Positions 1-64,000 of a DNA stretch of 64,000 nt are shown piece by piece. How positions within the stretch are numbered: the stretch's first letter is position 1; each line of letters opens with the position of its first letter. Under the pieces are notes generated by a model. That model made no database searches. It was given only the letters and a program-made list of their open reading frames with translations, and was not told the DNA's origin. The translations under genes were made by a program, and so were the position numbers. The DNA comes from Azospira inquinata. GTDB taxonomy: Bacteria > Pseudomonadota > Gammaproteobacteria > Burkholderiales > Rhodocyclaceae. Where the stretch lies: the NCBI RefSeq assembly GCF_018905915.1, contig NZ_CP064782.1:1302001-1366000 (forward strand), given 5' to 3'.

Positions 1-288
1 CAATTTGCCTAGATTTCCATGAAATGCTTATGGTCATTTCTTAGAAAACCCGGCCAGGGTACGGACTAAAAAGCACTTTTTACCCTATTTCCTGATCTTC
101 GAGCGCACTTTTTCCCACCTATTTCCTTCCCCTTCCCAGGTTTTTTCCCGGCCTCCCGTCTTTTCCCCGGCCCGGGGCTCCCCGGGACAAAGCCGGGACT
201 TTCCCCGCCGATTCATGGGGAAGGGGGATTCAGGATAAAATTGGGTGACTTTTCCCAGCCGGGCTCCGGCCCGCCCCCTCCAGGCTCC
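1..288. other. Upstream region of thiD, no gene seen
   Basis: The first 60 bases are AT-richer than the rest and may hold the thiD promoter, but no convincing -35/-10 pair or thiamine riboswitch was recognised. An in-frame TTG at 241 could extend ThiD by 16 residues. Those residues are a Gly/Pro-rich run unlike a family N-terminus, so the stretch is treated as noncoding. Confidence 0.4.
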
Positions 289-1131
289 ATGACCACACCC
301 ACCCCCCAACTGCTGCCCCCCATCGTTCTTACCTTTGCCGCCGCCGACCCTTCCGGGGGCGCGGGCATCCAGGCTGATCTGCTCACCCAGGCCAGCCTGG
401 GCTGCCATCCCCTGTCCGTCATCACCGCCCTGACGGTGCAGGACACGGTGGGGGTGGAGGCCATCCAGGCCATGGACCCGGACTGGGTGGAGGATCAGGC
501 CCGCTGCCTGCTGGAAGACATGCCCGTGGCCGCTTTCAAGATCGGGCTGGTGGGCAGCGTGGAAAATACCTCGGTAATCGCCAGCATTGTGTCCGATTAC
601 CCGGACATTCCCCTGGTGCTAGACCCGGTACTGGCGTCCGGCCGGGGGGATGAACTGGCCACGGAGGACATGATCGCCGCCCTGCGGGAAATGCTCATTC
701 CCCAGGCCACCCTAGTCACCCCCAACAGTCTGGAAGCCCGCCGTCTGGCGGACGAGGATGACGAGGAGGAGCCGGAGCTGGACGAATGCGCCCGGCGCCT
801 CCTCAGCTACGGGGCTGAATTCGTGCTCCTCACCGGCACCCACGAAAACACCGCCAAGGTGATCAACACCCTCTACGGGGAAACGGGCATGGTCCGGGCC
901 GACCGCTGGGAGCGCCTGCCGGGCAGTTACCACGGCTCGGGCTGCACCCTGGCCTCCGCCATCGCCGCCAATCTGGCCAACGGTCAGAGCATCGGCGATG
1001 CGGTGCGGGATGCCCAGGACTACACCTGGCAGGCCCTGGCCGCCGGTTTCCGCCCGGGCATGGGCCAGTACATTCCGGACCGCTTTTTCTGGGCCCGGGC
1101 CGCCGAGGACAATGGCTCCGGCCATGTCTGA
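289..1131 (+). CDS. thiD: Hydroxymethylpyrimidine/phosphomethylpyrimidine kinase ThiD
   Basis: This 280-residue protein should phosphorylate HMP and then HMP-phosphate in thiamine synthesis, in the cytoplasm. The N-terminal [16 protein letters not shown] segment, the internal [12 protein letters not shown] segment and the C-terminal [15 protein letters not shown] anion-hole motif are typical of the ThiD/ribokinase fold. ATG 289 is chosen over the in-frame TTG at 241 because the extra residues are low-complexity. The stop overlaps the thiE start by 8 bases, so the two genes are translationally coupled. An acidic [12 protein letters not shown] insert near residue 150 is slightly unusual. Confidence 0.93.
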
Positions 1132-1804
1132 GCAGCGTTTTCCCCGCCACGCCCCGGCCCGGGGGCTCTACGCCGTCACCCCGGACGGTCTGTCCACCCC
1201 TGCCTTACTGGCCCAGGCGGAAGCCGCCCTGGCCGGCGGCGCCCCCCTGCTCCAGTACCGGGAAAAAAGCGGCGACCGGACCCGGCGCCGGGAACAGGCC
1301 ACCGCCCTCCTGGCGCTCTGCCAGCGCCACGGCGCCCGGCTGATCATCAACGACGACCTGGAACTGGCCCTGGCCATTGGGGCCCACGGGGTCCATCTGG
1401 GCCGGGAAGACGGGAATCTGGCCGCCGCCCGGGCCGCCCTGGGGCCGGACCGGATACTGGGGGCCTCCTGCTACAACGAATTCGCCCTGGCCCAGCAAGC
1501 CGCCCAGGCGGGGGCCAGCTACGTGGCCTTTGGCGCCATCTATGCTTCCCCCACCAAGCCCGGCGCCGTCCAGGCCCCCTTGAGCCTGCTCCAGCGGGCC
1601 CGCCGGGAACTGCTCCCCGCCTATCCCGGCCTCACCCTGGCCGCCATCGGCGGCATTACCCTCACCAACGCCGCCCCGGTGCTGGCTGCCGGCGCCCAGT
1701 GTCTAGCGGTGGTGAGCGACCTTTTTCAGGCCCCGGACATCCCTGCCCGGGCCGCCGCCTATCAACGTCTTTTTAGGGAAAGCACCTGCCATGACCAGCC
1801 GTAA
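1124..1804 (+). CDS. thiE: Thiamine-phosphate synthase ThiE
   Basis: This 226-residue TIM-barrel enzyme joins HMP-PP and thiazole phosphate to make thiamine phosphate. Visible signatures are [14 protein letters not shown] near the N-terminus, [37 protein letters not shown] and AAIGGIT at the phosphate-binding end. The ATG at 1124 lies inside the end of thiD. The reading frame is open further upstream (to 998), but that part is only a thiD shadow. The 3' end overlaps hemL by 14 bases, making thiD-thiE-hemL one compact unit. Confidence 0.93.
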
Positions 1805-3071
1805 CCAGTCCCTGTTTGAAGCCGCCCAGCGCCATATCCCGGGCGGCGTGAATTCCCCCGTGCGGGCCTTCGGCTCCGTGGGCGGCATCCCGCCCTTTTT
1901 CGCTGGCGGCAAAGGCCCCTGGGCCTGGGACGCGGACGGCAAGCGCTATCTGGACTACGTGTGCTCCTGGGGCCCCCTGATCCTGGGCCACGCCCATCCG
2001 GAAACCGTGGAAGCGGTCCAGGAAGCCGCCTCCCGGGGGCTTTCCTTCGGCGCCCCCACGGAAGGGGAAGTGGAACTGGCGGACCTGCTCTGTGACCTGC
2101 TGCCCTCCGTAGACATGGTGCGGCTGGTGTCCTCCGGCACGGAAGCCACCATGAGCGCCATCCGCCTGGCCCGGGGCCATACGGGCCGGGATCTGCTGGT
2201 GAAATTCGAGGGCTGCTACCACGGCCACTCGGACAGCCTGCTGGTGAAGGCGGGCTCGGGCATGCTCACCTTCGGCAACCCCTCCTCCGGCGGCGTCCCC
2301 GCCGACGTGGCCAAGCACACCCTGGTGCTGGACTACAACGATCCCCAGCAGCTGGCCGACGCCTTCGCCACCCGGGGTCAGGAAATTGCCGCCGTGATCG
2401 TGGAACCGGTGGCGGGCAACATGAATCTGGTGGCCCCCAAGCCCGAATTCCTCAAGGCCGCCCGGGAGCTGTGCACCCGCCATGGCGCCGTGCTCATTTT
2501 CGACGAGGTGATGACCGGCTTCCGGGTCGGGCCCCAGTGCGCCCAGGGCCTCTTTGGCATCACCCCGGACCTGACCACCCTGGGCAAGGTCATCGGCGGC
2601 GGCATGCCCCTGGCAGCCTTTGGCGGCAAGCGGGAAATCATGGAAAAAATCGCCCCCCTGGGCCCGGTCTATCAGGCCGGCACCCTGTCCGGCAACCCGG
2701 TGGCAGTGGCCGCTGGCCTGGTAACCTTGAAGGCCACCCGGGCTCCGGGCTTTTATCAGACCCTATCCACCCGCACCCGGCAGCTCACGGATGGCCTCAC
2801 CGCCGCCGCCCAAAAGCACGGTATTCCCTTCTCCGCCCAGGCGATGGGGGGCATGTTCGGCCTCTATTTCCGGGCCGCCCCCCCCACTTCCTACAGTGAA
2901 GTGATGGAATGCGACAAGGAACGCTTCAACCGCTTCTTCCACACCATGCTGGACGCTGGCCACTACTTCGCCCCCTCCACCTATGAAGCGGGTTTTGTCT
3001 CCGTGGCCCATAGCGAAGCCGACGTAGCCAGCACCCTGGCCGCCGCCGAAAAGGCCTTCGCCGCCCTCTAA
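1791..3071 (+). CDS. hemL: Glutamate-1-semialdehyde 2,1-aminomutase HemL
   Basis: This 426-residue PLP enzyme converts glutamate-1-semialdehyde to 5-aminolevulinate for haem and sirohaem synthesis. Family marks seen are the N-terminal [29 protein letters not shown], the [16 protein letters not shown] loop, [10 protein letters not shown], and the PLP-lysine region [18 protein letters not shown]. Its length matches the family. It starts within the last codons of thiE. Its role beside thiamine genes is a common housekeeping arrangement and not nif-specific. Confidence 0.96.
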
Positions 3072-3183
3072 GTTACTCCGTAGCGCCCATCCCCGGCCCT
3101 CCCCGGCCGGGGACCTTTCCCCCTCCCGCTCCTCCGCCCCTTTCCCCGGGGCCGATTCCTCCTCCGGGGTGAAATCCGACATT

Positions 3184-3199
3184 TGTCGCATTTCTTACA
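3184..3199 (+). promoter_or_regulatory. NifA upstream activator site before nifV
   Basis: The bases TGT-CGCATTTCTT-ACA fit the NifA consensus TGT-N10-ACA exactly. The site lies about 70 bp upstream of a -24/-12 element, a usual distance for activation by DNA looping. Confidence 0.8.
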
Positions 3200-3269
3200 G
3201 CCCCTTCCCCGTACCGCCATTTCATTACAAGCCTTTGTTTTAACTTGAATTAGCCACTGTCATTCCGGT

Positions 3270-3284
3270 TGGCACCCTTATTGC
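3270..3284 (+). promoter_or_regulatory. Sigma-54 promoter (-24/-12) of nifV operon
   Basis: TGGCACC-CTTA-TTGC matches the sigma-54 consensus with correct GG/GC spacing. Transcription should start near 3296, just before the nifV ATG at 3310. Confidence 0.85.
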
Positions 3285-3309
3285 GTAGTCCCTGGCGAGA
3301 GGTTATGCC

Positions 3310-4449
3310 ATGACGACGAACCGGATCATCACCATTAACGACACCACCCTGCGGGACGGCGAACAGACCGCCGGGGTCGCCTTTACTGCCGAGGAAAAGC
3401 TGGCTATCGCCCGCGCCTTGGCGGCGGCGGGCGTGCCGGAAATGGAGGTGGGCATTCCGGCCATGGGCCCCCTGGAGCAGGAAGTGATCCGGGCCATTGC
3501 GGCGGAAGACCTGCCCTCCCGGCTCATGGTCTGGGGCCGCATGTGCGCCAGTGACCTGGAAGTGGCCCGCCAGTGCGGCGCCCACATCGTCAATCTGTCC
3601 GTCCCCGTCTCCGACCTGCAAATCCGCCACAAGCTGGGCAAGGACCACCGCTGGGTGCTGGACAGCATCCGCCGCTTCGTCCCCCTGGCCCGGGACGCGG
3701 GGCTGGATGTGTGCGTCGGCGGGGAGGATTCCTCCCGGGCCGATCTGGATTTCCTCCATCAGGTGCTGGCCGCAGCCCAGGCCGCCGGCGCCCGCCGTTT
3801 CCGCTTCGCCGACACCCTGGGGGTGCTGGACCCCTTCGCCACCTTCGACCGGATCAAGGCCCTGCGGGCGGAGAGCGATCTGGAAATTGAAATGCACGCC
3901 CACGATGACCTGGGCCTGGCTACCGCCAACACCCTGGCTGCCGCCTGTGCCGGAGCCACCCACATCAACACCACGGTGAACGGTCTGGGAGAACGGGCGG
4001 GCAACGCGGCCCTGGAAGAATCGGTGGTGGCCTTGAAGCACCTCTACAACATGGACACGGGGGTCGATCCCCTGAAATTCCCGGAAATTTCCGATCTGGT
4101 GGCCCGGGCCTCGGGCCGGCCGGTGGCGGTGAATAAAAGCATCGTGGGGGCCAACGTATTCACCCACGAAGCGGGCATCCACGTGGATGGCCTGACCAAG
4201 AATCCGGCCAATTACCAGGCCTTCGATCCGGCGGAAATCGGCAAGGGCCACCGCATCATCCTGGGCAAGCATTCCGGCTCCAGCTCGGTGATCCACGCCT
4301 ACCGGGACCTGGGCATTGAACTGAGCGAAGACCGGGCCCGGCGCATTCTGCCCCGGGTGCGCAACTACGCCATGGCCTACAAACGCCCCCCCGGATTTCG
4401 GGAACTGATGAGTTACTACCTGGAGAGCAGCCGTCCGGCTGCTTCCTGA
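3310..4449 (+). CDS. nifV: Homocitrate synthase NifV
   Basis: This 379-residue enzyme condenses acetyl-CoA and 2-oxoglutarate to homocitrate, the organic ligand of FeMo-co. The INDTTLRDGEQTAGVAF start, the metal-binding HAHDDLGLATANTLAA segment, NTTVNGLGERAGNAALEE and HEAGIHVDG are characteristic of the homocitrate/isopropylmalate synthase family. Its nif context (NifA site and sigma-54 promoter just upstream, nifW 13 bp downstream) identifies it as NifV rather than LeuA. It is first gene of a nine-gene operon. Confidence 0.96.
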   Translation: MTTNRIITINDTTLRDGEQTAGVAFTAEEKLAIARALAAAGVPEMEVGIPAMGPLEQEVIRAIAAEDLPSRLMVWGRMCASDLEVARQCGAHIVNLSVPVSDLQIRHKLGKDHRWVLDSIRRFVPLARDAGLDVCVGGEDSSRADLDFLHQVLAAAQAAGARRFRFADTLGVLDPFATFDRIKALRAESDLEIEMHAHDDLGLATANTLAAACAGATHINTTVNGLGERAGNAALEESVVALKHLYNMDTGVDPLKFPEISDLVARASGRPVAVNKSIVGANVFTHEAGIHVDGLTKNPANYQAFDPAEIGKGHRIILGKHSGSSSVIHAYRDLGIELSEDRARRILPRVRNYAMAYKRPPGFRELMSYYLESSRPAAS

Positions 4450-4462
4450 AAAGGAGAAAGCC

Positions 4463-4795
4463 ATGGAAGCCCTGATGGACGAACTGCAAAAGCTTTCCAG
4501 CGCCGAAGAGTTCCTCAATTACTTCGGCCTGGAATACGACCCCAAGGTGGTAAGCGTTTCCCGCTTGCACATTCTCAAGCGCTTCAACCAGTACCTGGCC
4601 CGGGAAGGCGGCCTGACGGGCCTCAACGACGGGCTGGCCCGGGCCAAGTGCCAGGAGCTGCTGCTCCGGGCCTATACGGACTTCGTCCATTCCTCCGGTA
4701 TCGAACAAAAGGTTTTCAAGGTCTTTCATCAGGGTGTGCAGCAGGTGTCCCTGGACAGCCTGCGCCACTCCTTAGGAGAAGCTCGCCATGCATAG
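4463..4795 (+). CDS. nifW: Nitrogenase-stabilizing/protective protein NifW
   Basis: This 110-residue cytoplasmic protein matches NifW, which associates with MoFe protein and helps protect or mature it. The N-terminal LSSAEEFLNYFGLEYDPKVV is the typical family opening, followed by RLHILKRFNQYL and the helical C-terminal half. An AAAGGAGAAAG ribosome-binding sequence precedes the ATG. The last codons overlap the fixA start by 8 bases, coupling the two. Confidence 0.95.
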   Translation: MEALMDELQKLSSAEEFLNYFGLEYDPKVVSVSRLHILKRFNQYLAREGGLTGLNDGLARAKCQELLLRAYTDFVHSSGIEQKVFKVFHQGVQQVSLDSLRHSLGEARHA

Positions 4796-5633
4796 CGTCG
4801 TCTGTATCAAGCAGGTGCCGGACTCGGCCCAGATTCGGGTGCACCCGGTCACCAACACCATCATGCGTCAGGGGGTGCCGGCCATCATCAACCCCTTCGA
4901 CCTCTTCTCCCTGGAAGAAGCCCTGCGCCTGAAGGACAAGTTCGGCGGCACGGTAACCGTGGTCTGCATGGGGCCTCCCATGGCGGAAGCGGCTCTGCGC
5001 AAGTGCCTCTCCTTCGGGGCGGACGACGCCATTCTGGTCTCCGACCGGGCCTTCGCCGGTTCGGACACCCTGGCCACCTCCTACGCCCTGTCTTCCACCA
5101 TTAAGAAAATCATGGAAAAGCAGCCGGTGGACATCATTTTCACCGGCAAGCAGACCATCGACGGGGATACGGCCCAGGTAGGCCCAGGCATCGCCAAGCG
5201 CCTCAATTACCAGCTGCTCACCTACGTTTCCAAGATCGTCGGCGTGGATCTGGAAAAGCGGGAAGTCCAGGTGGAACGCCGGGCCGAAGGCGGGGTGCAG
5301 CTGCTCAAGACCGCCATGCCCTGCCTCATCACCATGCTGGAAGGCACCAATGAAATGCGCTTCGGCGACCTGGACGATCTGTTCCGGGCCGCCCGCTACG
5401 ACCTCAAGGTGTGGAACCGGGAAATGGCAGGCATCGCCGAGGTGACCAATATCGGCCTCAAGGGCAGCCCCACGGTGGTGGGCAAGGTCTTCGCCCCCAA
5501 GCCCCGCAGTCAGCGGGCGGAAATGATCGAGACGGTGGACGGGGACCCGAAGAACCTAGCCGCCACGCTGCTGGCCAAGGTGTTCACCCAGAACCCCAAG
5601 CTGGAAAAGGAAATCGCCAAGCGGGCGATGTAA
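4788..5633 (+). CDS. fixA: Electron transfer flavoprotein beta subunit FixA
   Basis: This 281-residue protein is the small ETF-like subunit of the FixABCX complex. The complex bifurcates electrons from NADH to quinone and to ferredoxin/flavodoxin for nitrogenase. SVVCIKQVPDSAQIRVHPVT at the start, INPFDLFSLEEALRLKDKFGG and FTGKQTIDGDTAQVGPGIA are family landmarks. It overlaps nifW and is followed 15 bp later by fixB. Confidence 0.96.
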   Translation: MHSVVCIKQVPDSAQIRVHPVTNTIMRQGVPAIINPFDLFSLEEALRLKDKFGGTVTVVCMGPPMAEAALRKCLSFGADDAILVSDRAFAGSDTLATSYALSSTIKKIMEKQPVDIIFTGKQTIDGDTAQVGPGIAKRLNYQLLTYVSKIVGVDLEKREVQVERRAEGGVQLLKTAMPCLITMLEGTNEMRFGDLDDLFRAARYDLKVWNREMAGIAEVTNIGLKGSPTVVGKVFAPKPRSQRAEMIETVDGDPKNLAATLLAKVFTQNPKLEKEIAKRAM

Positions 5634-5648
5634 CAGGGAGACATCAAC

Positions 5649-6731
5649 ATGAGCGAACAAGTCAAAAAACCCGCGCGTAAGAAGGTCGAACTGGACCCCC
5701 GCTTCGTCAATTACAAGCACGTCTGGGTATTCATCGAAAGCGAACGGGGGGAAGTGCACCCGGTTTCCTGGGAACTGCTGGGGGAAGGCCGCAAACTGGC
5801 CGACACCCTGGGGGTGGAACTCTGCGGCGTGGTCATCTGCGGCCCGGGGGAACGGGGCGCGGGCATCTGCCAGGAAGCCTTCCACTTCGGTGCCAACAAG
5901 TGCTACCTGCTCCAGGATGAGGTGCTCAAGGATTACCGCAATGAGCCCTACACCAAGGCCCTCACCGACCTGGTAAATACCTACCAGCCGGAAATCCTCA
6001 TGCTCGGCGCCTCCACCCTGGGCCGGGATTTGGCCGGCTCCGTGGCCACCACCCTGGGCACCGGCCTGGTGGCGGACTGCACCGAGCTGGTCATCGAGGA
6101 AGGGGGCCGCAATCTGGCCTCCACCCGGCCCACCTTCGGCGGCTCCCTGCTCTGCACCATCATGACCCAGCGCCACCGGCCCCAGATGGCCACCGTGCGC
6201 CCCCGGGTCATGGCCATGCCGGACGAGGACAAATCCCGCACCGGGGAAATCATCCCTGTGCCCTTCACCATGCTGGAAACCAGCATTGTCACCAAGGTCC
6301 TGGAATTCATCCCGGATGACACCCGCAACAAGCCCAATCTGCCCTTTGCCGACATCATCGTCTCCGGCGGCCGGGGCCTGAAAAAGCCGGAAAACTTCCA
6401 GCTGGTCTGGGATCTGGCCAAGGTGCTCGGGGCGGAAGTGGGGGGTTCCCGGCCTGTGGTCCAGGCAGGTTGGGTAGAACTGGACCGGCAGGTGGGCCAG
6501 TCGGGCAAGACGGTGCGCCCCAAGCTCTACATCGCCGCCGGGATTTCCGGCGCCATCCAGCACCGGGTGGGCATGGACGGCTCGGACGTGATCATCGCCA
6601 TCAACACGGACCCCAATGCCCCCATTTTCGACTTTGCCCACTACGGCATCGTCGGCAATGCCATGACCATCCTCCCGGCCCTGACCGAGGCCTTCAAGGC
6701 CCACATGGCCCAGGTCCGGAAAGCGGGTTGA
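5649..6731 (+). CDS. fixB: Electron transfer flavoprotein alpha subunit FixB
   Basis: This 360-residue ETF alpha-type subunit pairs with FixA. The C-terminal FAD-binding region is clear: [50 protein letters not shown] and [18 protein letters not shown]. The N-terminal domain ends with the [14 protein letters not shown] and [12 protein letters not shown] segments. It is preceded by an AGGGAGA ribosome-binding site. About 100 bp without a gene separates it from fixC, within the same operon. Confidence 0.96.
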
Positions 6732-6833
6732 GCCATGTGCCCGGGCCAGCCCACCCTCCGCCCCCGTTTCCTCTTGCCCACCTCGGGAAGCGCCGCCAGA
6801 CAAGCGGTCAGCGTTTTCCGGAAGGAGTCTTAA

Positions 6834-8132
6834 ATGCCTGAAAAATTTGACGTCATCGTCGTAGGAGCCGGCATGGCCGGTAACGCGGCGGCCTACACCC
6901 TGGCCAAGGGCGGCCTCAAGGTCCTGCAGATCGAACGGGGGGAAACCCCGGGTTCGAAAAACGTCCAGGGCGCCATTCTGTATTCCGACGCCATTGAAAA
7001 AATCATCCCGGACTTCCGGGACGAAGCGCCCCTGGAACGGCACCTGATCGAACAGCGGGTGTGGGTCCTGGACGACAGCTCCTACATCGGCAGCCACTAC
7101 CGCTCCGAGGATTTCAACAAGCCTCCCTACAACCGCTACACCATCATCCGGGCCCACTTTGACCAGTGGTTCAACAAAAAGGCCCGGGAAGCGGGAGCCC
7201 TGGTGATCTGTGAAACCACGGTCACCGAACTGCTCCTGGACGGCAACAAGGTGGTGGGGGTGCTCACGGACCGCAAGGGCGGGGAAATTCACGCCGACGC
7301 CGTGATCCTCTGCGACGGGGCCAATTCCCGCCTAGCCACCAAGGCCAACTTCCATCCAGAGATCAAGCCCAAGGACGTGGCCCTGGCGGTGAAGGAAATC
7401 CACTTCCTGCCCCAGGAAACCATCGAATCCCGCTTCAACATCGGCGAGGATGAAGGGGTGGTCATCGAAATGGCGGGCAAGATCAGCGCCGGCATGATGG
7501 GCACCGGGTTCCTCTACACCAACAAGGAATCCATCACCCTGGGGGTGGGCTGCATGCTCTCCGACTTCAAGAAACAGAAAGTCACCCCCTACCAGCTGCT
7601 GGACCAGATGAAGAACCATCCCTCCATCGCCCCCCTGATCGCCGGCAGCGAAATGAAGGAATACGCCGCCCACCTGATTCCGGAAGGGGGCTTCAACGCG
7701 GTGCCCCAGGTGTATGGGGACGGCTGGATGATCGCCGGGGATGCGGGCCAGTTTGTGAACGGCATCCACCGGGAAGGCTCCAATCTGGCCATGACCACCG
7801 GCATGCTGGCGGCCCAGACCCTGGTGGAACTGAAAGCGGCAGGCAAGCCCTTCAACGCTGCCAACCTGGCCGCCTACAAGGCCCGTCTGGACGACAGTTT
7901 TGTCATGAAGGACCTGAAAAAATACCGGCGCATGCCGGACATCTTCCACCAGAACAAGCAGTTCTTTACCACCTATCCGGAACTGCTGTCCAAGGCCGCC
8001 CAGCATCTGATCCGGGTGGATGGGGTGGATAAAAAGACCAAGGAAAAGGAAATCAAGAAAAGCTTCCTGGCTTCCCGTTCCCTTTTTGGCCTGATCGGCG
8101 ACGCTTTCAAGTTCTGGCGTGCGGTGGAGTAA
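6834..8132 (+). CDS. fixC: FixC flavoprotein (ETF:quinone oxidoreductase-like)
   Basis: This 432-residue FAD protein carries electrons from FixAB toward quinone and FixX. The N-terminal dinucleotide fold [23 protein letters not shown] is followed by the [12 protein letters not shown] segment typical of FixC. A second FAD contact, [29 protein letters not shown], lies near residue 300. The ribosome-binding site is GGAAGGAG. fixX follows 9 bp later. Confidence 0.96.
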
Positions 8133-8141
8133 GCGGAGGAT

Positions 8142-8435
8142 ATGACCATGATGAAGGTAGAAGAAAAGCTGTTCCAGGACCGTTACCGGGTGGATGGGGG
8201 CCGGCCCCACATCAAGATCAAGGACCCGGAGGTCTGCATCCACCAGTGCGCTGACCAGCAATGCACGGTGTGCTGCCCGGCGGGCTGCTACACCCAGGAA
8301 GGCAACGGCAAGGTGGTACTCATCTCCGACGGCTGCCTGGAGTGCGGCACCTGCCGCATCATCTGCGACGAACACCGGAACCTGGACTGGGAATGGCCCC
8401 GGGGCGGCTTCGGCATTCTTTTCAAGTTCGGTTGA
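8142..8435 (+). CDS. fixX: Ferredoxin-like protein FixX
   Basis: This 97-residue iron-sulfur partner of FixC completes FixABCX. The first half has CIHQCADQQCTVCCPAGCY and the second CLECGTCRIICDEH. The ending GLDWEWPRGGFG-like block (NLDWEWPRGGFGILFKFG) is diagnostic of FixX. Two starts are possible, ATG 8142 or the ATG at 8151; a GGAGG sequence just upstream favours the first. Confidence 0.94.
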   Translation: MTMMKVEEKLFQDRYRVDGGRPHIKIKDPEVCIHQCADQQCTVCCPAGCYTQEGNGKVVLISDGCLECGTCRIICDEHRNLDWEWPRGGFGILFKFG

Positions 8436-8512
8436 GCCGTACCGGGTCCCCGGGGGCAACGGCGCAGGTCCGCCGCCCCCGGCCCCCTTTCCTCACAAGG
8501 TAAAAGAACATC

Positions 8513-8968
8513 ATGGACGACATACATCTCTTCCTGGCCCACGCCATCCGTCTGGAGACGGATTCGGCCCGGCGCTATGAAGAACTGGCCACCAGCATGC
8601 AGACTCTGGGCAGCGCTGACGTGGCCGCCTTTTTCCGCCAGATGGCCCACTTCTCCCGCCTGCACCTGGCGGAAGCCACGGAACGGGGCGGCTTTCGCCA
8701 CCCCCCGGTGCTGAAGCCAGAAGAATATCAATGGCCCGATGGCACCAGCCCGGAAACCGCGGCCTGGGCCGGGGTGGACGGCTTCATGGACGTGCCCGGG
8801 GCCCTGGCCCTGGCTCTGGACGGAGAACAGCGCAGCCGGGCCTTCTACGCGGACATCGCCGCCGCCACGGCCAATCCCCGGGTGAAACGCATGGCGGAGG
8901 AATTCGCCAAGGAAGAAGGGGAACACGTGGCCGCCCTGGAAAAGCGCATCGCCGGCAACGCCTCCTAG
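8513..8968 (+). CDS. Ferritin-like / rubrerythrin-type diiron protein
   Basis: This 151-residue soluble protein is predicted to be a four-helix ferritin-like fold. Candidate iron ligands fall in ETDSARRYEELA (helix 1), FSRLHLAEA (helix 2), DGEQRSRAFY (helix 3) and KEEGEHVAAL (helix 4, an ExxH pattern). No rubredoxin-type CxxC centre is present, so it is not a full rubrerythrin. Its place after fixX in the nifV operon suggests peroxide or oxygen protection, or iron handling, during nitrogen fixation. The substrate is not known from sequence. Confidence 0.75.
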   Translation: MDDIHLFLAHAIRLETDSARRYEELATSMQTLGSADVAAFFRQMAHFSRLHLAEATERGGFRHPPVLKPEEYQWPDGTSPETAAWAGVDGFMDVPGALALALDGEQRSRAFYADIAAATANPRVKRMAEEFAKEEGEHVAALEKRIAGNAS

Positions 8969-9061
8969 GCACGGCTCCGGGCCCGGCAAGGTTTTCAGGG
9001 AGTTTCCGGCAGACGCGGCGCAAAGAACGCCGCCCCCGGCAGAGAACAACAGGAGTTCAGC

Positions 9062-9388
9062 ATGGCCAAGCCCAAGAAGCACGTCTTTGTTTGCACCCAG
9101 AGCCGCCCCCCGGGACACCCCCGGGGCAGTTGCAGCGCCACCGGCGGCCAGGCGGTAATGCAGGCCTTTTTCCAGGAGCTCACCAACCGCAACGCCTTTG
9201 ACCGCTTCGCGGTTACCGCCTGCGGCTGCCTCGGCCCCTGCGACGGCGGCCCCCACGTGCTGGTCTATCCGGAAGGGGTCTTGTACCAGCACGTCCAGGT
9301 GGAAGACGTGGGGGAAATCTTCGACCGTCACCTGGAATTCGACGAGCCGGTGGAAAGATTGCTGGCGCCCCCCTTCCTATGGGGCTAA
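9062..9388 (+). CDS. Thioredoxin-fold [2Fe-2S] ferredoxin
   Basis: This 108-residue protein resembles Shethna-type (2Fe-2S) ferredoxins with a thioredoxin-like fold. Cys11 and Cys24 (spacing x12) and a later CGCLGPC group (Cys54, Cys56, Cys60) can supply four cluster ligands as C-x12-C...C-x3-C. Such proteins in nif regions may donate electrons or protect nitrogenase in the FeSII manner; which applies here is inference. An ACAGGAG ribosome-binding site precedes the ATG. Its end overlaps the next gene by 10 bases. Confidence 0.85.
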   Translation: MAKPKKHVFVCTQSRPPGHPRGSCSATGGQAVMQAFFQELTNRNAFDRFAVTACGCLGPCDGGPHVLVYPEGVLYQHVQVEDVGEIFDRHLEFDEPVERLLAPPFLWG

Positions 9389-9867
9389 TCGAAGAACTGG
9401 CGGACCCGGACGGGGGCCCCCTGCCCGGCTATTGCGGCGATGTTCCCGATCCGGTGGCCCGGCTGCTCCTGGCCGCCGCCGAAACCCGGGACGACGGGGA
9501 GGGGGAAAGCCTGCTGCGCCAGGCCCACCAACAGGCACCGGACAACTTCGCCGTGTACCTGGGACTCTACAAATTCCACTTCTACCGCCAGCACTTCCCG
9601 GAGGCGGAACACTGGATGCGGGCCGGGCTGGCGGCCGCTGCCGGGGCCGCCGGGTTTCCCCTGGACGCCCCCGGGCCCAACCATTTCGCCGAGCCCCTGG
9701 GCCCGGCGCCCCGGTTCTACCTCTTTTCCCTGAAAGCCCTGGCCTTTACCCTGCTGCGCCAGCACCGCACGGCGGAGGCCAGAAGCTACCTGGATCAGCT
9801 GGAACGCTTCGATCCCCAGGATCGGGTAGGGGCGGAACTGGTGAAGGCCATCGCCGCCCAGTGCTGA
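9379..9867 (+). CDS. TPR-like nif-associated protein, function unknown
   Basis: This 162-residue protein begins inside the ferredoxin gene, so the two are translated together. Residues about 35-75 (ESLLRQAHQQAPDNFAVYLGL and FPEAEHWMRAGL) and 115-150 (ALAFTLLRQHRTAEARSYL) look like tetratricopeptide helices, suggesting a protein-protein adaptor. No catalytic motif is seen. It is the last gene of the nifV operon. A partner role with the preceding ferredoxin is inferred only from the overlap. Confidence 0.7.
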   Translation: MGLIEELADPDGGPLPGYCGDVPDPVARLLLAAAETRDDGEGESLLRQAHQQAPDNFAVYLGLYKFHFYRQHFPEAEHWMRAGLAAAAGAAGFPLDAPGPNHFAEPLGPAPRFYLFSLKALAFTLLRQHRTAEARSYLDQLERFDPQDRVGAELVKAIAAQC

Positions 9868-9984
9868 AAAGCCCCCGTTCGGGCCGGACCATAAAGCCGA
9901 CCCACCGGCGGTAAAAAAAGGGCGGAGCGTCCGGTTTCCCCGGCACCCCGCCCGACCAATGTCCCATGGGGACGCGACGATAAA

Positions 9985-10030
9985 ACAAACCTCTTCCCTC
10001 ACCGGTCCGGGGTAAGCCCCCGGACCGGTG
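9985..10030 (-). terminator. Terminator of TonB/binding-protein/di-haem operon
   Basis: A 13-bp perfect stem, CACCGGTCCGGGG (10000-10012) paired with its complement at 10018-10030, lies 4 bp past the stop of the di-haem gene on the minus strand. A moderately T-rich tail follows. Confidence 0.55.
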
Positions 10031-10034
10031 CCTC

Positions 10035-11387
10035 TTACAGGGAGGCCAGGAAGCGCAGCAAATCCTCCCGGCCTCCCCGATCCAGTGCCACAAAGCGCTG
10101 CCGCGCCCGCCGGGCTTCTCCCCCGTGCCAGAGAATGGCCTCCGTCACATTGCGGGCCCGGCCATCGTGGAGCAGGGTGCTGTGCTCGTTGATCTTTTCC
10201 TGTAGCCCCAGGCCCCACAGGGGCGGCGTGCGCCACTCCCGGCCCCCGGCCCGGAAATCCGGCCGGCCGTCCGCCAGACCGAGCCCCATGTCATGGAGCA
10301 GCAGGTCGGTGTAGGGGGCAATGGTCACCTTGGCCAGTTGGGGGAAGGCCCTATGGGCGCCGGTGTGGAGCTCGGGCTGGTGGCACTGGCCACAGCCCAG
10401 GCGGCTAAACAGGGCCTTGCCCCGCATGACCGGCGCCTGATCCTGATCCCGGGGGGCGGGCACGGCCAGGAGGGCCAGATAGGTACGCAGATCTTCCAGC
10501 TGGGCGGCGGTCAGCTCCGGCTCACCCCCGGCGGGGGCCCGACGGCAGGCGGTCTGGCCCGCCATGCAGTTCTGTTCCGGGAAAATGGGGGAGGTAATGC
10601 CCAAATCCCCCCGCATGGCCCCGGCGATCTGCTGGACCAGACTGGGCATATTGGCCTTCCAGCCAAAGCGGCCCACCACGGTTTTGCCCGCCGTGGCGTC
10701 CCACACACGGTTCACCCGGCCCCGCACCCCGTCCGGCTTGGCCGCCCGGGCCCGGGCTTCCAGGTCGGCCACAGGCACCGCCTCCAGAAGCCCCAGGCCG
10801 AATACGGAGGGCCCCACCCGGGGAGAGGTCAGCACCCCGTCCAGGGGCCCGTAGGCCAAATCCACGAAATGCAGGGTCATGCGCCGCAGGGGCACCCGGG
10901 TGCCGTCTCCCAGGGTTACCGGCGCCAGTTCCTGCCAATGAACATCCGCCCGGCCTTCCCCGGGGACGCCGGGAATGCCTTCCTCGTTGAGTTGATCCCC
11001 GTAGGCCGGATGGGGCTTGGGTCCCCCGTGGGGCCCCCGGCCCGGCACGGAAAGGCGCACCAGCATGGACTGCATGCGCTGCTCCGGCCCGTCCGGTGCC
11101 TTGCCCCGGCCCTCCTTGGGGTGACAGGAAAGACAGGCCAGCCGGTTGTAGAGAGGCCCCAGCCCATCCACCGTATCGTCCTTGGCGGGGGCCACTACCC
11201 AGTCCTGGCGAAACAGGCTGCGGCCCCGAAGAAAGGCCTGACGCTGGCTTTCGCTCAGCCCGGGCAGGGGCTTGGTATAGGCTTCCCGACTGTCGTCCGC
11301 CACGGTCCCGCCGCCCCAAGCGGCGAGAGGAGGCAGGCCGGCCCCAGCCAGCAAGGCCAGGGCCCCCAAACGTTTGAAATTTTTCAT
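10035..11387 (-). CDS. Di-haem oxidoreductase-like protein (DUF1111)
   Basis: This 450-residue exported protein belongs to the DUF1111 di-haem family, often labelled thiol oxidoreductase or putative peroxidase. Residues 1-25 are a signal peptide, MKNFKRLGALALLAGAG then LAAWG. Two c-type haem sites are visible, CLSCH at residues 85-89 and CGQCH near residue 350, the latter after MRGKALFSRLG. The ATG overlaps the stop of the binding-protein gene (ATGA). The frame is open 81 codons further upstream, but that part is a shadow. In other bacteria the family is linked to periplasmic metal uptake; here it would act with the upstream receptor and binding protein. Redox substrate unknown. Confidence 0.85.
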   Translation of the reverse strand: MKNFKRLGALALLAGAGLPPLAAWGGGTVADDSREAYTKPLPGLSESQRQAFLRGRSLFRQDWVVAPAKDDTVDGLGPLYNRLACLSCHPKEGRGKAPDGPEQRMQSMLVRLSVPGRGPHGGPKPHPAYGDQLNEEGIPGVPGEGRADVHWQELAPVTLGDGTRVPLRRMTLHFVDLAYGPLDGVLTSPRVGPSVFGLGLLEAVPVADLEARARAAKPDGVRGRVNRVWDATAGKTVVGRFGWKANMPSLVQQIAGAMRGDLGITSPIFPEQNCMAGQTACRRAPAGGEPELTAAQLEDLRTYLALLAVPAPRDQDQAPVMRGKALFSRLGCGQCHQPELHTGAHRAFPQLAKVTIAPYTDLLLHDMGLGLADGRPDFRAGGREWRTPPLWGLGLQEKINEHSTLLHDGRARNVTEAILWHGGEARRARQRFVALDRGGREDLLRFLASL

Positions 11388-12727
11388 ACGCCCAACTCCT
11401 TGAGGGCCTGGTCGGCCTGGGCCCGGCGTTGGGCACAGGCGGCCCGCCAGGCCGCCTCCACGGCGGTCACCGGGGATTCGTCCCCTTCCACCCGGTCCCG
11501 ATAGGCCGCCAGCAAGGCCGGATCGGCGGCCTGGGCCTCGCTCAGGGGCGGCACCCCCAGCAGCCGGGAGACATCCGCCAGGGCCTGGGGCCCGGCTCCC
11601 CGCTCCCGGGCCAGCCGGGTACGCCGCCACAGGTCCGCCTGTTGCCCCTGGGGCTCGATGAGCATTTGCTGGAACAGGGCAGCCACCAGGGAGAGCCGAT
11701 CCCGGGTGCGGGGCCCGTCGTAGTCATAGGCCCCCTGGGCCGCGGCCTGGAAGGGCCGGTGGTAGTCCGCCGGCAGCCCCTCATAGACGGTGGGGCGTAC
11801 CGGCAGTTTGCGGATGTCCCCATGGGTGAGGAGCTTTTGTCCGGTTTGGGACAAAACAAACTGGACAAAGGCGGCGGCCCCGTCGCCATGGGGGGCGGCG
11901 GCGGTCACGGCAATCTGGGCCGGGTTAATGCCCCCGTGGGTCGGATAGACGAAGCGAATGGGGGCTCCGTTGGCGATGGCGGACTGGACAAAAAAGTCGA
12001 TGGACAGGCCTACTGCGGCCCGGCCTTCTGCCACCTCGTCCCCCACAAAGGTGGCGCCCCGATCCACCAGGCGGGACTGGGCGGCAATCTGGCTCCACAG
12101 GGTCCAGCCCTCATCCCAGCCATAGGCCTGGAGCACCAGATCCACCATTACCGGGGCAAACCCCACCCGGGCCGGGATGGGCAGGGCGATACGCCCCGCC
12201 AGCCGGGGATCGGCCAGATCGCGCCAGTCCCGGGGCAGGGGCACCCCCAGTTGCTTGAGTAGGGGCTCGTTACAGGCGAAGCCGTAACCCGCCATTTCCG
12301 TGGCCGTATAGGTGGCCGCCGAATTACGCAGCTCGGTCTTACCGATGTGGTCGGGCAGGCCTTCCAGAGCCACGGGCAGGGGGCGCCAGGCCCCTTCCTG
12401 GTGGAGGCGGGCGAAATTCCGGGGGGAGGCTGACCAGTACACATCCACCCCGCCCTGGCCCGGTTGTTCCAGGTAAGGCAGGGCATCGTGGGGCATGCGC
12501 CAGATGAGCTGGAGCCGGTACTGGGGATAGGCCTGTTCAAAGGCCGCCTCAAAGCGGGACAGCACCTCATCCGGATAGGCGGTGAGCACCACCACCGGGG
12601 TGGGTTTGGTCGCCGCCCAGAGGGGCCGGGCGGCCAGGGCCAGGGCACTCACCCCCAGGGTTTGCAAGGCCCGACGCCGATCGGGGCGAAAAACCCGGGA
12701 GGTAAGGCTAGGAGAAAATTTGGACAT
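11384..12727 (-). CDS. Periplasmic substrate-binding protein, ABC/iron-like
   Basis: This 447-residue protein starts with a Tat-like leader (DRRRALQTLGVSALALAARPLWA), so it is likely exported folded. The mature part looks like an extracellular solute-binding protein of the ferric-iron class: VVVLTAYPDEVLSRFEAAFEQ, VDVYWSASPRNF, YGFACNEPLLKQLG and LADPRLAGRIALP. No permease or ATPase gene is in the operon. ATG 12727 is preferred because GAGGAAG sits just upstream; a GTG at 12739 overlaps the receptor stop. The ligand is unknown. Possible ModE control suggests molybdate or a metal chelate, while the family suggests iron. Confidence 0.8.
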   Translation of the reverse strand: MSKFSPSLTSRVFRPDRRRALQTLGVSALALAARPLWAATKPTPVVVLTAYPDEVLSRFEAAFEQAYPQYRLQLIWRMPHDALPYLEQPGQGGVDVYWSASPRNFARLHQEGAWRPLPVALEGLPDHIGKTELRNSAATYTATEMAGYGFACNEPLLKQLGVPLPRDWRDLADPRLAGRIALPIPARVGFAPVMVDLVLQAYGWDEGWTLWSQIAAQSRLVDRGATFVGDEVAEGRAAVGLSIDFFVQSAIANGAPIRFVYPTHGGINPAQIAVTAAAPHGDGAAAFVQFVLSQTGQKLLTHGDIRKLPVRPTVYEGLPADYHRPFQAAAQGAYDYDGPRTRDRLSLVAALFQQMLIEPQGQQADLWRRTRLARERGAGPQALADVSRLLGVPPLSEAQAADPALLAAYRDRVEGDESPVTAVEAAWRAACAQRRAQADQALKELGV

Positions 12728-12735
12728 GGACTTCC

Positions 12736-14727
12736 TCACAGGGGGGCGTTGAACTGGACGAAGAAGGTGCGGCCTTCCTCGTAAAAGCCTTCGCTATAGG
12801 CGTAGAGGCGGTCGAAGAGATTGCGGATGCCCGCTTCCACCACCGTGCCGTTGCCGAAGCGGTAGCCGGTCTTCAGATTGGCCACGGCAAAGCCGTGGGC
12901 CACCTGGCTGCCGTCCGTGGAGGAATAGCGATAGGAGGAAGCTTCCACGCTGCCCGTGGTGCTCCAGGCGCCATGGTGCAAGGTGCCGAAGGAGAAGAGC
13001 TTGTTGCGGGGGGTGTCGGTGAGCCGTACCGTGGGATCGGATAGATTCACCCGGTCCAGGTAGGTGTAATTGCCCCCCAGATCCCAGGGCCCCAGGCTGC
13101 CGGAGAGGGACAGTTCCACCCCCTTGGCCTCCGCGTGGCCCACGTTCTGCATCTGGGTGCAGGGCGGGGTGGAACAGGCGGTGGGCTCGATGCGCACGGA
13201 CTGGATCAGGTCCCGGATGTCGCTATAGAACAGATTGGCTTCGCCCAACCAACGTCCGGCCAGGAGATCGCTGTAACCCACTTCGTAGTTATTGGCCCGC
13301 TCCATTTTCAGGTCCGCGTTGGGAATGGCGGTACCCATGCGGTAGGAGTAACGGTCCTTGATGGTGGGGAAGCGGCTTTTCCGAGCCATCGTGGCGTGCA
13401 GCTTGCCGGTCTCGGAAGTCTTGTAGAACAGGCCCAGTTGCAGGTCCGTGGCCGAGTTGTCGCTGGGTTTGAAATCCGACACCACCCCGGTTTTGCTGTT
13501 GTAGTCCTGGGCTTCCAGGCTTTCCCGCCGGGAGAAGGCCACGCCTCCCACCAGGGAGAGGCGTTCGCCCAACTTCTGGGTATCTTCAAAGGCCACGTCC
13601 TGGGTGCGGTCCTTGAAATGGCGCACCGGCTCCCCGGCGTTGTGTTCCCGGTGCACGTCCTCCTTCCAGTGGTAGGCCACCTTCAGCACATTGCTGGCGC
13701 TCAGGTCCAGATCGTCTTCCACGCTGGCCCCGTCCGTGTAGTCGTTGTACCAACTCTTGAAGGAAGACTTGAACTTCATGGAGTTGTAATTGCTGTTGTC
13801 GAAGGCGAACAGGGAATTCCGGTAGGTATCGTGATAGACCTTGAACTTCAGGGTCTGGCGCTCAAACCGGGTACTGGAAATGAAGTACAGGCTGTCCTTA
13901 TCCCAGTAGGGCCATTGCCAGTAGCGGGGCGTCTGACCGGCCACCGTGCCCGCATAGGGGGGCGTGCCCTTCACCCCATGCTGGTTGATGTAGTTGATGC
14001 TGTATTCGTCCGTGGCGTTGGGGGTGAAACCCAGCTTGAGATTGACCTTGCCGTCCCGGTTGTAGCTGTTGTTCCGGTCCCCCCCGTCTTCCCCCGGGGC
14101 TCGGGAAAAGCTGTCGGGCAGGCGGAAATATTCCTGATCCAGATAGGAGGCGCTGGCCTGGAAGTACCAGGAGCCCTGGTTACTGCCCACATTGGCGTAG
14201 GCCCGGTAGCCGTTGCCCTCCCCCTTGTCCGTGAGGGTGAAACCGCCCCCCACTTCCCCCTCGAAGGCTTTAGTGGGCCGCCGGCTCACCAGATTAATGG
14301 CGCCCCCCAGGGTATTGGGCCCGTAGGCCAGGGAACTGAAGCCCTTAGAAACCTCGATGCGGGACAGGTCAAAGGTGTTGAAACGACCCAGATCCACATA
14401 GCCGTCATAGGGCACATACACCGGAATGCCATCCACGAAGACCGGCACCTGGCGCAGGTCAAAGCCCCGCACATAGGCCATCTGCTCGTTGCGGGCCCCC
14501 ACCTTGCTGATATTCACCCCGGGCAACAAATCCAGGGCCGTGCCCACGGTTTCCCGGTCATGCAGGCGCATTTCCTCCAGGTCCACCACGGCGGAGCCGG
14601 GAGCTACCTCCTGGAGGGGGGAACCGTTAACCTGCACCTCCCCCAGGGTAAATACCGGCTCATCCGCCCCCTGGGCCCCGTTCAGCAGCAGGCTCCCCAA
14701 GAGGCCTACCCATATTTTCCGTTCCAT
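12736..14727 (-). CDS. TonB-dependent outer-membrane receptor
   Basis: This 663-residue receptor has a signal peptide (MERKIWVGLLGSLLLNGAQGA), a TonB-box-like FTLGEVQV and a plug domain with AYVRGFDLRQVPVFVDGIPV and EVSKGFSSLAYGPNTLGGAINLVSRRP. A beta-barrel with repeated aromatic strands ends in FFVQFNAPL. The ATG at 14727 restores the signal peptide; the longer frame from 14817 lacks one. It is the first gene of a three-gene operon (receptor, binding protein, di-haem protein) with overlapping stops and starts. Two ModE-like boxes lie upstream at 14771 and 14941. Substrate unknown. Confidence 0.9.
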   Translation of the reverse strand: MERKIWVGLLGSLLLNGAQGADEPVFTLGEVQVNGSPLQEVAPGSAVVDLEEMRLHDRETVGTALDLLPGVNISKVGARNEQMAYVRGFDLRQVPVFVDGIPVYVPYDGYVDLGRFNTFDLSRIEVSKGFSSLAYGPNTLGGAINLVSRRPTKAFEGEVGGGFTLTDKGEGNGYRAYANVGSNQGSWYFQASASYLDQEYFRLPDSFSRAPGEDGGDRNNSYNRDGKVNLKLGFTPNATDEYSINYINQHGVKGTPPYAGTVAGQTPRYWQWPYWDKDSLYFISSTRFERQTLKFKVYHDTYRNSLFAFDNSNYNSMKFKSSFKSWYNDYTDGASVEDDLDLSASNVLKVAYHWKEDVHREHNAGEPVRHFKDRTQDVAFEDTQKLGERLSLVGGVAFSRRESLEAQDYNSKTGVVSDFKPSDNSATDLQLGLFYKTSETGKLHATMARKSRFPTIKDRYSYRMGTAIPNADLKMERANNYEVGYSDLLAGRWLGEANLFYSDIRDLIQSVRIEPTACSTPPCTQMQNVGHAEAKGVELSLSGSLGPWDLGGNYTYLDRVNLSDPTVRLTDTPRNKLFSFGTLHHGAWSTTGSVEASSYRYSSTDGSQVAHGFAVANLKTGYRFGNGTVVEAGIRNLFDRLYAYSEGFYEEGRTFFVQFNAPL

Positions 14728-14770
14728 GCTGTCCCTTTTTTCCCCGGCGGTCGGAAAGCCAACCGTCCGC

Positions 14771-14794
14771 CAATATGTTGTTGGATATATAACG
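14771..14794 (-). promoter_or_regulatory. ModE-like operator A, before TonB operon
   Basis: Read on the minus strand the site is CGTTATAT-N8-ACATATTG. It shares its layout with the site before modE (CGTTGTAT-N8-ACATATTC) and with the E. coli modA operator as I recall it (CGTTATAT-N8-ACATAACG). It lies 44 bp upstream of the receptor start codon, well placed to repress. Confidence 0.6.
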
Positions 14795-14940
14795 ATTGTC
14801 GGAATGCGGGATTCCAAGGGCCCTTTAGCGAAGGCCGTGCCAGGGCCTAGCCATCCGTTATATTTTCAAGGAAACAACCAGATTTGGCGGGGCTTCGGCC
14901 ATCCCACCCCCATTGACAGCCCCGGGTCAGCAATGCAACA

Positions 14941-14964
14941 CGATGTATCTTTTCGTACATAGCG
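14941..14964 (+). promoter_or_regulatory. ModE-like operator B
   Basis: The plus strand reads CGATGTAT-N8-ACATAGCG, again 8-N8-8. The right half differs from the E. coli half-site ACATAACG at one base. It lies 214 bp from the receptor start and 231 bp from the ModE-like gene, so either or both could respond. Confidence 0.5.
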
Positions 14965-15148
14965 CACCAGGATAGGGAGGCCCTTCCCCAAACCCGGGTC
15001 CGGGCGCTGATCTGCCCCACCCTGTCGGCTCTACGACAAGGGATTCCACCCAGGGCCGCCCGGCCCGCTCCCAGCTCGCCCCCCGGCTTCCCGGCGGGGC
15101 AGACCCGGCGCCCCTCTCCGCCCCTCTCCCGGTCCGTGGCACGCTACT

Positions 15149-15161
15149 CGCTTATATAGCG
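15149..15161. promoter_or_regulatory. Short palindrome before ModE-like gene
   Basis: CGCT-TATAT-AGCG is a perfect 13-base palindrome 33 bp before the ATG at 15195. Each strand contains a half-site like CGCTATAT or ATATAGCG. It could be a compact operator or part of a -10 region; it lacks the N8 spacing of the other boxes. Confidence 0.35.
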
Positions 15162-15194
15162 ACATTCGAAGAACAAATTGAAAGGTAGCCCACC

Positions 15195-15986
15195 ATGTCC
15201 CACTCTCCCTCCACCCTCCTGCCCTCCCCCGCCCTGGCTGCCGGTTGGCCCAATCCGGCGGCCTGCGATGGGGAACACGAACGTCTGGCCTGGCTGGAGC
15301 GGGCCGTGCGGGCCAACGGCATGCTGCCGGTGCCGGCGGCGGAGAGCGGCTCCGCCCGGCGAGCGGTCCAGGAAATGAATAATCTGGCGGGGGAAAGTAT
15401 TGCGGAATGGGTGGAAGGGGACGTGGGCTGCGGCCTGCGCCTGACCTATCGGGGACGCCGCCTGGCAGTGGCCCTGGTGGCCCTGCGCCAGGAGCAGGAC
15501 CGGATGCTGGAACGGTTCGGCGAGCACTTCGCCGACGACCTGCGCCTGCTGGACCGGGTGACGGTGCGCACCAGCGCCCGCAACCAGTTTTTCTGCCGGG
15601 TGGAACACATTGCGGAACAGGGCATTCAGGACCGGGTCACCCTGCGCCTGCCCGGAGGCCAGGCCCTGCGGGCCAGCGTTACCCGCAACAGCGCCCAATC
15701 CCTGGGCCTGACCCCGGGCCAGGAAGCGGTGGCCCTGATCAAAGCCTCCTCCATGCTCCTGGTGGGCTGCGGCGACGGAGAGGATTACAGCGACTACAAC
15801 CGGCTTTGCGGCCGTATTTCCCGCCTCCAGCGGGACGCGGACATGACCGAGGTGTGCGTGGAACTGGGCGCCGGAGTCACTGCCGTGGCGGTCATGGCCA
15901 ACGCCCTGGCCGCCAATCTGAGCCTGGGGGGTAATAGCACCCTGGCCTTCCGCCCCTCCGCCGTGATCCTCGGCGTGGTGGCCTGA
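15195..15986 (+). CDS. ModE paralogue with degenerate DNA-binding region, two Mop domains
   Basis: This 263-residue protein aligns by eye with the nearby ModE. Residues about 58-112 (AVQEMNNLAGESIAEWVEG...LRLTYRGRRLAVALVALRQEQDRMLERF) match the ModE wing and linker helix. The preceding helix-turn-helix is shortened and altered: ModE has RLLEAIDRHGSISQAAKAVPLSYKA, whereas this protein has WLERAVRANGMLPVPAAESGSAR. Two molybdate-binding Mop domains follow (TVRTSARNQFFCRVEHI... and LCGRISRLQRDADMTEV...). It probably binds molybdate, but DNA binding is doubtful. It may be a storage protein or a co-regulator that pairs with ModE. Confidence 0.8.
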   Translation: MSHSPSTLLPSPALAAGWPNPAACDGEHERLAWLERAVRANGMLPVPAAESGSARRAVQEMNNLAGESIAEWVEGDVGCGLRLTYRGRRLAVALVALRQEQDRMLERFGEHFADDLRLLDRVTVRTSARNQFFCRVEHIAEQGIQDRVTLRLPGGQALRASVTRNSAQSLGLTPGQEAVALIKASSMLLVGCGDGEDYSDYNRLCGRISRLQRDADMTEVCVELGAGVTAVAVMANALAANLSLGGNSTLAFRPSAVILGVVA

Positions 15987-16220
15987 GCCGGGCCCCACCG
16001 GACAGGCGTTCCGACGGGGAAAGCGCCTGCCCGGGGACATCCCTCCGCCCTCTGGGGCGGGCCTGTTCATTGCTTAGTCTCTAGGTAGCGGCTTTTCTTG
16101 TCGGGCTTACCACACCCTAGGTGGGGGGCGACCAGAAGGCCGGGGGCCCGCCCCAGGCGCCCTGAAATCAGGGGCGGCAAGGCGCGGGCCCCGCTTGATG
16201 TCTGCCAACGAGGCCCCACG

Positions 16221-16766
16221 GTGTCGGAAACTCCACACAATTCGTCCCCCAACCCACCGGACACCGGGAGTCCCCGGCCCGGTCCGGTGCCCAAGGCAAA
16301 GCGGCTACTGGTGCCGATTCCGCCCCTCCAGCTGCCCCCGCCCCTGCCCGGGGCGCTCCGGGAAATGGGGGAAGAAAAGCTGCGCTGGCGCTGCCTGACC
16401 CTGGCGGAAGAACTCCAGGCCGGGCCTCTGGCCCCCTGGCTTCCGGAAGATGCAGACGAGTTTTCCGATCTGGCCGCCGAACTGGCGGAATTGGTGGTGA
16501 GCGGTCTGGCCCCGGGCAGAAAAGCCCGGGCGGTGCTGGCCTACGCCCGCATCACCGGCCGCCACGGCCCCTTGAGTCTGAGTCCCGCCGCCCGGGCCGC
16601 CTGGTTACAGGCCTGGGCCCGACAGCTGCAACGGGCCCGCCTGCCTCACGCCACCCAGCGTCAGCTCTGGCAGTGGATGGCCCGGCTCATCGCTCCCTGG
16701 GTCCGGCACGAGGGGGATGCCCTGGTGCTGCCCTGGCCCGGCGCTCGGCCCCGGGGGCGGCCTTAG
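16221..16766 (+). CDS. Hypothetical protein downstream of ModE paralogue
   Basis: Function not recognised. The start is uncertain: GTG 16221 has a GAGG about 7 bases upstream and begins VSETPHNS, while ATG 16098 adds 41 Arg/Pro-rich residues that look noncoding. With the GTG start the product has 181 residues, a proline-rich N-terminus (PPLQLPPPLPG) and an alpha-helical C-terminal half with several Trp (WLQAWARQLQ, QLWQWMARLIAPWV). That half faintly recalls the last helices of truncated globins, but no haem-binding histidine context is clear. It sits in the molybdenum district between two mod clusters. Confidence 0.5.
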   Translation: MSETPHNSSPNPPDTGSPRPGPVPKAKRLLVPIPPLQLPPPLPGALREMGEEKLRWRCLTLAEELQAGPLAPWLPEDADEFSDLAAELAELVVSGLAPGRKARAVLAYARITGRHGPLSLSPAARAAWLQAWARQLQRARLPHATQRQLWQWMARLIAPWVRHEGDALVLPWPGARPRGRP

Positions 16767-17135
16767 GCCTTGAGCGGCGTCACCGCCTCTGACTTCTTCC
16801 CACGGTCCTGCCAATCCACGTAGGTAGGAACCCTCACCGGGATTCACCCCCCAAGGAGCAGGTCTCGCGGAAAGGTGGGATCGGGAGGGGGAAGAGAGGA
16901 CGAAGCTTCGCCATGGGCCGGGAGAGGCCCCTTTGGGGGAAAGGCTAGTCCTCATCCCCCAGCAAGGCGGGAGAAAGCGGTTCCTCTGCACGAAGGGGAC
17001 CTCACCGCCGGATCAGGCCTGATCCGGGCTCCCTGCACATTGATGTTTCACCGCGGGGGCTTCCCCCCAGCGCCCCCCGGACACCCCAGGGCTCCCGCCC
17101 TAGGCATCCCGGACCCCAGGGCCTCGGAGCCCCGG
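16767..17135. other. Intergenic region between unknown gene and modD
   Basis: No gene is evident in these 369 bases between convergent genes. A perfect 20-base palindrome, CCGGATCAGGCCTGATCCGG, lies at 17008-17027, about 108 bp past the modD stop. It could be a transcript-end hairpin for modD, but no T-tract follows on either strand. Confidence 0.5.
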
Positions 17136-17957
17136 TCAGCACACGGAAAAATCCACCTGCACGTCCCGGGGCGGCGCCATATAGGGGGCGGAGGACACCA
17201 GCACCTGGGCTCCGGCGGCCACATAGGCGGCCCCGTTGCCCGCGTGGATGCCTCCAGCGGCGGCCAGCCGGGGCGTCAGCCCCTCCGCCGCCAGAGCCTG
17301 ACGGCAGGCGGCGATCTGCTCGGGGAAAAACTTTTCCAGCTGCAAAACATCGGCCCCGGCCCGGGCCCAGAGCAGGGCCTCGTCCTGGTTCTTCACCTCC
17401 ACCACCACTTTTTTCTCCGGCTGGCGCTGTTGCAGCCGGGCGATGCATTCCCGGGGCTCTTCCGAGAGAAAGAGCCGGTGTTCGGGAAAGACCAGCAGGG
17501 TTTCGGAGAGGCCCAGGCGGTGCATGACCGCGCCCCCGGCAGCCACGGCCTTGGCCGCCAGAGCCTTGGTGCCCGGGGGATTTTTCCGGGTGCAGGCCAC
17601 AGGCACGGGGGCGGCCACCCGCACCAGTTCCGCCGCCCCGGTAGCCAGGCCGCTGGCCCATTCCACCAGGATCTGGGCGGTTTTCCAGGCCAGATGCAGG
17701 GAACCGGCCGGGCCCTCGGCCCGCAGCAGCACCTGGCCCCCGGGAGCATCCAGGCCAGTGCCATGGACTAACTCCGCCTCCGCGCCGGCCAGCAGAAAGA
17801 GGCGTACCGCCTCTTCCACGCCGCACACCCGCATGGCCTGCCGGGCGGAAAACACCAGACGGCCCCGGCACCCGGCAATGCCCAGGGCCTGGGTGGTCAA
17901 ATCCCCATAAGGGGCATCCTCCGCCAGGAGGGCGGTTAATTCCCCGTCCGTCAGCAC
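17136..17957 (-). CDS. modD: ModD, NadC-like protein of molybdate operon
   Basis: This 273-residue protein resembles quinolinate phosphoribosyltransferase and matches the ModD subgroup found in mod operons. LLAEDAPYGDLTTQALGI at the start, CTRKNPPGTKALAAKAVAAGGAVMHRLGLSE in the middle and LQLEKFFPEQI...AAAGGIHAGNGAAYVAAGAQVLVSSAPY at the end are family features. GTG 17957 is chosen because the family begins at this point; an ATG at 18023 would overlap the upstream gene by 34 bases. The exact reaction of ModD is not established; its place here argues for a link to molybdenum rather than NAD synthesis. Confidence 0.85.
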   Translation of the reverse strand: MLTDGELTALLAEDAPYGDLTTQALGIAGCRGRLVFSARQAMRVCGVEEAVRLFLLAGAEAELVHGTGLDAPGGQVLLRAEGPAGSLHLAWKTAQILVEWASGLATGAAELVRVAAPVPVACTRKNPPGTKALAAKAVAAGGAVMHRLGLSETLLVFPEHRLFLSEEPRECIARLQQRQPEKKVVVEVKNQDEALLWARAGADVLQLEKFFPEQIAACRQALAAEGLTPRLAAAGGIHAGNGAAYVAAGAQVLVSSAPYMAPPRDVQVDFSVC

Positions 17958-17989
17958 ACAGCGGTTATCCCCGAAGCGAGGGGGGCAAT

Positions 17990-18373
17990 TCAGTGGGGGG
18001 AAAACAGATCTTTCAGCTTGCATAGTAGTTTGGTCGGATTAAAGCGGGGATCGGGCAACACCTCCCCGGCCACCACCTTGGCCAGGGCCCGACCGGGATC
18101 GGTTTCCCCGGTGAGCAACACCTGGGCGCCCCGCTTGGCCATGTGGCGTAAAAAGCCGTCCCCGGCGCTGGCGGCAATGACCACCCCCATCCCGTCCAGG
18201 GGATGGGGCTGGGCGTCGTCCGCGTAGTGGATGACCTGTTCTTTTTCTAGACTGAGCCGGGTCGGCCCGGGCAGGGGCTGGCCCGGCTGGCAGTCGTAAA
18301 TCAGCCATTGCCGGGCTTGACCCGCATGTCCGGCAACGGTGGCGAAATCCTTGGTGGCGATGGCGATTTTCAT
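17990..18373 (-). CDS. NifX/NifB C-terminal-like dinitrogenase cofactor-binding protein
   Basis: This 127-residue protein has the dinitrogenase iron-molybdenum cofactor-binding fold: MKIAIATKDFATVAGHAGQARQWLIYD, then MGVVIAASAGDGFLRHMAKRGAQVLLTGETDPGRAL. Related domains (NifX, NafY, NifB C-terminus) carry NifB-co or FeMo-co. The ATG at 18373 is the conserved start; the longer frame to 18448 adds a non-family leader. It lies between modC and modD in the molybdate operon, a position that ties molybdate uptake to cofactor assembly. It ends in a basic KLLCKLKDLF tail. Confidence 0.8.
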   Translation of the reverse strand: MKIAIATKDFATVAGHAGQARQWLIYDCQPGQPLPGPTRLSLEKEQVIHYADDAQPHPLDGMGVVIAASAGDGFLRHMAKRGAQVLLTGETDPGRALAKVVAGEVLPDPRFNPTKLLCKLKDLFSPH

Positions 18374-18489
18374 GGTGTCGGGTTTGGGACACAGGTTGTA
18401 GTCAGTTTTTCCCGAAGCGAGTTCCGTACCCGCCCCATTTTTCCCCACGGCTTTGGCCCCAGGGCGGTCTCCGCCGCCCTGACCGCCGA

Positions 18490-19632
18490 TCAGGCCAGCA
18501 GGGCGACGGCCTTGATCTGGGCCCAGACCCGGGCGCCGGTGCGTATGCCCAGCTGATCCCGGGAGCGGCGGGTGATCCGGGCCAGCAGGGGCGTTCCCCC
18601 CGCGTCCAGGCGCAGCAGCACGTGGGCTGGGGTGTCGGCTGCGCTTTCCGCCACCACGGTGGCGGCCAGCACATTGAGTATGGAAGTGTCCTCCGCCCGA
18701 TTCAGGGTCAGGCTCACGTCCCGGGCCCGCACCTGAAAGCGCAGACGGCGGCCCAGCTTCACCCCGTCGTGGGCCACATGGACCGCGCCCCCGGGGAAGT
18801 CGATGCGCACCAGGCCGTATTCCGGGTCCAGGGCCGCCACCGTCCCTTCCACCACCACCCCGGCCTCGTCCCCCAGGGCCAGGGGCAGGTCCAGGCGGGC
18901 CAGGGTTTCCTTCAGGGGGCCGCTGGCCAGCACCTGGCCCTCGGCTAGGAGCACCAAATGGTCCGCCAGCCGGGCCACCTCATCCGGGGAATGGCTCACG
19001 TAGAGCATGGGAATATCCAGCTCGTCGTGAAGTTTTTCCAGGTAGGGCAGAATTTCCGCCTTGCGCTGGTGATCCAGGGCGGCCAGGGGCTCATCCATGA
19101 GCAACAGGCCGGGGCTGGTAAGCAGGGCCCGGGCAATGGCCACCCGCTGGCGCTCGCCCCCGGACAGGTGGTCCGGGTAGCGACCCAGGAGATGGCCGAT
19201 ATCCAACAGGCCCACGGCCTGATCGAAAGCTACCCGCCGATCTGCCCCGGGCACCCGGCGCTGGCCGTAAGCCAGGTTGGCCTGGACCGATAAATGGGGA
19301 AAGAGGCTGGCCTCCTGGAACACATAGCCCAGGGGACGCCGGTGGGTGGGCAGGAAATGGCGGCCTTCCTGCCAGACCTGGCCGTTCACCGCCAGATAGC
19401 CCCCCGGGTGCCGCTCCAGCCCGGCAATGGCCCGCAGCAGGCTGGTCTTGCCACAGCCGGACTGGCCAAACAGGGCGGTAACGCCCCGGCCGGGCAGGGT
19501 CAAATCCACATCCAGGGAAAAATCCCCGTAGCGGATGGCGAAGCGGGCCACCAGGCCCTCCCCCGCCTCTGTGGAGGCCACCGTGCCGCTCCGGGCTTCC
19601 CGGCTCAGAGCGGCTTCCAGGTTAGCGCCCAT
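18490..19632 (-). CDS. modC: Molybdate ABC transporter ATP-binding protein ModC
   Basis: This 380-residue ATPase powers molybdate import. Walker A is [16 protein letters not shown], the signature loop [15 protein letters not shown], Walker [13 protein letters not shown], and the switch histidine lies in VSHSPDEV. The C-terminal TOBE/Mop domain ([28 protein letters not shown]...[13 protein letters not shown]) probably binds molybdate. The N-terminus is about 25 residues longer than usual before the ABC fold, so a later start is possible. It overlaps modB by 11 bases. Confidence 0.95.
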
Positions 19633-20299
19633 GGCGCACCCCCGGTTTGAAAACGTACATCACCAGCAACACCAGGAAGGAAAACACCAGCATGCCTCCC
19701 GCCAGCCAGTGGGCCTGGGTGTATTCCAGGGCTTCCACATGGTCGTAAATTTGCACCGACACTACCCGAGTTTCCCCCGGGATATTGCCGCCGATCATCA
19801 GCACTACGCCGAATTCCCCCACCGTATGGGCGAATCCCAGAATGGCGCCGGAAAGAAAGCCAGGCACTGCCAGGGGCAGGGCCACGGTACAGAACCGGTC
19901 CCAGGGGGAAGCCCGCAGGGTCGCCGCCACTTCCAGGGGACGGTCTCCCATGGCCTCAAAGGCGTTCTGCACGGGCTGGACCACGAAGGGCAGGGAATAG
20001 ATCACCGAGCCCACCACCAGGCCGGTGAAAGTAAAGGGTAAGGTGCCCAGGCCCAGGGCCTGGGTGAAGTGGCCCACGGGGCCGTTGGGGCCCATGACCA
20101 CCAGCAGATAGAAGCCCAGTACCGTGGGGGGCAGCACCAGGGGCAGAGCCACCAGGGCGCCCACCGGGCCTTTCCAGGCGGAGCGGGTACGGGCCAGCCA
20201 CCAGGCAATGGGGGTACCCACCAGCATCAGCAGCAGGGTCACCAGGGTCGCCAGGGCCAGGGTCAGGCGTATGGCCCCCCAGTCGTCAGGGCTGAACAT
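19622..20299 (-). CDS. modB: Molybdate ABC transporter permease ModB
   Basis: This 225-residue inner-membrane protein has about five hydrophobic helices and the permease EAA-type loop ([24 protein letters not shown]) that contacts Mod[25 protein letters not shown] opening and [14 protein letters not shown] are typical of ModB. It lies between modA (86 bp away) and modC (11-base overlap). Confidence 0.95.
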
Positions 20300-20385
20300 A
20301 ACAAAATCCGCAGAAAAAAATGGGGGCCGGGCCCCCAGGCGCCAGCCCGGCGAACCTTCCGAAAAAGGTCCGCCGACAGACGGGC

Positions 20386-21183
<798 letters not shown>

Positions 21184-22002
21184 TCAGGCGTAAACCGCCA
21201 GAATCACGCTGGAGGCCTTGAACACGGCGCAGGCCTTGACGCCCGGCGCCAGGCCCAGGTTTTCAATACTGTTTTTGGTCACCACGGCGGTGACGCTCTT
21301 GCCCCCGGAGAGGGCCAGGGTGACCTCGCTATTCACCGGGCCGTCGTGGATTTGCACCACCTCGCCCCACAGCTGGTTGCGGGCGGTGATTTTCAGGGCC
21401 GGGTCGGTAATCAGTACCGGGGAGGAGGCTTTGACGAAGGCGAAGACTTCCTTGCCGATGGCCAGTTCCAGGGTTTCCGCCGATTCCCGGGTAATGACGG
21501 CCACCACCTCATGGTCCGCCTCCAGGCGAATGCGCACCTCGAAATCCACATCCCCTTCCCGCAGGCCGACGATTTTCCCGACGAACTGGTTGCGGGCACT
21601 GGTTTTCATGGACAGGCGCCGCATCATGGACTGGAACTTGCGCATGTCCCCGCTCTGCACCTCGTCCATACGCTCCGTCAGCCGGTCCAGGGCATCCTGG
21701 TATTCCTGCTCCATGGCCCGGAACAGGCCGATGATCTTGCGACCGTAGTCGGTGAGCACCGTACCGCCCCCGTGTTTGCCACCGGTGGTACGCACCACCA
21801 GGGGCTCTTCCGCCAGATTGTTCATGGCATCCAGGGCGTCCCAAGCCGCTTTATAGGACAAGGGAACCGCCTTGGCCGCCTGGGAAATGGAACCGTGGCG
21901 GTCGATGGCTTCCAGGAGGCGGATGCGGGTATCCCCAAGGAAGGGGCCGAATTCGGTTTCCAGGGCCAGCTTGCCCACCAGTTTGGCGTTGCTCTGGGGC
22001 AT
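21184..22002 (-). CDS. modE: Molybdate-responsive regulator ModE
   Basis: This 272-residue regulator has a complete N-terminal winged helix (IRLLEAIDRHGSISQAAKAVPLSYKAAWDALDAMNNLAE, then VRTTGGKHGGGTVLTDYG) and two C-terminal Mop domains (TSARNQFVGKIVGL... and TARNQLWGEVVQI...). With molybdate bound, ModE dimers usually repress mod transport genes. The ATG at 22002 fits the family; the longer frame to 22074 crosses a likely operator. It heads the operon modE-modA-modB-modC-NifX-like-modD. Confidence 0.95.
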   Translation of the reverse strand: MPQSNAKLVGKLALETEFGPFLGDTRIRLLEAIDRHGSISQAAKAVPLSYKAAWDALDAMNNLAEEPLVVRTTGGKHGGGTVLTDYGRKIIGLFRAMEQEYQDALDRLTERMDEVQSGDMRKFQSMMRRLSMKTSARNQFVGKIVGLREGDVDFEVRIRLEADHEVVAVITRESAETLELAIGKEVFAFVKASSPVLITDPALKITARNQLWGEVVQIHDGPVNSEVTLALSGGKSVTAVVTKNSIENLGLAPGVKACAVFKASSVILAVYA

Positions 22003-22017
22003 GGCAGATTCCTTACA

Positions 22018-22041
22018 GAATATGTAATGAGTTATACAACG
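22018..22041 (-). promoter_or_regulatory. ModE operator before modE operon
   Basis: The minus strand reads CGTTGTAT-N8-ACATATTC, the 8-N8-8 pattern of the E. coli modA operator as recalled. It ends 15 bp before the modE ATG, consistent with autorepression. Confidence 0.6.
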
Positions 22042-22149
22042 GTACAGCAGGAGCAAATAGCCTGCCATAATCATTTTGAACTATTGTCGTCGCTATGGTT
22101 GTGACTTAGCAGCGCTTTTTCCTAGAATGGTTTCAGTCAGGCAGCAGTT

Positions 22150-22173
22150 CATTATCTACTTTGGTGCATAGCG
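22150..22173 (+). promoter_or_regulatory. ModE-like operator before molbindin gene
   Basis: CATTATCT-N8-GCATAGCG has the same layout and the same right-half core (CATAGCG) as box B. A 13-base string, CATAGCGCACCAG, is identical at 14958-14970 and 22167-22179. The site ends 33 bp before the ATG at 22207. Confidence 0.45.
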
Positions 22174-22206
22174 CACCAGCTTGTGGCATTGCCCAGGAGA
22201 ACCGAC

Positions 22207-22635
22207 ATGAAAGCCAGCGCCCGTAACCTGTTCAGCGGAAAAGTCACCGCCATCCGTCCCGGAGCCATTAACGCGGAAGTGGAACTGACCACCGCCGGGG
22301 GGGACAAAATCACCGCCATCGTCACCCAGACCAGTGTCCAGACCCTGGAACTGGCGGTGGGCAAGGAAGCCATCGCCCTGATCAAGGCCCCCTGGGTGAT
22401 GCTCCTCACGGAGGACGGGGATATCAAGCTGTCCGCCCGCAACCGGGCTTCCGGCAAGGTGAGCAAGCTGGTCAAGGGGGCGGTGAATACGGAAGTGGCC
22501 GTAACCCTGGCCGGAGGCAGCACGGTGTACGCCATTATCACCAACGACGCGGTGCTGGAGCTGGGCCTGGCCGAAGGCCGGGATGCCACGGTGCTGTTCA
22601 AGGCCAGCCACGTCATCCTGGGCGTCCCCGCCTGA
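22207..22635 (+). CDS. Molbindin with two Mop domains (ModG-like)
   Basis: This 142-residue protein consists only of two tandem Mop repeats: MKASARNLFSGKVTAIRPGAINAEVELTT and KLSARNRASGKVSKLVKGAVNTEVAVTL, each ending in an ALIKA/LFKAS...VML/VIL element. Such proteins assemble into oligomers that bind and store molybdate in the cytoplasm. A CAGGAGA ribosome-binding site precedes the ATG. It is divergent from modE and ends in a strong terminator, so it is a single-gene unit. Confidence 0.93.
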   Translation: MKASARNLFSGKVTAIRPGAINAEVELTTAGGDKITAIVTQTSVQTLELAVGKEAIALIKAPWVMLLTEDGDIKLSARNRASGKVSKLVKGAVNTEVAVTLAGGSTVYAIITNDAVLELGLAEGRDATVLFKASHVILGVPA

Positions 22636-22657
22636 TTCGCCCCAGCCCCATTCCCCC

Positions 22658-22682
22658 AGCCCCGCCCAGCGGGGCTTTTTTA
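22658..22682 (+). terminator. Terminator of molbindin gene
   Basis: AGCCCCGC-CCA-GCGGGGCT forms a perfect 8-bp stem followed by TTTTTTA. Confidence 0.85.
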
Positions 22683-22761
22683 TGGGGGATGTAGGAGAAA
22701 AGCCGGAGTTGGAATCCCTCGGCCCGAAAAGGCCCTTCCGGGTGGCTTGCCCCTCCCGGCC

Positions 22762-23217
22762 TCAGCCGGGCAAGGCCCGCCCCCCGGGCAGGGTGCGGAA
22801 ATGGACCAGGGGCGCCCCATCTTCACTGCCAAAGCATTCCCCGTAACTGGCACAGACGCCGCAGGAGGGGGCGCGGCAGGCCCGCACCTGGGCCCGGTCG
22901 CAGAGTTGCTTGTAGAAAAACTTTTTCCAGCGCATGGCCGGCCGGTTGGCCCGCACCAGGGAAGGGAAATGGTCCGCCATGAGCCTGCCCAGCACGTCCC
23001 GGCTGGGCAGGCCCAGATCCTGCCAGAGATGGTTCTGGCCCATGGAGCCCAGGGCCAGGGCCGCCGCCAGACGGCGCCGATCCGGGTCTAGGGGCCCGGG
23101 GGGGGGCGCCGCCTCCAGCAGGAGGGCCAGAATGTCCTCGTATTCATCGTCCCGCTCCCGGGGCAGGGCCGCCAGACGGGCGTGATCCATCAAAGACAGA
23201 TAGCTTCGGGCATCCAT
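22762..23217 (-). CDS. nifQ: Molybdenum delivery protein NifQ
   Basis: This 151-residue protein matches NifQ, which carries a Mo-Fe-S cluster and donates molybdenum for FeMo-co on NifEN/NifH. The defining cysteine group C-x4-C-x2-C-x5-C is seen as CRAPSCGVCASYGEC near residue 113, after RWKKFFYKQLCDRA. Met codons follow an upstream GTG at 23220; ATG 23217 is used. It is the last gene of the nifE operon and is adjacent to the molybdate genes. Confidence 0.95.
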   Translation of the reverse strand: MDARSYLSLMDHARLAALPRERDDEYEDILALLLEAAPPPGPLDPDRRRLAAALALGSMGQNHLWQDLGLPSRDVLGRLMADHFPSLVRANRPAMRWKKFFYKQLCDRAQVRACRAPSCGVCASYGECFGSEDGAPLVHFRTLPGGRALPG

Positions 23218-23280
23218 CACATTCTCCTTCGCCTCCCCGGCCGCCTCCGGCCCGCCGCCCGACCAAGGGCGGCTACCGCC

Positions 23281-23580
23281 TCACACCGTGGCCGGGGTGT
23301 GGCTGATGCACTTCTTGGAACAGTTCCGGGCACAGGCTTCGCAGCCCACGCAGTTTTCCGGATGGACCACGGTCATCACCTTCTTTTCGTAGTCATCATC
23401 ATCCCCGTCCTCCAGGGCCACCAGTTCCCCTTCGTCATCCACGGCCATGAGGGACAGTACATCCCGGCCGCAGGTCTTGAAACAACGGCCACAGCCGATG
23501 CATTTTTCCTGGTCGATCCCGGCCACGAAGTTGGGGGTCCATTCCACGCCGGAGGGCAGGGTTACGCTGAAATTGGCCAT
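23281..23580 (-). CDS. fdxB: Nif-specific ferredoxin III FdxB (2[4Fe-4S])
   Basis: This 99-residue ferredoxin has two cluster motifs, [11 protein letters not shown] and [11 protein letters not shown], with an acidic linker ([11 protein letters not shown]) between them. An extra cysteine follows in SKKCISH. FdxB accompanies nifENX in many diazotrophs and is thought to serve cofactor synthesis. The ATG at 23580 is the family start ([16 protein letters not shown]). Confidence 0.94.
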
Positions 23581-23621
23581 CTTGAGTTCCTTTATTTCCT
23601 TTGGGTTGTAATGGGGCCGCC

Positions 23622-24008
23622 CTAGCGGGGCAGGCCCTTGCTCAGGGTGTAATGCCGATATTCCGGCGCACAGGCACAGGCTGCCCCGTGTTCCCGGGTG
23701 CAGACCAGCCATTGGCCGCCCAAACGCCAGGCCATGCGGGACTGGCCGTAGCTGCGGGCTTCCTCGAACAGTTCGCCGTCTTCCTCGTCCAAGCCCTGGG
23801 GCGCCCGGCATTCGTAGACCTGGTGGTAGAAGCAGGCTTCCCCCCAGCGGTCATAGCCCCAGACCCGGGCGCCTCCCGCCGCCCGGTCCCGGGCCAGGGC
23901 AAAGCGCACCGGCACGGCCACCCGGCGGGCGTAATCCGTGGGCAGGAAGCGGCGCCATTCCCGGCGCCAAGCCACCTCGTTCCAGTTCAATTCGGGCAGA
24001 TGTTCCAT
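23622..24008 (-). CDS. Hypothetical protein in nifENX operon
   Basis: Function not recognised. The 128-residue product is rich in Arg, Trp and Tyr and has four cysteines ([26 protein letters not shown]). The last group is not a standard cluster motif. No signal peptide or membrane segment is seen. It lies between a DUF683 gene (28 bp upstream) and fdxB (41 bp downstream), so it is almost certainly co-transcribed with the cofactor genes. Confidence 0.75.
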
Positions 24009-24036
24009 GGGGCTTGAGGCAGACGGGCATCCGGAC

Positions 24037-24234
24037 CTATTCCAGGGCGGCCAGCTGCTTCCGCGCCTCGGTCAGGGCGGCGTAGATATCGTGGGTTTTC
24101 TGGGCTGTTTCCATGATCTTTTCCCAGTTCATGGGCAGCTCTTCCGAAAGATCGTGGAGATTCATCTTCCAGTTGGTGGCCTGGACCGAGAGTTTCTTTA
24201 CCCGGGCCTTCAGTTCTTCCGCACTTTCACTCAT
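24037..24234 (-). CDS. Small helical NifX-associated protein (DUF683/CCE_0567 family)
   Basis: This 65-residue protein is almost all helix (ELKARVKKLSVQATNWKMNLHDLSEELP, then an amphipathic tail), matching the DUF683 family that follows nifX and DUF269 in many nif clusters. A related protein forms a helical hairpin and binds metal; role here unknown. Confidence 0.9.
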   Translation of the reverse strand: MSESAEELKARVKKLSVQATNWKMNLHDLSEELPMNWEKIMETAQKTHDIYAALTEARKQLAALE

Positions 24235-24265
24235 GGTGTGCTGTTCCTTCCTTGTTTCCTGCGCC

Positions 24266-24727
24266 TTAGCCGTAATTCACCACGGCGCTGAACTGGCCGA
24301 TCATGGTGGCGGCCTCATTGACGATCTTGTCCCCCACGGCAGCCATGGCTTCCAGGGAGTCGAAACCGAAGCGGTGCACGTCCCGGTGGTATTTGTTGAA
24401 GACTATGAGGCGGCCGGCGATGAGCACCACCCGACCGAAGCCTTCGTGGCTCATCTTGATCATGGGGCCGCACATGGCCCCGGTACGCCGCTCAATGGCC
24501 AGCCCGGCGGCGTTGTAGAACAGTTCCAAGCGCCAGAGCAGGTCCGGGTCCGGATCGTCGATGATGGGGATGGCCTTGCGGGCTTCCTTATCCACCACAT
24601 AGGGGCCCAGCACCTCCTCATCCGTTTTGCCGTCCCAGTGGCCGTAGCTGTCCTGGGAACGGAGCTGCTTGAGGAGCTCGGAGAGAAAGGGGGAATCGTT
24701 AATTACGGAGCTGGCGACTTCAGGCAT
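24266..24727 (-). CDS. NifX-associated nitrogen fixation protein (DUF269)
   Basis: This 153-residue protein matches DUF269: [29 protein letters not shown] at the start and [35 protein letters not shown] near the end. It almost always follows nifX in diazotrophs and is presumed to aid cofactor synthesis. It overlaps nifX by 8 bases. Confidence 0.93.
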
Positions 24728-25151
24728 GGGGGGCTTCCTCTTCTTCCAGAAAGGCGTCGAAATTGCGTTCCTGGCCCTTCATCAGGGCCTTGCGCAACCA
24801 GGGGGGCGGGGTGCCCCGGAGCACGCCCTGGAGCTTGCCGATAATTTCCGCAATGCTTTCCGGGCTGGGCACTTTCACCGGATGGATTTTCATATTCACC
24901 ACCCGGGCCGCCGCCGAACCGCCAATGGCCGCCACATAGACGATGGCGCAGTCCTTGATGGCGTTGAGCTTGGCGGAGAGTTTGTCCTCCGAGCCGTCTT
25001 CTTTCAGGTCCCCTTCAAACTGGACCACCTCCACCAGCCGGGCGTCCTCCGGGGTGATGTCGTAGACAGCGATGTGGCGGGCCCAGCCGAAGTGGGCATC
25101 CACCGTCTTCAGGTCCTCGCTGGCAAAGGCCACTTTCAATGGGTTGCTCAT
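24720..25151 (-). CDS. nifX: FeMo-co carrier protein NifX
   Basis: This 143-residue protein shuttles FeMo-co precursors (NifB-co, VK-cluster) between NifB and Nif[29 protein letters not shown] and the later [19 protein letters not shown] segment define the family. The ATG at 25151 is the conserved start; the longer frame to 25271 overlaps the nifN end. nifN lies 22 bp upstream. Confidence 0.95.
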
Positions 25152-25173
25152 ACCGCGCCCCTCCTTGGGTTGA

Positions 25174-26538
25174 TCAATGACAAGAGACAGCCGCCGGCAT
25201 TTCGGGCCGGACCCCGGCGGCGGGTTGGGAGTGCTCTGGCGTGTGTTCATGCTGGTTTTCGATAAAGACATTGCCCACCTCGAAGATCAGATCCCGGGTT
25301 CCCCGGTAGCCCACGCTCACCCGATGGGCGGCGCCGAGGCGGTCGAAAGTCGGCAGACCACACCGCCAGAAAGGAATACCCAGGCGGGCGGCCGCCTGGC
25401 GCCCATGGGAATGGGTCACCAGCAGGTCCGCTCCTTGGGCCCCCTGTTCAAAGTCCTCCAGATCGCCGATGAGCACCTCCTCCGCCGGCAGCCGTTCCAG
25501 CACCGGGCTGTCGGTGGTGGTCACGGCCACCTGAATTTCCGCCCCCATGTCCGTGAACCAGGCACAGAGGGCGTAGAGCAGATCCGGCTCGGCGGCTACC
25601 GCCACCTTCTTTTTGCCGAAATGGAAATGGCCGTCCAGCATGGCGTCCAGCAGCTGACTGCGCTGGCGGCGATATTTGGCGGGCACCTCGTTTTCCGAGA
25701 GGCGAGCCAGGAGGGCAAGAAAGTCGTCACAGGGCTTGAGCCCGGTGAGCCGGTCGAAGACCTTGTAAGGCACCCCGGCGATTTCCTTAAGCTTGGCCGC
25801 TGCCCCTTCCATCTGGGTCCCCAGGGCGATGGTCAGGGCCGATTCCCCCATGGCCTTGACGTCTGCCAGACGGGTGCCCCCCAGGGTGGTGGGGAGAAAG
25901 GTCTCGGGCATGTGGCCGTCCAAGGAGCCGGACAGGTCGGGGAGAATCAGGGGGGTGAGGCCGAAGGCTTCCACCGTTTCCCGAACTTCTTCAATGTCCC
26001 CCGGGGTGAGATGGCAACCGGGCAGAATATTCACCTGCCAGGGCCGCCGCACCCCGGAGGGCCGGGCGATTTTGGCCACCATACGGGTCACGGCCTTGGC
26101 CCAGCCGTCTTGGAAGGCTCCGGCAAAATCCGGGGTGGAGACAAACACCACCTCCATATCCGCCAGTTCCGGATGCCGTTCCCGGATCAGGGCCAGAAAG
26201 CCTTCCACATCGTCCCCCTTGGCTTCCGTAATGCCAGTGGACACCAGGCCCACCAGGGCCGGATGGGATTTTTTGTGGATGGTGAGCAGGGCCTGCTCCA
26301 CGTTTTCCAGGCCCCCCAGCACCGTGGTCACCTCGTTCATGGCCGTGGTTTGCAGGGGAATGGTTTCCCGGAAGTGTTTGACGAACAACACCAGGCCGAA
26401 GGCAGTGCAGCCCTGGGAGCCGTGCATCAGGGGCAGGCAGGCGTCCATGCCGAGAAAGGCCAGGGCGGCGCCGATGGGCTGGCTCATTTTCAGAGGATTG
26501 ACCGCACAGGCCTTTTTATTGCTCTTAATGTCAGTCAT
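25174..26538 (-). CDS. nifN: Nitrogenase cofactor scaffold subunit NifN
   Basis: This 454-residue protein is the NifK-like half of the NifEN scaffold on which FeMo-co is completed. The P-cluster-like cysteine region is CLPLMHGSQGCTAFGLVLFVKHFRET. HKKSHPALVGLVSTGITEAKGDDVEG and WRCGLPTFDRLGAAHRVSVGYRGT are NifN-typical. ATG 26538 has the conserved start (MTDIKSNKKACAVNPLKMSQPIGAA). nifE precedes it. Confidence 0.96.
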   Translation of the reverse strand: MTDIKSNKKACAVNPLKMSQPIGAALAFLGMDACLPLMHGSQGCTAFGLVLFVKHFRETIPLQTTAMNEVTTVLGGLENVEQALLTIHKKSHPALVGLVSTGITEAKGDDVEGFLALIRERHPELADMEVVFVSTPDFAGAFQDGWAKAVTRMVAKIARPSGVRRPWQVNILPGCHLTPGDIEEVRETVEAFGLTPLILPDLSGSLDGHMPETFLPTTLGGTRLADVKAMGESALTIALGTQMEGAAAKLKEIAGVPYKVFDRLTGLKPCDDFLALLARLSENEVPAKYRRQRSQLLDAMLDGHFHFGKKKVAVAAEPDLLYALCAWFTDMGAEIQVAVTTTDSPVLERLPAEEVLIGDLEDFEQGAQGADLLVTHSHGRQAAARLGIPFWRCGLPTFDRLGAAHRVSVGYRGTRDLIFEVGNVFIENQHEHTPEHSQPAAGVRPEMPAAVSCH

Positions 26539-26589
26539 GGGCGAGCTCCGAAGCGGGGGCAAACCGAGGAAGGGAAAGGGCCAGGGCGC

Positions 26590-28002
26590 TCATAGGGCCT
26601 CCTCTTCCCAGCCCCAGTCCGGCTTTTCCCAGGGGGCGGGTTCCCGCACCTGGGCCCAGATGGGGTTGTAGAGGGCTTTGTCGATTTCCTCCACCAGGGC
26701 CACGATGCCCTCGTAGCCCGCCAAGGCGTGGTGGCGCTCCTGGTTGATTTCCACCCAGGGAGTCTTGGCCTTCAGGGCCACGAACTGGGAGCGGCCGCCG
26801 GACAGCATGATGTCCGCCTTGGCGTCCTTGAGCTGCTGGTACATTTCCCGGGGGGGCAGGGAATCGAACATGTGGGCGTCCGTGCCCATGATTTCTTTCA
26901 CCTTTTCCCGGTCGTTCATGGTGGTTTTGCGCATGGAAGTGCCGACGATTTCCATGCCCACTTCCTGAAGGGCGGAGACCACGGACCAGGATTTCACGCC
27001 GCCGGTGAAGAGCAGTACCCGTTTCCCCTTGAGCCGGGGTTTGTAGCTTTCCAAACGGGCCCAGGCCTTGGCCTCTTCCCGGGCAATGAGGGCTTCAGCC
27101 CGATCCAACAAATCCGCCGGGGCGCCCCGCTGCACCAGCAGGGCACTGATCTTGCGCAGGCAGTCGCTCATGTCGGAAATGCCGTAGAAGCTCCCTTCAA
27201 AATAGGGAATGCCGTAGCGTTCTTCCATTTTCCGGGCCACGTTGATGAGGGCCTGGGAGCACAGCATGATGGCGGCCCGGGCCCGGTGGGCACAGGCAAT
27301 GTCGTTGTAGCGGCCATCCCCGGAAATGGTGGCGAGAATGCGGATGCCCAGCTCATCGAAAAGGGGCTTGATCTGCCACAGTTCCCCCACCACGTTGTAT
27401 TCCCCGATCAAGTTAATGTCGTAGGGGGTGGTGGATTCGGGTTCCCGGGTGCCGATGACGTAATCCAGCAGGGCTTCGCCGCCCAGCTTGTTGCCCAGGT
27501 TCTTGCTGCCCACAAACCCGGGGGCATTGACCGGCACCACGGGCTTACCGAATTTGGCGGCGGCCGCCTTGCACACCGCCTCGATGTCGTCCCCGATCAT
27601 GGCGGGCAGACAGGTCTGGTAGACGAATACGGCGGGAGGATCGTATTTGTCGATGATTTCCTTGATGGCGCGGAACAGCTTTTTCTCCCCCCCGTACACC
27701 ACGTCCATTTCGTTCATGTCCGTCGTGAAGCCGGTACGGTAAATCTGGGGGCCGGAGGAGAAAGTATGGCGGGAATCCCAGGAGTTGCCTTCGCAGGCAA
27801 TGGGGCCATGGACCAGATGGGCCACGTCCGCAATGGGCTGGAGGGCGATTTTGGCCCCGTCGAAGGCGCAGCCCCCGGCCGCTGCCCCCGGGGTCAGCAC
27901 CTTGCGGCACCCGGCCTTGCGCTCCTTGTCCCCCTTGGCCTGATTCTTGGCACACCCGGGTTCTTCCAGGACACTGGCGACCCGCTGTTTCAACGCGCTC
28001 AT
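26590..28002 (-). CDS. nifE: Nitrogenase cofactor scaffold subunit NifE
   Basis: This 470-residue NifD-like protein pairs with NifN. Cluster-ligand regions are AAGGCAFDGAKIALQPI and HGPIACEGNSWDSR. The middle has [21 protein letters not shown], and the C-terminal half carries LLFTGGVKSWSVVSALQEVGMEIVG. It heads the operon nifE-N-X-DUF269-DUF683-unknown-fdxB-nifQ and has its own sigma-54 promoter and NifA site. Confidence 0.96.
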   Translation of the reverse strand: MSALKQRVASVLEEPGCAKNQAKGDKERKAGCRKVLTPGAAAGGCAFDGAKIALQPIADVAHLVHGPIACEGNSWDSRHTFSSGPQIYRTGFTTDMNEMDVVYGGEKKLFRAIKEIIDKYDPPAVFVYQTCLPAMIGDDIEAVCKAAAAKFGKPVVPVNAPGFVGSKNLGNKLGGEALLDYVIGTREPESTTPYDINLIGEYNVVGELWQIKPLFDELGIRILATISGDGRYNDIACAHRARAAIMLCSQALINVARKMEERYGIPYFEGSFYGISDMSDCLRKISALLVQRGAPADLLDRAEALIAREEAKAWARLESYKPRLKGKRVLLFTGGVKSWSVVSALQEVGMEIVGTSMRKTTMNDREKVKEIMGTDAHMFDSLPPREMYQQLKDAKADIMLSGGRSQFVALKAKTPWVEINQERHHALAGYEGIVALVEEIDKALYNPIWAQVREPAPWEKPDWGWEEEAL

Positions 28003-28041
28003 GTCATCTCTCCTACATCTTTTTTTGTCACCCCTCTAAAA

Positions 28042-28056
28042 GCAGGTTTGGTGCCA
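28042..28056 (-). promoter_or_regulatory. Sigma-54 promoter of nifE operon
   Basis: Minus strand TGGCACC-AAAC-CTGC has the GG and GC elements at correct spacing, with one mismatch from TTGC. It lies 40 bp before the nifE ATG. Confidence 0.78.
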
Positions 28057-28132
28057 CGCGGCCCCGGTTTTTCCAAGGGGCTGATAACACGGTGGTTTCC
28101 ATAAAATCTCAGGAGCTACCGGGCCCGATCAA

Positions 28133-28148
28133 TGTCAGGGAGGCGACA
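28133..28148. promoter_or_regulatory. NifA upstream activator site of nifE
   Basis: TGT-CAGGGAGGCG-ACA fits TGT-N10-ACA and lies about 77 bp upstream of the -24 element. Confidence 0.75.
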
Positions 28149-28716
28149 CATCCAGGGGGGCTTTGTCACAGGGGGGAAGGGCGGAGCGGAGTAAGGCTCG
28201 GGCGGCCCGGAAACCCGGGCCGCCGGCCTTTTCTTATGGATAGAGAAAGGGAGTTTCTCTATTGGGGGGAGTGCGTAGGCTGGGAGAGAGTCACCCACAC
28301 ACCGGTGCGACACTGGTACAGGGGGCCTGACGGGCAGACCTCCGAAATTCTTGGGGGCTCAAACGGGGCGGCAATTCCCCTGCGATGGGGGAAAAGAGAC
28401 CCCCCAACCGGCTAAGGCCGGGGGGCCAACGTCACCGCACGACGTCGAAACCATCACTACTCCCATACCTGGCGGGCCGGCCGTCATGAATCCGGCTCGT
28501 CAGACTTGGTAACCCTATTTAGCGAATGTCGTGCCAGCTCCTCGAAATTCTCAAAAATCGCTTTAAATCATGGCGATATCAAAAACAACCCGCCCCTTTG
28601 AGGAACAGGGCGGATGGCGCGGCCGGAACATTTTTGGGGGGAAAACCCACAAATTTGTCGCATAGGAACCAGCCCCATCCAGTCAGATTCCCAGCCACCG
28701 GCCCGACTAACGGATA
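28149..28716. other. Noncoding region between nifE and the nifHDK-fdx operon end
   Basis: No convincing protein gene is visible in about 570 bases. Two hairpins stand out. One is a plus-strand 10-bp stem (28201-28210 with 28215-28224) followed by a T-rich tail. The other is a bulged C/G-rich hairpin at about 28391-28425 whose T-rich tail reads on the minus strand. An open frame at 28092-28415 has poor coding character and lacks a family match. Confidence 0.5.
28201..28234 (+). terminator. Orphan plus-strand terminator-like hairpin
   Basis: GGCGGCCCGG pairs with CCGGGCCGCC around an AAAC loop, followed by GGCCTTTTCTT. No plus-strand gene lies upstream, since nifE reads the other way. Confidence 0.5.
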
Positions 28717-28747
28717 GAAAAAGGGCGCCCCAGCGGGAGCGCCCTTT
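28717..28747 (-). terminator. Terminator of nifHDK-fdx operon
   Basis: On the minus strand AAGGGCGC (28739-28746) pairs with GCGCCCTT (28721-28728) and a TTTTTCT tail follows. It lies 55 bp past the ferredoxin stop. Confidence 0.75.
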
Positions 28748-28801
28748 AAGGCTGAGGGAAGGCTTCCCCCGGTGGCGGCACTGCCCCCCGAAGCCTCCGA
28801 C

Positions 28802-29149
28802 CTAGAACTTCACCGCAATATCTTCATCCAGAAGCATGTACTGGCAGGCCAGACGCCACACCGGGGCCACATCTTTCACTTCCAGATCGGCCAGATCGCT
28901 TTTTTTGATCTTGCCCGCCAGAACCAGGGCCACCTTTTCCTTTTCCGTCAGGTGGGTGGCCAGGGGCGGCTTGTGTCCCAGGGGCATGACCTGAACCGCA
29001 CAGGAGCCGCAATTGCCTTCCTGACACTCAAAGTCAATGGGCAGCTTATGGTCCTTGGCCAATTGCAACAGGGTGCCCCGGGAACCGGTGACCGCATAAA
29101 CGGTGACGTCTTTTTTCAGTTTCGGGGAAATGAAGGTTACGTTGGGCAT
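28802..29149 (-). CDS. Plant-type [2Fe-2S] ferredoxin of nif operon
   Basis: This 115-residue ferredoxin carries ECQEGNCGSCAVQV (C-x4-C-x2-C) and a distant fourth cysteine in RLACQYML, typical of plant-type [2Fe-2S] ferredoxins related to nif FdxD. It probably donates electrons to NifH or serves cluster protection. It is the last gene after nifK, 66 bp downstream, and a small hairpin (GCCCCGCCC.../...GGGCGGGGC) lies in the gap, which may trim expression relative to nifHDK. Confidence 0.9.
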   Translation of the reverse strand: MPNVTFISPKLKKDVTVYAVTGSRGTLLQLAKDHKLPIDFECQEGNCGSCAVQVMPLGHKPPLATHLTEKEKVALVLAGKIKKSDLADLEVKDVAPVWRLACQYMLLDEDIAVKF

Positions 29150-29215
29150 GGAAGACTCCGCATAAAAAAGCCCCGCCCGGCCCCCCCAAAGGGGGCATGG
29201 GGGCGGGGCTGGGGG

Positions 29216-30736
29216 TTAGCGCACCACGTCGAAGCTGAGGCCCTTGGTATCTTGGTCCAGCACGTCGAAGATCTTGTCCAGAATCTTCACCAGCACATTC
29301 AGGCCGCCTTGGTAGCCCCAGATGGGGAAGCGGTGATGATGGTGCCGATCGAAGATGGGGAAGCCGATACGGATCAGAGGCACCCCCGTATCCCGTTCCA
29401 GGAACTTGCCGTGGGAGGAACCGATGAGGAAGTCCGTGGGTTCCGTGGCCATCAGGGAACGGAGGTGCCACAGATCCTTGCCAGCGTAGAGCTTGGCTTC
29501 CTTGCCGAAGGGGCTGGCTTCCAGCAGGGCATTCAGGGCGGCATCAAATTCCTTGGTGGAATTGGTCACCACGATGTGCTTGGGCTCGGCCCCCACTTCC
29601 AGGAGGAAGCTCACCAGACCGTAGACCATGTCCGGATCGCCGAACAGGGAGAAGGTCTTGCCGTGGAGATAGGCCTGGGAGTCGGCGATGGCATCCACCA
29701 GCCGGCCCCGTTCCTTTTCCAAGGATTCAGGGATGGGCTTGCCGGTGACCCGGGACACTTCCATAAGGAAGGCGTCCGTAGCCGTCACCCCGATGGGGTT
29801 GTGCAGGGCCACCACTTCCTGGCCCGCCGTCTTGATGAATTCCCCGGTCTTGGCGGTGCAGAAGCCTTGCAGCAGGAAGGTGGCCTTGGCGTTAATGGCC
29901 GCCTTACCCGCTTCGATGGTGGTACCCCCGTCGTACATGCGGAATTCCCCATCCGCCGGGGTATCGAACACATCGGAAGGATCGGAGAGCAGGGTGAAAT
30001 CCACGCCCATCATGCTCAGCATGCGCTTGATTTCCCGATTGTTGCCCACGCAGTAGCCGTCAAAGCCCCCATTGACGTTGATGGCGTTGCTTTCCTTCCG
30101 TTCCTGACCGGCCCACAGGTTGGTCAGCATGCCCTTGAGCATGTTGTCGTAACCGGTGATGTGGCTGCCCACGAAGGAAGGGGTGTGGGCGAAGGGCACC
30201 CGGAATTCTTCCGGGATGGAACCCTTTTGCTTGGCGGTCTTGATGAAGGCGTCCAAGTCATCGCCGATCACTTCCGCCATGCAGGTGGTGGACACGGCAA
30301 TCATCTTGGGCTTGTAGAGGGCGTAGGCGTTGGCCAGACCGTCCACCATGTTGTTCATGCCGCCGAACACGGCCGCGTCTTCCGTCATGGAGTCGGAAAC
30401 GCAGGAGGAAGGTTCTTTGAAGTGGCGGTTGAAGTGGGAGCGGAAGTAGGCCACGCAGCCTTGGGAACCATGCACATAGGGCAGGGTGCCTTCAAAGCCG
30501 GAGGCGCACAGCACGGCGCCCAGGGGCTGGCAGGCCTTGGCCGGATTGACGGTCAGGGCTTCCCGCTTGAAATTGATTTCCCGGTATTCCCAGGACTTGG
30601 TCCAGGCTTCGGTTTCCTTCACCTTGTCGGCGCAGGGAGCCTCTTCGAAGGCCTTTTTCCGGGCCATCAGGTCCTGATACTCGGGCTGCTTAAACAGCTC
30701 GTTGTGGTCGAGCACTTTGTCAGCGGATTGCGGCAT
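29216..30736 (-). CDS. nifK: Nitrogenase MoFe protein beta chain NifK
   Basis: This 506-residue subunit carries half of the P-cluster ligands of dinitrogenase. [47 protein letters not shown] holds the conserved cysteines, and [18 protein letters not shown] the third. [23 protein letters not shown] is the usual C-terminal region. ATG 30736 begins [15 protein letters not shown]; the frame extends 11 codons further without support. Confidence 0.97.
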
Positions 30737-30868
30737 TTTGAATCTCCTTTTTACGCCCCGGGCGGTCATCCCCGCACCAATGGCGCTTCAAGTTTCCGAC
30801 CGCTTCCTAACCCGGCGCTGCCAAGCGGCGGGCATGAAGGGCGGACTGGGTGCTGCGGGCGGCCGGGC

Positions 30869-32311
30869 TTATTTCTTCCAGGGCGCCTTGGTCATGGACC
30901 AGACCGGGCTGTTGATGGCCATGTCCATATCCCGAGCGAAGATGGCGAAGCCGTCATAGCCGTGGTACGGACCGGAATAGTCCCAGGAGTGCATTTGCCG
31001 GAAGGGCACACCCATTTTCTGGAAGATGTACTTTTCCTTGACCCCGGAACCCACCAGATCGGGACGGATTTTTTCCACGAACTTTTCCAGTTCGAAGCCA
31101 TTCACGTCGTCATAGATCAGGGTGCCGTCTTTGACGTAGTGGGTGGTACGCTGGTAGTCATCGCCGTGGGCGAATTCGTAACCGGCCCCCACCACTTCCA
31201 TACCCAGATCTTCGTAGGCGCCCACCACGTGACGGGGACGCAGACCGCCCACGTAGAGCATGACCTTCTTGCCGTCCAGACGGGGCTTGTACTTGGCGAT
31301 CACCCCATCCACCAGGGGTTGATACTGGGCGATGAGCTTTTCCGCGTTTTCCTTGATCTTGTCGTCGAAGTGGGAAGCGATTTCCCGCAGGGAGGCAGCG
31401 ATCTTGGTGGGTCCGAAGAAGTTGTATTCCACCCAAGGAATCCCGTACTTCTCTTCCATGTGCCGGCTGATGTAGTTCATGGACCGGTAGCAGTGGAGCA
31501 GGTTGAGCTTCACCTTGGGGGTCTTTTCCATTTCCTTCAGGGAACCGTCCCCGGACCACTGGGCGACCACGCGCAGGCCCAGCTGTTCCAGCAGGATGCG
31601 GGAAGACCAGGCGTCACCGCCGATGTTGTAGTCACCGATGATGGCCACATCGTAGGGGCCGGGTTCGAAGGCCTTGTTGTCCGCCTTGTCCAGGACCCAG
31701 TCCCGCACCATGTCGTTGGCGATGTGGTGACCCAGGGATTGGGAAACCCCCCGGAAACCTTCGCAGCGCACGGGCACGATGGTCTTGTTGCTTTCCTTAC
31801 CCTTACGCTTGGCCACCGCTTCGATGTCGTCACCGATCAGGCCGATGGGACATTCGGATTGGATGGAAATACCGTTGGACAGGGGGAAGAGCTGGTTGAT
31901 TTCATCGATCACCTTGTCCAGCTTCTTGTCGCCGCCGAACACGATGTCCTTTTCCTGGAAGTCGGAGGTGACTTGCAGGACGATGAAGTTATCCACCCCG
32001 GTGGTGCCGGAGGCGTAATTGCGCCGGGTGCCCCAGGAATACTGGCCGCAACCCACGGGACCGTGGGAGATGTGCACCATATCCTTGATCGGGCCCCACA
32101 CCACGCCCTTGGAACCGGCGTAGGCGCAGCCCCGGATGGTCATCACCCCGGGCAGGGACTTGATGTTGGATTTGACGCCGCAGTCGGGCTTGCCTTCCTC
32201 ATAGACGTTGAGGTGCTTGGCCCGCTTTTTCGCCGCCTTTTCCGGGTAGGCTTCCAGGACTTCCTGGATCAGCGCTTGATTGCGCGTTTTATCGTCGAGT
32301 ACCGCACTCAT
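30869..32311 (-). CDS. nifD: Nitrogenase MoFe protein alpha chain NifD
   Basis: This 480-residue subunit holds FeMo-co. [18 protein letters not shown] and [20 protein letters not shown] provide P-cluster cysteines, [19 protein letters not shown] the third, [32 protein letters not shown] the Cys275-type FeMo-co ligand region, and [22 protein letters not shown] the His442-type ligand. It is intact and lies between nifH (62 bp) and nifK. Confidence 0.97.
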
Positions 32312-32373
32312 GTGATTCTCCTAAATGCTGTGTAGCCTGCGGGGGCGGCGCCAAGAGCCCGCCCCCCGGGGGA

Positions 32374-33279
<906 letters not shown>

Positions 33280-33314
33280 CTATTCCCGGCGGTGCCAGGC
33301 TCGACCTCCTTATC

Positions 33315-33329
33315 GCAAGGGCTGTGCCA
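33315..33329 (-). promoter_or_regulatory. Sigma-54 promoter of nifHDK
   Basis: Minus strand TGGCACA-GCCC-TTGC is a near-perfect -24/-12 element, 66 bp before the nifH ATG. Confidence 0.88.
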
Positions 33330-33398
33330 ACCCTAAAAACATTCATTACGTCATTGTTTTTATTGAATTAATTTAGATACCCCCAGGGTTTTTACACG

Positions 33399-33414
33399 TG
33401 TTGTGAAAACGACA
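33399..33414. promoter_or_regulatory. NifA upstream activator site of nifH
   Basis: TGT-TGTGAAAACG-ACA fits TGT-N10-ACA, about 70 bp upstream of the nifH -24 element. It also lies 110 bp before draT on the other strand, but no plus-strand -24/-12 element was found there. Confidence 0.8.
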
Positions 33415-33523
33415 ATGGCCGAAATGCCATGTCGTAAAGACCGCATAGGCAACCCTGGTTTCCTTTGCGACAAAAGGCGCCAGGGCCCCATTCCCCACCT
33501 GAGGAATAAATGTTGCTTATGGA

Positions 33524-34342
33524 ATGGCAATGGACGCCATTTCCCAATTTCCTGTCGGTCACAGCACCAACCTAGTGGGATTGCCCACCGGGCTGCTGGC
33601 CAGCGCCGCCTTTAACGACTATCCCCAGCCCCTGCACATTGCCGGGGTTCGGGAGACCAACCCGGCCCTCTTCCGTATGTTGGAAGACGCCACCTGTCGG
33701 GACGAGGGGGCAGAGGCTTTCGAGAAGTACATGATGGCGGTGTTCGGCATTCAACCCGCCGCCCCGGGCCGGCCCCTGGTGCCCCACCGCTTCCGCTCCA
33801 GCTACCGGCTCCTGCTCCAGGGCTGGGGCTTCGACGCCAACGGGCCCCAGGGGGCGGTGCTGAAAGGCTGGGTGGAAAGCCGCTTCGGTCTCATGCCCAC
33901 CTTCCACAAGGAGGCCCTGGGCCACTACCCTTCCGCCGCCTGGATGGCCTATGTGGAAGAAAAGATGAATGGCCGCTATCACAACAATTCCATCCACCTC
34001 CAGCTGGACCTTTTGTATGAATTCGGCCAATGGATGATGGAGCACTACTGGCTGCCCGGGCGCCAGCACCTGACCCTTTACCGGGGCGTGAATGACCTGG
34101 AAGAACACCAGATCATTGAGCGGGTCAGCAAGCGGGAAGCCATCGTGCGCCAGAACAATCTGGTCTCCTTTTCCGAAAGCCGGGAGGTGGCGGATCAGTT
34201 TGGCGACACCATCCTGGAAGTCCAGGTGCCCCGGGTGAAGGTGCTGTTTTTCCACGGACTCCTCCCCGGAGCCTTTCTCAGCGGGGAAGGAGAACATCTG
34301 GTGCTGGGGGGGGATTACCGGGTGCGGATGACCTATTTTTAA
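33524..34342 (+). CDS. draT: NAD+-dinitrogen-reductase ADP-ribosyltransferase DraT
   Basis: This 272-residue enzyme inactivates NifH by transferring ADP-ribose from NAD+ to the conserved arginine when ammonium or darkness/energy stress appears. GHSTNLVGLPTGLLASAAFND, FEKYMMAVFG, LYRGVNDLEEHQII and LVSFSESREVADQFGD are family marks. ATGs at 33524 and 33530 are both possible. It is divergent from nifH and followed 40 bp later by draG. Confidence 0.95.
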   Translation: MAMDAISQFPVGHSTNLVGLPTGLLASAAFNDYPQPLHIAGVRETNPALFRMLEDATCRDEGAEAFEKYMMAVFGIQPAAPGRPLVPHRFRSSYRLLLQGWGFDANGPQGAVLKGWVESRFGLMPTFHKEALGHYPSAAWMAYVEEKMNGRYHNNSIHLQLDLLYEFGQWMMEHYWLPGRQHLTLYRGVNDLEEHQIIERVSKREAIVRQNNLVSFSESREVADQFGDTILEVQVPRVKVLFFHGLLPGAFLSGEGEHLVLGGDYRVRMTYF

Positions 34343-34382
34343 AGGCGGCTCGGCCCAAACCGGACCGCTAAGGAGAAATGTC

Positions 34383-35312
34383 GTGTTTCTGACCAGTCGC
34401 CGGAAAAAGGCGGACGATCTGCTGCGCCGGGCCCGGGGCGCCTACCTGGCCTTTGCCTGCGGCGACGCCCTGGGGGCCACGGTGGAATTCCTCACCGCCG
34501 GGGAAATCCGCGCCCAATACGGGGTACACCGCCATCTGGTAGGAGGCGGCTGGCTGCGCCTGAAACCGGGCCAGATCACGGACGACACCCAGATGAGCCT
34601 GGCCCTGGGGGATGCCCTGGTGGAAAAAGGGGACTGGGATCTGCCCTGCATCGCCGACCACTTTCTCGCCTGGCTCAAAACCAAGCCCATCGACGTAGGC
34701 AACACCTGCCGTCGGGGCATTACCCGTTATATGCGCCACGGCACCCTGGAATCCCCCTACAGCGACGGGGATGCGGGCAACGGGGCGGCCATGCGCAATC
34801 TGCCCGTCATCCTGGCCAGCCTGGGGGACGATGATGCCTTTGCCCGCTGGACCCTGGCCCAGGCCCATTTCACCCACAACCATCCCCTGTCTGACCTGGC
34901 CACCCTGACCCTGGGCTGCATGACCCGGGCCCTGCTGCTCGGGGAAGGCAAGACTAAGGCCCGGTCCATTGCGGACGCCCTAGTGGCCGGGCACCGAAAT
35001 TTCCGCTTCGATCCCTACCCCAAGCGCTGCACCGGCTATGTGGTGGATACCCTGCAAACCGTCTGCCATTGTTTCTTTAATACGGACAGCCTGGAAGAAT
35101 GCCTGGTGGAAACGGTCAATCTGGGAGGGGATGCGGACACCAACGGGGCCATCGCCGGCATGCTGGCCGGGGCCTACTACGGGGAAGAAGCCCTGCCTTA
35201 CCGCTGGATGCGGCGCCTGGACCGGCCGGTGCAGGCCCATATCGGCAGTCAGGTGGACGGACTGCTGGCCCTGGCCTGGTCCCGGGCCACCGGGCCGAAA
35301 AACAAGAGCTAA
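34383..35312 (+). CDS. draG: ADP-ribosyl-[dinitrogen reductase] hydrolase DraG
   Basis: This 309-residue binuclear manganese enzyme removes ADP-ribose from NifH. Metal-site motifs are AFACGDALGATVEF, GQITDDTQMSLALGDAL and the C-terminal NLGGDADTNGAIAGMLAGAYYG. The start is GTG 34383, with AAGGAG seven bases upstream; an out-of-frame ATG in between ends after four codons. Its activity is usually controlled by membrane capture through GlnK/AmtB, not visible here. Confidence 0.95.
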   Translation: MFLTSRRKKADDLLRRARGAYLAFACGDALGATVEFLTAGEIRAQYGVHRHLVGGGWLRLKPGQITDDTQMSLALGDALVEKGDWDLPCIADHFLAWLKTKPIDVGNTCRRGITRYMRHGTLESPYSDGDAGNGAAMRNLPVILASLGDDDAFARWTLAQAHFTHNHPLSDLATLTLGCMTRALLLGEGKTKARSIADALVAGHRNFRFDPYPKRCTGYVVDTLQTVCHCFFNTDSLEECLVETVNLGGDADTNGAIAGMLAGAYYGEEALPYRWMRRLDRPVQAHIGSQVDGLLALAWSRATGPKNKS

Positions 35313-35428
35313 GGCCCCCCGGGAGCCGGGGTTAAGGCCGCCTAGGCCCGCCCCTGGCCCCTCCGCCCCATTCCCCGGCCCCCGGCCAATGGGGTATGGT
35401 TACGCTTATTTCATTTTTCCCCTCGCCC

Positions 35429-36070
35429 ATGGCCCACGCCGACAACACCCAACACGAAGTCTTCAACCAGCTCGGGAAAATGACCCGAAACCTGCACAAA
35501 ACCCTGGGCGACCTGGGGCAGGACAACACCCTGGAAAAGACCGTGGCCGAAATCCCGGATACCCGGGAGCGCCTCAACTACGTTTTGACCATGACCGAGC
35601 AGGCCGTATCCCGGGTGCTCAATGCGGTGGATGCCATCAGCCCCAGCCAGGATCAGATGCAGACCCGGCTGGCGGCCCTGGAAAAGGCCTGGGCCCAATG
35701 CGGCGACGGAGACCAGTTGCCGGCTCCCTGGCGGGATGCCCTGGCCCAGACCCGGGGCTTTTTTGCCCAATTGGACCAGGAAGCGGCCAACAACAAGGCC
35801 CAGCTCACGGAAATTGTCATGGCCCAGGAATTCCAGGATGTGACCGGCCAGGTCATCAAGAAAATTGTGGATCTGGCCCAGGACATGGAAAGCCAGCTAC
35901 TGTCCATCCTGGCCCGCACGGCACCCAAGGATTTGGCCAAGCCCGCCAAGACGGAAACGGGAGCCAGCCCCCTGCTCAATGGCCCGGCCATGGCGTCGGA
36001 AAAGGAAACCCAGCAAGCCCTGGGCTCCCAGGCGGAGGTGGACAGTTTTCTCGACAGCCTGGGGTTTTAG
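35429..36070 (+). CDS. cheZ: CheZ-like protein phosphatase
   Basis: This 213-residue helical protein matches CheZ, which dephosphorylates CheY-P. The catalytic helix AQEFQDVTGQVIKKIVDLAQDM contains the key Gln of the DVTGQ motif, and the C-terminus ends VDSFLDSLGF, the CheY-binding peptide of the family. The early part LGKMTRNLHKTLGDLG matches the long hairpin. ATG 35429 is chosen by family length; ATG 35396 would add a hydrophobic 11-residue leader. No other chemotaxis gene is nearby: it sits between draG (116 bp) and a DUF3820 gene (3 bp). Confidence 0.88.
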   Translation: MAHADNTQHEVFNQLGKMTRNLHKTLGDLGQDNTLEKTVAEIPDTRERLNYVLTMTEQAVSRVLNAVDAISPSQDQMQTRLAALEKAWAQCGDGDQLPAPWRDALAQTRGFFAQLDQEAANNKAQLTEIVMAQEFQDVTGQVIKKIVDLAQDMESQLLSILARTAPKDLAKPAKTETGASPLLNGPAMASEKETQQALGSQAEVDSFLDSLGF

Positions 36071-36073
36071 GCT

Positions 36074-36289
36074 GTGCAGACGGAAGACCTGGAAAAGCTG
36101 GTACGCCTAGCCATGCCCTTCGGCAAGTACAAAGGGCGGGTCATCGCCGACCTGCCCGGCAATTACCTTAACTGGTTCGCCCGGGAAGGTTTTCCCCCCG
36201 GGGAAATCGGCCGACTTCTGGCCCTCATGCAGGAAATCGACCACAACGGCTTGAAATCCCTGCTCCTGCCCCTGCGCCGGGGCAGCTAG
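36074..36289 (+). CDS. DUF3820 family small protein
   Basis: This 71-residue protein begins with GTG three bases after the cheZ stop, so it is co-translated. MPFGKYKGRVIADLPGNYLNWFAREGFPPGEIGRLLALM is the DUF3820 core, related in pattern to exonuclease-associated GKYKG modules. Function unknown. It ends six bases from the end of a convergent gene. Confidence 0.85.
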   Translation: MQTEDLEKLVRLAMPFGKYKGRVIADLPGNYLNWFAREGFPPGEIGRLLALMQEIDHNGLKSLLLPLRRGS

Positions 36290-36295
36290 GGCCCT

Positions 36296-36718
36296 TCAGG
36301 CGATCTGGAAACAACTCCCCATTTCCCCGTCATCCCCCAGCCGGGCCAGTTCCCGGCGCACATGGCGACGCAGATCGCTCCCCGCCTCCACTCCATCCCG
36401 TAGCACCACTTCCCAGCCCTCGGCCCCGGGGTGGATGTCCGCCAGGGTTTCCGCCAGGATTTCCGGCACCCCGTCTTCCAGACCGTAATAGCGCTCGATC
36501 CACCGCAGGCGGTGAAACGGTAGGGCGGCCAGGCGTTCCGCCTGCTGGGCCAGGGCGGCGGCAATCACCCGGTCCATGGCCCAGGCCATGGACACCCCCG
36601 GGTTTTCCGGAAGCTCATGGCAAACCACCATCCAGCTGTCCGGCTCCATCCCGGGGATGAGGGAGAGGCCACACAGGCCCGGACGCCCCCGGCGGTCGCG
36701 AAAATGGACGAAATCCAC
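36296..36718 (-). CDS. Hypothetical protein, last gene of nifB operon
   Basis: Function not recognised. The 140-residue product starts at GTG 36718 with a TGAGGA sequence eight bases upstream and lies 18 bp after the SIR2-like gene. It contains LAALPFHRLRWIERYYGLEDGVPEILAETLADIHPGAEGWEVVLRDG, a mixed helical segment, and no cysteine cluster or membrane segment. Co-transcription with nifB-fdxN-iscA-nifZ suggests a nif accessory role. Confidence 0.75.
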   Translation of the reverse strand: MDFVHFRDRRGRPGLCGLSLIPGMEPDSWMVVCHELPENPGVSMAWAMDRVIAAALAQQAERLAALPFHRLRWIERYYGLEDGVPEILAETLADIHPGAEGWEVVLRDGVEAGSDLRRHVRRELARLGDDGEMGSCFQIA

Positions 36719-36736
36719 GGACCGGGTCCTCAGCGG

Positions 36737-37567
36737 TCAGGCCAGGACCGCACTCAAACCGCTCACCACCTGATCCAGGGGCTGATCCACCACCCGAATG
36801 CCCTGCTCCCGAATAAAGCGCAGCTCGTTCTTGGTGAGCTCCCCTTCGGGCAGCACCGCGTAATGGGGCCCGGCGGAACGCTTCATCACCTGACGGGCGT
36901 AGCTACGGGACAGCTGATCCCGAAAACGGCAGCCGAGGAAGAGGAAACCACAGTGACTGCGCCGCTCCTGCACCGTGGTGGGGATAGGGGTCTGGATGTC
37001 GATTTCCGTCAGTACTTCGACAAAATCCGAATCGGAAATGATGAAATTACCTTCCGGCTGCACCGATCCCAGGGGCTTGTAGAGCACGGTATGACGGCTT
37101 TCCAGGGCGCTTTCCGGCAGGGTCGCCCCGTCCGGGCCATAGCACCGGTACCAGCTATCCCTTACCTCGGCCCGGCTCACCCCTTGGATCTGGCCCCAAT
37201 CATCCCCACCCAAAACCGTGGGCAGGGCGCTGTCGTAATTGGTATCCACCATCAGGGGCGGCGCCAGACGGGCCAGCAACCGGTACAGCTCAGGGGGCTC
37301 CGCCGGGGTGGCGTAGGCTTCCAGCATGAGCTTTTTCAGGGTTTTACGGTGGCGGAAGTTCTCAATGTACTGGGCCGCCGCCGTGGGGTTACGCCGAATG
37401 CGGGAAGGCACCGTGGCCCGTTTGGAGAGAAAGGTGGCCAGGGCTTCCGGCGCAATGGGCAGGCTTTGGTTGTCCGGCGCCAGCAGCAGGGCCTCGGGCC
37501 CCAGGTAGGGGGCCAGGGCCCCACTTTTCAGGCCTTCGGCCAGCGTCGTCAGCAGGGCGTCGCTCAT
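36737..37567 (-). CDS. SIR2-like (SIR2_2) protein in nif operon
   Basis: This 276-residue protein shows the SIR2_2 NAD-binding pattern: LAPYLGPEALLLA near the start, MVDTNYDSALP (the TNYD motif) near residue 108, YKPLGSVQPEGNFIISDSDFVE near 165 (the H/P-G-S...D-Y region, with Pro-Leu-Gly in place of the usual His-Gly), and CGFLFLGCRFRDQLSRSY near 208. Relatives are NADases or deacylase-fold proteins. It lies between nifZ and an unknown gene in the nifB operon. Whether it consumes NAD is unknown because the usual catalytic His is not obvious. Confidence 0.8.
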   Translation of the reverse strand: MSDALLTTLAEGLKSGALAPYLGPEALLLAPDNQSLPIAPEALATFLSKRATVPSRIRRNPTAAAQYIENFRHRKTLKKLMLEAYATPAEPPELYRLLARLAPPLMVDTNYDSALPTVLGGDDWGQIQGVSRAEVRDSWYRCYGPDGATLPESALESRHTVLYKPLGSVQPEGNFIISDSDFVEVLTEIDIQTPIPTTVQERRSHCGFLFLGCRFRDQLSRSYARQVMKRSAGPHYAVLPEGELTKNELRFIREQGIRVVDQPLDQVVSGLSAVLA

Positions 37568-37578
37568 GGCGTTCCCCC

Positions 37579-38073
37579 TCAGGCTTCTTCTAGCTTACGG
37601 GCTTCCACGGTGACGGGCATCGGGGTGGTTTCCGCCATGTCCGGCAGAGCCAAACGCCAGCCGTTACCCAGGGTGATCACACCGCCCCAGAGGGTCGCCT
37701 TTTCCGTGGCCACCACGTCCTGTTCCAAATCCTTTTTGGGCACGTAAACCGACAGATTGCCGTTCTTATCCTTGCGCAGGGTGATTTTCACGATGCCCTC
37801 TCCTGTGATGTCCAACGATTCGATTTCGCGTCCCTTCATGCCGACCAGGCAACCCCGGTCCACAAAGTCCACGCCGTAGATGTAAAACTGTTGCAGGAAG
37901 GAGCCGATGCTGGCGACGTAGCCCACATCCCCCTTCTTCACCAGTACTTCGCCGATCTCCCGGCCCGGGTAGGTGCCATCGTTACGAATATGGCGCCGAG
38001 CCCGGACCTTTTCCCCGTAGGTGTAGGCGGGGGGACCGTCCAATTCCACGATATCGCTGTCCCGGGCAAACAT
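37579..38073 (-). CDS. nifZ: Nitrogenase maturation protein NifZ
   Basis: This 164-residue protein matches NifZ, needed for P-cluster maturation of MoFe protein. VRARRHIRNDGTYPGREIGEVLVKKGDVGYVASIGSFLQQFYIYGVDFVDRG is the conserved domain. The C-terminal 70 residues (ITLRKDKNGNLSVYVPKKDLEQ...) go beyond the smallest family members. It is 4 bp after the iscA-like stop. Confidence 0.93.
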   Translation of the reverse strand: MFARDSDIVELDGPPAYTYGEKVRARRHIRNDGTYPGREIGEVLVKKGDVGYVASIGSFLQQFYIYGVDFVDRGCLVGMKGREIESLDITGEGIVKITLRKDKNGNLSVYVPKKDLEQDVVATEKATLWGGVITLGNGWRLALPDMAETTPMPVTVEARKLEEA

Positions 38074-38077
38074 GGGC

Positions 38078-38482
38078 TTACCCCTTGGTCTGGTTGCAGG
38101 TACCGGTGGGAGCGGCTTCCCGCTTCATGAAGGTCACTACGCCCACCCCGGGAGCACCGCCAGAAGTGGCGCCACAGCCGCAAACATGGGGGGCCGCCGG
38201 ATTGTCGAAAACCAGTCCGCCGACGGTGGCGCTTTCCCGAAAATCAATGGTGCAGCCGGTGAGCAGGTTGCAGGATTCCGGGGTGAGAAAAAGCAGGGCG
38301 CCGTTTTGCTCGATGATGGTGTCCCCGGCCTGGGGCTGCTCTTCCACGGTAAAGGAAGAATCCAGGCCGGAACAGCCGCCGGGCTTCACCGTAAGGCGAA
38401 AGCCGGCGGCGGCGGAGCCTTCACCGAAACGCACCATCCGGCGCATGTATTTGGCCGCACGGGGTGTGATGGTTACGCACAT
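38078..38482 (-). CDS. Nif-type iron-sulfur assembly protein (IscA/HesB family)
   Basis: This 134-residue A-type scaffold or carrier has FRLTVKPGGCSGLDSSFTVEEQP and the paired cysteines HVCGCG, giving the C-...-C-x-C pattern. A 30-residue tail with an extra Cys (GTCNQTKG) follows. It probably supplies [Fe-S] units to NifB or NifH. It lies between fdxN and nifZ. Confidence 0.9.
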   Translation of the reverse strand: MCVTITPRAAKYMRRMVRFGEGSAAAGFRLTVKPGGCSGLDSSFTVEEQPQAGDTIIEQNGALLFLTPESCNLLTGCTIDFRESATVGGLVFDNPAAPHVCGCGATSGGAPGVGVVTFMKREAAPTGTCNQTKG

Positions 38483-38503
38483 GGCTCGCTCCTAGAAAAG
38501 GGC

Positions 38504-38719
38504 TTAGGCTTGGTAACGGGGCACGCTCTTGTCCACCACAATGCAGTCCGCCGGGCAGGCGGCCAGACATTGGGGATCGTCGTAGTGGCCGATGCACTCG
38601 GTGCACTTGTCGGCTTTGATGGCGAACAGGCCGTTCTTTTCGTAGATGGCGTCGTTCGGGCATTCGGATTCGCAGGCGGCACACGCGGTGCAAGCGGAAG
38701 CGTTGATTTTGTAGGCCAT
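38504..38719 (-). CDS. fdxN: Ferredoxin FdxN (2[4Fe-4S], nifB-associated)
   Basis: This 71-residue ferredoxin has CTACAACESECP and a second motif with an eight-residue insertion, CTECIGHYDDPQCLAACP, the Allochromatium-type arrangement. FdxN commonly follows nifB and supports NifB-co synthesis by supplying electrons. The ATG at 38719 follows a GGAGAT site and lies 34 bp after nifB. Confidence 0.94.
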   Translation of the reverse strand: MAYKINASACTACAACESECPNDAIYEKNGLFAIKADKCTECIGHYDDPQCLAACPADCIVVDKSVPRYQA

Positions 38720-38753
38720 GATGATCTCCTGTCGTTGGCTGACGTTGTAAGAA

Positions 38754-40265
38754 TTAGGCGGCTTGGCGTCCCTTATCCCCGGCCTTGGCCGCCAGATGGC
38801 GTTGGAACCAGGCGAGAATGGACGCTTCGATGTATTCGTGGGCGAAGTCCTGGACCGGCTCAATGCCCGCTTCTTCCAGCTCTTTCATGGGGCAATGGCC
38901 GATCTTGGCCACCAGTACGGCGGCGCAATCCTTGAGGGAATCCAGAATGGAAGGCATGGCTTCCTCTTCCTCGTAGCCCCCGGCACAGTAGTGGTCCACC
39001 TTGCGGTGGCCGATGAAGCGCACCCCGGCGGCGGAAGCTTCATAAATCTGGAATTCGCTGGCGTGGCCAAAGTGCTGGTTGATGCGCCCGCCCCCCTTGG
39101 TAGCCACGGCCACCAGAGCCCGGGCATCGCCCACCACGGCCTGAAGTTGTTGGCGAGCTTCCGCTGCCTGCTGATCGGCCCTTTCTTTTTCCACGTAGGC
39201 CCGATAAGCCTCCCGGGCGGCCGGATCGTACTGCACGGTACGGGTTTCCAGCTTGTCCGTGGTGAATTCCTGGCTCCGGTCTTCCCCCAGCATCCCCACG
39301 GCGTCGGCCCGGCACTGGCGGCAGTGGCGCATGAGGCGCATATCCCCTTCCAGAGAATCCTGAAGGGCCTGCAATTCCTGGGGCGTGGGGCCCCGCTGGC
39401 CGTTCAGGCCGTAATAGGTGCCATGGGCCGGGTCGGAAATGAGGGGCATGATGTTGTGCAGGAAAGCCCCCTTGGACTTCACCACCCGGTTCACCTCTTT
39501 CAGGTGCTCATCATTGATGCCGGGGATGAGGACCGAATTCACCTTCACCAAGATGTCCGCTTTTACCAGCATTTCCAGGCCCAGCATTTGCCGTTCGTGG
39601 AGGATGCGGGCCGCTTCCACGCCGTGGTAGCGCTTGTGGTTGTAGAAAATCCAGGGGTAAATCTTGGCGCCCACTTCCGGGTCCACCATGTTGATGGTGA
39701 TGGTGACGTGATCCACGTTAAAGCGCTTGATGGTTTCCACGTAGTCCGGCAGGGCCAGGCCGTTGGTGGAAAGACAGAGCTTGATGTCCGGCGCCGTGGC
39801 CTGGATCAGCTCAAAGGTGCGGAAGGTCTTGGCCGGATTAGCCAGGGCATCCCCCGGGCCGGCAATGCCCACCACGGAGAGCTGGGGAATTTCGGCGGCC
39901 ACGGCCAACACCTTTTTCGCGGCCTGGTCCGGCGTCAGCTTTTCGCTGACCACCCCGGGGCGGCTTTCATTGGAACAGTCGTATTTCCGGTTGCAGTAGT
40001 GGCATTGAATGTTGCAGGCCGGGGCCACCGCTACGTGCATACGAGCGTAATGGTGATGGGCCTCCGTGCTGTAGCAGGGGTGGTCCTTGATCTTGGCCCA
40101 GATATGCTCGGGGAGCGTCCCGGCACCTTCCTGGGAGCCACAGCTTCCGGAGCTGCATCCCCCGCTGGTGGCGGGGCTGCTGGCGGCGATGGGAATCACC
40201 CGCATCGGGCGGGCCCCGGGTTCTGCTTCCAGACGGTTTTCCGGCATGGTCGGCTCCATAAACAT
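38754..40265 (-). CDS. nifB: FeMo-co core synthase NifB (radical SAM)
   Basis: This 503-residue enzyme makes NifB-co from [4Fe-4S] clusters using S-adenosylmethionine. The radical-SAM cysteines are in [16 protein letters not shown], and further cluster cysteines lie in CSSGSCGS (N-terminus) and [17 protein letters not shown]-terminal NifX-like domain ([26 protein letters not shown]... to ...[17 protein letters not shown]) is present. Three in-frame ATGs occur within the first seven codons; the exact start is uncertain. It heads nifB-fdxN-iscA-nifZ-SIR2-unknown. Confidence 0.96.
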
Positions 40266-40297
40266 GCCACGCCACTGCGCGGCTTGCTTTCCTTAGA

Positions 40298-40312
40298 GCA
40301 ACCCATGTGCCA
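40298..40312 (-). promoter_or_regulatory. Sigma-54 promoter of nifB operon
   Basis: Minus strand TGGCACA-TGGG-TTGC matches the -24/-12 consensus, 33 bp before the nifB ATG. Confidence 0.85.
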
Positions 40313-40402
40313 GGGCCAATTTTCTCTTGTTAATTCCTTATTTATCAATGAATTGACGAGCGCTTCCCGGCGGATTCCCCTGTGTCGTGCTTACGACGTC
40401 CC

Positions 40403-40418
40403 TGTATCGAAGCTGACA
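40403..40418. promoter_or_regulatory. Shared NifA activator site, nifB / nifO promoters
   Basis: TGT-ATCGAAGCTG-ACA fits TGT-N10-ACA. It lies about 91 bp from the nifB -24 element and about 80 bp from the divergent -24 element at 40498, so one site can serve both. A second near-match (TGT-N10-ACG) lies at 40383-40398. Confidence 0.75.
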
Positions 40419-40497
40419 AAGGCCCGGCCGCCCCCCGCTTTTCAAGGAAAGGCCGGAAATGGCCGTCCTTCCTGGCTTTTAAGCCAATTGGCCGGAT

Positions 40498-40512
40498 TGG
40501 CACAATTCTCGC
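40498..40512 (+). promoter_or_regulatory. Sigma-54 promoter of unknown-nifO operon
   Basis: TGGCACA-ATTC-TCGC has correct GG/GC spacing with one mismatch at -12 (TCGC for TTGC). It is 45 bp before the ATG at 40557. Confidence 0.75.
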
Positions 40513-40556
40513 AAATGGGGAACAGAAACGTTCCTTTTTCTTTCTACGAGGCCATC

Positions 40557-41120
40557 ATGACCCAACTCTTTACCGCACTGGCAGGCAAGCTGTTGTCCCC
40601 CACCTTCAACGGTCCCACCGGCAAGTCCAATCGCTTCGGCTTCCGGGGCGAGCTGGGCTTGAAATTCCCGGAAAGCATGGCCGGGGAAGCCCGTCCTCCC
40701 CTGGTTAAGGCCGACCAGGTGATCTTGGCCGCCGAGGGCGATAAGCTGGTATTTTTCGCGGCCCACGTGGATTCCCTGGCCGAGCTGGACCTGATCATGG
40801 ACACCCTGGGGGACGGCCTCAACTCGGAGGGAAAGTACTTCCTCTTTGCTGGTAACGTGGATTTCTCCAAGAAGTACAAGGTGGAGGTCAAGGGCATCCC
40901 CTGGCATGTGCTGCCCCTGGACGAAGCCACGGTGTGGAATGAAACCCTGGATCTGCTCTACCTGGAACGGAGCGACCTGAAGCGCCTGTCCCCGGAAGCC
41001 AAGGTGGATGCGGTGGTGGATGCTGCCCTGGCCTATAACGGCAAGCTGCCCGAAATCCCCTACAGCCAAGCCCTGGCGGAAATGGGGCCGGTGAAGGTGG
41101 CGGAAAACCGTCCGGTTTAA
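40557..41120 (+). CDS. Unrecognised nif-regulated protein, 187 aa
   Basis: I do not recognise this family. The product is soluble and of mixed alpha/beta character (QVILAAEGDKLVFFAAHVDSLAELDLIMDTLGD, YFLFAGNVDFSKKYKVEVKGIPWHVLPLDEATVW), with no cysteines and no signal peptide. It has a sigma-54 promoter, shares a NifA site with nifB, and is followed 24 bp later by nifO. That makes a nitrogen-fixation role very likely, for instance with NifO in molybdenum partitioning or in nitrogenase maintenance, but this is inference. Confidence 0.8.
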   Translation: MTQLFTALAGKLLSPTFNGPTGKSNRFGFRGELGLKFPESMAGEARPPLVKADQVILAAEGDKLVFFAAHVDSLAELDLIMDTLGDGLNSEGKYFLFAGNVDFSKKYKVEVKGIPWHVLPLDEATVWNETLDLLYLERSDLKRLSPEAKVDAVVDAALAYNGKLPEIPYSQALAEMGPVKVAENRPV

Positions 41121-41144
41121 ATCACTCGTTAAGGAGAACGGGCC

Positions 41145-41573
41145 ATGGCCCTGGTGGTGTTTTACGAAAAACCCGGTTGCGGCGGCAATGCGCGACAAAA
41201 AGCCCTGCTCACCGCAGCCGGCCACCAACTGGAGGTGCGCAACCTGCTCACCCATCCCTGGACGGCGGCCACCTTGCGGCCCTTCTTCGGCACCAAGCCG
41301 GTTAAGGACTGGTTTAATCTTTCCTCGCCCAAGGTGAAAAGCGGGGAAATCGATCCGGCCAGCTTTTCTCCGGAGGAAGCCCTGGCCCTGATGGTACGGG
41401 AGCCTCTGCTCGTCCGCCGTCCCCTGATGCAGGTGGGGGAGGAGCGGCGCAGCGGCTTCGATGGTGCAGAGGTAGCCGCCTGGGTCGGTCTTGGTGACCA
41501 GGCGGTGCCGGAAGATATCGCCAGCTGTATGAAGGGCCACGCCCATACCCCGTGTCCTGAGCCTGAACCCTAA
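41145..41573 (+). CDS. nifO: NifO, ArsC/Spx-like nitrogenase-associated protein
   Basis: This 142-residue thioredoxin-fold protein of the ArsC/Spx class begins VVFYEKPGCGGNARQKALLTAAGHQLEVRNLL, with a single Cys in the active-site loop. RPFFGTKPVKDWFNLSSPKVKSGEID and PLLVRRPLMQVGEERRSGFD follow the family pattern. NifO has been linked to directing molybdenum toward nitrogenase or nitrate reductase. An AAGGAGA ribosome-binding site precedes the ATG. Confidence 0.9.
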   Translation: MALVVFYEKPGCGGNARQKALLTAAGHQLEVRNLLTHPWTAATLRPFFGTKPVKDWFNLSSPKVKSGEIDPASFSPEEALALMVREPLLVRRPLMQVGEERRSGFDGAEVAAWVGLGDQAVPEDIASCMKGHAHTPCPEPEP

Positions 41574-41620
41574 AGGACTGCTCTTCCGACCATGCCTAGT
41601 CGGGTTAGAGGTTGGTCTAC

Positions 41621-41656
41621 GAGAAAAGGGGGCGCCGGAAAGCGCCCCCTTTTTCT
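41621..41656. terminator. Bidirectional terminator between nifO and nifA
   Basis: AAAGGGGGCGC (41625-41635) pairs with GCGCCCCCTTT (41642-41652) around a six-base loop, with A and T runs at the ends. It can stop nifO and nifA transcripts from both sides. Confidence 0.85.
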
Positions 41657-41663
41657 ATGGGGC

Positions 41664-43355
41664 TTATAGCCGCTTAACCTCGATGTTGTACTTCTTCAGG
41701 GCATAGCCAATCTGACGGGGCGTGAGATTGAGCATTCGGGCCGCTTTAGCCTGGACCCAGCCACACTTTTCCATGGCATCCACAATCCGGTCCCGCTCAC
41801 TCATGAACAGGGGATTGTTTTCCCCTTCCAGCACTTCCAGATCCCCGTCTGCCGCTTCCCCTTCCCCCGCCACCGGCGGCATCCCCATGGGAGGTGGGCT
41901 GGGCATGGTGGGGAAAGAAGGAGCCCCGGCGGGCCCACCATGGCTCATATCGATAATGGGATGGCAGGCCCGGGTGGAGGCGGATTCCAGGAGCACGGAG
42001 GAAAAGCACTGTCCCTTCTGGCAGCGCATATCCACTTCCCGGATTACCGCTCCCCGGGTCATGGTGGCGGCCCGCTCCACACAGTTTTCCAGTTCCCGTA
42101 CATTTCCCGGCCAATTGCACTGGAGCAGAATTTCCAGGGCCCCCGGGCTCATGGCCAGCTTGCGCCCATTTTCCCGATTGAAGCGGGTCAGGAAAAAATC
42201 CACCAGTAGGGGGATATCTTCCTTCCGTTCCCGTAAGGCCGGTAAAAATATGGCCACCACGTTCAGGCGAAAATAAAGGTCGGCCCGGAAGTCCCCCTTC
42301 TGAACCATTTCCTCCAAGTTCCGGTTGGTCGCGGCCACCAGACGGAAATTGGCTTTCAGGGTCTTGTTACCCCCGACCCGCTCAAATTCGTGTTCCTGCA
42401 ACACCCGGAGTAGTTTGGCTTGGAAGGAGGGGGAAACGTCGCCGATTTCGTCGAGAAACAGGCTGCCCCCGTCCGCCATTTCAAAGCGGCCCTTGCGCTC
42501 CGAAGTGGCACCGGTAAAGGCACCCTTTTCGTGACCAAACAGCTCGGATTCCAGCAGAGTTTCCGGCAGAGCCGCACAGTTCACCTTGATGAACGGACCT
42601 TTGGCCCGGGGTGACAGGTAATGGATGGCATGGGCAATGGCCTCTTTCCCTGTCCCCGACTCTCCCCGCAACAGGATGGTGGAGTTGCCTGGGGCCGCCT
42701 GATGCACGTCGGCAAACACTTCCTTCATGCGCCGGGAACGGCCAATGACGTTTTCCACATCATAGTTGGACTGAAGCTGCTTCTGGAGCCGATGGGTATC
42801 CAGAATGAGCTGTTCCCGCTCCGCCGCAATCGCCCGGTGCAGCTTTAGGGTTTGGCTCATCAACCCCGCCACCAGGGTCAGCAGGCGCACATCCCGGTCA
42901 AAGCCAATGGGCCCCTGGGTATCCGGAGGACGATCTACGCTGAGGATGCCGATAATTTCCCGGTTATCCTTGATGGGCACAGCAATGAGGGCCACTCCCA
43001 CACAGCGGCTCAAATCCCGGCCGGTGCGATTGACGAAGAGGGAATCCCGAGTGATGTCCGGCACCACCATGGGGGAACCGGTACGGATAATCTGACCGGC
43101 CACCCCGGTCTCCGTATCCAGCACAATGTCCTCATCCTCGGCGAAGGGGACCCCGGCCGCACCAACCACGTGCAACTTGCCCTCTTCTTGCACCAAGCTA
43201 ACCACCCCGTGCTGCATCCCCAGGTGGGTCAGCATCACATTGAGGGTTTCCCGCACCGCCCGCTGGAAATCCAGGGAGGCAGTCAGGATTTTGCTGATCT
43301 CATAGATGGTTACCAGCTCGAGATCCGCACTGCGATCGGCCAATTCGGTTGCCAT
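41664..43355 (-). CDS. nifA: Nif-specific sigma-54 activator NifA
   Basis: This 563-residue enhancer-binding protein activates the nif promoters in the window. Domains in order: GAF (about 20-165), AAA+ with Walker A GESGTGKEAIAHAIH, the GAFTGA loop and SLFLDEIGD, a linker, and a C-terminal Fis-type helix-turn-helix (DAMEKCGWVQAKAARMLNLTPRQIGYALKKY). Four cysteines spaced C-x11-C-x19-C-x4-C cross the AAA+ end and linker (ending RCQKGQC), the signature of oxygen-sensitive NifA. ATG 43355 has AGGAG upstream; the 84-codon upstream extension is unsupported. No nifL is adjacent. Confidence 0.96.
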   Translation of the reverse strand: MATELADRSADLELVTIYEISKILTASLDFQRAVRETLNVMLTHLGMQHGVVSLVQEEGKLHVVGAAGVPFAEDEDIVLDTETGVAGQIIRTGSPMVVPDITRDSLFVNRTGRDLSRCVGVALIAVPIKDNREIIGILSVDRPPDTQGPIGFDRDVRLLTLVAGLMSQTLKLHRAIAAEREQLILDTHRLQKQLQSNYDVENVIGRSRRMKEVFADVHQAAPGNSTILLRGESGTGKEAIAHAIHYLSPRAKGPFIKVNCAALPETLLESELFGHEKGAFTGATSERKGRFEMADGGSLFLDEIGDVSPSFQAKLLRVLQEHEFERVGGNKTLKANFRLVAATNRNLEEMVQKGDFRADLYFRLNVVAIFLPALRERKEDIPLLVDFFLTRFNRENGRKLAMSPGALEILLQCNWPGNVRELENCVERAATMTRGAVIREVDMRCQKGQCFSSVLLESASTRACHPIIDMSHGGPAGAPSFPTMPSPPPMGMPPVAGEGEAADGDLEVLEGENNPLFMSERDRIVDAMEKCGWVQAKAARMLNLTPRQIGYALKKYNIEVKRL

Positions 43356-43423
43356 TTGCTTGCTCCTGGAGCGCTGCGATAACTTACCCGCACCGATTTC
43401 TTGTTTTAGTTGGCTATAGAGAG

Positions 43424-43438
43424 GCAAGAACCACACCA
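43424..43438 (-). promoter_or_regulatory. Possible sigma-54 promoter of nifA
   Basis: Minus strand TGGTGTG-GTTC-TTGC has the GG and GC bases at correct spacing and lies 69 bp before the nifA ATG. No TGT-N10-ACA site was found just upstream, so the activator is uncertain. Confidence 0.6.
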
Positions 43439-43440
43439 AT

Positions 43441-43469
43441 CCAGGGTATTTATCCCTGGTATTAGGGAT
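43441..43469. promoter_or_regulatory. Overlapping inverted repeats upstream of nifA
   Basis: CCAGGG-N7-CCCTGG (43441-43459) overlaps ATCCCT-N6-AGGGAT (43452-43469). They abut the -24 element and look like an operator for an unidentified regulator. Confidence 0.4.
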
Positions 43470-43624
43470 TTTTATCCAATAACGCCCTTTAAGCCGGATG
43501 GAACAGGGGTATCCAGTTGAGCAAGCAGATAACGGAGGGGGGGGGGTGGCAGCGGGGAGCGTGACGGCGAAGGCAGCGCGGAGCACGGCGAAGAAAGCGT
43601 AAGCCAAGGAATAGGAAGAAATAG

Positions 43625-43650
43625 AACCCGGCGGAAGCCGGGTTTTTTTA
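43625..43650. terminator. Terminator-like hairpin downstream of rrn
   Basis: AACCCGGC-GGAA-GCCGGGTT is followed by TTTTTTA on the plus strand and by a weaker T-rich tail on the minus strand. It may be a second stop for the rRNA operon. Confidence 0.5.
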
Positions 43651-43838
43651 TGGGGGAGGCTGGGGGAGCAAGTAGGAAGGAGGCACAGGCTACGGAGAGA
43701 AGGGAAGGCTAGAGAGGGGGAAGCGGGGAGTTTTCCCCACCGGAGGCCGGGAGCCCGCAGACGATATGCCTAGGCAGCAAGGAAACAAGGAGAGGGAGGA
43801 AGGTAAAGCGAGGAGAAACGAGTAGGGGAGATACAAAA

Positions 43839-43876
43839 GTAAAAGCCCCCGCCAAGAGAATGGCAGGGGCTTTTGA
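43839..43876 (-). terminator. rRNA operon terminator
   Basis: On the minus strand AAAAGCCCCTGCCA pairs with a TTGGCGGGGGCTTTT arm, directly after the 5S gene. Confidence 0.8.
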
Positions 43877-43882
43877 GGAGGA

Positions 43883-43997
43883 GCCTGGCGGTGACCTACT
43901 TTCGCACAAGAGATATGCACTATCATCGGCGCAACTCCGTTTCACGGTCCTGTTCGGGATGGGAAGGGGTGGGTCCGGAGCGCTATGGCCGCCAAGC
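43883..43997 (-). rRNA. rrf: 5S ribosomal RNA
   Basis: The minus strand reads GCTTGGCGGCCATAGCGC at the 5' end and ends GGTCACCGCCAGGC, with the conserved CCCATCCCGAACAG-type loop inside. About 115 nt. Confidence 0.93.
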
Positions 43998-44068
43998 GTA
44001 ACTTGTCCGTGCTCCGCTGGGCGGGGCACGCAAAAAGGAGAAAGAGTTGTGATTGCAGCTGAGTTGCT

Positions 44069-44085
44069 ACTTAAAGTTATAGGAT

Positions 44086-44090
<5 letters not shown>
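44069..44090. repeat. 23S processing-stem arm (left)
   Basis: These 22 bases are the exact reverse complement of 46958-46979. The two arms flank 23S rRNA and should pair in the precursor as the RNase III processing stem. Confidence 0.85.
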
Positions 44091-46957
<2,867 letters not shown>

Positions 46958-46964
<7 letters not shown>

Positions 46965-46979
46965 CCTATAACTTTAAGT
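46958..46979. repeat. 23S processing-stem arm (right)
   Basis: Exact complement of 44069-44090; see that entry. Confidence 0.85.
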
Positions 46980-47090
46980 CCTCCGAAGAGGCGTTATAGG
47001 CAACTCAGTTTGTGCGTATCGTGCTAGCTGTAACACGATACGATGCAATCACAACTTGTATCTGGTCTTCGGTTGTCGGCAACCAGATAC

Positions 47091-47115
47091 ATCTTTCTCC
47101 AATTTGTTAAAGAAC
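47091..47115 (-). promoter_or_regulatory. boxA-like antitermination element in 16S-23S spacer
   Basis: The minus strand contains TTCTTTAACAAATTGG, which resembles the rrn boxA used by Nus factors. A similar GTTCTTTAAAAAG lies in the 16S leader near 49150-49162. Confidence 0.55.
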
Positions 47116-47183
47116 GAACAGCATTTAAGCTTTCTGACCAAGGGTCAGAGATAAGAGCACTGCGTGCGCTTATCTCTAAGTCC

Positions 47184-47259
47184 TGGTGGAGGCAGACGGG
47201 ATCGAACCGACGACCCCCTGCTTGCAAAGCAGGTGCTCTCCCAGCTGAGCTATGCCCCC
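47184..47259 (-). tRNA. tRNA-Ala (anticodon UGC)
   Basis: A 76-nt cloverleaf with encoded CCA; the anticodon loop reads TTTGCAA on the minus strand. It lies in the 16S-23S spacer. Confidence 0.95.
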
Positions 47260-47266
47260 GATAAGT

Positions 47267-47343
47267 TGGTGGGTCAGGTTGGAATCGAACCAACGACCCC
47301 CGCCTTATCAAGACGGTGCTCTAACCGACTGAGCTACTGACCC
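47267..47343 (-). tRNA. tRNA-Ile (anticodon GAU)
   Basis: A 77-nt cloverleaf with encoded CCA and anticodon loop TTGATAA on the minus strand. The anticodon stem contains one G-U pair (CCGTC with GGCGG). Confidence 0.95.
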
Positions 47344-47471
47344 TGTTTGTCGGGGCCAGCGGCAAGACCAGGAGCCAGCACCTTTCGGTTACTCCTCACT
47401 CCTTGCTTCTTACCCCTTGCTGCTCTTTATTGACAACCGATAGGTTGTGGATACTTGGCGGATGCTTTCTC

Positions 47472-49015
<1,544 letters not shown>

Positions 49016-49220
49016 ATCTCTGCTTAAAACTCGCTTGACGGATGTGAATTCAAGTTTCCTTGAACTACATCTGTGTAAGCGCTCAATCTTTTGCCTGACT
49101 TACGTCAGTACATCCAACCAAGCACCCACACCTATCGGTTGTCTTCTTTTTAAAGAACTCTCTGCAAATTCAACTACTTACCGCTCTTTTGCAGCGCTGC
49201 CGTAGCAACGAAAGATGCGC

Positions 49221-49249
49221 ATTTTAGAGAAAACTCAGAAGCTCGTCAA
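49221..49249 (-). promoter_or_regulatory. rRNA operon sigma-70 promoter
   Basis: Minus strand TTGACG (49244-49249), 17-base spacer, TAAAAT (49221-49226), followed by a GC-rich discriminator TGCGC. An A-rich tract immediately upstream of -35 suggests an UP element. Confidence 0.75.
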
Positions 49250-49947
49250 CTCTTTTTTGCAGCACCCGGAAAACTTTCTTTCCGCCTGTCGCGCTTTTCC
49301 AACGAATTCCCGGTCGCTTCCGCTTCCTTCACTTCCGCCGTCAGTCACAACAGGCCGCGCATTCTATACGTTCCCCAATTACCGTCAACCCCTAGGGAAC
49401 GCCGGAAAACGCCTTTTAACACGGTTCTGCAGCCGAAACCTATAACAAACAGTCAGTTAGGATTTGTGGAAAAATCCAACTCTTTTTCATAAATCCAGGA
49501 TATTTGGCAAATAAGGCTATTCTTTTGACCAATAACGCTGCATCCGGGGCCTGGCATCGGATCACTCTACCTAATGGTGACCGCTAGGCAGCACCATGTT
49601 GTCCGCCCCACCTGCCGCTGTTTATGCCTCACTCCCCCAAGGTAGGCCAAGAGAGAGCTACTAGTACCAACACTTAACGTAGCGCGCAGAGACATCCCCA
49701 GGGGATGTCGACCGATAAGTAGCTTACTCAATTGGCGCCGGCGCCCGCCCGCTAACACCCAACCGCATCAGTACGCTCTTTATCTAGAGCGATGGCCCAG
49801 CCCGCCTTCTCTATTGGGCTTCTATATGAATCCCACCAAGTACAACAGCTGACAGCGCCGAAGGACGGAAACAGGCGTACGCCCAACACACGTCGTTAAT
49901 AGCCAGACAATAGAAAGGGGGAAAAACGAAGAAGAACCACTGGAAAA

Positions 49948-49979
49948 GAAAAAAGCCCTGATTTCTCAGAGCTTTTTTC
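49948..49979 (-). terminator. Terminator of tRNA-Arg
   Basis: Minus strand AAAAAAGCTCTGA-GAAA-TCAGGGCTTTTTT, directly downstream of the tRNA gene. Confidence 0.85.
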
Positions 49980-49987
49980 TTCGAATT

Positions 49988-50064
49988 TGGTGCGCTCGGC
50001 GCGATTCGAACGCGCGACCCCTGCCTTCGGAGGGCAGTACTCTATCCAGCTGAGCTACGAGCGC
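49988..50064 (-). tRNA. tRNA-Arg (anticodon CCG)
   Basis: A 77-nt cloverleaf: acceptor stem GCGCTCG with CGAGCGC, anticodon loop CTCCGAA between CTGCC and GGCAG, and encoded CCA. Confidence 0.95.
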
Positions 50065-50187
50065 CTTGGGAAGAGAGGCGAGAGGATAACGGTTTTTCCG
50101 CTCCACGTCTACGGCCCGTCTTTTAGGCACTGGGTGAATCCAATATAATGTGGCGATTTGTCACTTTTCATCTATAAAGGAATAGCC

Positions 50188-50634
50188 ATGTCCCAGCAGC
50201 AGGATTCTTCCAGCAGTTCCATCTTGTTATGGACGATTGTGGGCGCCGTCGTCCTCATGCTTATTGCCGTACCTTTCGCCTACCTGGGCAAGGGCAACGG
50301 CTCCAGCAACAATGACGACGCGGAAACCCGGATCGCCCCCGTAGCCCAGGTGGAAATTCAATCTGGCGGCGCTGATGCGGACAGTGGCAAACCCAAGGAC
50401 GGTCAAACCGTGGTGCAAACCGTGTGCAGCGCCTGCCACGGCAGTGGGGCCCTGGGTTCCCCCAAGATCGGTGACAAGGCGGCCTGGGGTCCCCGTATCG
50501 CCCAAGGCAAGGAAGCCCTCTATCACAGCGCTCTGAACGGCAAGAACTCCATGCCCGCCCGGGGCGGTTCCGCCACCCTGACGGATGATGAAGTGAAGGG
50601 CGCGGTGGATTACCTGATCAGCCAAGCCAAATAA
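50188..50634 (+). CDS. Cytochrome c5-like membrane-anchored c-type cytochrome
   Basis: This 148-residue protein has an N-terminal membrane anchor (ILLWTIVGAVVLMLIAVPFAYLG) and a periplasmic haem domain with VCSACHGSGALGSPK and a distal Met in NSMPARGG. It should pass electrons in the respiratory chain. ATG 50188 has AAAGGAAT upstream; the frame is open from 50158. It is a single gene ending in a strong terminator. Confidence 0.9.
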   Translation: MSQQQDSSSSSILLWTIVGAVVLMLIAVPFAYLGKGNGSSNNDDAETRIAPVAQVEIQSGGADADSGKPKDGQTVVQTVCSACHGSGALGSPKIGDKAAWGPRIAQGKEALYHSALNGKNSMPARGGSATLTDDEVKGAVDYLISQAK

Positions 50635-50662
50635 TTCGGTTTTCAGGCCTGGCGCCTGACCC

Positions 50663-50695
50663 CAAAAAAAAGGGCACCGCAAGGTGCCCTTTTTG
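50663..50695. terminator. Bidirectional terminator
   Basis: AAAAAAAAGGGCACC-GCAA-GGTGCCCTTTTT lies between two convergent genes. Confidence 0.85.
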
Positions 50696-50736
50696 CTATC
50701 CGTGTGATCCGGCTTACCGCCCTAGGCGGTCCGCCC

Positions 50737-51099
50737 TTACTTCTTGGACGTATCGGCCTTGACCGCTTCCGCCTTGGGAGCGGCTTTGGTTTCCACCTTC
50801 TTTTCCGCCTTCACCGTCTTCGCTTCGCCCTTGGCTTCCGCCTTCACTTCCGGCTTGGTTTCGGCCTTGGCACCGTCTTCCTTGGCGGCCTGTTCTTTCA
50901 CTTCGTGATGTTTCTTGTGAGCCACGTGCTTGGCCTTGGCTGCCTTGCCTTGATCTTGGGCAGCTTCCGCTTTGGGCGCATCAGCCTTGGCGGCAACGGG
51001 GGCAGCCGGCGTGGCCGGGGCCGTGGCAGGGGTTTGGGCAAAAGCGGTACCGAAAACAGCGGCCAGAGACAGGGCGATCAGATTCTTGGTGATGGTCAT
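50737..51099 (-). CDS. Exported Lys/Ala/Glu-rich low-complexity protein
   Basis: This 120-residue protein has a clear signal peptide (MTITKNLIALSLAAVFGTAFA). The mature part is almost entirely Ala, Lys, Glu, Pro and Val (KAEAAQDQGKAAKAKHVAHKKHHEVK...), probably unfolded and basic. A short His/Lys patch (KHVAHKKHH) could bind metal. Function unknown. ATG 51099 has GAGGAG upstream. Confidence 0.8.
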   Translation of the reverse strand: MTITKNLIALSLAAVFGTAFAQTPATAPATPAAPVAAKADAPKAEAAQDQGKAAKAKHVAHKKHHEVKEQAAKEDGAKAETKPEVKAEAKGEAKTVKAEKKVETKAAPKAEAVKADTSKK

Positions 51100-51302
51100 T
51101 TTGTTACTCCTCAATGGATGAATTGTCCGGGTTTAACCGGGTCGGCCGCTTTTTTCTTCGGCCTTGCTGTCATTAACGCGGAGGATGACGGCCCGGATAT
51201 CATCAGTTGAGTAACACGGCGTAACCCTTTATGCCCGAGGTGACGCTCTGTAACCCGCACCCCGTAAGGGTTTAGCAAAACACCCCAGGAAAAGTGGCTT
51301 CC

Positions 51303-53297
51303 TTACTGATCCCCGGAGAGCATGGCCTTGAGAGCAGCCAAGCGTGCGCTCCCCGTGGCCTTGTCCGGAACAGCAGCCTTGTCGCCGGAAAACTTCAAAT
51401 CTTCCTTACCCATCTCGTCAATAAAGCGGGAGGGCTCGCAGGGCACCATTTCCTTCCCCTGTTTACGCTTCTGGCACCAGGACAGGTGCAGGCTGTGGCG
51501 GGCCCGGGTGATACCCACGTACATCAGGCGCCGCTCTTCCTCCACCTTGCCCGTTTCCACTGATTCCCGGTGGGGCAGAATGCCTTCCTCCACCCCTACC
51601 AGGAACACATGCTTGTATTCCAGGCCCTTGGCGGCATGGAGGGTGGACATCTGGATGGCGTCGATCTCCCCGCCGTCATCCCGCTTTTCCAGCATATTAA
51701 TAAGGGCAATGGTCTGGGTCAGTTCCACCAGGGTCTTGCCCTCCTCATCCCCTTTGCTGGAAAGCCACTGGGTGAATTCCTTCACGTTGTTCCATTTGCT
51801 TTCCGCCGCCCGACTTTCCTCGTGGTCGTACAGCCAGGCCTCATAGCCGATAGCCCCCAGCAGATCCCCCAGCACCTGTCCCGCCGGTTCCCGGGTAGCC
51901 CGCCACTCCATGCGGTTGATGAAATTGCCGAATTCCCCCAGGGGCTCCAGCTGCCGGGGAGAAACCCGGTGGGCGAAGCCTTCTTCGAAGAGGGCGGCAA
52001 AGAGAGAGATGTGGCGCTCCCCGGCGTATTTTCCCAGGGCCTCCAGGGTGGTGGAACCCACGCCCCGCTTGGGGGTGGTGACTGCCCGGATGAAAGCCGG
52101 ATCATCGTCCTGATTGGCCAAAAGGCGCAGATAGGCGGTGAGATCCTTGATTTCCGCCTTATCGAAAAAGGACTGGCCGCCGGACAACAGGTAGGGAATG
52201 CGGGCGTTGCGCAAATGCTGCTCGATGCCCCGGGCCTGGTGATTGGAACGGTAGAGAATGGCGTAATCGCTGAACTTGCTGCGATGCTCGAAACGGTGGG
52301 CCTGGAGCCGCATCACCACCTGCTCCGCCTCATGCTCGTTATCCCGGCAGGCGGTCACCGTAATCGGGGTACCGTGGCCCAGGTCGGACCAGAGCTTTTT
52401 CTCGAACAGCTTTTCGTTGTGGGAAATAACGTTATTGGCCGCTTTCAGAATGCGCACCGTGGAGCGGTAATTCTGTTCCAGCTTGACCACCTTCAGCTGG
52501 GGAAAATCCTTGGGCAGATTGCGCAGATTGTCGATATCCGCCCCCCGCCAGCCATAGATGGCCTGGTCATCGTCCCCCACGGCGGTAAACATGGCCCGGG
52601 GGCCCGCCATGAGTTTGAGGAGCTTGTACTGGCAGGCGTTGGTATCCTGATACTCATCCACCAGCAGGTAACGCAGGCGGCTTTGCCATTTTTCCCGCAC
52701 CTCCCGGTTTTCCTCGAACAGCTGGGCAGGCAAGAGAATCAGGTCGTCGAAATCCACCGCCTGATAGGCCTTCAGGGTTTCCGCGTAATTCAGATAGGCC
52801 CGGGCCGCCAAGGCATCGCTTTCCGTTTCCGCTTCCTTGAGGGCCTGATCCGGGGAAATCATGGCGTTCTTCCAGCGGGAAATGGTGGATTGGAGGCGGC
52901 GCAGGGTGGCCTTGTCCGTACTCCCGGCTAGGTCGGACACAATCCCGTAGCAGTCCGCGGAGTCGAAAATGGAAAACTTGGGTTTATAGCCCAGGGCCCG
53001 AGCCTCTTCCCGGAGTATGCGCACCCCCAAGGAGTGGAAGGTACTGACGGTAAGGGCCTTGGCCGCCCCCGCATCCAGGATTTTCCCCACCCGATCCTGC
53101 ATTTCCCGGGCCGCCTTGTTGGTAAAGGTGATGGCCGCAATGGTGGAGGGCTTGAAGTCGCACTGCTGCACCAGATAGGCAATTTTCTGGGTAATCACCC
53201 GGGTCTTGCCCGAACCGGCCCCGGCCAGGACCAGTAAGGGTCCGTCCAAATAGCGGATGGCTTCCCGCTGGGGGGGATTGAGGGTATCAGCAGACAT
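51303..53297 (-). CDS. rep: ATP-dependent DNA helicase Rep
   Basis: This 664-residue SF1A helicase moves 3'-5' on single strands and helps forks through bound proteins. Motif I is VLAGAGSGKTRVITQKIAYLV, motif II LVDEYQDTN, motif III GDDDQAIYGWRGA, motif IV LEQNYRSTVRIL and motif VI LMYVGITRARHSL. The start MSADTLNPPQREAIRYLDGPLLVLAG and length fit Rep better than UvrD or PcrA. Confidence 0.94.
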   Translation of the reverse strand: MSADTLNPPQREAIRYLDGPLLVLAGAGSGKTRVITQKIAYLVQQCDFKPSTIAAITFTNKAAREMQDRVGKILDAGAAKALTVSTFHSLGVRILREEARALGYKPKFSIFDSADCYGIVSDLAGSTDKATLRRLQSTISRWKNAMISPDQALKEAETESDALAARAYLNYAETLKAYQAVDFDDLILLPAQLFEENREVREKWQSRLRYLLVDEYQDTNACQYKLLKLMAGPRAMFTAVGDDDQAIYGWRGADIDNLRNLPKDFPQLKVVKLEQNYRSTVRILKAANNVISHNEKLFEKKLWSDLGHGTPITVTACRDNEHEAEQVVMRLQAHRFEHRSKFSDYAILYRSNHQARGIEQHLRNARIPYLLSGGQSFFDKAEIKDLTAYLRLLANQDDDPAFIRAVTTPKRGVGSTTLEALGKYAGERHISLFAALFEEGFAHRVSPRQLEPLGEFGNFINRMEWRATREPAGQVLGDLLGAIGYEAWLYDHEESRAAESKWNNVKEFTQWLSSKGDEEGKTLVELTQTIALINMLEKRDDGGEIDAIQMSTLHAAKGLEYKHVFLVGVEEGILPHRESVETGKVEEERRLMYVGITRARHSLHLSWCQKRKQGKEMVPCEPSRFIDEMGKEDLKFSGDKAAVPDKATGSARLAALKAMLSGDQ

Positions 53298-53381
53298 GGG
53301 CGTGGCGGGACGAAAAGCAGGGGACCAGGGAAATGAAACGCCCCGGCAAGCCGGGGCGCGGGAGAATGGTGGAGGATTTTA

Positions 53382-54065
53382 CTATTTGAGCAGGCCGCCG
53401 AACACCTTTTCCAGGAGCTTGCTGCCGGTGCCCACCGGGTCGTGGCGAATGGCTTTTTCCTGCTCGGCGATGACGCTGTAGAGCCCGTCCAGGGCCTTGC
53501 GGGTCACATAGTCATCCAGATTGGCGTCCTGGGTATCCAGCAAATGGAGCTTGGCCGCCTTCCCTGCCAGACGGTTGTACTGGTCGGCCAGCTGCACCCT
53601 GGCCGTGGCCTTTTGCACAATGGGAAGGAACTTGGCCGTCAGGGGCGTGGCCGTGGTGCGGCGGAAATACTGGGTGGCCGCATCATCCCCGCCGGTCAGA
53701 ATGGCCTGGGCATCTTTCACGGTCATTTGCTTCACCGCATTCACCAATAGGGGCTTGGCTTCCGCCACGGCGCTTTCCGCCGCCCGGTTCATGGTTTCCT
53801 TTAATTCATCCGCCTGCTTGCCCATGCCCAAACCCCGCAACAGGCTTTCCCCTTTTTGCAGGGAGTCGGGCAGGGGAATACGCAGCTTGTCGTTACCCCA
53901 GAAGCCGCCCGGCTTACCCAGCTGACCCACCGCCGTTGCCGCGCCCCGGCTCAGGGTTTCCTTCAGCCCGGCCACCGCATCCTGATTGGAAACGGAACCC
54001 GCCCAAGCCGTTTGGCCCAGGGTCAGGATGACAAGGGTAGTCAAAATCCCCACAATACGTTTCAT
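53382..54065 (-). CDS. DUF4197 exported protein
   Basis: This 227-residue protein has a signal peptide (MKRIVGILTTLVILTLGQTAWA) and the helical DUF4197 domain: GLKETLSRGAATAVGQLG, ELKETMNRAAESAVAEAKPLLVNAVKQMTVKDA, YFRRTTATPLTAKFLPIV and ALDGLYSVIAEQEKAIRHDPV. Function unknown. It is divergent from the TlpA-like gene with only 19 bp between starts. Confidence 0.88.
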   Translation of the reverse strand: MKRIVGILTTLVILTLGQTAWAGSVSNQDAVAGLKETLSRGAATAVGQLGKPGGFWGNDKLRIPLPDSLQKGESLLRGLGMGKQADELKETMNRAAESAVAEAKPLLVNAVKQMTVKDAQAILTGGDDAATQYFRRTTATPLTAKFLPIVQKATARVQLADQYNRLAGKAAKLHLLDTQDANLDDYVTRKALDGLYSVIAEQEKAIRHDPVGTGSKLLEKVFGGLLK

Positions 54066-54084
54066 ACTGATCGGCCTTTCTTCC

Positions 54085-54588
54085 ATGTCCAGGTTCCACA
54101 AGCTTATTCTCCTGCTCGCCCTTGCCGCAATCCTGGGCGCCTGGCTGGTTACTTTGGCCAAGCGGCAGGCCGCCCCGGCGATCACCCTGCACACCCTTTC
54201 CGGCAGTTCGGTGGCCCTGCCCAGCCTGAAAGGCCGGGTAGTGCTCGTTTATTTCTGGTCCCCCAGCTGTGAGCCCTGCACCCGACAGCTAGCGGATCTG
54301 GCGGACAGCTACCGGCAACACCATGGGGAAGGCCTGGAAATCCTGGCCGTGGCCATGGCCTACGACCAACCCAATCAGGTGGCTGCCTACGCCTTCAGTA
54401 ACGGCCTGCCCTTCCCGGTAATGAGCGACGAAGGGGGGCTGGCTGCCAAAACCTTCTATAACGTCCAGTCCCCCCCGGCCCTGTTCATCATCGATCGGCG
54501 CGGCCACCTGGTGCATGGCGCAGCGGAAAATCTGCTGCCGGAAAAACGCCACGTCCTGATCCAGCAGTTGCTGGAAGAAAAAGCCTGA
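54085..54588 (+). CDS. TlpA/ResA-like thioredoxin-fold protein
   Basis: This 167-residue protein has an N-terminal membrane anchor or signal (LILLLALAAILGAWLVTLA) and a periplasmic redoxin domain with active site WSPSCEPCTRQLADL (CxxC). It may reduce apocytochrome or other periplasmic disulfides. ATG 54085 is chosen over the longer frame from 53986, which overlaps the divergent gene. It ends 4 bases from the convergent regulator gene. Confidence 0.9.
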   Translation: MSRFHKLILLLALAAILGAWLVTLAKRQAAPAITLHTLSGSSVALPSLKGRVVLVYFWSPSCEPCTRQLADLADSYRQHHGEGLEILAVAMAYDQPNQVAAYAFSNGLPFPVMSDEGGLAAKTFYNVQSPPALFIIDRRGHLVHGAAENLLPEKRHVLIQQLLEEKA

Positions 54589-54592
54589 AACT

Positions 54593-55990
54593 TCAGCCCT
54601 CCGGAGCCTCTTCCCCGCCCCCCGGGTGGCGCAGGGGCTGGAGCTTGCGATACAAGGTACGTTCGCTGATCCCCAGCCGGGCCGCCAGAGCGCCGGGCTT
54701 TTCATTTCCCCAAGTAGCCTGAAGCCAGGCCAGATAGCGCCGTTCCACCTCCGCCAAGGCCAGGGGCTCGGTGAGATGGAAGTCCTGGCCGGACGCCGCC
54801 CCCAGGGCTGGTAAGGCGGGGCGCCCGGATTCCCCTTCATCCAGTCCATCCAGGCAGTTTTCCAGGGAAATGACCTGACCGTCCCCCAGCAGGGCCGCCC
54901 GTTCCACCAGATTGCGCAATTCCCGGATGTTGCCGGCGTAATCCCGGCCTTGCAGCCAGGCCAGGGCTTCCGGCGCCAGGCGGCGGCCGGGCCGGGAATC
55001 CACCCGTTCCAGCAGGGAGGCAGCGAGCATGGGAATGTCTTCCCGCCGCTCCGCCAGGGACGGGGTGCGCAGGGGAAAAACGTTGAGCCGATAGAAAAGA
55101 TCCTGGCGGAAGGAGCCGGCCTGGACCATGGCGGGCAGGTCCCGGTGGGTGGCCGCCACCAGACGGAAATCCGCCCGCAGGCTGTCCAGGCCGCCCACCC
55201 GCCGATAGGTGCCGCTTTCCAGGAGACGCAGCAGCTTGACCTGCAAGGTCAGGGGTAATTCCCCGATTTCGTCCAGGAACAGGGTGCCCCCGGAGGCCGC
55301 TTCCACCAGGCCCAGCTTGCGAAAATTGGCCCCGGTGAAGGCCCCCTTTTCGTAGCCGAACAGTTCGCTTTCAAACAGGGTTTCCGTCAGCCCGGCGCAG
55401 TCCACCGCCACAAAAGGCCCGTGACGGCGAGGGCTGGCTTCGTGCAAGGTCTGGGCCACCAATTCCTTGCCCGTCCCCGTGGCCCCCAGAATCAGCACCG
55501 CCGATTCCGCCGCCGCCACCCGCATGAGCCGCTCCAACAGCCGAAGGAAAGCGGGGGAGCGCCCCACCAGCCCCTGGGCGTGGCGCGCCTGACTGGCCTG
55601 ACGCACCACCTGAAAGCTTTCCACAAAGTAGCGCAGCACCCTTTGCTCGTCCCGGATGGGGGTGATTTCCACATCCACATGCTCTTCGCCCCGGGAGGTA
55701 TGGTGCAGGTGGAGCACTCGCCGGGTATCCCCCTCCTCCTGGGCCAGTTTCAGGGGGCAGGATTCCCCGGCCTGGTCGCAGGGCACGGTGAAGTGGTGGG
55801 ACACCTCATAGCAGCAACGGCCAAGAATGGACTGGCCACCGCCGAATTCCCGGCGATAGGCCCGGTTGGCCCCCACGATGCGGTAATCCCCGTCCATCAC
55901 AATCCGGGGACTGGGCAAGCTGTCGAGAAAGGACAGCAGTTCGGCCAGGGAAGAATTAGGCAGGGTGGACATGGGGCGATTTTCCGTCAT
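54593..55990 (-). CDS. FisR-like sigma-54 activator (sulfane sulfur sensor)
   Basis: This 465-residue regulator has an N-terminal PAS-like sensor, an AAA+ domain ([35 protein letters not shown]) and a C-terminal helix-turn-helix ([19 protein letters not shown]). The sensor has [13 protein letters not shown] followed by DQAGESC, giving Cys-x10-Cys-x6-Cys, the spacing I recall for the polysulfide-reactive cysteines of FisR. It is divergent from a persulfide dioxygenase gene with a sigma-54 promoter, fitting FisR's known target. Starts at 55990 or 55972 are both possible. Confidence 0.85.
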
Positions 55991-56030
55991 ATCTGACAAT
56001 GCCGCCAGACTTGTTCCGCCATATTTGACA
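55989..56030. repeat. Direct repeats upstream of FisR-like gene
   Basis: ATATCTGACA (55989-55998) and ATATTTGACA (56021-56030) differ by one base and are 32 bp apart, about three helical turns. They may be binding sites for the FisR-like protein. Confidence 0.45.
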
Positions 56031-56080
56031 GACCGATACTCTCCATCCGCCACCCCGGCCAGGAGACCGCCATCAAGCCA

Positions 56081-56094
56081 TTGATTTAAATCAA
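56081..56094. promoter_or_regulatory. FNR/ANR box
   Basis: TTGAT-TTAA-ATCAA matches the FNR consensus TTGAT-N4-ATCAA at every defined base. It lies between the divergent fisR-like and dioxygenase genes. Confidence 0.75.
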
Positions 56095-56115
56095 TTCCAT
56101 TTTCCACCAGGGGGA

Positions 56116-56130
56116 TGGCACGGTACTTGT
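56116..56130 (+). promoter_or_regulatory. Sigma-54 promoter of persulfide dioxygenase gene
   Basis: TGGCACG-GTAC-TTGT matches -24/-12 with GT in place of the final GC. It lies about 53 bp before the TTG start at 56184. Confidence 0.65.
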
Positions 56131-56183
56131 TATAGCTTTGGTCAGATCGGCGCCGAGCGCCCCCTTTTTTCGGAGTTTCCGTT

Positions 56184-56909
56184 TTGCAGGTTTTCCGCCA
56201 GCTGCTGGACAAGGCCAGCGCCACCTTCACCTACCTGATCGGCTCCCGCACCAGCGGCCAGGCCATTCTGGTGGACCCGGTGCTGGGCCAGTTGCCCCTC
56301 TACCTGGGTCTTTTGGCGGAGGAAGGTCTGCATCTGGCCTATGTGGTGGACACCCACCTGCACAGCGACCACCTTACCGCCGCCGACCGGCTGCGCCAGG
56401 CCACCGGCGCCCGGGTAGCCCGGGCCGCCGCCCCGGAAGTAAGCGGCGCAGACCTCTTCCTGGAAGAAGGCGATCTGGTGGGGGAAGGGGACAACCAGTT
56501 GAAGGTGCTGCTCACCCCGGGCCATACGCCGGACAGCCTGTCCCTGGTCTGGAGCGACCGGATTCTCACCGGCGACAGCCTGTTGATCGGGGACTGCGGC
56601 GGCTGCCGGGAACCGGGGAGCAATCCGGGCCAGCTTTTCGACAGCGTCACCCGGCGTCTCCTGCCCCTGGCAGATGAATTGCTGGTTTTCCCCGGCCACG
56701 CGGGAGAGGGTCGCCGGGTCAGCTGCATCGGCGAGGAAAGACAGAACAATCCCCGCTTCCAGGGGGTTTCCCGGGACGAGTTCATCGCCCGGGCCCTGGC
56801 CGGTGGAACGGGGACAAGCGAGGACCGGACGACTATACTGGCCGCCAATCGGCGCTGCGGCCGGGCGGAAGCGCCGCCGGTCCTGGCCGCCACCCCCTTA
56901 AGCCATTGA
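56184..56909 (+). CDS. MBL-fold persulfide dioxygenase (ETHE1-like)
   Basis: This 241-residue metallo-beta-lactamase-fold protein has the metal motif VDTHLHSDHLTAADRL, with later ligands in LTPGHTPDSLSL, GDSLLIGDCGG and VFPGHAGE. ETHE1-type enzymes oxidise glutathione persulfide to sulfite. It begins at TTG 56184, with CGGAG upstream. Divergence from a FisR-like activator supports sulfur oxidation as its role. The last 30 residues (TTILAANRRCGRAEAPPV) go beyond the catalytic domain. Confidence 0.85.
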   Translation: MQVFRQLLDKASATFTYLIGSRTSGQAILVDPVLGQLPLYLGLLAEEGLHLAYVVDTHLHSDHLTAADRLRQATGARVARAAAPEVSGADLFLEEGDLVGEGDNQLKVLLTPGHTPDSLSLVWSDRILTGDSLLIGDCGGCREPGSNPGQLFDSVTRRLLPLADELLVFPGHAGEGRRVSCIGEERQNNPRFQGVSRDEFIARALAGGTGTSEDRTTILAANRRCGRAEAPPVLAATPLSH

Positions 56910-56948
56910 TTTCATAATCACCAACCTTGTTTTCCAAGGAAAAAACCC

Positions 56949-58358
56949 ATGAGCGAGACGAATCCTAGTCCAGCCACACCTAACTCCGGAGGCTCCCTGT
57001 ACGAGAAGCACCGGAAAATCTACGCCAAGGCCGTCAGCGGGCTGTTCGCCAACTGGCGCTGGGTGATGGTTTTCATCACCCAGGCGATTTTCTACGGCGG
57101 CCCCTGGCTGCAATGGAATGGCCGCCAAGCCATTCTGCTCCACCTGGTGGAACGGAAGTTCTACCTCTTCGGCCTGATTTTCTGGCCCCAAGACGTGATT
57201 TACCTGGCCATTCTGCTCATGGTTTCGGCCTACGGCCTCTTCCTGGTCACCGCCGTGGCCGGACGGCTGTTCTGCGGTTACGCCTGTCCCCAAACGGTCT
57301 ACACGGAAATTTTCATGTGGATCGAACGCATGGTGGAAGGGGACCGGAACGCCCGTATGAAGCTGGACAAGGCCCCCATGTCCGGCGCCAAGGTGGGCAA
57401 GAAGCTCACCAAACACGCCCTGTGGATCATTCTCGCCCTCTACACCAGCTTCACCTTCGTGGGCTATTTCACCCCCATGAATGAGCTCCTGGGCGAACTG
57501 AAGACCCTGCACCTGGGCCCCTGGGAAACCTTCTGGATTTTCTTCTACGCCGGTTTTGCCTACCTCATGGCCGGGTTCATGCGGGAGCAGGTGTGCAAAT
57601 ACATGTGCCCCTACGCCCGTTTCCAAAGCGTGATGTTCGACCCGGACACCCTGATCATTACCTACGATCCGGAACGGGGCGATCCCCGGGGCGCCCGGAA
57701 AAAAGGTGAAGATTACAAGGCGGCGGGCAAGGGGGACTGCATCGACTGCGGCGTCTGCGTCCAGGTCTGCCCCACGGGCATCGATATCCGCAACGGCCTG
57801 CAATATGAATGTATTGGCTGCGCCGCCTGTATCGACGCCTGCGACGGGGTGATGGACAAGATGGAATACCCCCGTGGCCTGATCCGCTACTCCACGGAAA
57901 ATGTGATGAACAAGAAGGTGGAGCGGACCGGCATCATCGGCCATGTGATCCGTCCCCGGATTCTCATCTACTCCGGCATCCTGACCATCATCACCGTGAC
58001 CGCCGGCTGGTTCCTCTTCCACCGGATCCCCCTCAAGGTGGACGTCATCCGGGACCGGGCCACCCTGGCCCGGGAAACGGACGATGGCCTGATCGAAAAC
58101 GTCTACACCCTGCGGGTGATGAACACGGACGAAAAGGAACACCACTACTCGGTGAAGATCGACGGCCTAGATACAGCCTCCGTTTCCACCAAGGAAGTGG
58201 TGGTGCCCTCCGCCACCACCACGGAAGTGACGGCGGAAGTCCATGCCAGCCCGGATGCGGGCAAGAAGGGCTCCAACCCCATCCACTTCGTCATCCAGGC
58301 GGAAGACAATCCGAACATCCAGGTCAAGGAAAAAGCCGCCTTCATGCAGCCCCAGTAA
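56949..58358 (+). CDS. ccoG: Cytochrome c oxidase accessory protein CcoG (FixG/RdxA)
   Basis: This 469-residue membrane protein takes part in copper reduction for cbb3 oxidase assembly. It has several membrane helices (WVMVFITQAIFYGGPW, VIYLAILLMVSAYGLFLVTAV), FCGYACPQTVYTEIFMWIER, cluster motifs CIDCGVCVQVCPTGIDIRNG and CIGCAACIDACDGVM, and a C-terminal periplasmic Ig-like domain. The cbb3 structural genes are not in the window. Confidence 0.94.
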   Translation: MSETNPSPATPNSGGSLYEKHRKIYAKAVSGLFANWRWVMVFITQAIFYGGPWLQWNGRQAILLHLVERKFYLFGLIFWPQDVIYLAILLMVSAYGLFLVTAVAGRLFCGYACPQTVYTEIFMWIERMVEGDRNARMKLDKAPMSGAKVGKKLTKHALWIILALYTSFTFVGYFTPMNELLGELKTLHLGPWETFWIFFYAGFAYLMAGFMREQVCKYMCPYARFQSVMFDPDTLIITYDPERGDPRGARKKGEDYKAAGKGDCIDCGVCVQVCPTGIDIRNGLQYECIGCAACIDACDGVMDKMEYPRGLIRYSTENVMNKKVERTGIIGHVIRPRILIYSGILTIITVTAGWFLFHRIPLKVDVIRDRATLARETDDGLIENVYTLRVMNTDEKEHHYSVKIDGLDTASVSTKEVVVPSATTTEVTAEVHASPDAGKKGSNPIHFVIQAEDNPNIQVKEKAAFMQPQ

Positions 58359-58408
58359 AGAGGGGCGCCGCCCCGGCCGGTACGGCGGGACAGAAGGCGA
58401 AACATCCA

Positions 58409-58437
58409 GGGAAAGGCTTCGGCCTTTCCCTTTTTTT
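58409..58437 (+). terminator. Terminator of ccoG
   Basis: GGGAAAGGC-TTCG-GCCTTTCCC followed by TTTTTTT. Confidence 0.9.
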
Positions 58438-58549
58438 GTCCACCGGCCCATCTTAAACAATGAAAATTCTGGTAAAGATGGGACTCCCGGGCTCCCCCAA
58501 GGGCGCCCGTCATTCCACAATAGCCGTCTCCCCTCCCCCGACCCCGCCC

Positions 58550-60253
58550 ATGTCCGCCCCGGAATCCTCCGCCCCCCAAATCCCCCCTGAAGTGGCCCTG
58601 ATCCAGGCCGCCCTCAACCACAGCGCCCAAGGGGACACCACCCTGCCCTCCTTGCCCCCCGGCATTCCCCCGGAAAAGCTCCAGGCCGCGGCCCTCCACC
58701 TCCTGGCCATCCTGCGCCAGAACGCGGGCCAGCTGGAAGCGGCGGAGGCTTTAATGCGCCAGTCCCTGGCCCTGGAGGAAACCCCCCTGACCCTCCATTC
58801 CCTGGGCGTACTGCTGCACCGGATGAAACGCTGGGAAGGGGCAGAAGCCGCCTATCGGCAGGCCATCGCCCTCACCCCGGACTATGGGGAGGCTTACAAC
58901 AATCTGGGGATTCTCTATAAGGACTGGGGCCGCCCGGCAGAGGCGGAACAGGCCTATCTGGAAGCAGTGCGGGTCAAACCCGAATACCCGGACCCCCACA
59001 ATAATCTGGGGGTGCTCTACAAGGGCCGGGGGCAACTGGAGGCGGCGGAGGTAGCCTATCGCCGCGCCCTGGAGCTGCGCCCCGATTTTCCCGAGGCCCT
59101 GAATAATCTGGGGGTGGTATGCAAAACCCGGGGTGAATTCGCCCAGGCGGAAGGGTTCTACCGCCGGGCCGTGGACTTACGCCCCCATTATGCCGAGGCT
59201 CACAATAACTTGGGGGTGGTGTACAAGGAGACCCGCCGCCCGGTGGAAGCAGAAGCGGCCTACCGGGAAGCCCTGGCCCTGCGCCCGGATTACGCAGACG
59301 CCCGTTGGAACCTGGGCCTGCTTCTCCTTTCCCTAGGCCGCTACCGGGAAGCCTGGCCCTGCTACGAATCCCGCTACCACCCCAATCGCACGGAGGCGGT
59401 GAGCGTGGCGCCCCCCTTCCCCTTTCCCCAGTTGCAGCGCAACGACGACCTGGCAGGGAAATCCCTGCTCATCTGGCCGGAACAGGGCTACGGGGACGCC
59501 ATCCAGTTCGCCCGCTTTCTCCCTGAAATGAAAGCCCTGGGGGTCCAGCGTATTACCCTGTTCTGCCCGCCGGTCCTGGGGGAATTGCTGGCCACCGCAC
59601 CGGGGGCAGATCAGGTGATCTGGGATGGGGCCCAGCTCACCCAGCATGATTACTGGGCCTTTTCCCTCAGCCTGCCCTATTACTGCCACACCTCCCTGGG
59701 CACCCTACCCGCCGCCCCCTATCTCCACGCCCCGGCGGACCGCCTGGAGGCCTGGCGGGAACGGCTGGCCGGCCCCGGCTTCAAGGTGGGCCTAGTGTGG
59801 AAAGGCAATCCGGAGCACAAAAACGACCAGCACCGCTCCCTGCCCGGGCTTTCCACCCTGGCGCCCCTGTGGGAAGTACCGGGAGCCCGGTTTTTCAGCC
59901 TGCAAAAAGGGGCAGACGAGGGCGCTGCTGCCCAGCCCCCGGCCCGGCAGCCCCTCACCGCCCTGGGGGGAGACATTCGGGATTTCGCCGACACCGCCGC
60001 CATCGTCAGCCAGTTGGACCTGGTCATCTGCGTGGATACGGCCGTTGCCCACCTGGCGGGGGCTCTGGGCAAGCCCTGCTGGCTGTTACTCAGCGACCAC
60101 GATACGGACTGGCGCTGGCTCAAACTCCGCAACGACTCCCCCTGGTACCCGGAAGTCATGCGCCTCTTCCGCCAGCCGGAAGACGGAGATTGGGCCACCG
60201 TCATCGCCCAAGTAAAAACCGCCCTGGCCCGGGCGGTAGTAGAACAGGAGTAG
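58550..60253 (+). CDS. TPR protein with glycosyltransferase-like C-terminal domain
   Basis: This 567-residue protein has about six tetratricopeptide repeats (units such as YGEAYNNLGILYKDWGRPAEAEQAYLEAV repeated from about residue 70 to 290). They are followed by a C-terminal domain of the ADP-heptose/glycosyltransferase-9-like type: KSLLIWPEQGYGDAIQFARFLPEM, VGLVWKGNPEHKNDQHRSL and LVICVDTAVAHLAGALGKPCWLLL. It may glycosylate surface proteins such as flagellin; not proven. ATG 58550 is preferred; a -10-like CACAATAG lies just upstream, and ATG 58460 would add a proline-rich leader. Confidence 0.85.
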   Translation: MSAPESSAPQIPPEVALIQAALNHSAQGDTTLPSLPPGIPPEKLQAAALHLLAILRQNAGQLEAAEALMRQSLALEETPLTLHSLGVLLHRMKRWEGAEAAYRQAIALTPDYGEAYNNLGILYKDWGRPAEAEQAYLEAVRVKPEYPDPHNNLGVLYKGRGQLEAAEVAYRRALELRPDFPEALNNLGVVCKTRGEFAQAEGFYRRAVDLRPHYAEAHNNLGVVYKETRRPVEAEAAYREALALRPDYADARWNLGLLLLSLGRYREAWPCYESRYHPNRTEAVSVAPPFPFPQLQRNDDLAGKSLLIWPEQGYGDAIQFARFLPEMKALGVQRITLFCPPVLGELLATAPGADQVIWDGAQLTQHDYWAFSLSLPYYCHTSLGTLPAAPYLHAPADRLEAWRERLAGPGFKVGLVWKGNPEHKNDQHRSLPGLSTLAPLWEVPGARFFSLQKGADEGAAAQPPARQPLTALGGDIRDFADTAAIVSQLDLVICVDTAVAHLAGALGKPCWLLLSDHDTDWRWLKLRNDSPWYPEVMRLFRQPEDGDWATVIAQVKTALARAVVEQE

Positions 60254-60309
60254 GGGACGAAGCCCCCCTCGAACAGGAGGGATAGCCTTCCGCTGACGGC
60301 TTCAGGCTT

Positions 60310-60450
60310 TCAGCAAAAACAAAAGGCCAGCCACGCCGGATCGTCGATCAAGCTTAACGCCAGCAAGATGACCAGACGATACAGTTCCGGAGACCATCGC
60401 TGCCAATAGGCGCTAAAGGGCCGGGGAAAATTCGGAGAACTCAAGATCAC
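60310..60450 (-). CDS. Possible small hydrophobic peptide (46 aa)
   Basis: A GTG-started frame encodes a 46-residue peptide with PFSAYWQRWSPELYRLVILL then ALSLIDDPAWLAFCFC. The amino-acid pattern looks protein-like and has one hydrophobic stretch. No good ribosome-binding site is seen, so it may be a remnant of a larger gene. Confidence 0.3.
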   Translation of the reverse strand: MILSSPNFPRPFSAYWQRWSPELYRLVILLALSLIDDPAWLAFCFC

Positions 60451-60472
60451 AACTCACGCCAGAATAGCTAAC

Positions 60473-60498
60473 AAAAAAGGGGCAATTGCCCCTTTTTT
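60473..60498. terminator. Bidirectional terminator, perfect palindrome
   Basis: AAAAAAGGGGCAA followed by its exact complement TTGCCCCTTTTTT; it lies between the TPR gene and the outer-membrane protein gene and suits both directions. Confidence 0.88.
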
Positions 60499-60542
60499 GG
60501 ATGCTACGCCAAATTCAGATGCGGGCGTAATCGCTATGGTGC

Positions 60543-61175
60543 TTAGAAGTGGTAGTTAATCCCGACGGTCCAGACGGACGCATCCAGTTTCACAGTCTTG
60601 CCTACCGCCTCGGCAACCTTGGAGCCCCCTACATCTTCATACTGGACCCGGGCTTCCCAGTTTTTATCGTAGAAATAGGAGACCCCCAGGCCCAAGATGG
60701 GTACAGCGGCCCGCTTTGTCTGTTGGTAGTTTTCATCCGGGTCAAAGCCTTCTCCGTCGGTATGGGCATTGGCCTTGCCTTCAGCAAACAGTACGCCGGT
60801 CTTGGCAAAGAGGCTCCATTTTTCATGGACGGGCCAGGACCACAAGGCATTCACCGCGACCCCATGAATTTTTGCCGAAGCGTGGTCACTATAACCATCC
60901 GTACGGCGGAGGGAATATTCACCCAAATCCATATAACCCCCTTCTATGGCCACATAGGGGCTGAATTTGTAACCCACATGGAAGTTATAGGCCGTGTCAT
61001 CCCGATCCTGGCTCAGCCAGCTTTGGTTGGCGGAATACCCACCCGGCAGTTTCAGGTCGTAGTGAGTTTGCCCCACATCAGCCCCCACGTACCAGTTGGA
61101 ATCGTCAGCCCAAGCCATTCCGCAGAACATGGCCAACATCAAACAAGCAAGCTTCCCTGAGTATCTATTTTTCAT
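60543..61175 (-). CDS. Outer-membrane beta-barrel protein (OmpA-like barrel domain)
   Basis: This 210-residue protein has a signal peptide (MKNRYSGKLACLMLAMFCGMAWA) and an eight-strand barrel pattern: NWYVGADVGQTHYDL, FHVGYKFSPYVAIEGGYMDLG, AVNALWSWPVHEKWSLFAKTGVLFAEG, ILGLGVSYFYDKNWEARVQYEDVG, ending in WTVGINYHF. The terminal Phe is the usual BAM signal. AT content is higher here and in the upstream 280 bases than in the nif region. Confidence 0.85.
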   Translation of the reverse strand: MKNRYSGKLACLMLAMFCGMAWADDSNWYVGADVGQTHYDLKLPGGYSANQSWLSQDRDDTAYNFHVGYKFSPYVAIEGGYMDLGEYSLRRTDGYSDHASAKIHGVAVNALWSWPVHEKWSLFAKTGVLFAEGKANAHTDGEGFDPDENYQQTKRAAVPILGLGVSYFYDKNWEARVQYEDVGGSKVAEAVGKTVKLDASVWTVGINYHF

Positions 61176-61456
61176 GATTTTTTTGAATGTGAGAGGAAAT
61201 AAACGACGGCGATTCTAGGCGTTCTTTACACTTCTTTAAATATTACGTTTGTATTATTTATAGCAAAAATCATGGATTTCACATTAACAAACAATAGACT
61301 ACCAATTTTAAGAAAGCATAAATTGAATTATTTGTCATACACCTCATCCCAAACAACACCCGCACAGACTGTTACAAACTGACCCGCTTTCCGCGTCTTC
61401 CGAAATGGATTCTGGGGCGTTAAGGGAACATGGCACTCAAATAGCGGAGACCGCAC

Positions 61457-61729
61457 ATGTTCATCAACCAGACCGAATCCAACGAATTTCTCCAATCCCT
61501 GAAACAGGCTGGGGTCACCATTCAAAACGAACGGGAAGTGACTGAGCGTTTGGCCGAAGCGGGGGAATGGCACTACGCCTTCCGTACCCTGGTCAATGCG
61601 GGCAAGCGTATCGGCATTCACTTTGCCCCTTCCACCCCGATCCAACCCCAGCAACTGGACAACGTTTTTGCCCAGTTCCGCTTCAACAGCACGGACGCCT
61701 CCGCCTTCGAGGCCGCTCTGCAAGGCTAA
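61457..61729 (+). CDS. Small hypothetical protein, 90 aa
   Basis: Function not recognised. The product is soluble, with helices NEFLQSLKQAGVTIQNEREVTERLAEAGEWHYAFRTLVNAGKRIG and a short beta-like end. GGAGA lies six bases before the ATG, and coding character is good. No operon partner. Confidence 0.7.
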   Translation: MFINQTESNEFLQSLKQAGVTIQNEREVTERLAEAGEWHYAFRTLVNAGKRIGIHFAPSTPIQPQQLDNVFAQFRFNSTDASAFEAALQG

Positions 61730-61792
61730 TCGCCTACCAGACCTTGACCGGGGCACCATTTTCCAGGATGCCCCTAGGCCTGCCTCCAGAAT

Positions 61793-61826
61793 TAAAAGCC
61801 ACACCCGGTCAGGGCGTGGCTTTATT
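61793..61826. terminator. Terminator-like hairpin, duplicated from thiolase terminator
   Basis: AAAGCCACACCC-GGTCA-GGGCGTGGCTTTA resembles the hairpin at 62743-62776 base for base apart from a few changes, and is the left part of the duplicated segment. Confidence 0.65.
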
Positions 61827-61849
61827 GTCCGGCTCAGGGCCCTGGGGGC

Positions 61850-62100
61850 AGCCAAGCCGCTCGTAGATGGTGTAATGCCCTGGCCGCCGCCAATACCCAT
61901 GGTGGCCATGCCGTACCGGGCCCCACCCGCTGCATTTCGTGGCGCAGCTAGGTGACGATTACCGCTCCGGTGGCACCTACTGGGTGGCCCAAGGCAATGG
62001 GCTAAGACACCAGCCGGGCCAGGGGCTTGTGCCCCGCTGCTACCGCCTTGTCCCCATCGGCCAGCACCAGAAAAGCCGCCCCGTCATTGATGCCGGCTCC
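61850..62100 (-). pseudogene. Decayed partial copy of the acetyl-CoA acetyltransferase gene
   Basis: On the minus strand this segment matches the 3' part of the intact thiolase gene (62799-62955 and 63146-63240) with many substitutions. A one-base loss in the GTAGATGGTGTAATGCC stretch (GTAGATAGTGGTAATGCC in the intact gene) breaks the frame. An internal piece equal to 192 bases of the intact gene is missing at 62000/62001. It is a remnant, not a gene. Confidence 0.8.
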
Positions 62101-62221
62101 CCTATCCCTGGGCTCACCCGGCCAGGAGAGCCCCGCAGATGACAAAAAAGTAATCACCGCGTCAGGAAACGGTAGGGCCCAAGGCCCCAAACTCAGGTTC
62201 ACCTCGTTACGGGCCGTCCCC

Positions 62222-62668
62222 ATGACTCTCCAATCCTCTCTTCGTCCCACCTTCCTGGCGATAACCCTGGTGACTTCCAGCGCCGTCTATGCCCTCCCCC
62301 CGCGCCATGTGGACGTTTATAAAAGCCCCTATTGCGGCTGCTGCGAACAATGGATCGGGCACATGGGCCGAGCCGGTTTCGAAGTCATGGCCCACGATGT
62401 GCAGGATGTACCGGCTACCCGCAAAACCCTTGGCATGCCTGACCGCTACGGCTCCTGCCATACAGCCAAAGTCGGTAACTACCTCATTGAAGGCCACGTC
62501 CCCGCGGCGGATGTACAACGCCTCCTCCGGGAGCAACCCACCGCCATCGGTCTGGCCGCTCCGGGAATGCCCCAAGGGTCACCGGGGATGGAAACCGCCA
62601 CACCCCAGCACTTTGCCACCTTGCTGATTCGCAAAGACGGCAGCTATGCCCTTTTCGCGAGACATTGA
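62222..62668 (+). CDS. DUF411 metal-binding-type exported protein
   Basis: This 148-residue protein has an N-terminal signal-like segment (FLAITLVTSSAVYA) and the DUF411 domain: VDVYKSPYCGCCEQWIGHMGRAGFEVMAHDVQDV, RYGSCHTAKVGNYLIEGHVPAADVQRLL and IGLAAPGMPQGSPGMET. The CGCC pair and SCHTA cysteine suggest copper or related metal binding. ATG 62222 lies in a long frame whose upstream half is the pseudogene shadow. Confidence 0.88.
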   Translation: MTLQSSLRPTFLAITLVTSSAVYALPPRHVDVYKSPYCGCCEQWIGHMGRAGFEVMAHDVQDVPATRKTLGMPDRYGSCHTAKVGNYLIEGHVPAADVQRLLREQPTAIGLAAPGMPQGSPGMETATPQHFATLLIRKDGSYALFARH

Positions 62669-62742
62669 CCGCTCAAACAAAGGCACGGTCCATTAATCCT
62701 CCAGGCTTGCCGCCCAAGCCCCCGCTGGGGAGGTCCCAAAAT

Positions 62743-62776
62743 AAAAAACCACGCCCGGTAAGGGCGTGGCTTTTTT
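62743..62776 (-). terminator. Terminator of acetyl-CoA acetyltransferase gene
   Basis: Stem CCACGCCC (62749-62756) with GGGCGTGG (62762-62769) and A/T runs on both sides, 22 bp past the stop. Confidence 0.85.
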
Positions 62777-62798
62777 GTCCGGCCCAGGGCCCTGGGGA

Positions 62799-63983
62799 TC
62801 AGCCCAACCGCTCGTAGATAGTGGTAATGCCCTGGCCACCGCCGATGCACATGGTGGCCATGCCGTAGCGAGCGCCCACCCGGTGCATTTCGTGGAGCAG
62901 CTTGGTGACGATCACCGCCCCGGTGGCACCCACCGGGTGACCCAGGGCAATGGCCCCCCCATGGACGTTGGTCTTGGCCGGGTCCAAGCCCAGACCCTGC
63001 TGCACCGTCAGAGCCTGGGCGGCAAAGGCTTCGTTGGATTCGATCAGGTCGATCTGGTCCAGGGTGAGCCCGGCTTTTTTCAGAGCCAGCTTGGCGGAGG
63101 GAATGGGGCCTTCCCCCATCACGTCGTTGGGCACCCCGGCGATGGCGTAGGACACCAGCCGGGCCAGGGGCTTATGCCCCGCCGCCACCGCCTTATCCCC
63201 GTCGGCCAGTACCAGGAAAGCCGCCGCGTCATTGATGCCGGAGGCGTTACCGGCCGTCACCGTCCCGTCCTTCTTGAAAGCCGGGCGCATCTTGGCCAGG
63301 GCTTCCAGGGTGGTCCCCGCCTTGGGATGCTCATCCGTATCAAACACCACTTCGCCCTTGCGGGTCTTCAGGGTAATGGGAACGATCTGGGACTTGAAGT
63401 AGCCCGCCTCAATGGCCTTTACCGCCCGGGCCTGGGATTCCACCGCAAAAGCGTCCTGGGCTTCCCGGCTGATGCCGTGTTTGACTGCCAGATTTTCCGC
63501 CGTAATGCCCATGTGGCCCACACCGAAGGGATCGGTGAGCACCGCCACCATGGCGTCAATGGCCTGGGTGTTGCCCATGCGGGCCCCCGTACGCAGGGCG
63601 GGCAACAGGTAAGCGCCCCGGGACATGACTTCCACCCCACCCGCCAGGGCGTAATCCGCGTCTCCCAGCATAATGGCCTGGGCCGAACTGACGATGGCCT
63701 GTTGAGAGGAGCCGCACAGCCGGTTCACCGCAAAGGCCACCGAATCCATGCTCATGCCCCCCTGAATGGTGGCCACCCGGGCCACATAGGCATAGCGGGA
63801 TTCCGTGGGAATGCAGTTGCCCACGCTGGCAAACGTCACCGCTTCCGGCGCCACGCCGGAACGGGCAATGGCCTCCTTCACCACCACCCCCCCCAACTCG
63901 GCAGGTTCCATCTCCTTCAGGCTGCCGTTGAACGTGCCGATCGCGCTACGTACGGCGCTGAGAACAACAATATCCTTCGCCAT
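62799..63983 (-). CDS. Acetyl-CoA C-acetyltransferase (thiolase)
   Basis: This 394-residue thiolase joins or cleaves acetoacetyl-CoA, feeding polyhydroxybutyrate synthesis or ketone breakdown. The acyl-enzyme cysteine is in NRLCGSSQQA near residue 88, the His is in NVHGGAIALGHPVGATGA, and the second Cys in MATMCIGGGQG. ATG 63983 follows a GAGAAG site; five upstream codons are unlikely. The missing phaB/phaC context prevents a firm gene symbol. Confidence 0.94.
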   Translation of the reverse strand: MAKDIVVLSAVRSAIGTFNGSLKEMEPAELGGVVVKEAIARSGVAPEAVTFASVGNCIPTESRYAYVARVATIQGGMSMDSVAFAVNRLCGSSQQAIVSSAQAIMLGDADYALAGGVEVMSRGAYLLPALRTGARMGNTQAIDAMVAVLTDPFGVGHMGITAENLAVKHGISREAQDAFAVESQARAVKAIEAGYFKSQIVPITLKTRKGEVVFDTDEHPKAGTTLEALAKMRPAFKKDGTVTAGNASGINDAAAFLVLADGDKAVAAGHKPLARLVSYAIAGVPNDVMGEGPIPSAKLALKKAGLTLDQIDLIESNEAFAAQALTVQQGLGLDPAKTNVHGGAIALGHPVGATGAVIVTKLLHEMHRVGARYGMATMCIGGGQGITTIYERLG

Positions 63984-64000
63984 CTCACTTCTCCTCATTG

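Follow-up and report, generated by a model that had tools for sequence, protein, structure and literature searches.

Known targets of the regulator ModE are modABC, genes for the molybdenum cofactor, and activators of alternative nitrogenases. MolBCA of Haemophilus influenzae is an inner-membrane system, and when molybdenum is scarce its crossing of the outer membrane is usually ascribed to porins. In the mod cluster of Azotobacter chroococcum, the gene Achr_39300 is called a 'TonB receptor potentially for molybdate', and the excerpt that carries this description indicates that the gene is not present in the matching cluster of A. vinelandii DJ (PMC4465626). In Pseudomonas aeruginosa, a T6SS-secreted ModA and the outer-membrane protein IcmP have been implicated in molybdate acquisition (PMC8602904). 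ModE sites have been described in deltaproteobacteria (PMC545781, PMC2700814), and the Geobacter sites predicted and tabulated in the second of these sources include 'several transport systems'. The portions of PMC5343134 and PMC11734730 available to us hold nothing on ModE boxes before TonB receptors, and our literature search, whose partial cover leaves room for an earlier prediction, returned no report of such an arrangement.

Here we describe a locus from Azospira inquinata in which a known regulator and a known class of transporter occur in a conserved pairing, a description of which we could not find. Judging from sequence, we consider it likely that the gene set at positions 10035-14727 is a ModE-repressed molybdenum-scavenging unit that provides TonB-driven uptake when molybdenum is scarce. 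Control of the receptor gene set by ModE as such appears very likely.

Operators and genes of the A. inquinata locus

The window, meaning the whole 64-kb stretch of A. inquinata DNA that was analysed, joins a mod locus to the receptor gene set. The features relevant to this arrangement are given below, where the boxes are scored, in bits, with a model of the ModE consensus as printed for E. coli (PMC545781).

10035-11390, minus strand: di-haem oxidoreductase DHOR, 451 aa (PF06537), with a 7-bp overlap with the end of the binding-protein gene
11384-12727, minus strand: periplasmic solute-binding protein, 447 aa (PF13343, SBP_bac_6), starting 8 bp past the receptor stop codon
12736-14727, minus strand: TonB-dependent outer-membrane receptor, 663 aa (PF07715 and PF00593)
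14771-14794, minus strand: ModE-type box, CGTTATAT-N8-ACATATTG, 44-67 bp 5' of the receptor start codon, 19.2 bits
14856-14879, plus strand: ModE-type box with a weaker right arm, CGTTATAT-N8-AAACAACC, between the other two, 15.1 bits
14941-14964, plus strand: ModE-type box, CGATGTAT-N8-ACATAGCG, 231-254 bp 5' of the divergent ModE-like gene, 19.9 bits
15195-15986, plus strand: ModE-like protein with a TOBE/Mop domain (PF03459), divergent from the receptor gene; TIGR00638 above cut-off, NF007957 below cut-off
17136-18023, minus strand: modD (TIGR01334, 258.8 bits)
18490-19632, minus strand: modC (TIGR02142, 477 bits)
19622-20299, minus strand: modB, assigned from its position between modC and modA (BLAST cluster c6)
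20386-21156, minus strand: modA (TIGR01256, E 3.5e-74)
21184-22002, minus strand: modE, LysR-type HTH and two TOBE domains (TIGR00637 above cut-off; PF00126, PF03459), start at 22002 set by eye
22018-22041, minus strand: ModE-type box directly 5' of modE, 14.8 bits
22207-22635, plus strand: molybdate-binding Mop-type protein, divergent from modE (PF03459, two stretches)

A NifQ gene is also found in the window alongside the mod genes and the Mop gene. In modE, the genome encodes a full-length ModE carrying both HTH and TOBE domains. Receptor start codons throughout this work were picked by rule rather than by evidence.

The earlier note on this DNA had placed two boxes upstream of the receptor gene, at 14771 (minus strand) and 14941 (plus strand), and had likened their layout to that of the site before modE. 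Both were found again. With at most one mismatch, the 8-N8-8 pattern has three matches in the 64-kb window (14771, 14941, and 22018), where 0.09 would be expected; a count of three is not reached in any of 100 shuffles of the window. The box at 14856-14879 is additional to the two boxes of that note. Together, the three box starts lie at equal 85-bp steps, a distance of approximately eight helical turns. At other loci carrying related receptors, two or three boxes are common and their spacing is varied, with 26 bp recurring in five of them (L108, L111, L112, L113, and L114). A sigma-70-like site at 14837-14864 on the plus strand overlaps the box at 14856; the shuffles predict 0.2 such sites, and we gave it no weight. 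A search of the whole window against Rfam at gathering thresholds returned rRNA and tRNA only, and no known RNA element upstream of the receptor gene.

All three boxes are situated between divergent genes, and the direction in which they act is thus not readable from position alone. They might serve only the divergent ModE-like gene, in which case the receptor gene would merely adjoin them and would not be under ModE control. We regard this as very improbable. The box at 14771 is 401-424 bp from the ModE-like gene, against 44-67 bp from the receptor start, and boxed receptors are also found where no ModE-like gene was detected nearby, for example at loci L101, L102, L141, L146, and L172.

The ModE-like protein encoded at 15195-15986 gave no match to the HTH models TIGR00637 or PF00126 in the two libraries searched. 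A ModE paralogue of this type may function as a molybdate buffer or as a partner of ModE. Its closest relatives among 150 genomes of the same bacterial family are in G098, G020, and G081.

Conservation of the boxes and receptor controls

Homologues of the receptor at E 1e-60 or better are present in 19 of the 150 genomes of the same bacterial family, A. inquinata included. Eighteen homologous receptors were scored, comprising those of 17 other genomes and the second receptor of A. inquinata, with G058 omitted at a contig end. Seventeen of the 18 have a box of at least 13 bits within 500 bp upstream. The exception (G148) has genes running in the same direction upstream, including those for a FecCD-type permease and another receptor, and three boxes precede the latter. 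Neither of the two same-genus genomes examined has a receptor at E 1e-60, which counts against the molybdenum-scavenging reading.

A scan of named genomes yielded 79 loci from beta-, gamma-, and deltaproteobacteria, Bacteroidota, and others. Peptide patterns taken from the query receptor served to select these loci, which are also related by descent, so the counts that follow are not independent; in addition, L099 of this set is probably the same genome as G115 of the family set. A box of at least 13 bits lies within 400 bp upstream in 49 of 77 named loci (L151, where no ORF was found, and L174, with no upstream DNA, are omitted), and a box of at least 15 bits lies in this interval in 47. The count rises to 58 of 77 when boxes of at least 15 bits farther upstream in the locus are also allowed. 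Boxes of at least 15 bits number 2.19 per kb within the 400-bp upstream interval, compared with 0.051 per kb in the remainder of these loci. When the upstream region of each locus was compared with 100 dinucleotide shuffles of its own, the best box reached p ≤0.05 in 56 of 78 loci (one of the 79 has no upstream DNA), six of these 56 boxes scoring below 13 bits. The 19 of 77 loci without a box, which likewise count against the molybdenum-scavenging reading, include those of Bacteroidota, Chlorobiota, and Acidobacteria and some beta- and deltaproteobacterial loci. Family receptors with boxes of at least 15 bits are present in Chitinophaga, Acinetobacter, and Methylophaga.

Genes for molybdate transport or sensing often accompany these receptors. 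Homologues of ModA, ModB, or ModE/Mop are encoded at 43 of the 79 family loci versus none of 26 control loci around other receptors (Fisher p 8e-8, which serves only as a guide given that the loci are related). The control loci, each of 12 kb, also contain no box of at least 15 bits. They come from three genomes and some overlap, and two of them contain relatives of the third boxed receptor type of A. inquinata (see below), in these cases without boxes.

The A. inquinata genome as a whole gives 17 plug-domain matches, 16 of them above the cut-off; the match below it is the third ModE-boxed receptor. Three of these receptors have boxes of at least 17 bits, whereas a 500-bp scan with the consensus model found no box before any of the other 14 TonB receptors, the best score there being 6.3 bits. 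A similar separation is seen in five related genomes, in which none of 27 non-family TonB receptors has a box (best score 10.8 bits) and three family receptors score at least 15.7 bits. This five-genome control covered the 30 of 81 receptor places for which a locus was available; for one of the 27 non-family receptors, the upstream DNA amounted to only 107 bp.

Counting the motif across the genome is less informative. The palindromic pattern with at most one mismatch occurs at five places, where shuffles of the window, extrapolated to the size of the genome, predict 2.0. With at most two mismatches, it occurs 31 times versus 31.1 expected, and a reversed control pattern occurs 26 times. Because the looser count equals that of the shuffles, the number of motifs proves nothing at that level, and it could be argued that the boxes are chance AT-rich palindromes. 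Conservation and the negative receptor controls contradict this reading, which has practically no chance of being correct, and it is on these two lines of evidence, rather than on the genome-wide motif count, that the weight of the case rests.

The five better places all precede fitting genes. Two are boxes of the present locus, two precede further TonB receptor genes, and one precedes a gene for a NifA-family activator. These additional genes, along with those for an Fe-only nitrogenase, are as follows.

Box at C1:500045; L074:8046-10296 (G000:C1:500 kb): second family receptor with its own box, followed by a cytochrome c-molybdopterin-domain protein
Box at C1:197944; L076:7945-12646 (G000:C1:198 kb): third boxed receptor, belonging to a different type, with genes for a binding protein and a FecCD-type permease after it
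L078:7411-7434 (G000:C1:81410-81433): ModE-type box 163 bp 5' of the NifA-family activator gene, with nifE-like and nifH genes close by
L077:14207-18502 (G000:C1:282 kb): Fe-only nitrogenase genes anfD, anfG, and anfK, all above cut-offs, with a nifH-family gene ahead

The binding protein beside the third boxed receptor matches PDB entry 3psa (HI_1472), which we take to be MolA, at E 2e-22; its best match is 4pag at E 1.2e-79. The activator has NifA as its best match, below the model cut-off, and the box before its gene fits molybdenum control of a putative regulator of the alternative nitrogenase. In Azotobacter vinelandii, ModE represses genes of this activator type, namely vnfA1 and anfA (PMC9542535).

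The link between the receptor and the ModE box is strongly conserved, and is seen in Proteobacteria and in some Bacteroidota. The earlier note had taken the boxes to indicate molybdate-controlled expression of a receptor operon in a diazotroph, and had made this depend on conservation of the boxes in related genomes. Its central elements stand, in that the boxes are of the ModE type, are conserved before TonB receptors in the same family and in the named loci, and often have mod genes near them. The tie to diazotrophy falls away: nifH scores above its curated cut-off in nine of the 19 receptor genomes versus 50 of 131 others, and nitrogen fixation is therefore not the common factor of the receptor family. 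The occurrence of the pairing across many distant bacteria suggests a candidate dedicated route for scarce molybdenum through the outer membrane.

Receptor family, partner genes, and cargo

Structurally, the receptor has the architecture of a TonB-dependent receptor, with a plug domain and 22 long strands after the plug in an AlphaFold2 model (mean pLDDT 90.4, pTM 0.90). The best 50 Foldseek matches listed from the PDB are all TonB receptors, at 13-18% identity; among these 50, PirA has the lowest E-value and OprC the highest query-normalised TM-score (0.79, at about 16% identity). The protein falls below the cut-offs for siderophore receptors (TIGR01783, 132.5 versus 223.5 bits) and haem receptors (TIGR01785, 128.2 versus 316.85 bits). 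A W-x-W-P-x-W motif at residues 270-275 is present in all 65 aligned members of the family, namely the window receptor and those of 64 named-genome loci. Among the 17 receptors of the A. inquinata genome, only the two family members carry it. The predicted strands would place this motif in an outer loop.

The genes that accompany the receptor differ among loci. A binding protein and DHOR, as in the window, are encoded at 25 of the 79 named loci. A homologue of a small protein with a molybdopterin domain (PF00174), which at some loci is fused to a cytochrome c domain, is encoded at 24; FecCD-type transporter genes are found at 15 and methyltransferase genes at 17. Of the 79 loci, 61 have the binding protein, the molybdopterin-domain protein, or FecCD, singly or in combination. 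The 26 control loci have neither the binding protein nor the molybdopterin-domain protein, and four of them have FecCD. A radical SAM protein (cluster c38) was considered as a further partner from its presence in two of 20 receptor loci, for which the gene caller was crude and made some antisense calls, but it was dropped from the partner sets on being found in none of the 79 named loci. At two loci (L064 and L072), the family receptor has in its vicinity a second receptor, a FecCD-type transporter, and radical SAM and methyltransferase genes, a group that is a possible chelator-making or cargo-processing set. Three loci from Duganella and Pseudoduganella (L161, L162, and L163) share the order of receptor, molybdopterin-domain gene, and NifQ-like gene.

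On balance, and with limited confidence, we favour the view that these proteins make up a single family of TonB receptors spanning several phyla, of which the A. inquinata receptor represents one branch. The family would be recognisable by W-x-W-P-x-W in an outer loop, devoted to molybdenum, and directly controlled by ModE. Each member would work with one of three interchangeable sets of partners. The first is the binding protein with the di-haem DHOR, the second is the molybdopterin-domain protein (at some loci as a fusion with cytochrome c), and the third is a methyltransferase together with a FecCD-type transporter resembling MolABC. The family would supply the missing outer-membrane step of high-affinity molybdenum uptake, its cargo probably being molybdate itself or molybdenum on foreign or environmental chelators.

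In the A. inquinata locus, we imagine that control proceeds in the following manner. When molybdate is plentiful, molybdate-loaded ModE would occupy the box at 14771, and probably also the two boxes that follow at 85-bp steps. The receptor genes, which are presumably co-transcribed, would then be off, as perhaps would the gene for the divergent molybdate-binding ModE paralogue. When molybdenum becomes scarce, ModE would be released and the receptor made, which with energy from TonB would carry a molybdenum species across the outer membrane. The periplasmic binding protein and the di-haem protein might take up or process this cargo, and the ModABC permease encoded nearby would bring molybdate into the cell.

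Several observations weigh against molybdenum as the cargo. Molybdate is small enough to pass through porins, which makes its need for a TonB receptor less than obvious. Among PDB entries, the binding protein of the window, whose N-terminus looks twin-arginine-like by eye, is distantly similar to binding proteins of the Fe3+ and P5P types and not to ModA. Moreover, genes under ModE control need not carry molybdenum, since ModE also controls activators of molybdenum-free nitrogenases. The main rival explanation is accordingly a receptor that is controlled by ModE but imports another metal needed under molybdenum shortage, such as an iron (or vanadium) siderophore for the switch to a molybdenum-free nitrogenase. 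The Fe-only nitrogenase genes of this genome are consistent with such a role, as is the fact that the nearest PDB relatives of the binding protein are of the Fe3+ type. In A. vinelandii, the expression of three TonB siderophore receptor genes requires VnfA1 and is switched on when molybdenum and vanadium are absent (PMC9542535). However, 10 of the 19 receptor genomes have no nifH above the cut-off, the boxed family receptors of Chitinophaga, Acinetobacter, and Methylophaga speak against a nitrogenase-related role, and mod genes are near more than half of the family loci (43 of 79). We therefore judge import of another metal to be unlikely.

Also to be weighed is a cargo of tungsten or of a molybdopterin-type compound in place of molybdate or a molybdenum chelate. 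ModE binds tungstate too, and the molybdopterin-domain protein has a homologue at 24 of the 79 loci. The neighbours that were classified are mod, NifQ, and MolA-like genes, which argues against such a cargo, although weakly, because tungstate transporters and pterin enzymes lie outside the classification. This alternative seems to us quite improbable.

If molybdenum is indeed what the receptor carries, the form in which it arrives can be narrowed. A molybdophore made by A. inquinata itself through an NRPS is unlikely, because no NRPS condensation domain was found in its genome. The candidates left are molybdate itself, foreign chelates, and complexes from the environment. The same search found no condensation domain in seven of the 18 other receptor genomes. 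Matches at E 0.001 or better are present in 11 of all 19, and in 10 of these genomes they are above the cut-off.

A conserved receptor family under ModE control would supply a gene and a sequence signature for the outer-membrane step of molybdenum uptake. It would also add a cell-surface component to the ModE regulon of many environmental bacteria, nitrogen-fixing or not, and offer a lead toward molybdenum-binding chelates.

Comparison with described systems

The receptor shares its fold with the copper receptor OprC and with siderophore receptors such as PirA and PfeA, with the low identities noted above for the best 50 matches listed. The ModA-IcmP route of P. aeruginosa has an outer-membrane step for molybdate in common with the system proposed here, although the account in PMC8602904, as far as it was available, describes a different mechanism with neither a TonB receptor nor a ModE box. 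Some resemblance to MolBCA is found at the third boxed receptor of A. inquinata, which adjoins a gene for a 3psa-related binding protein and a FecCD-type permease gene. Unlike in MolBCA, these genes follow an outer-membrane receptor, and they lie outside the 10035-14727 gene set.

The closest precedent for the receptor is Achr_39300 of A. chroococcum, likewise a TonB receptor within a mod cluster with a guessed role in molybdenum uptake. We liken the two by description, and a receptor with 54% identity to ours is present in an A. vinelandii record (P0107). A closer match, at 60% identity, is encoded by Azoarcus olearius (P0061). The published remark is a single sentence on one genome and, in the text available from PMC4465626, comes with no operators, family definition, or wider distribution.

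The closest precedent for the control is the ModE regulon of the E. coli type, whose printed consensus (ATCGNTATATA-N6-TATATANCGAT, PMC545781) has the same 8-N8-8 core box as the sites described here. The arrangement of modE, encoding an HTH and two TOBE domains, beside mod genes and with a box before it is likewise shared. The known targets of this regulator are transport genes, cofactor genes, and nitrogenase activators (PMC9542535 for the activators), whereas in A. inquinata three boxes precede the gene set of a TonB receptor.
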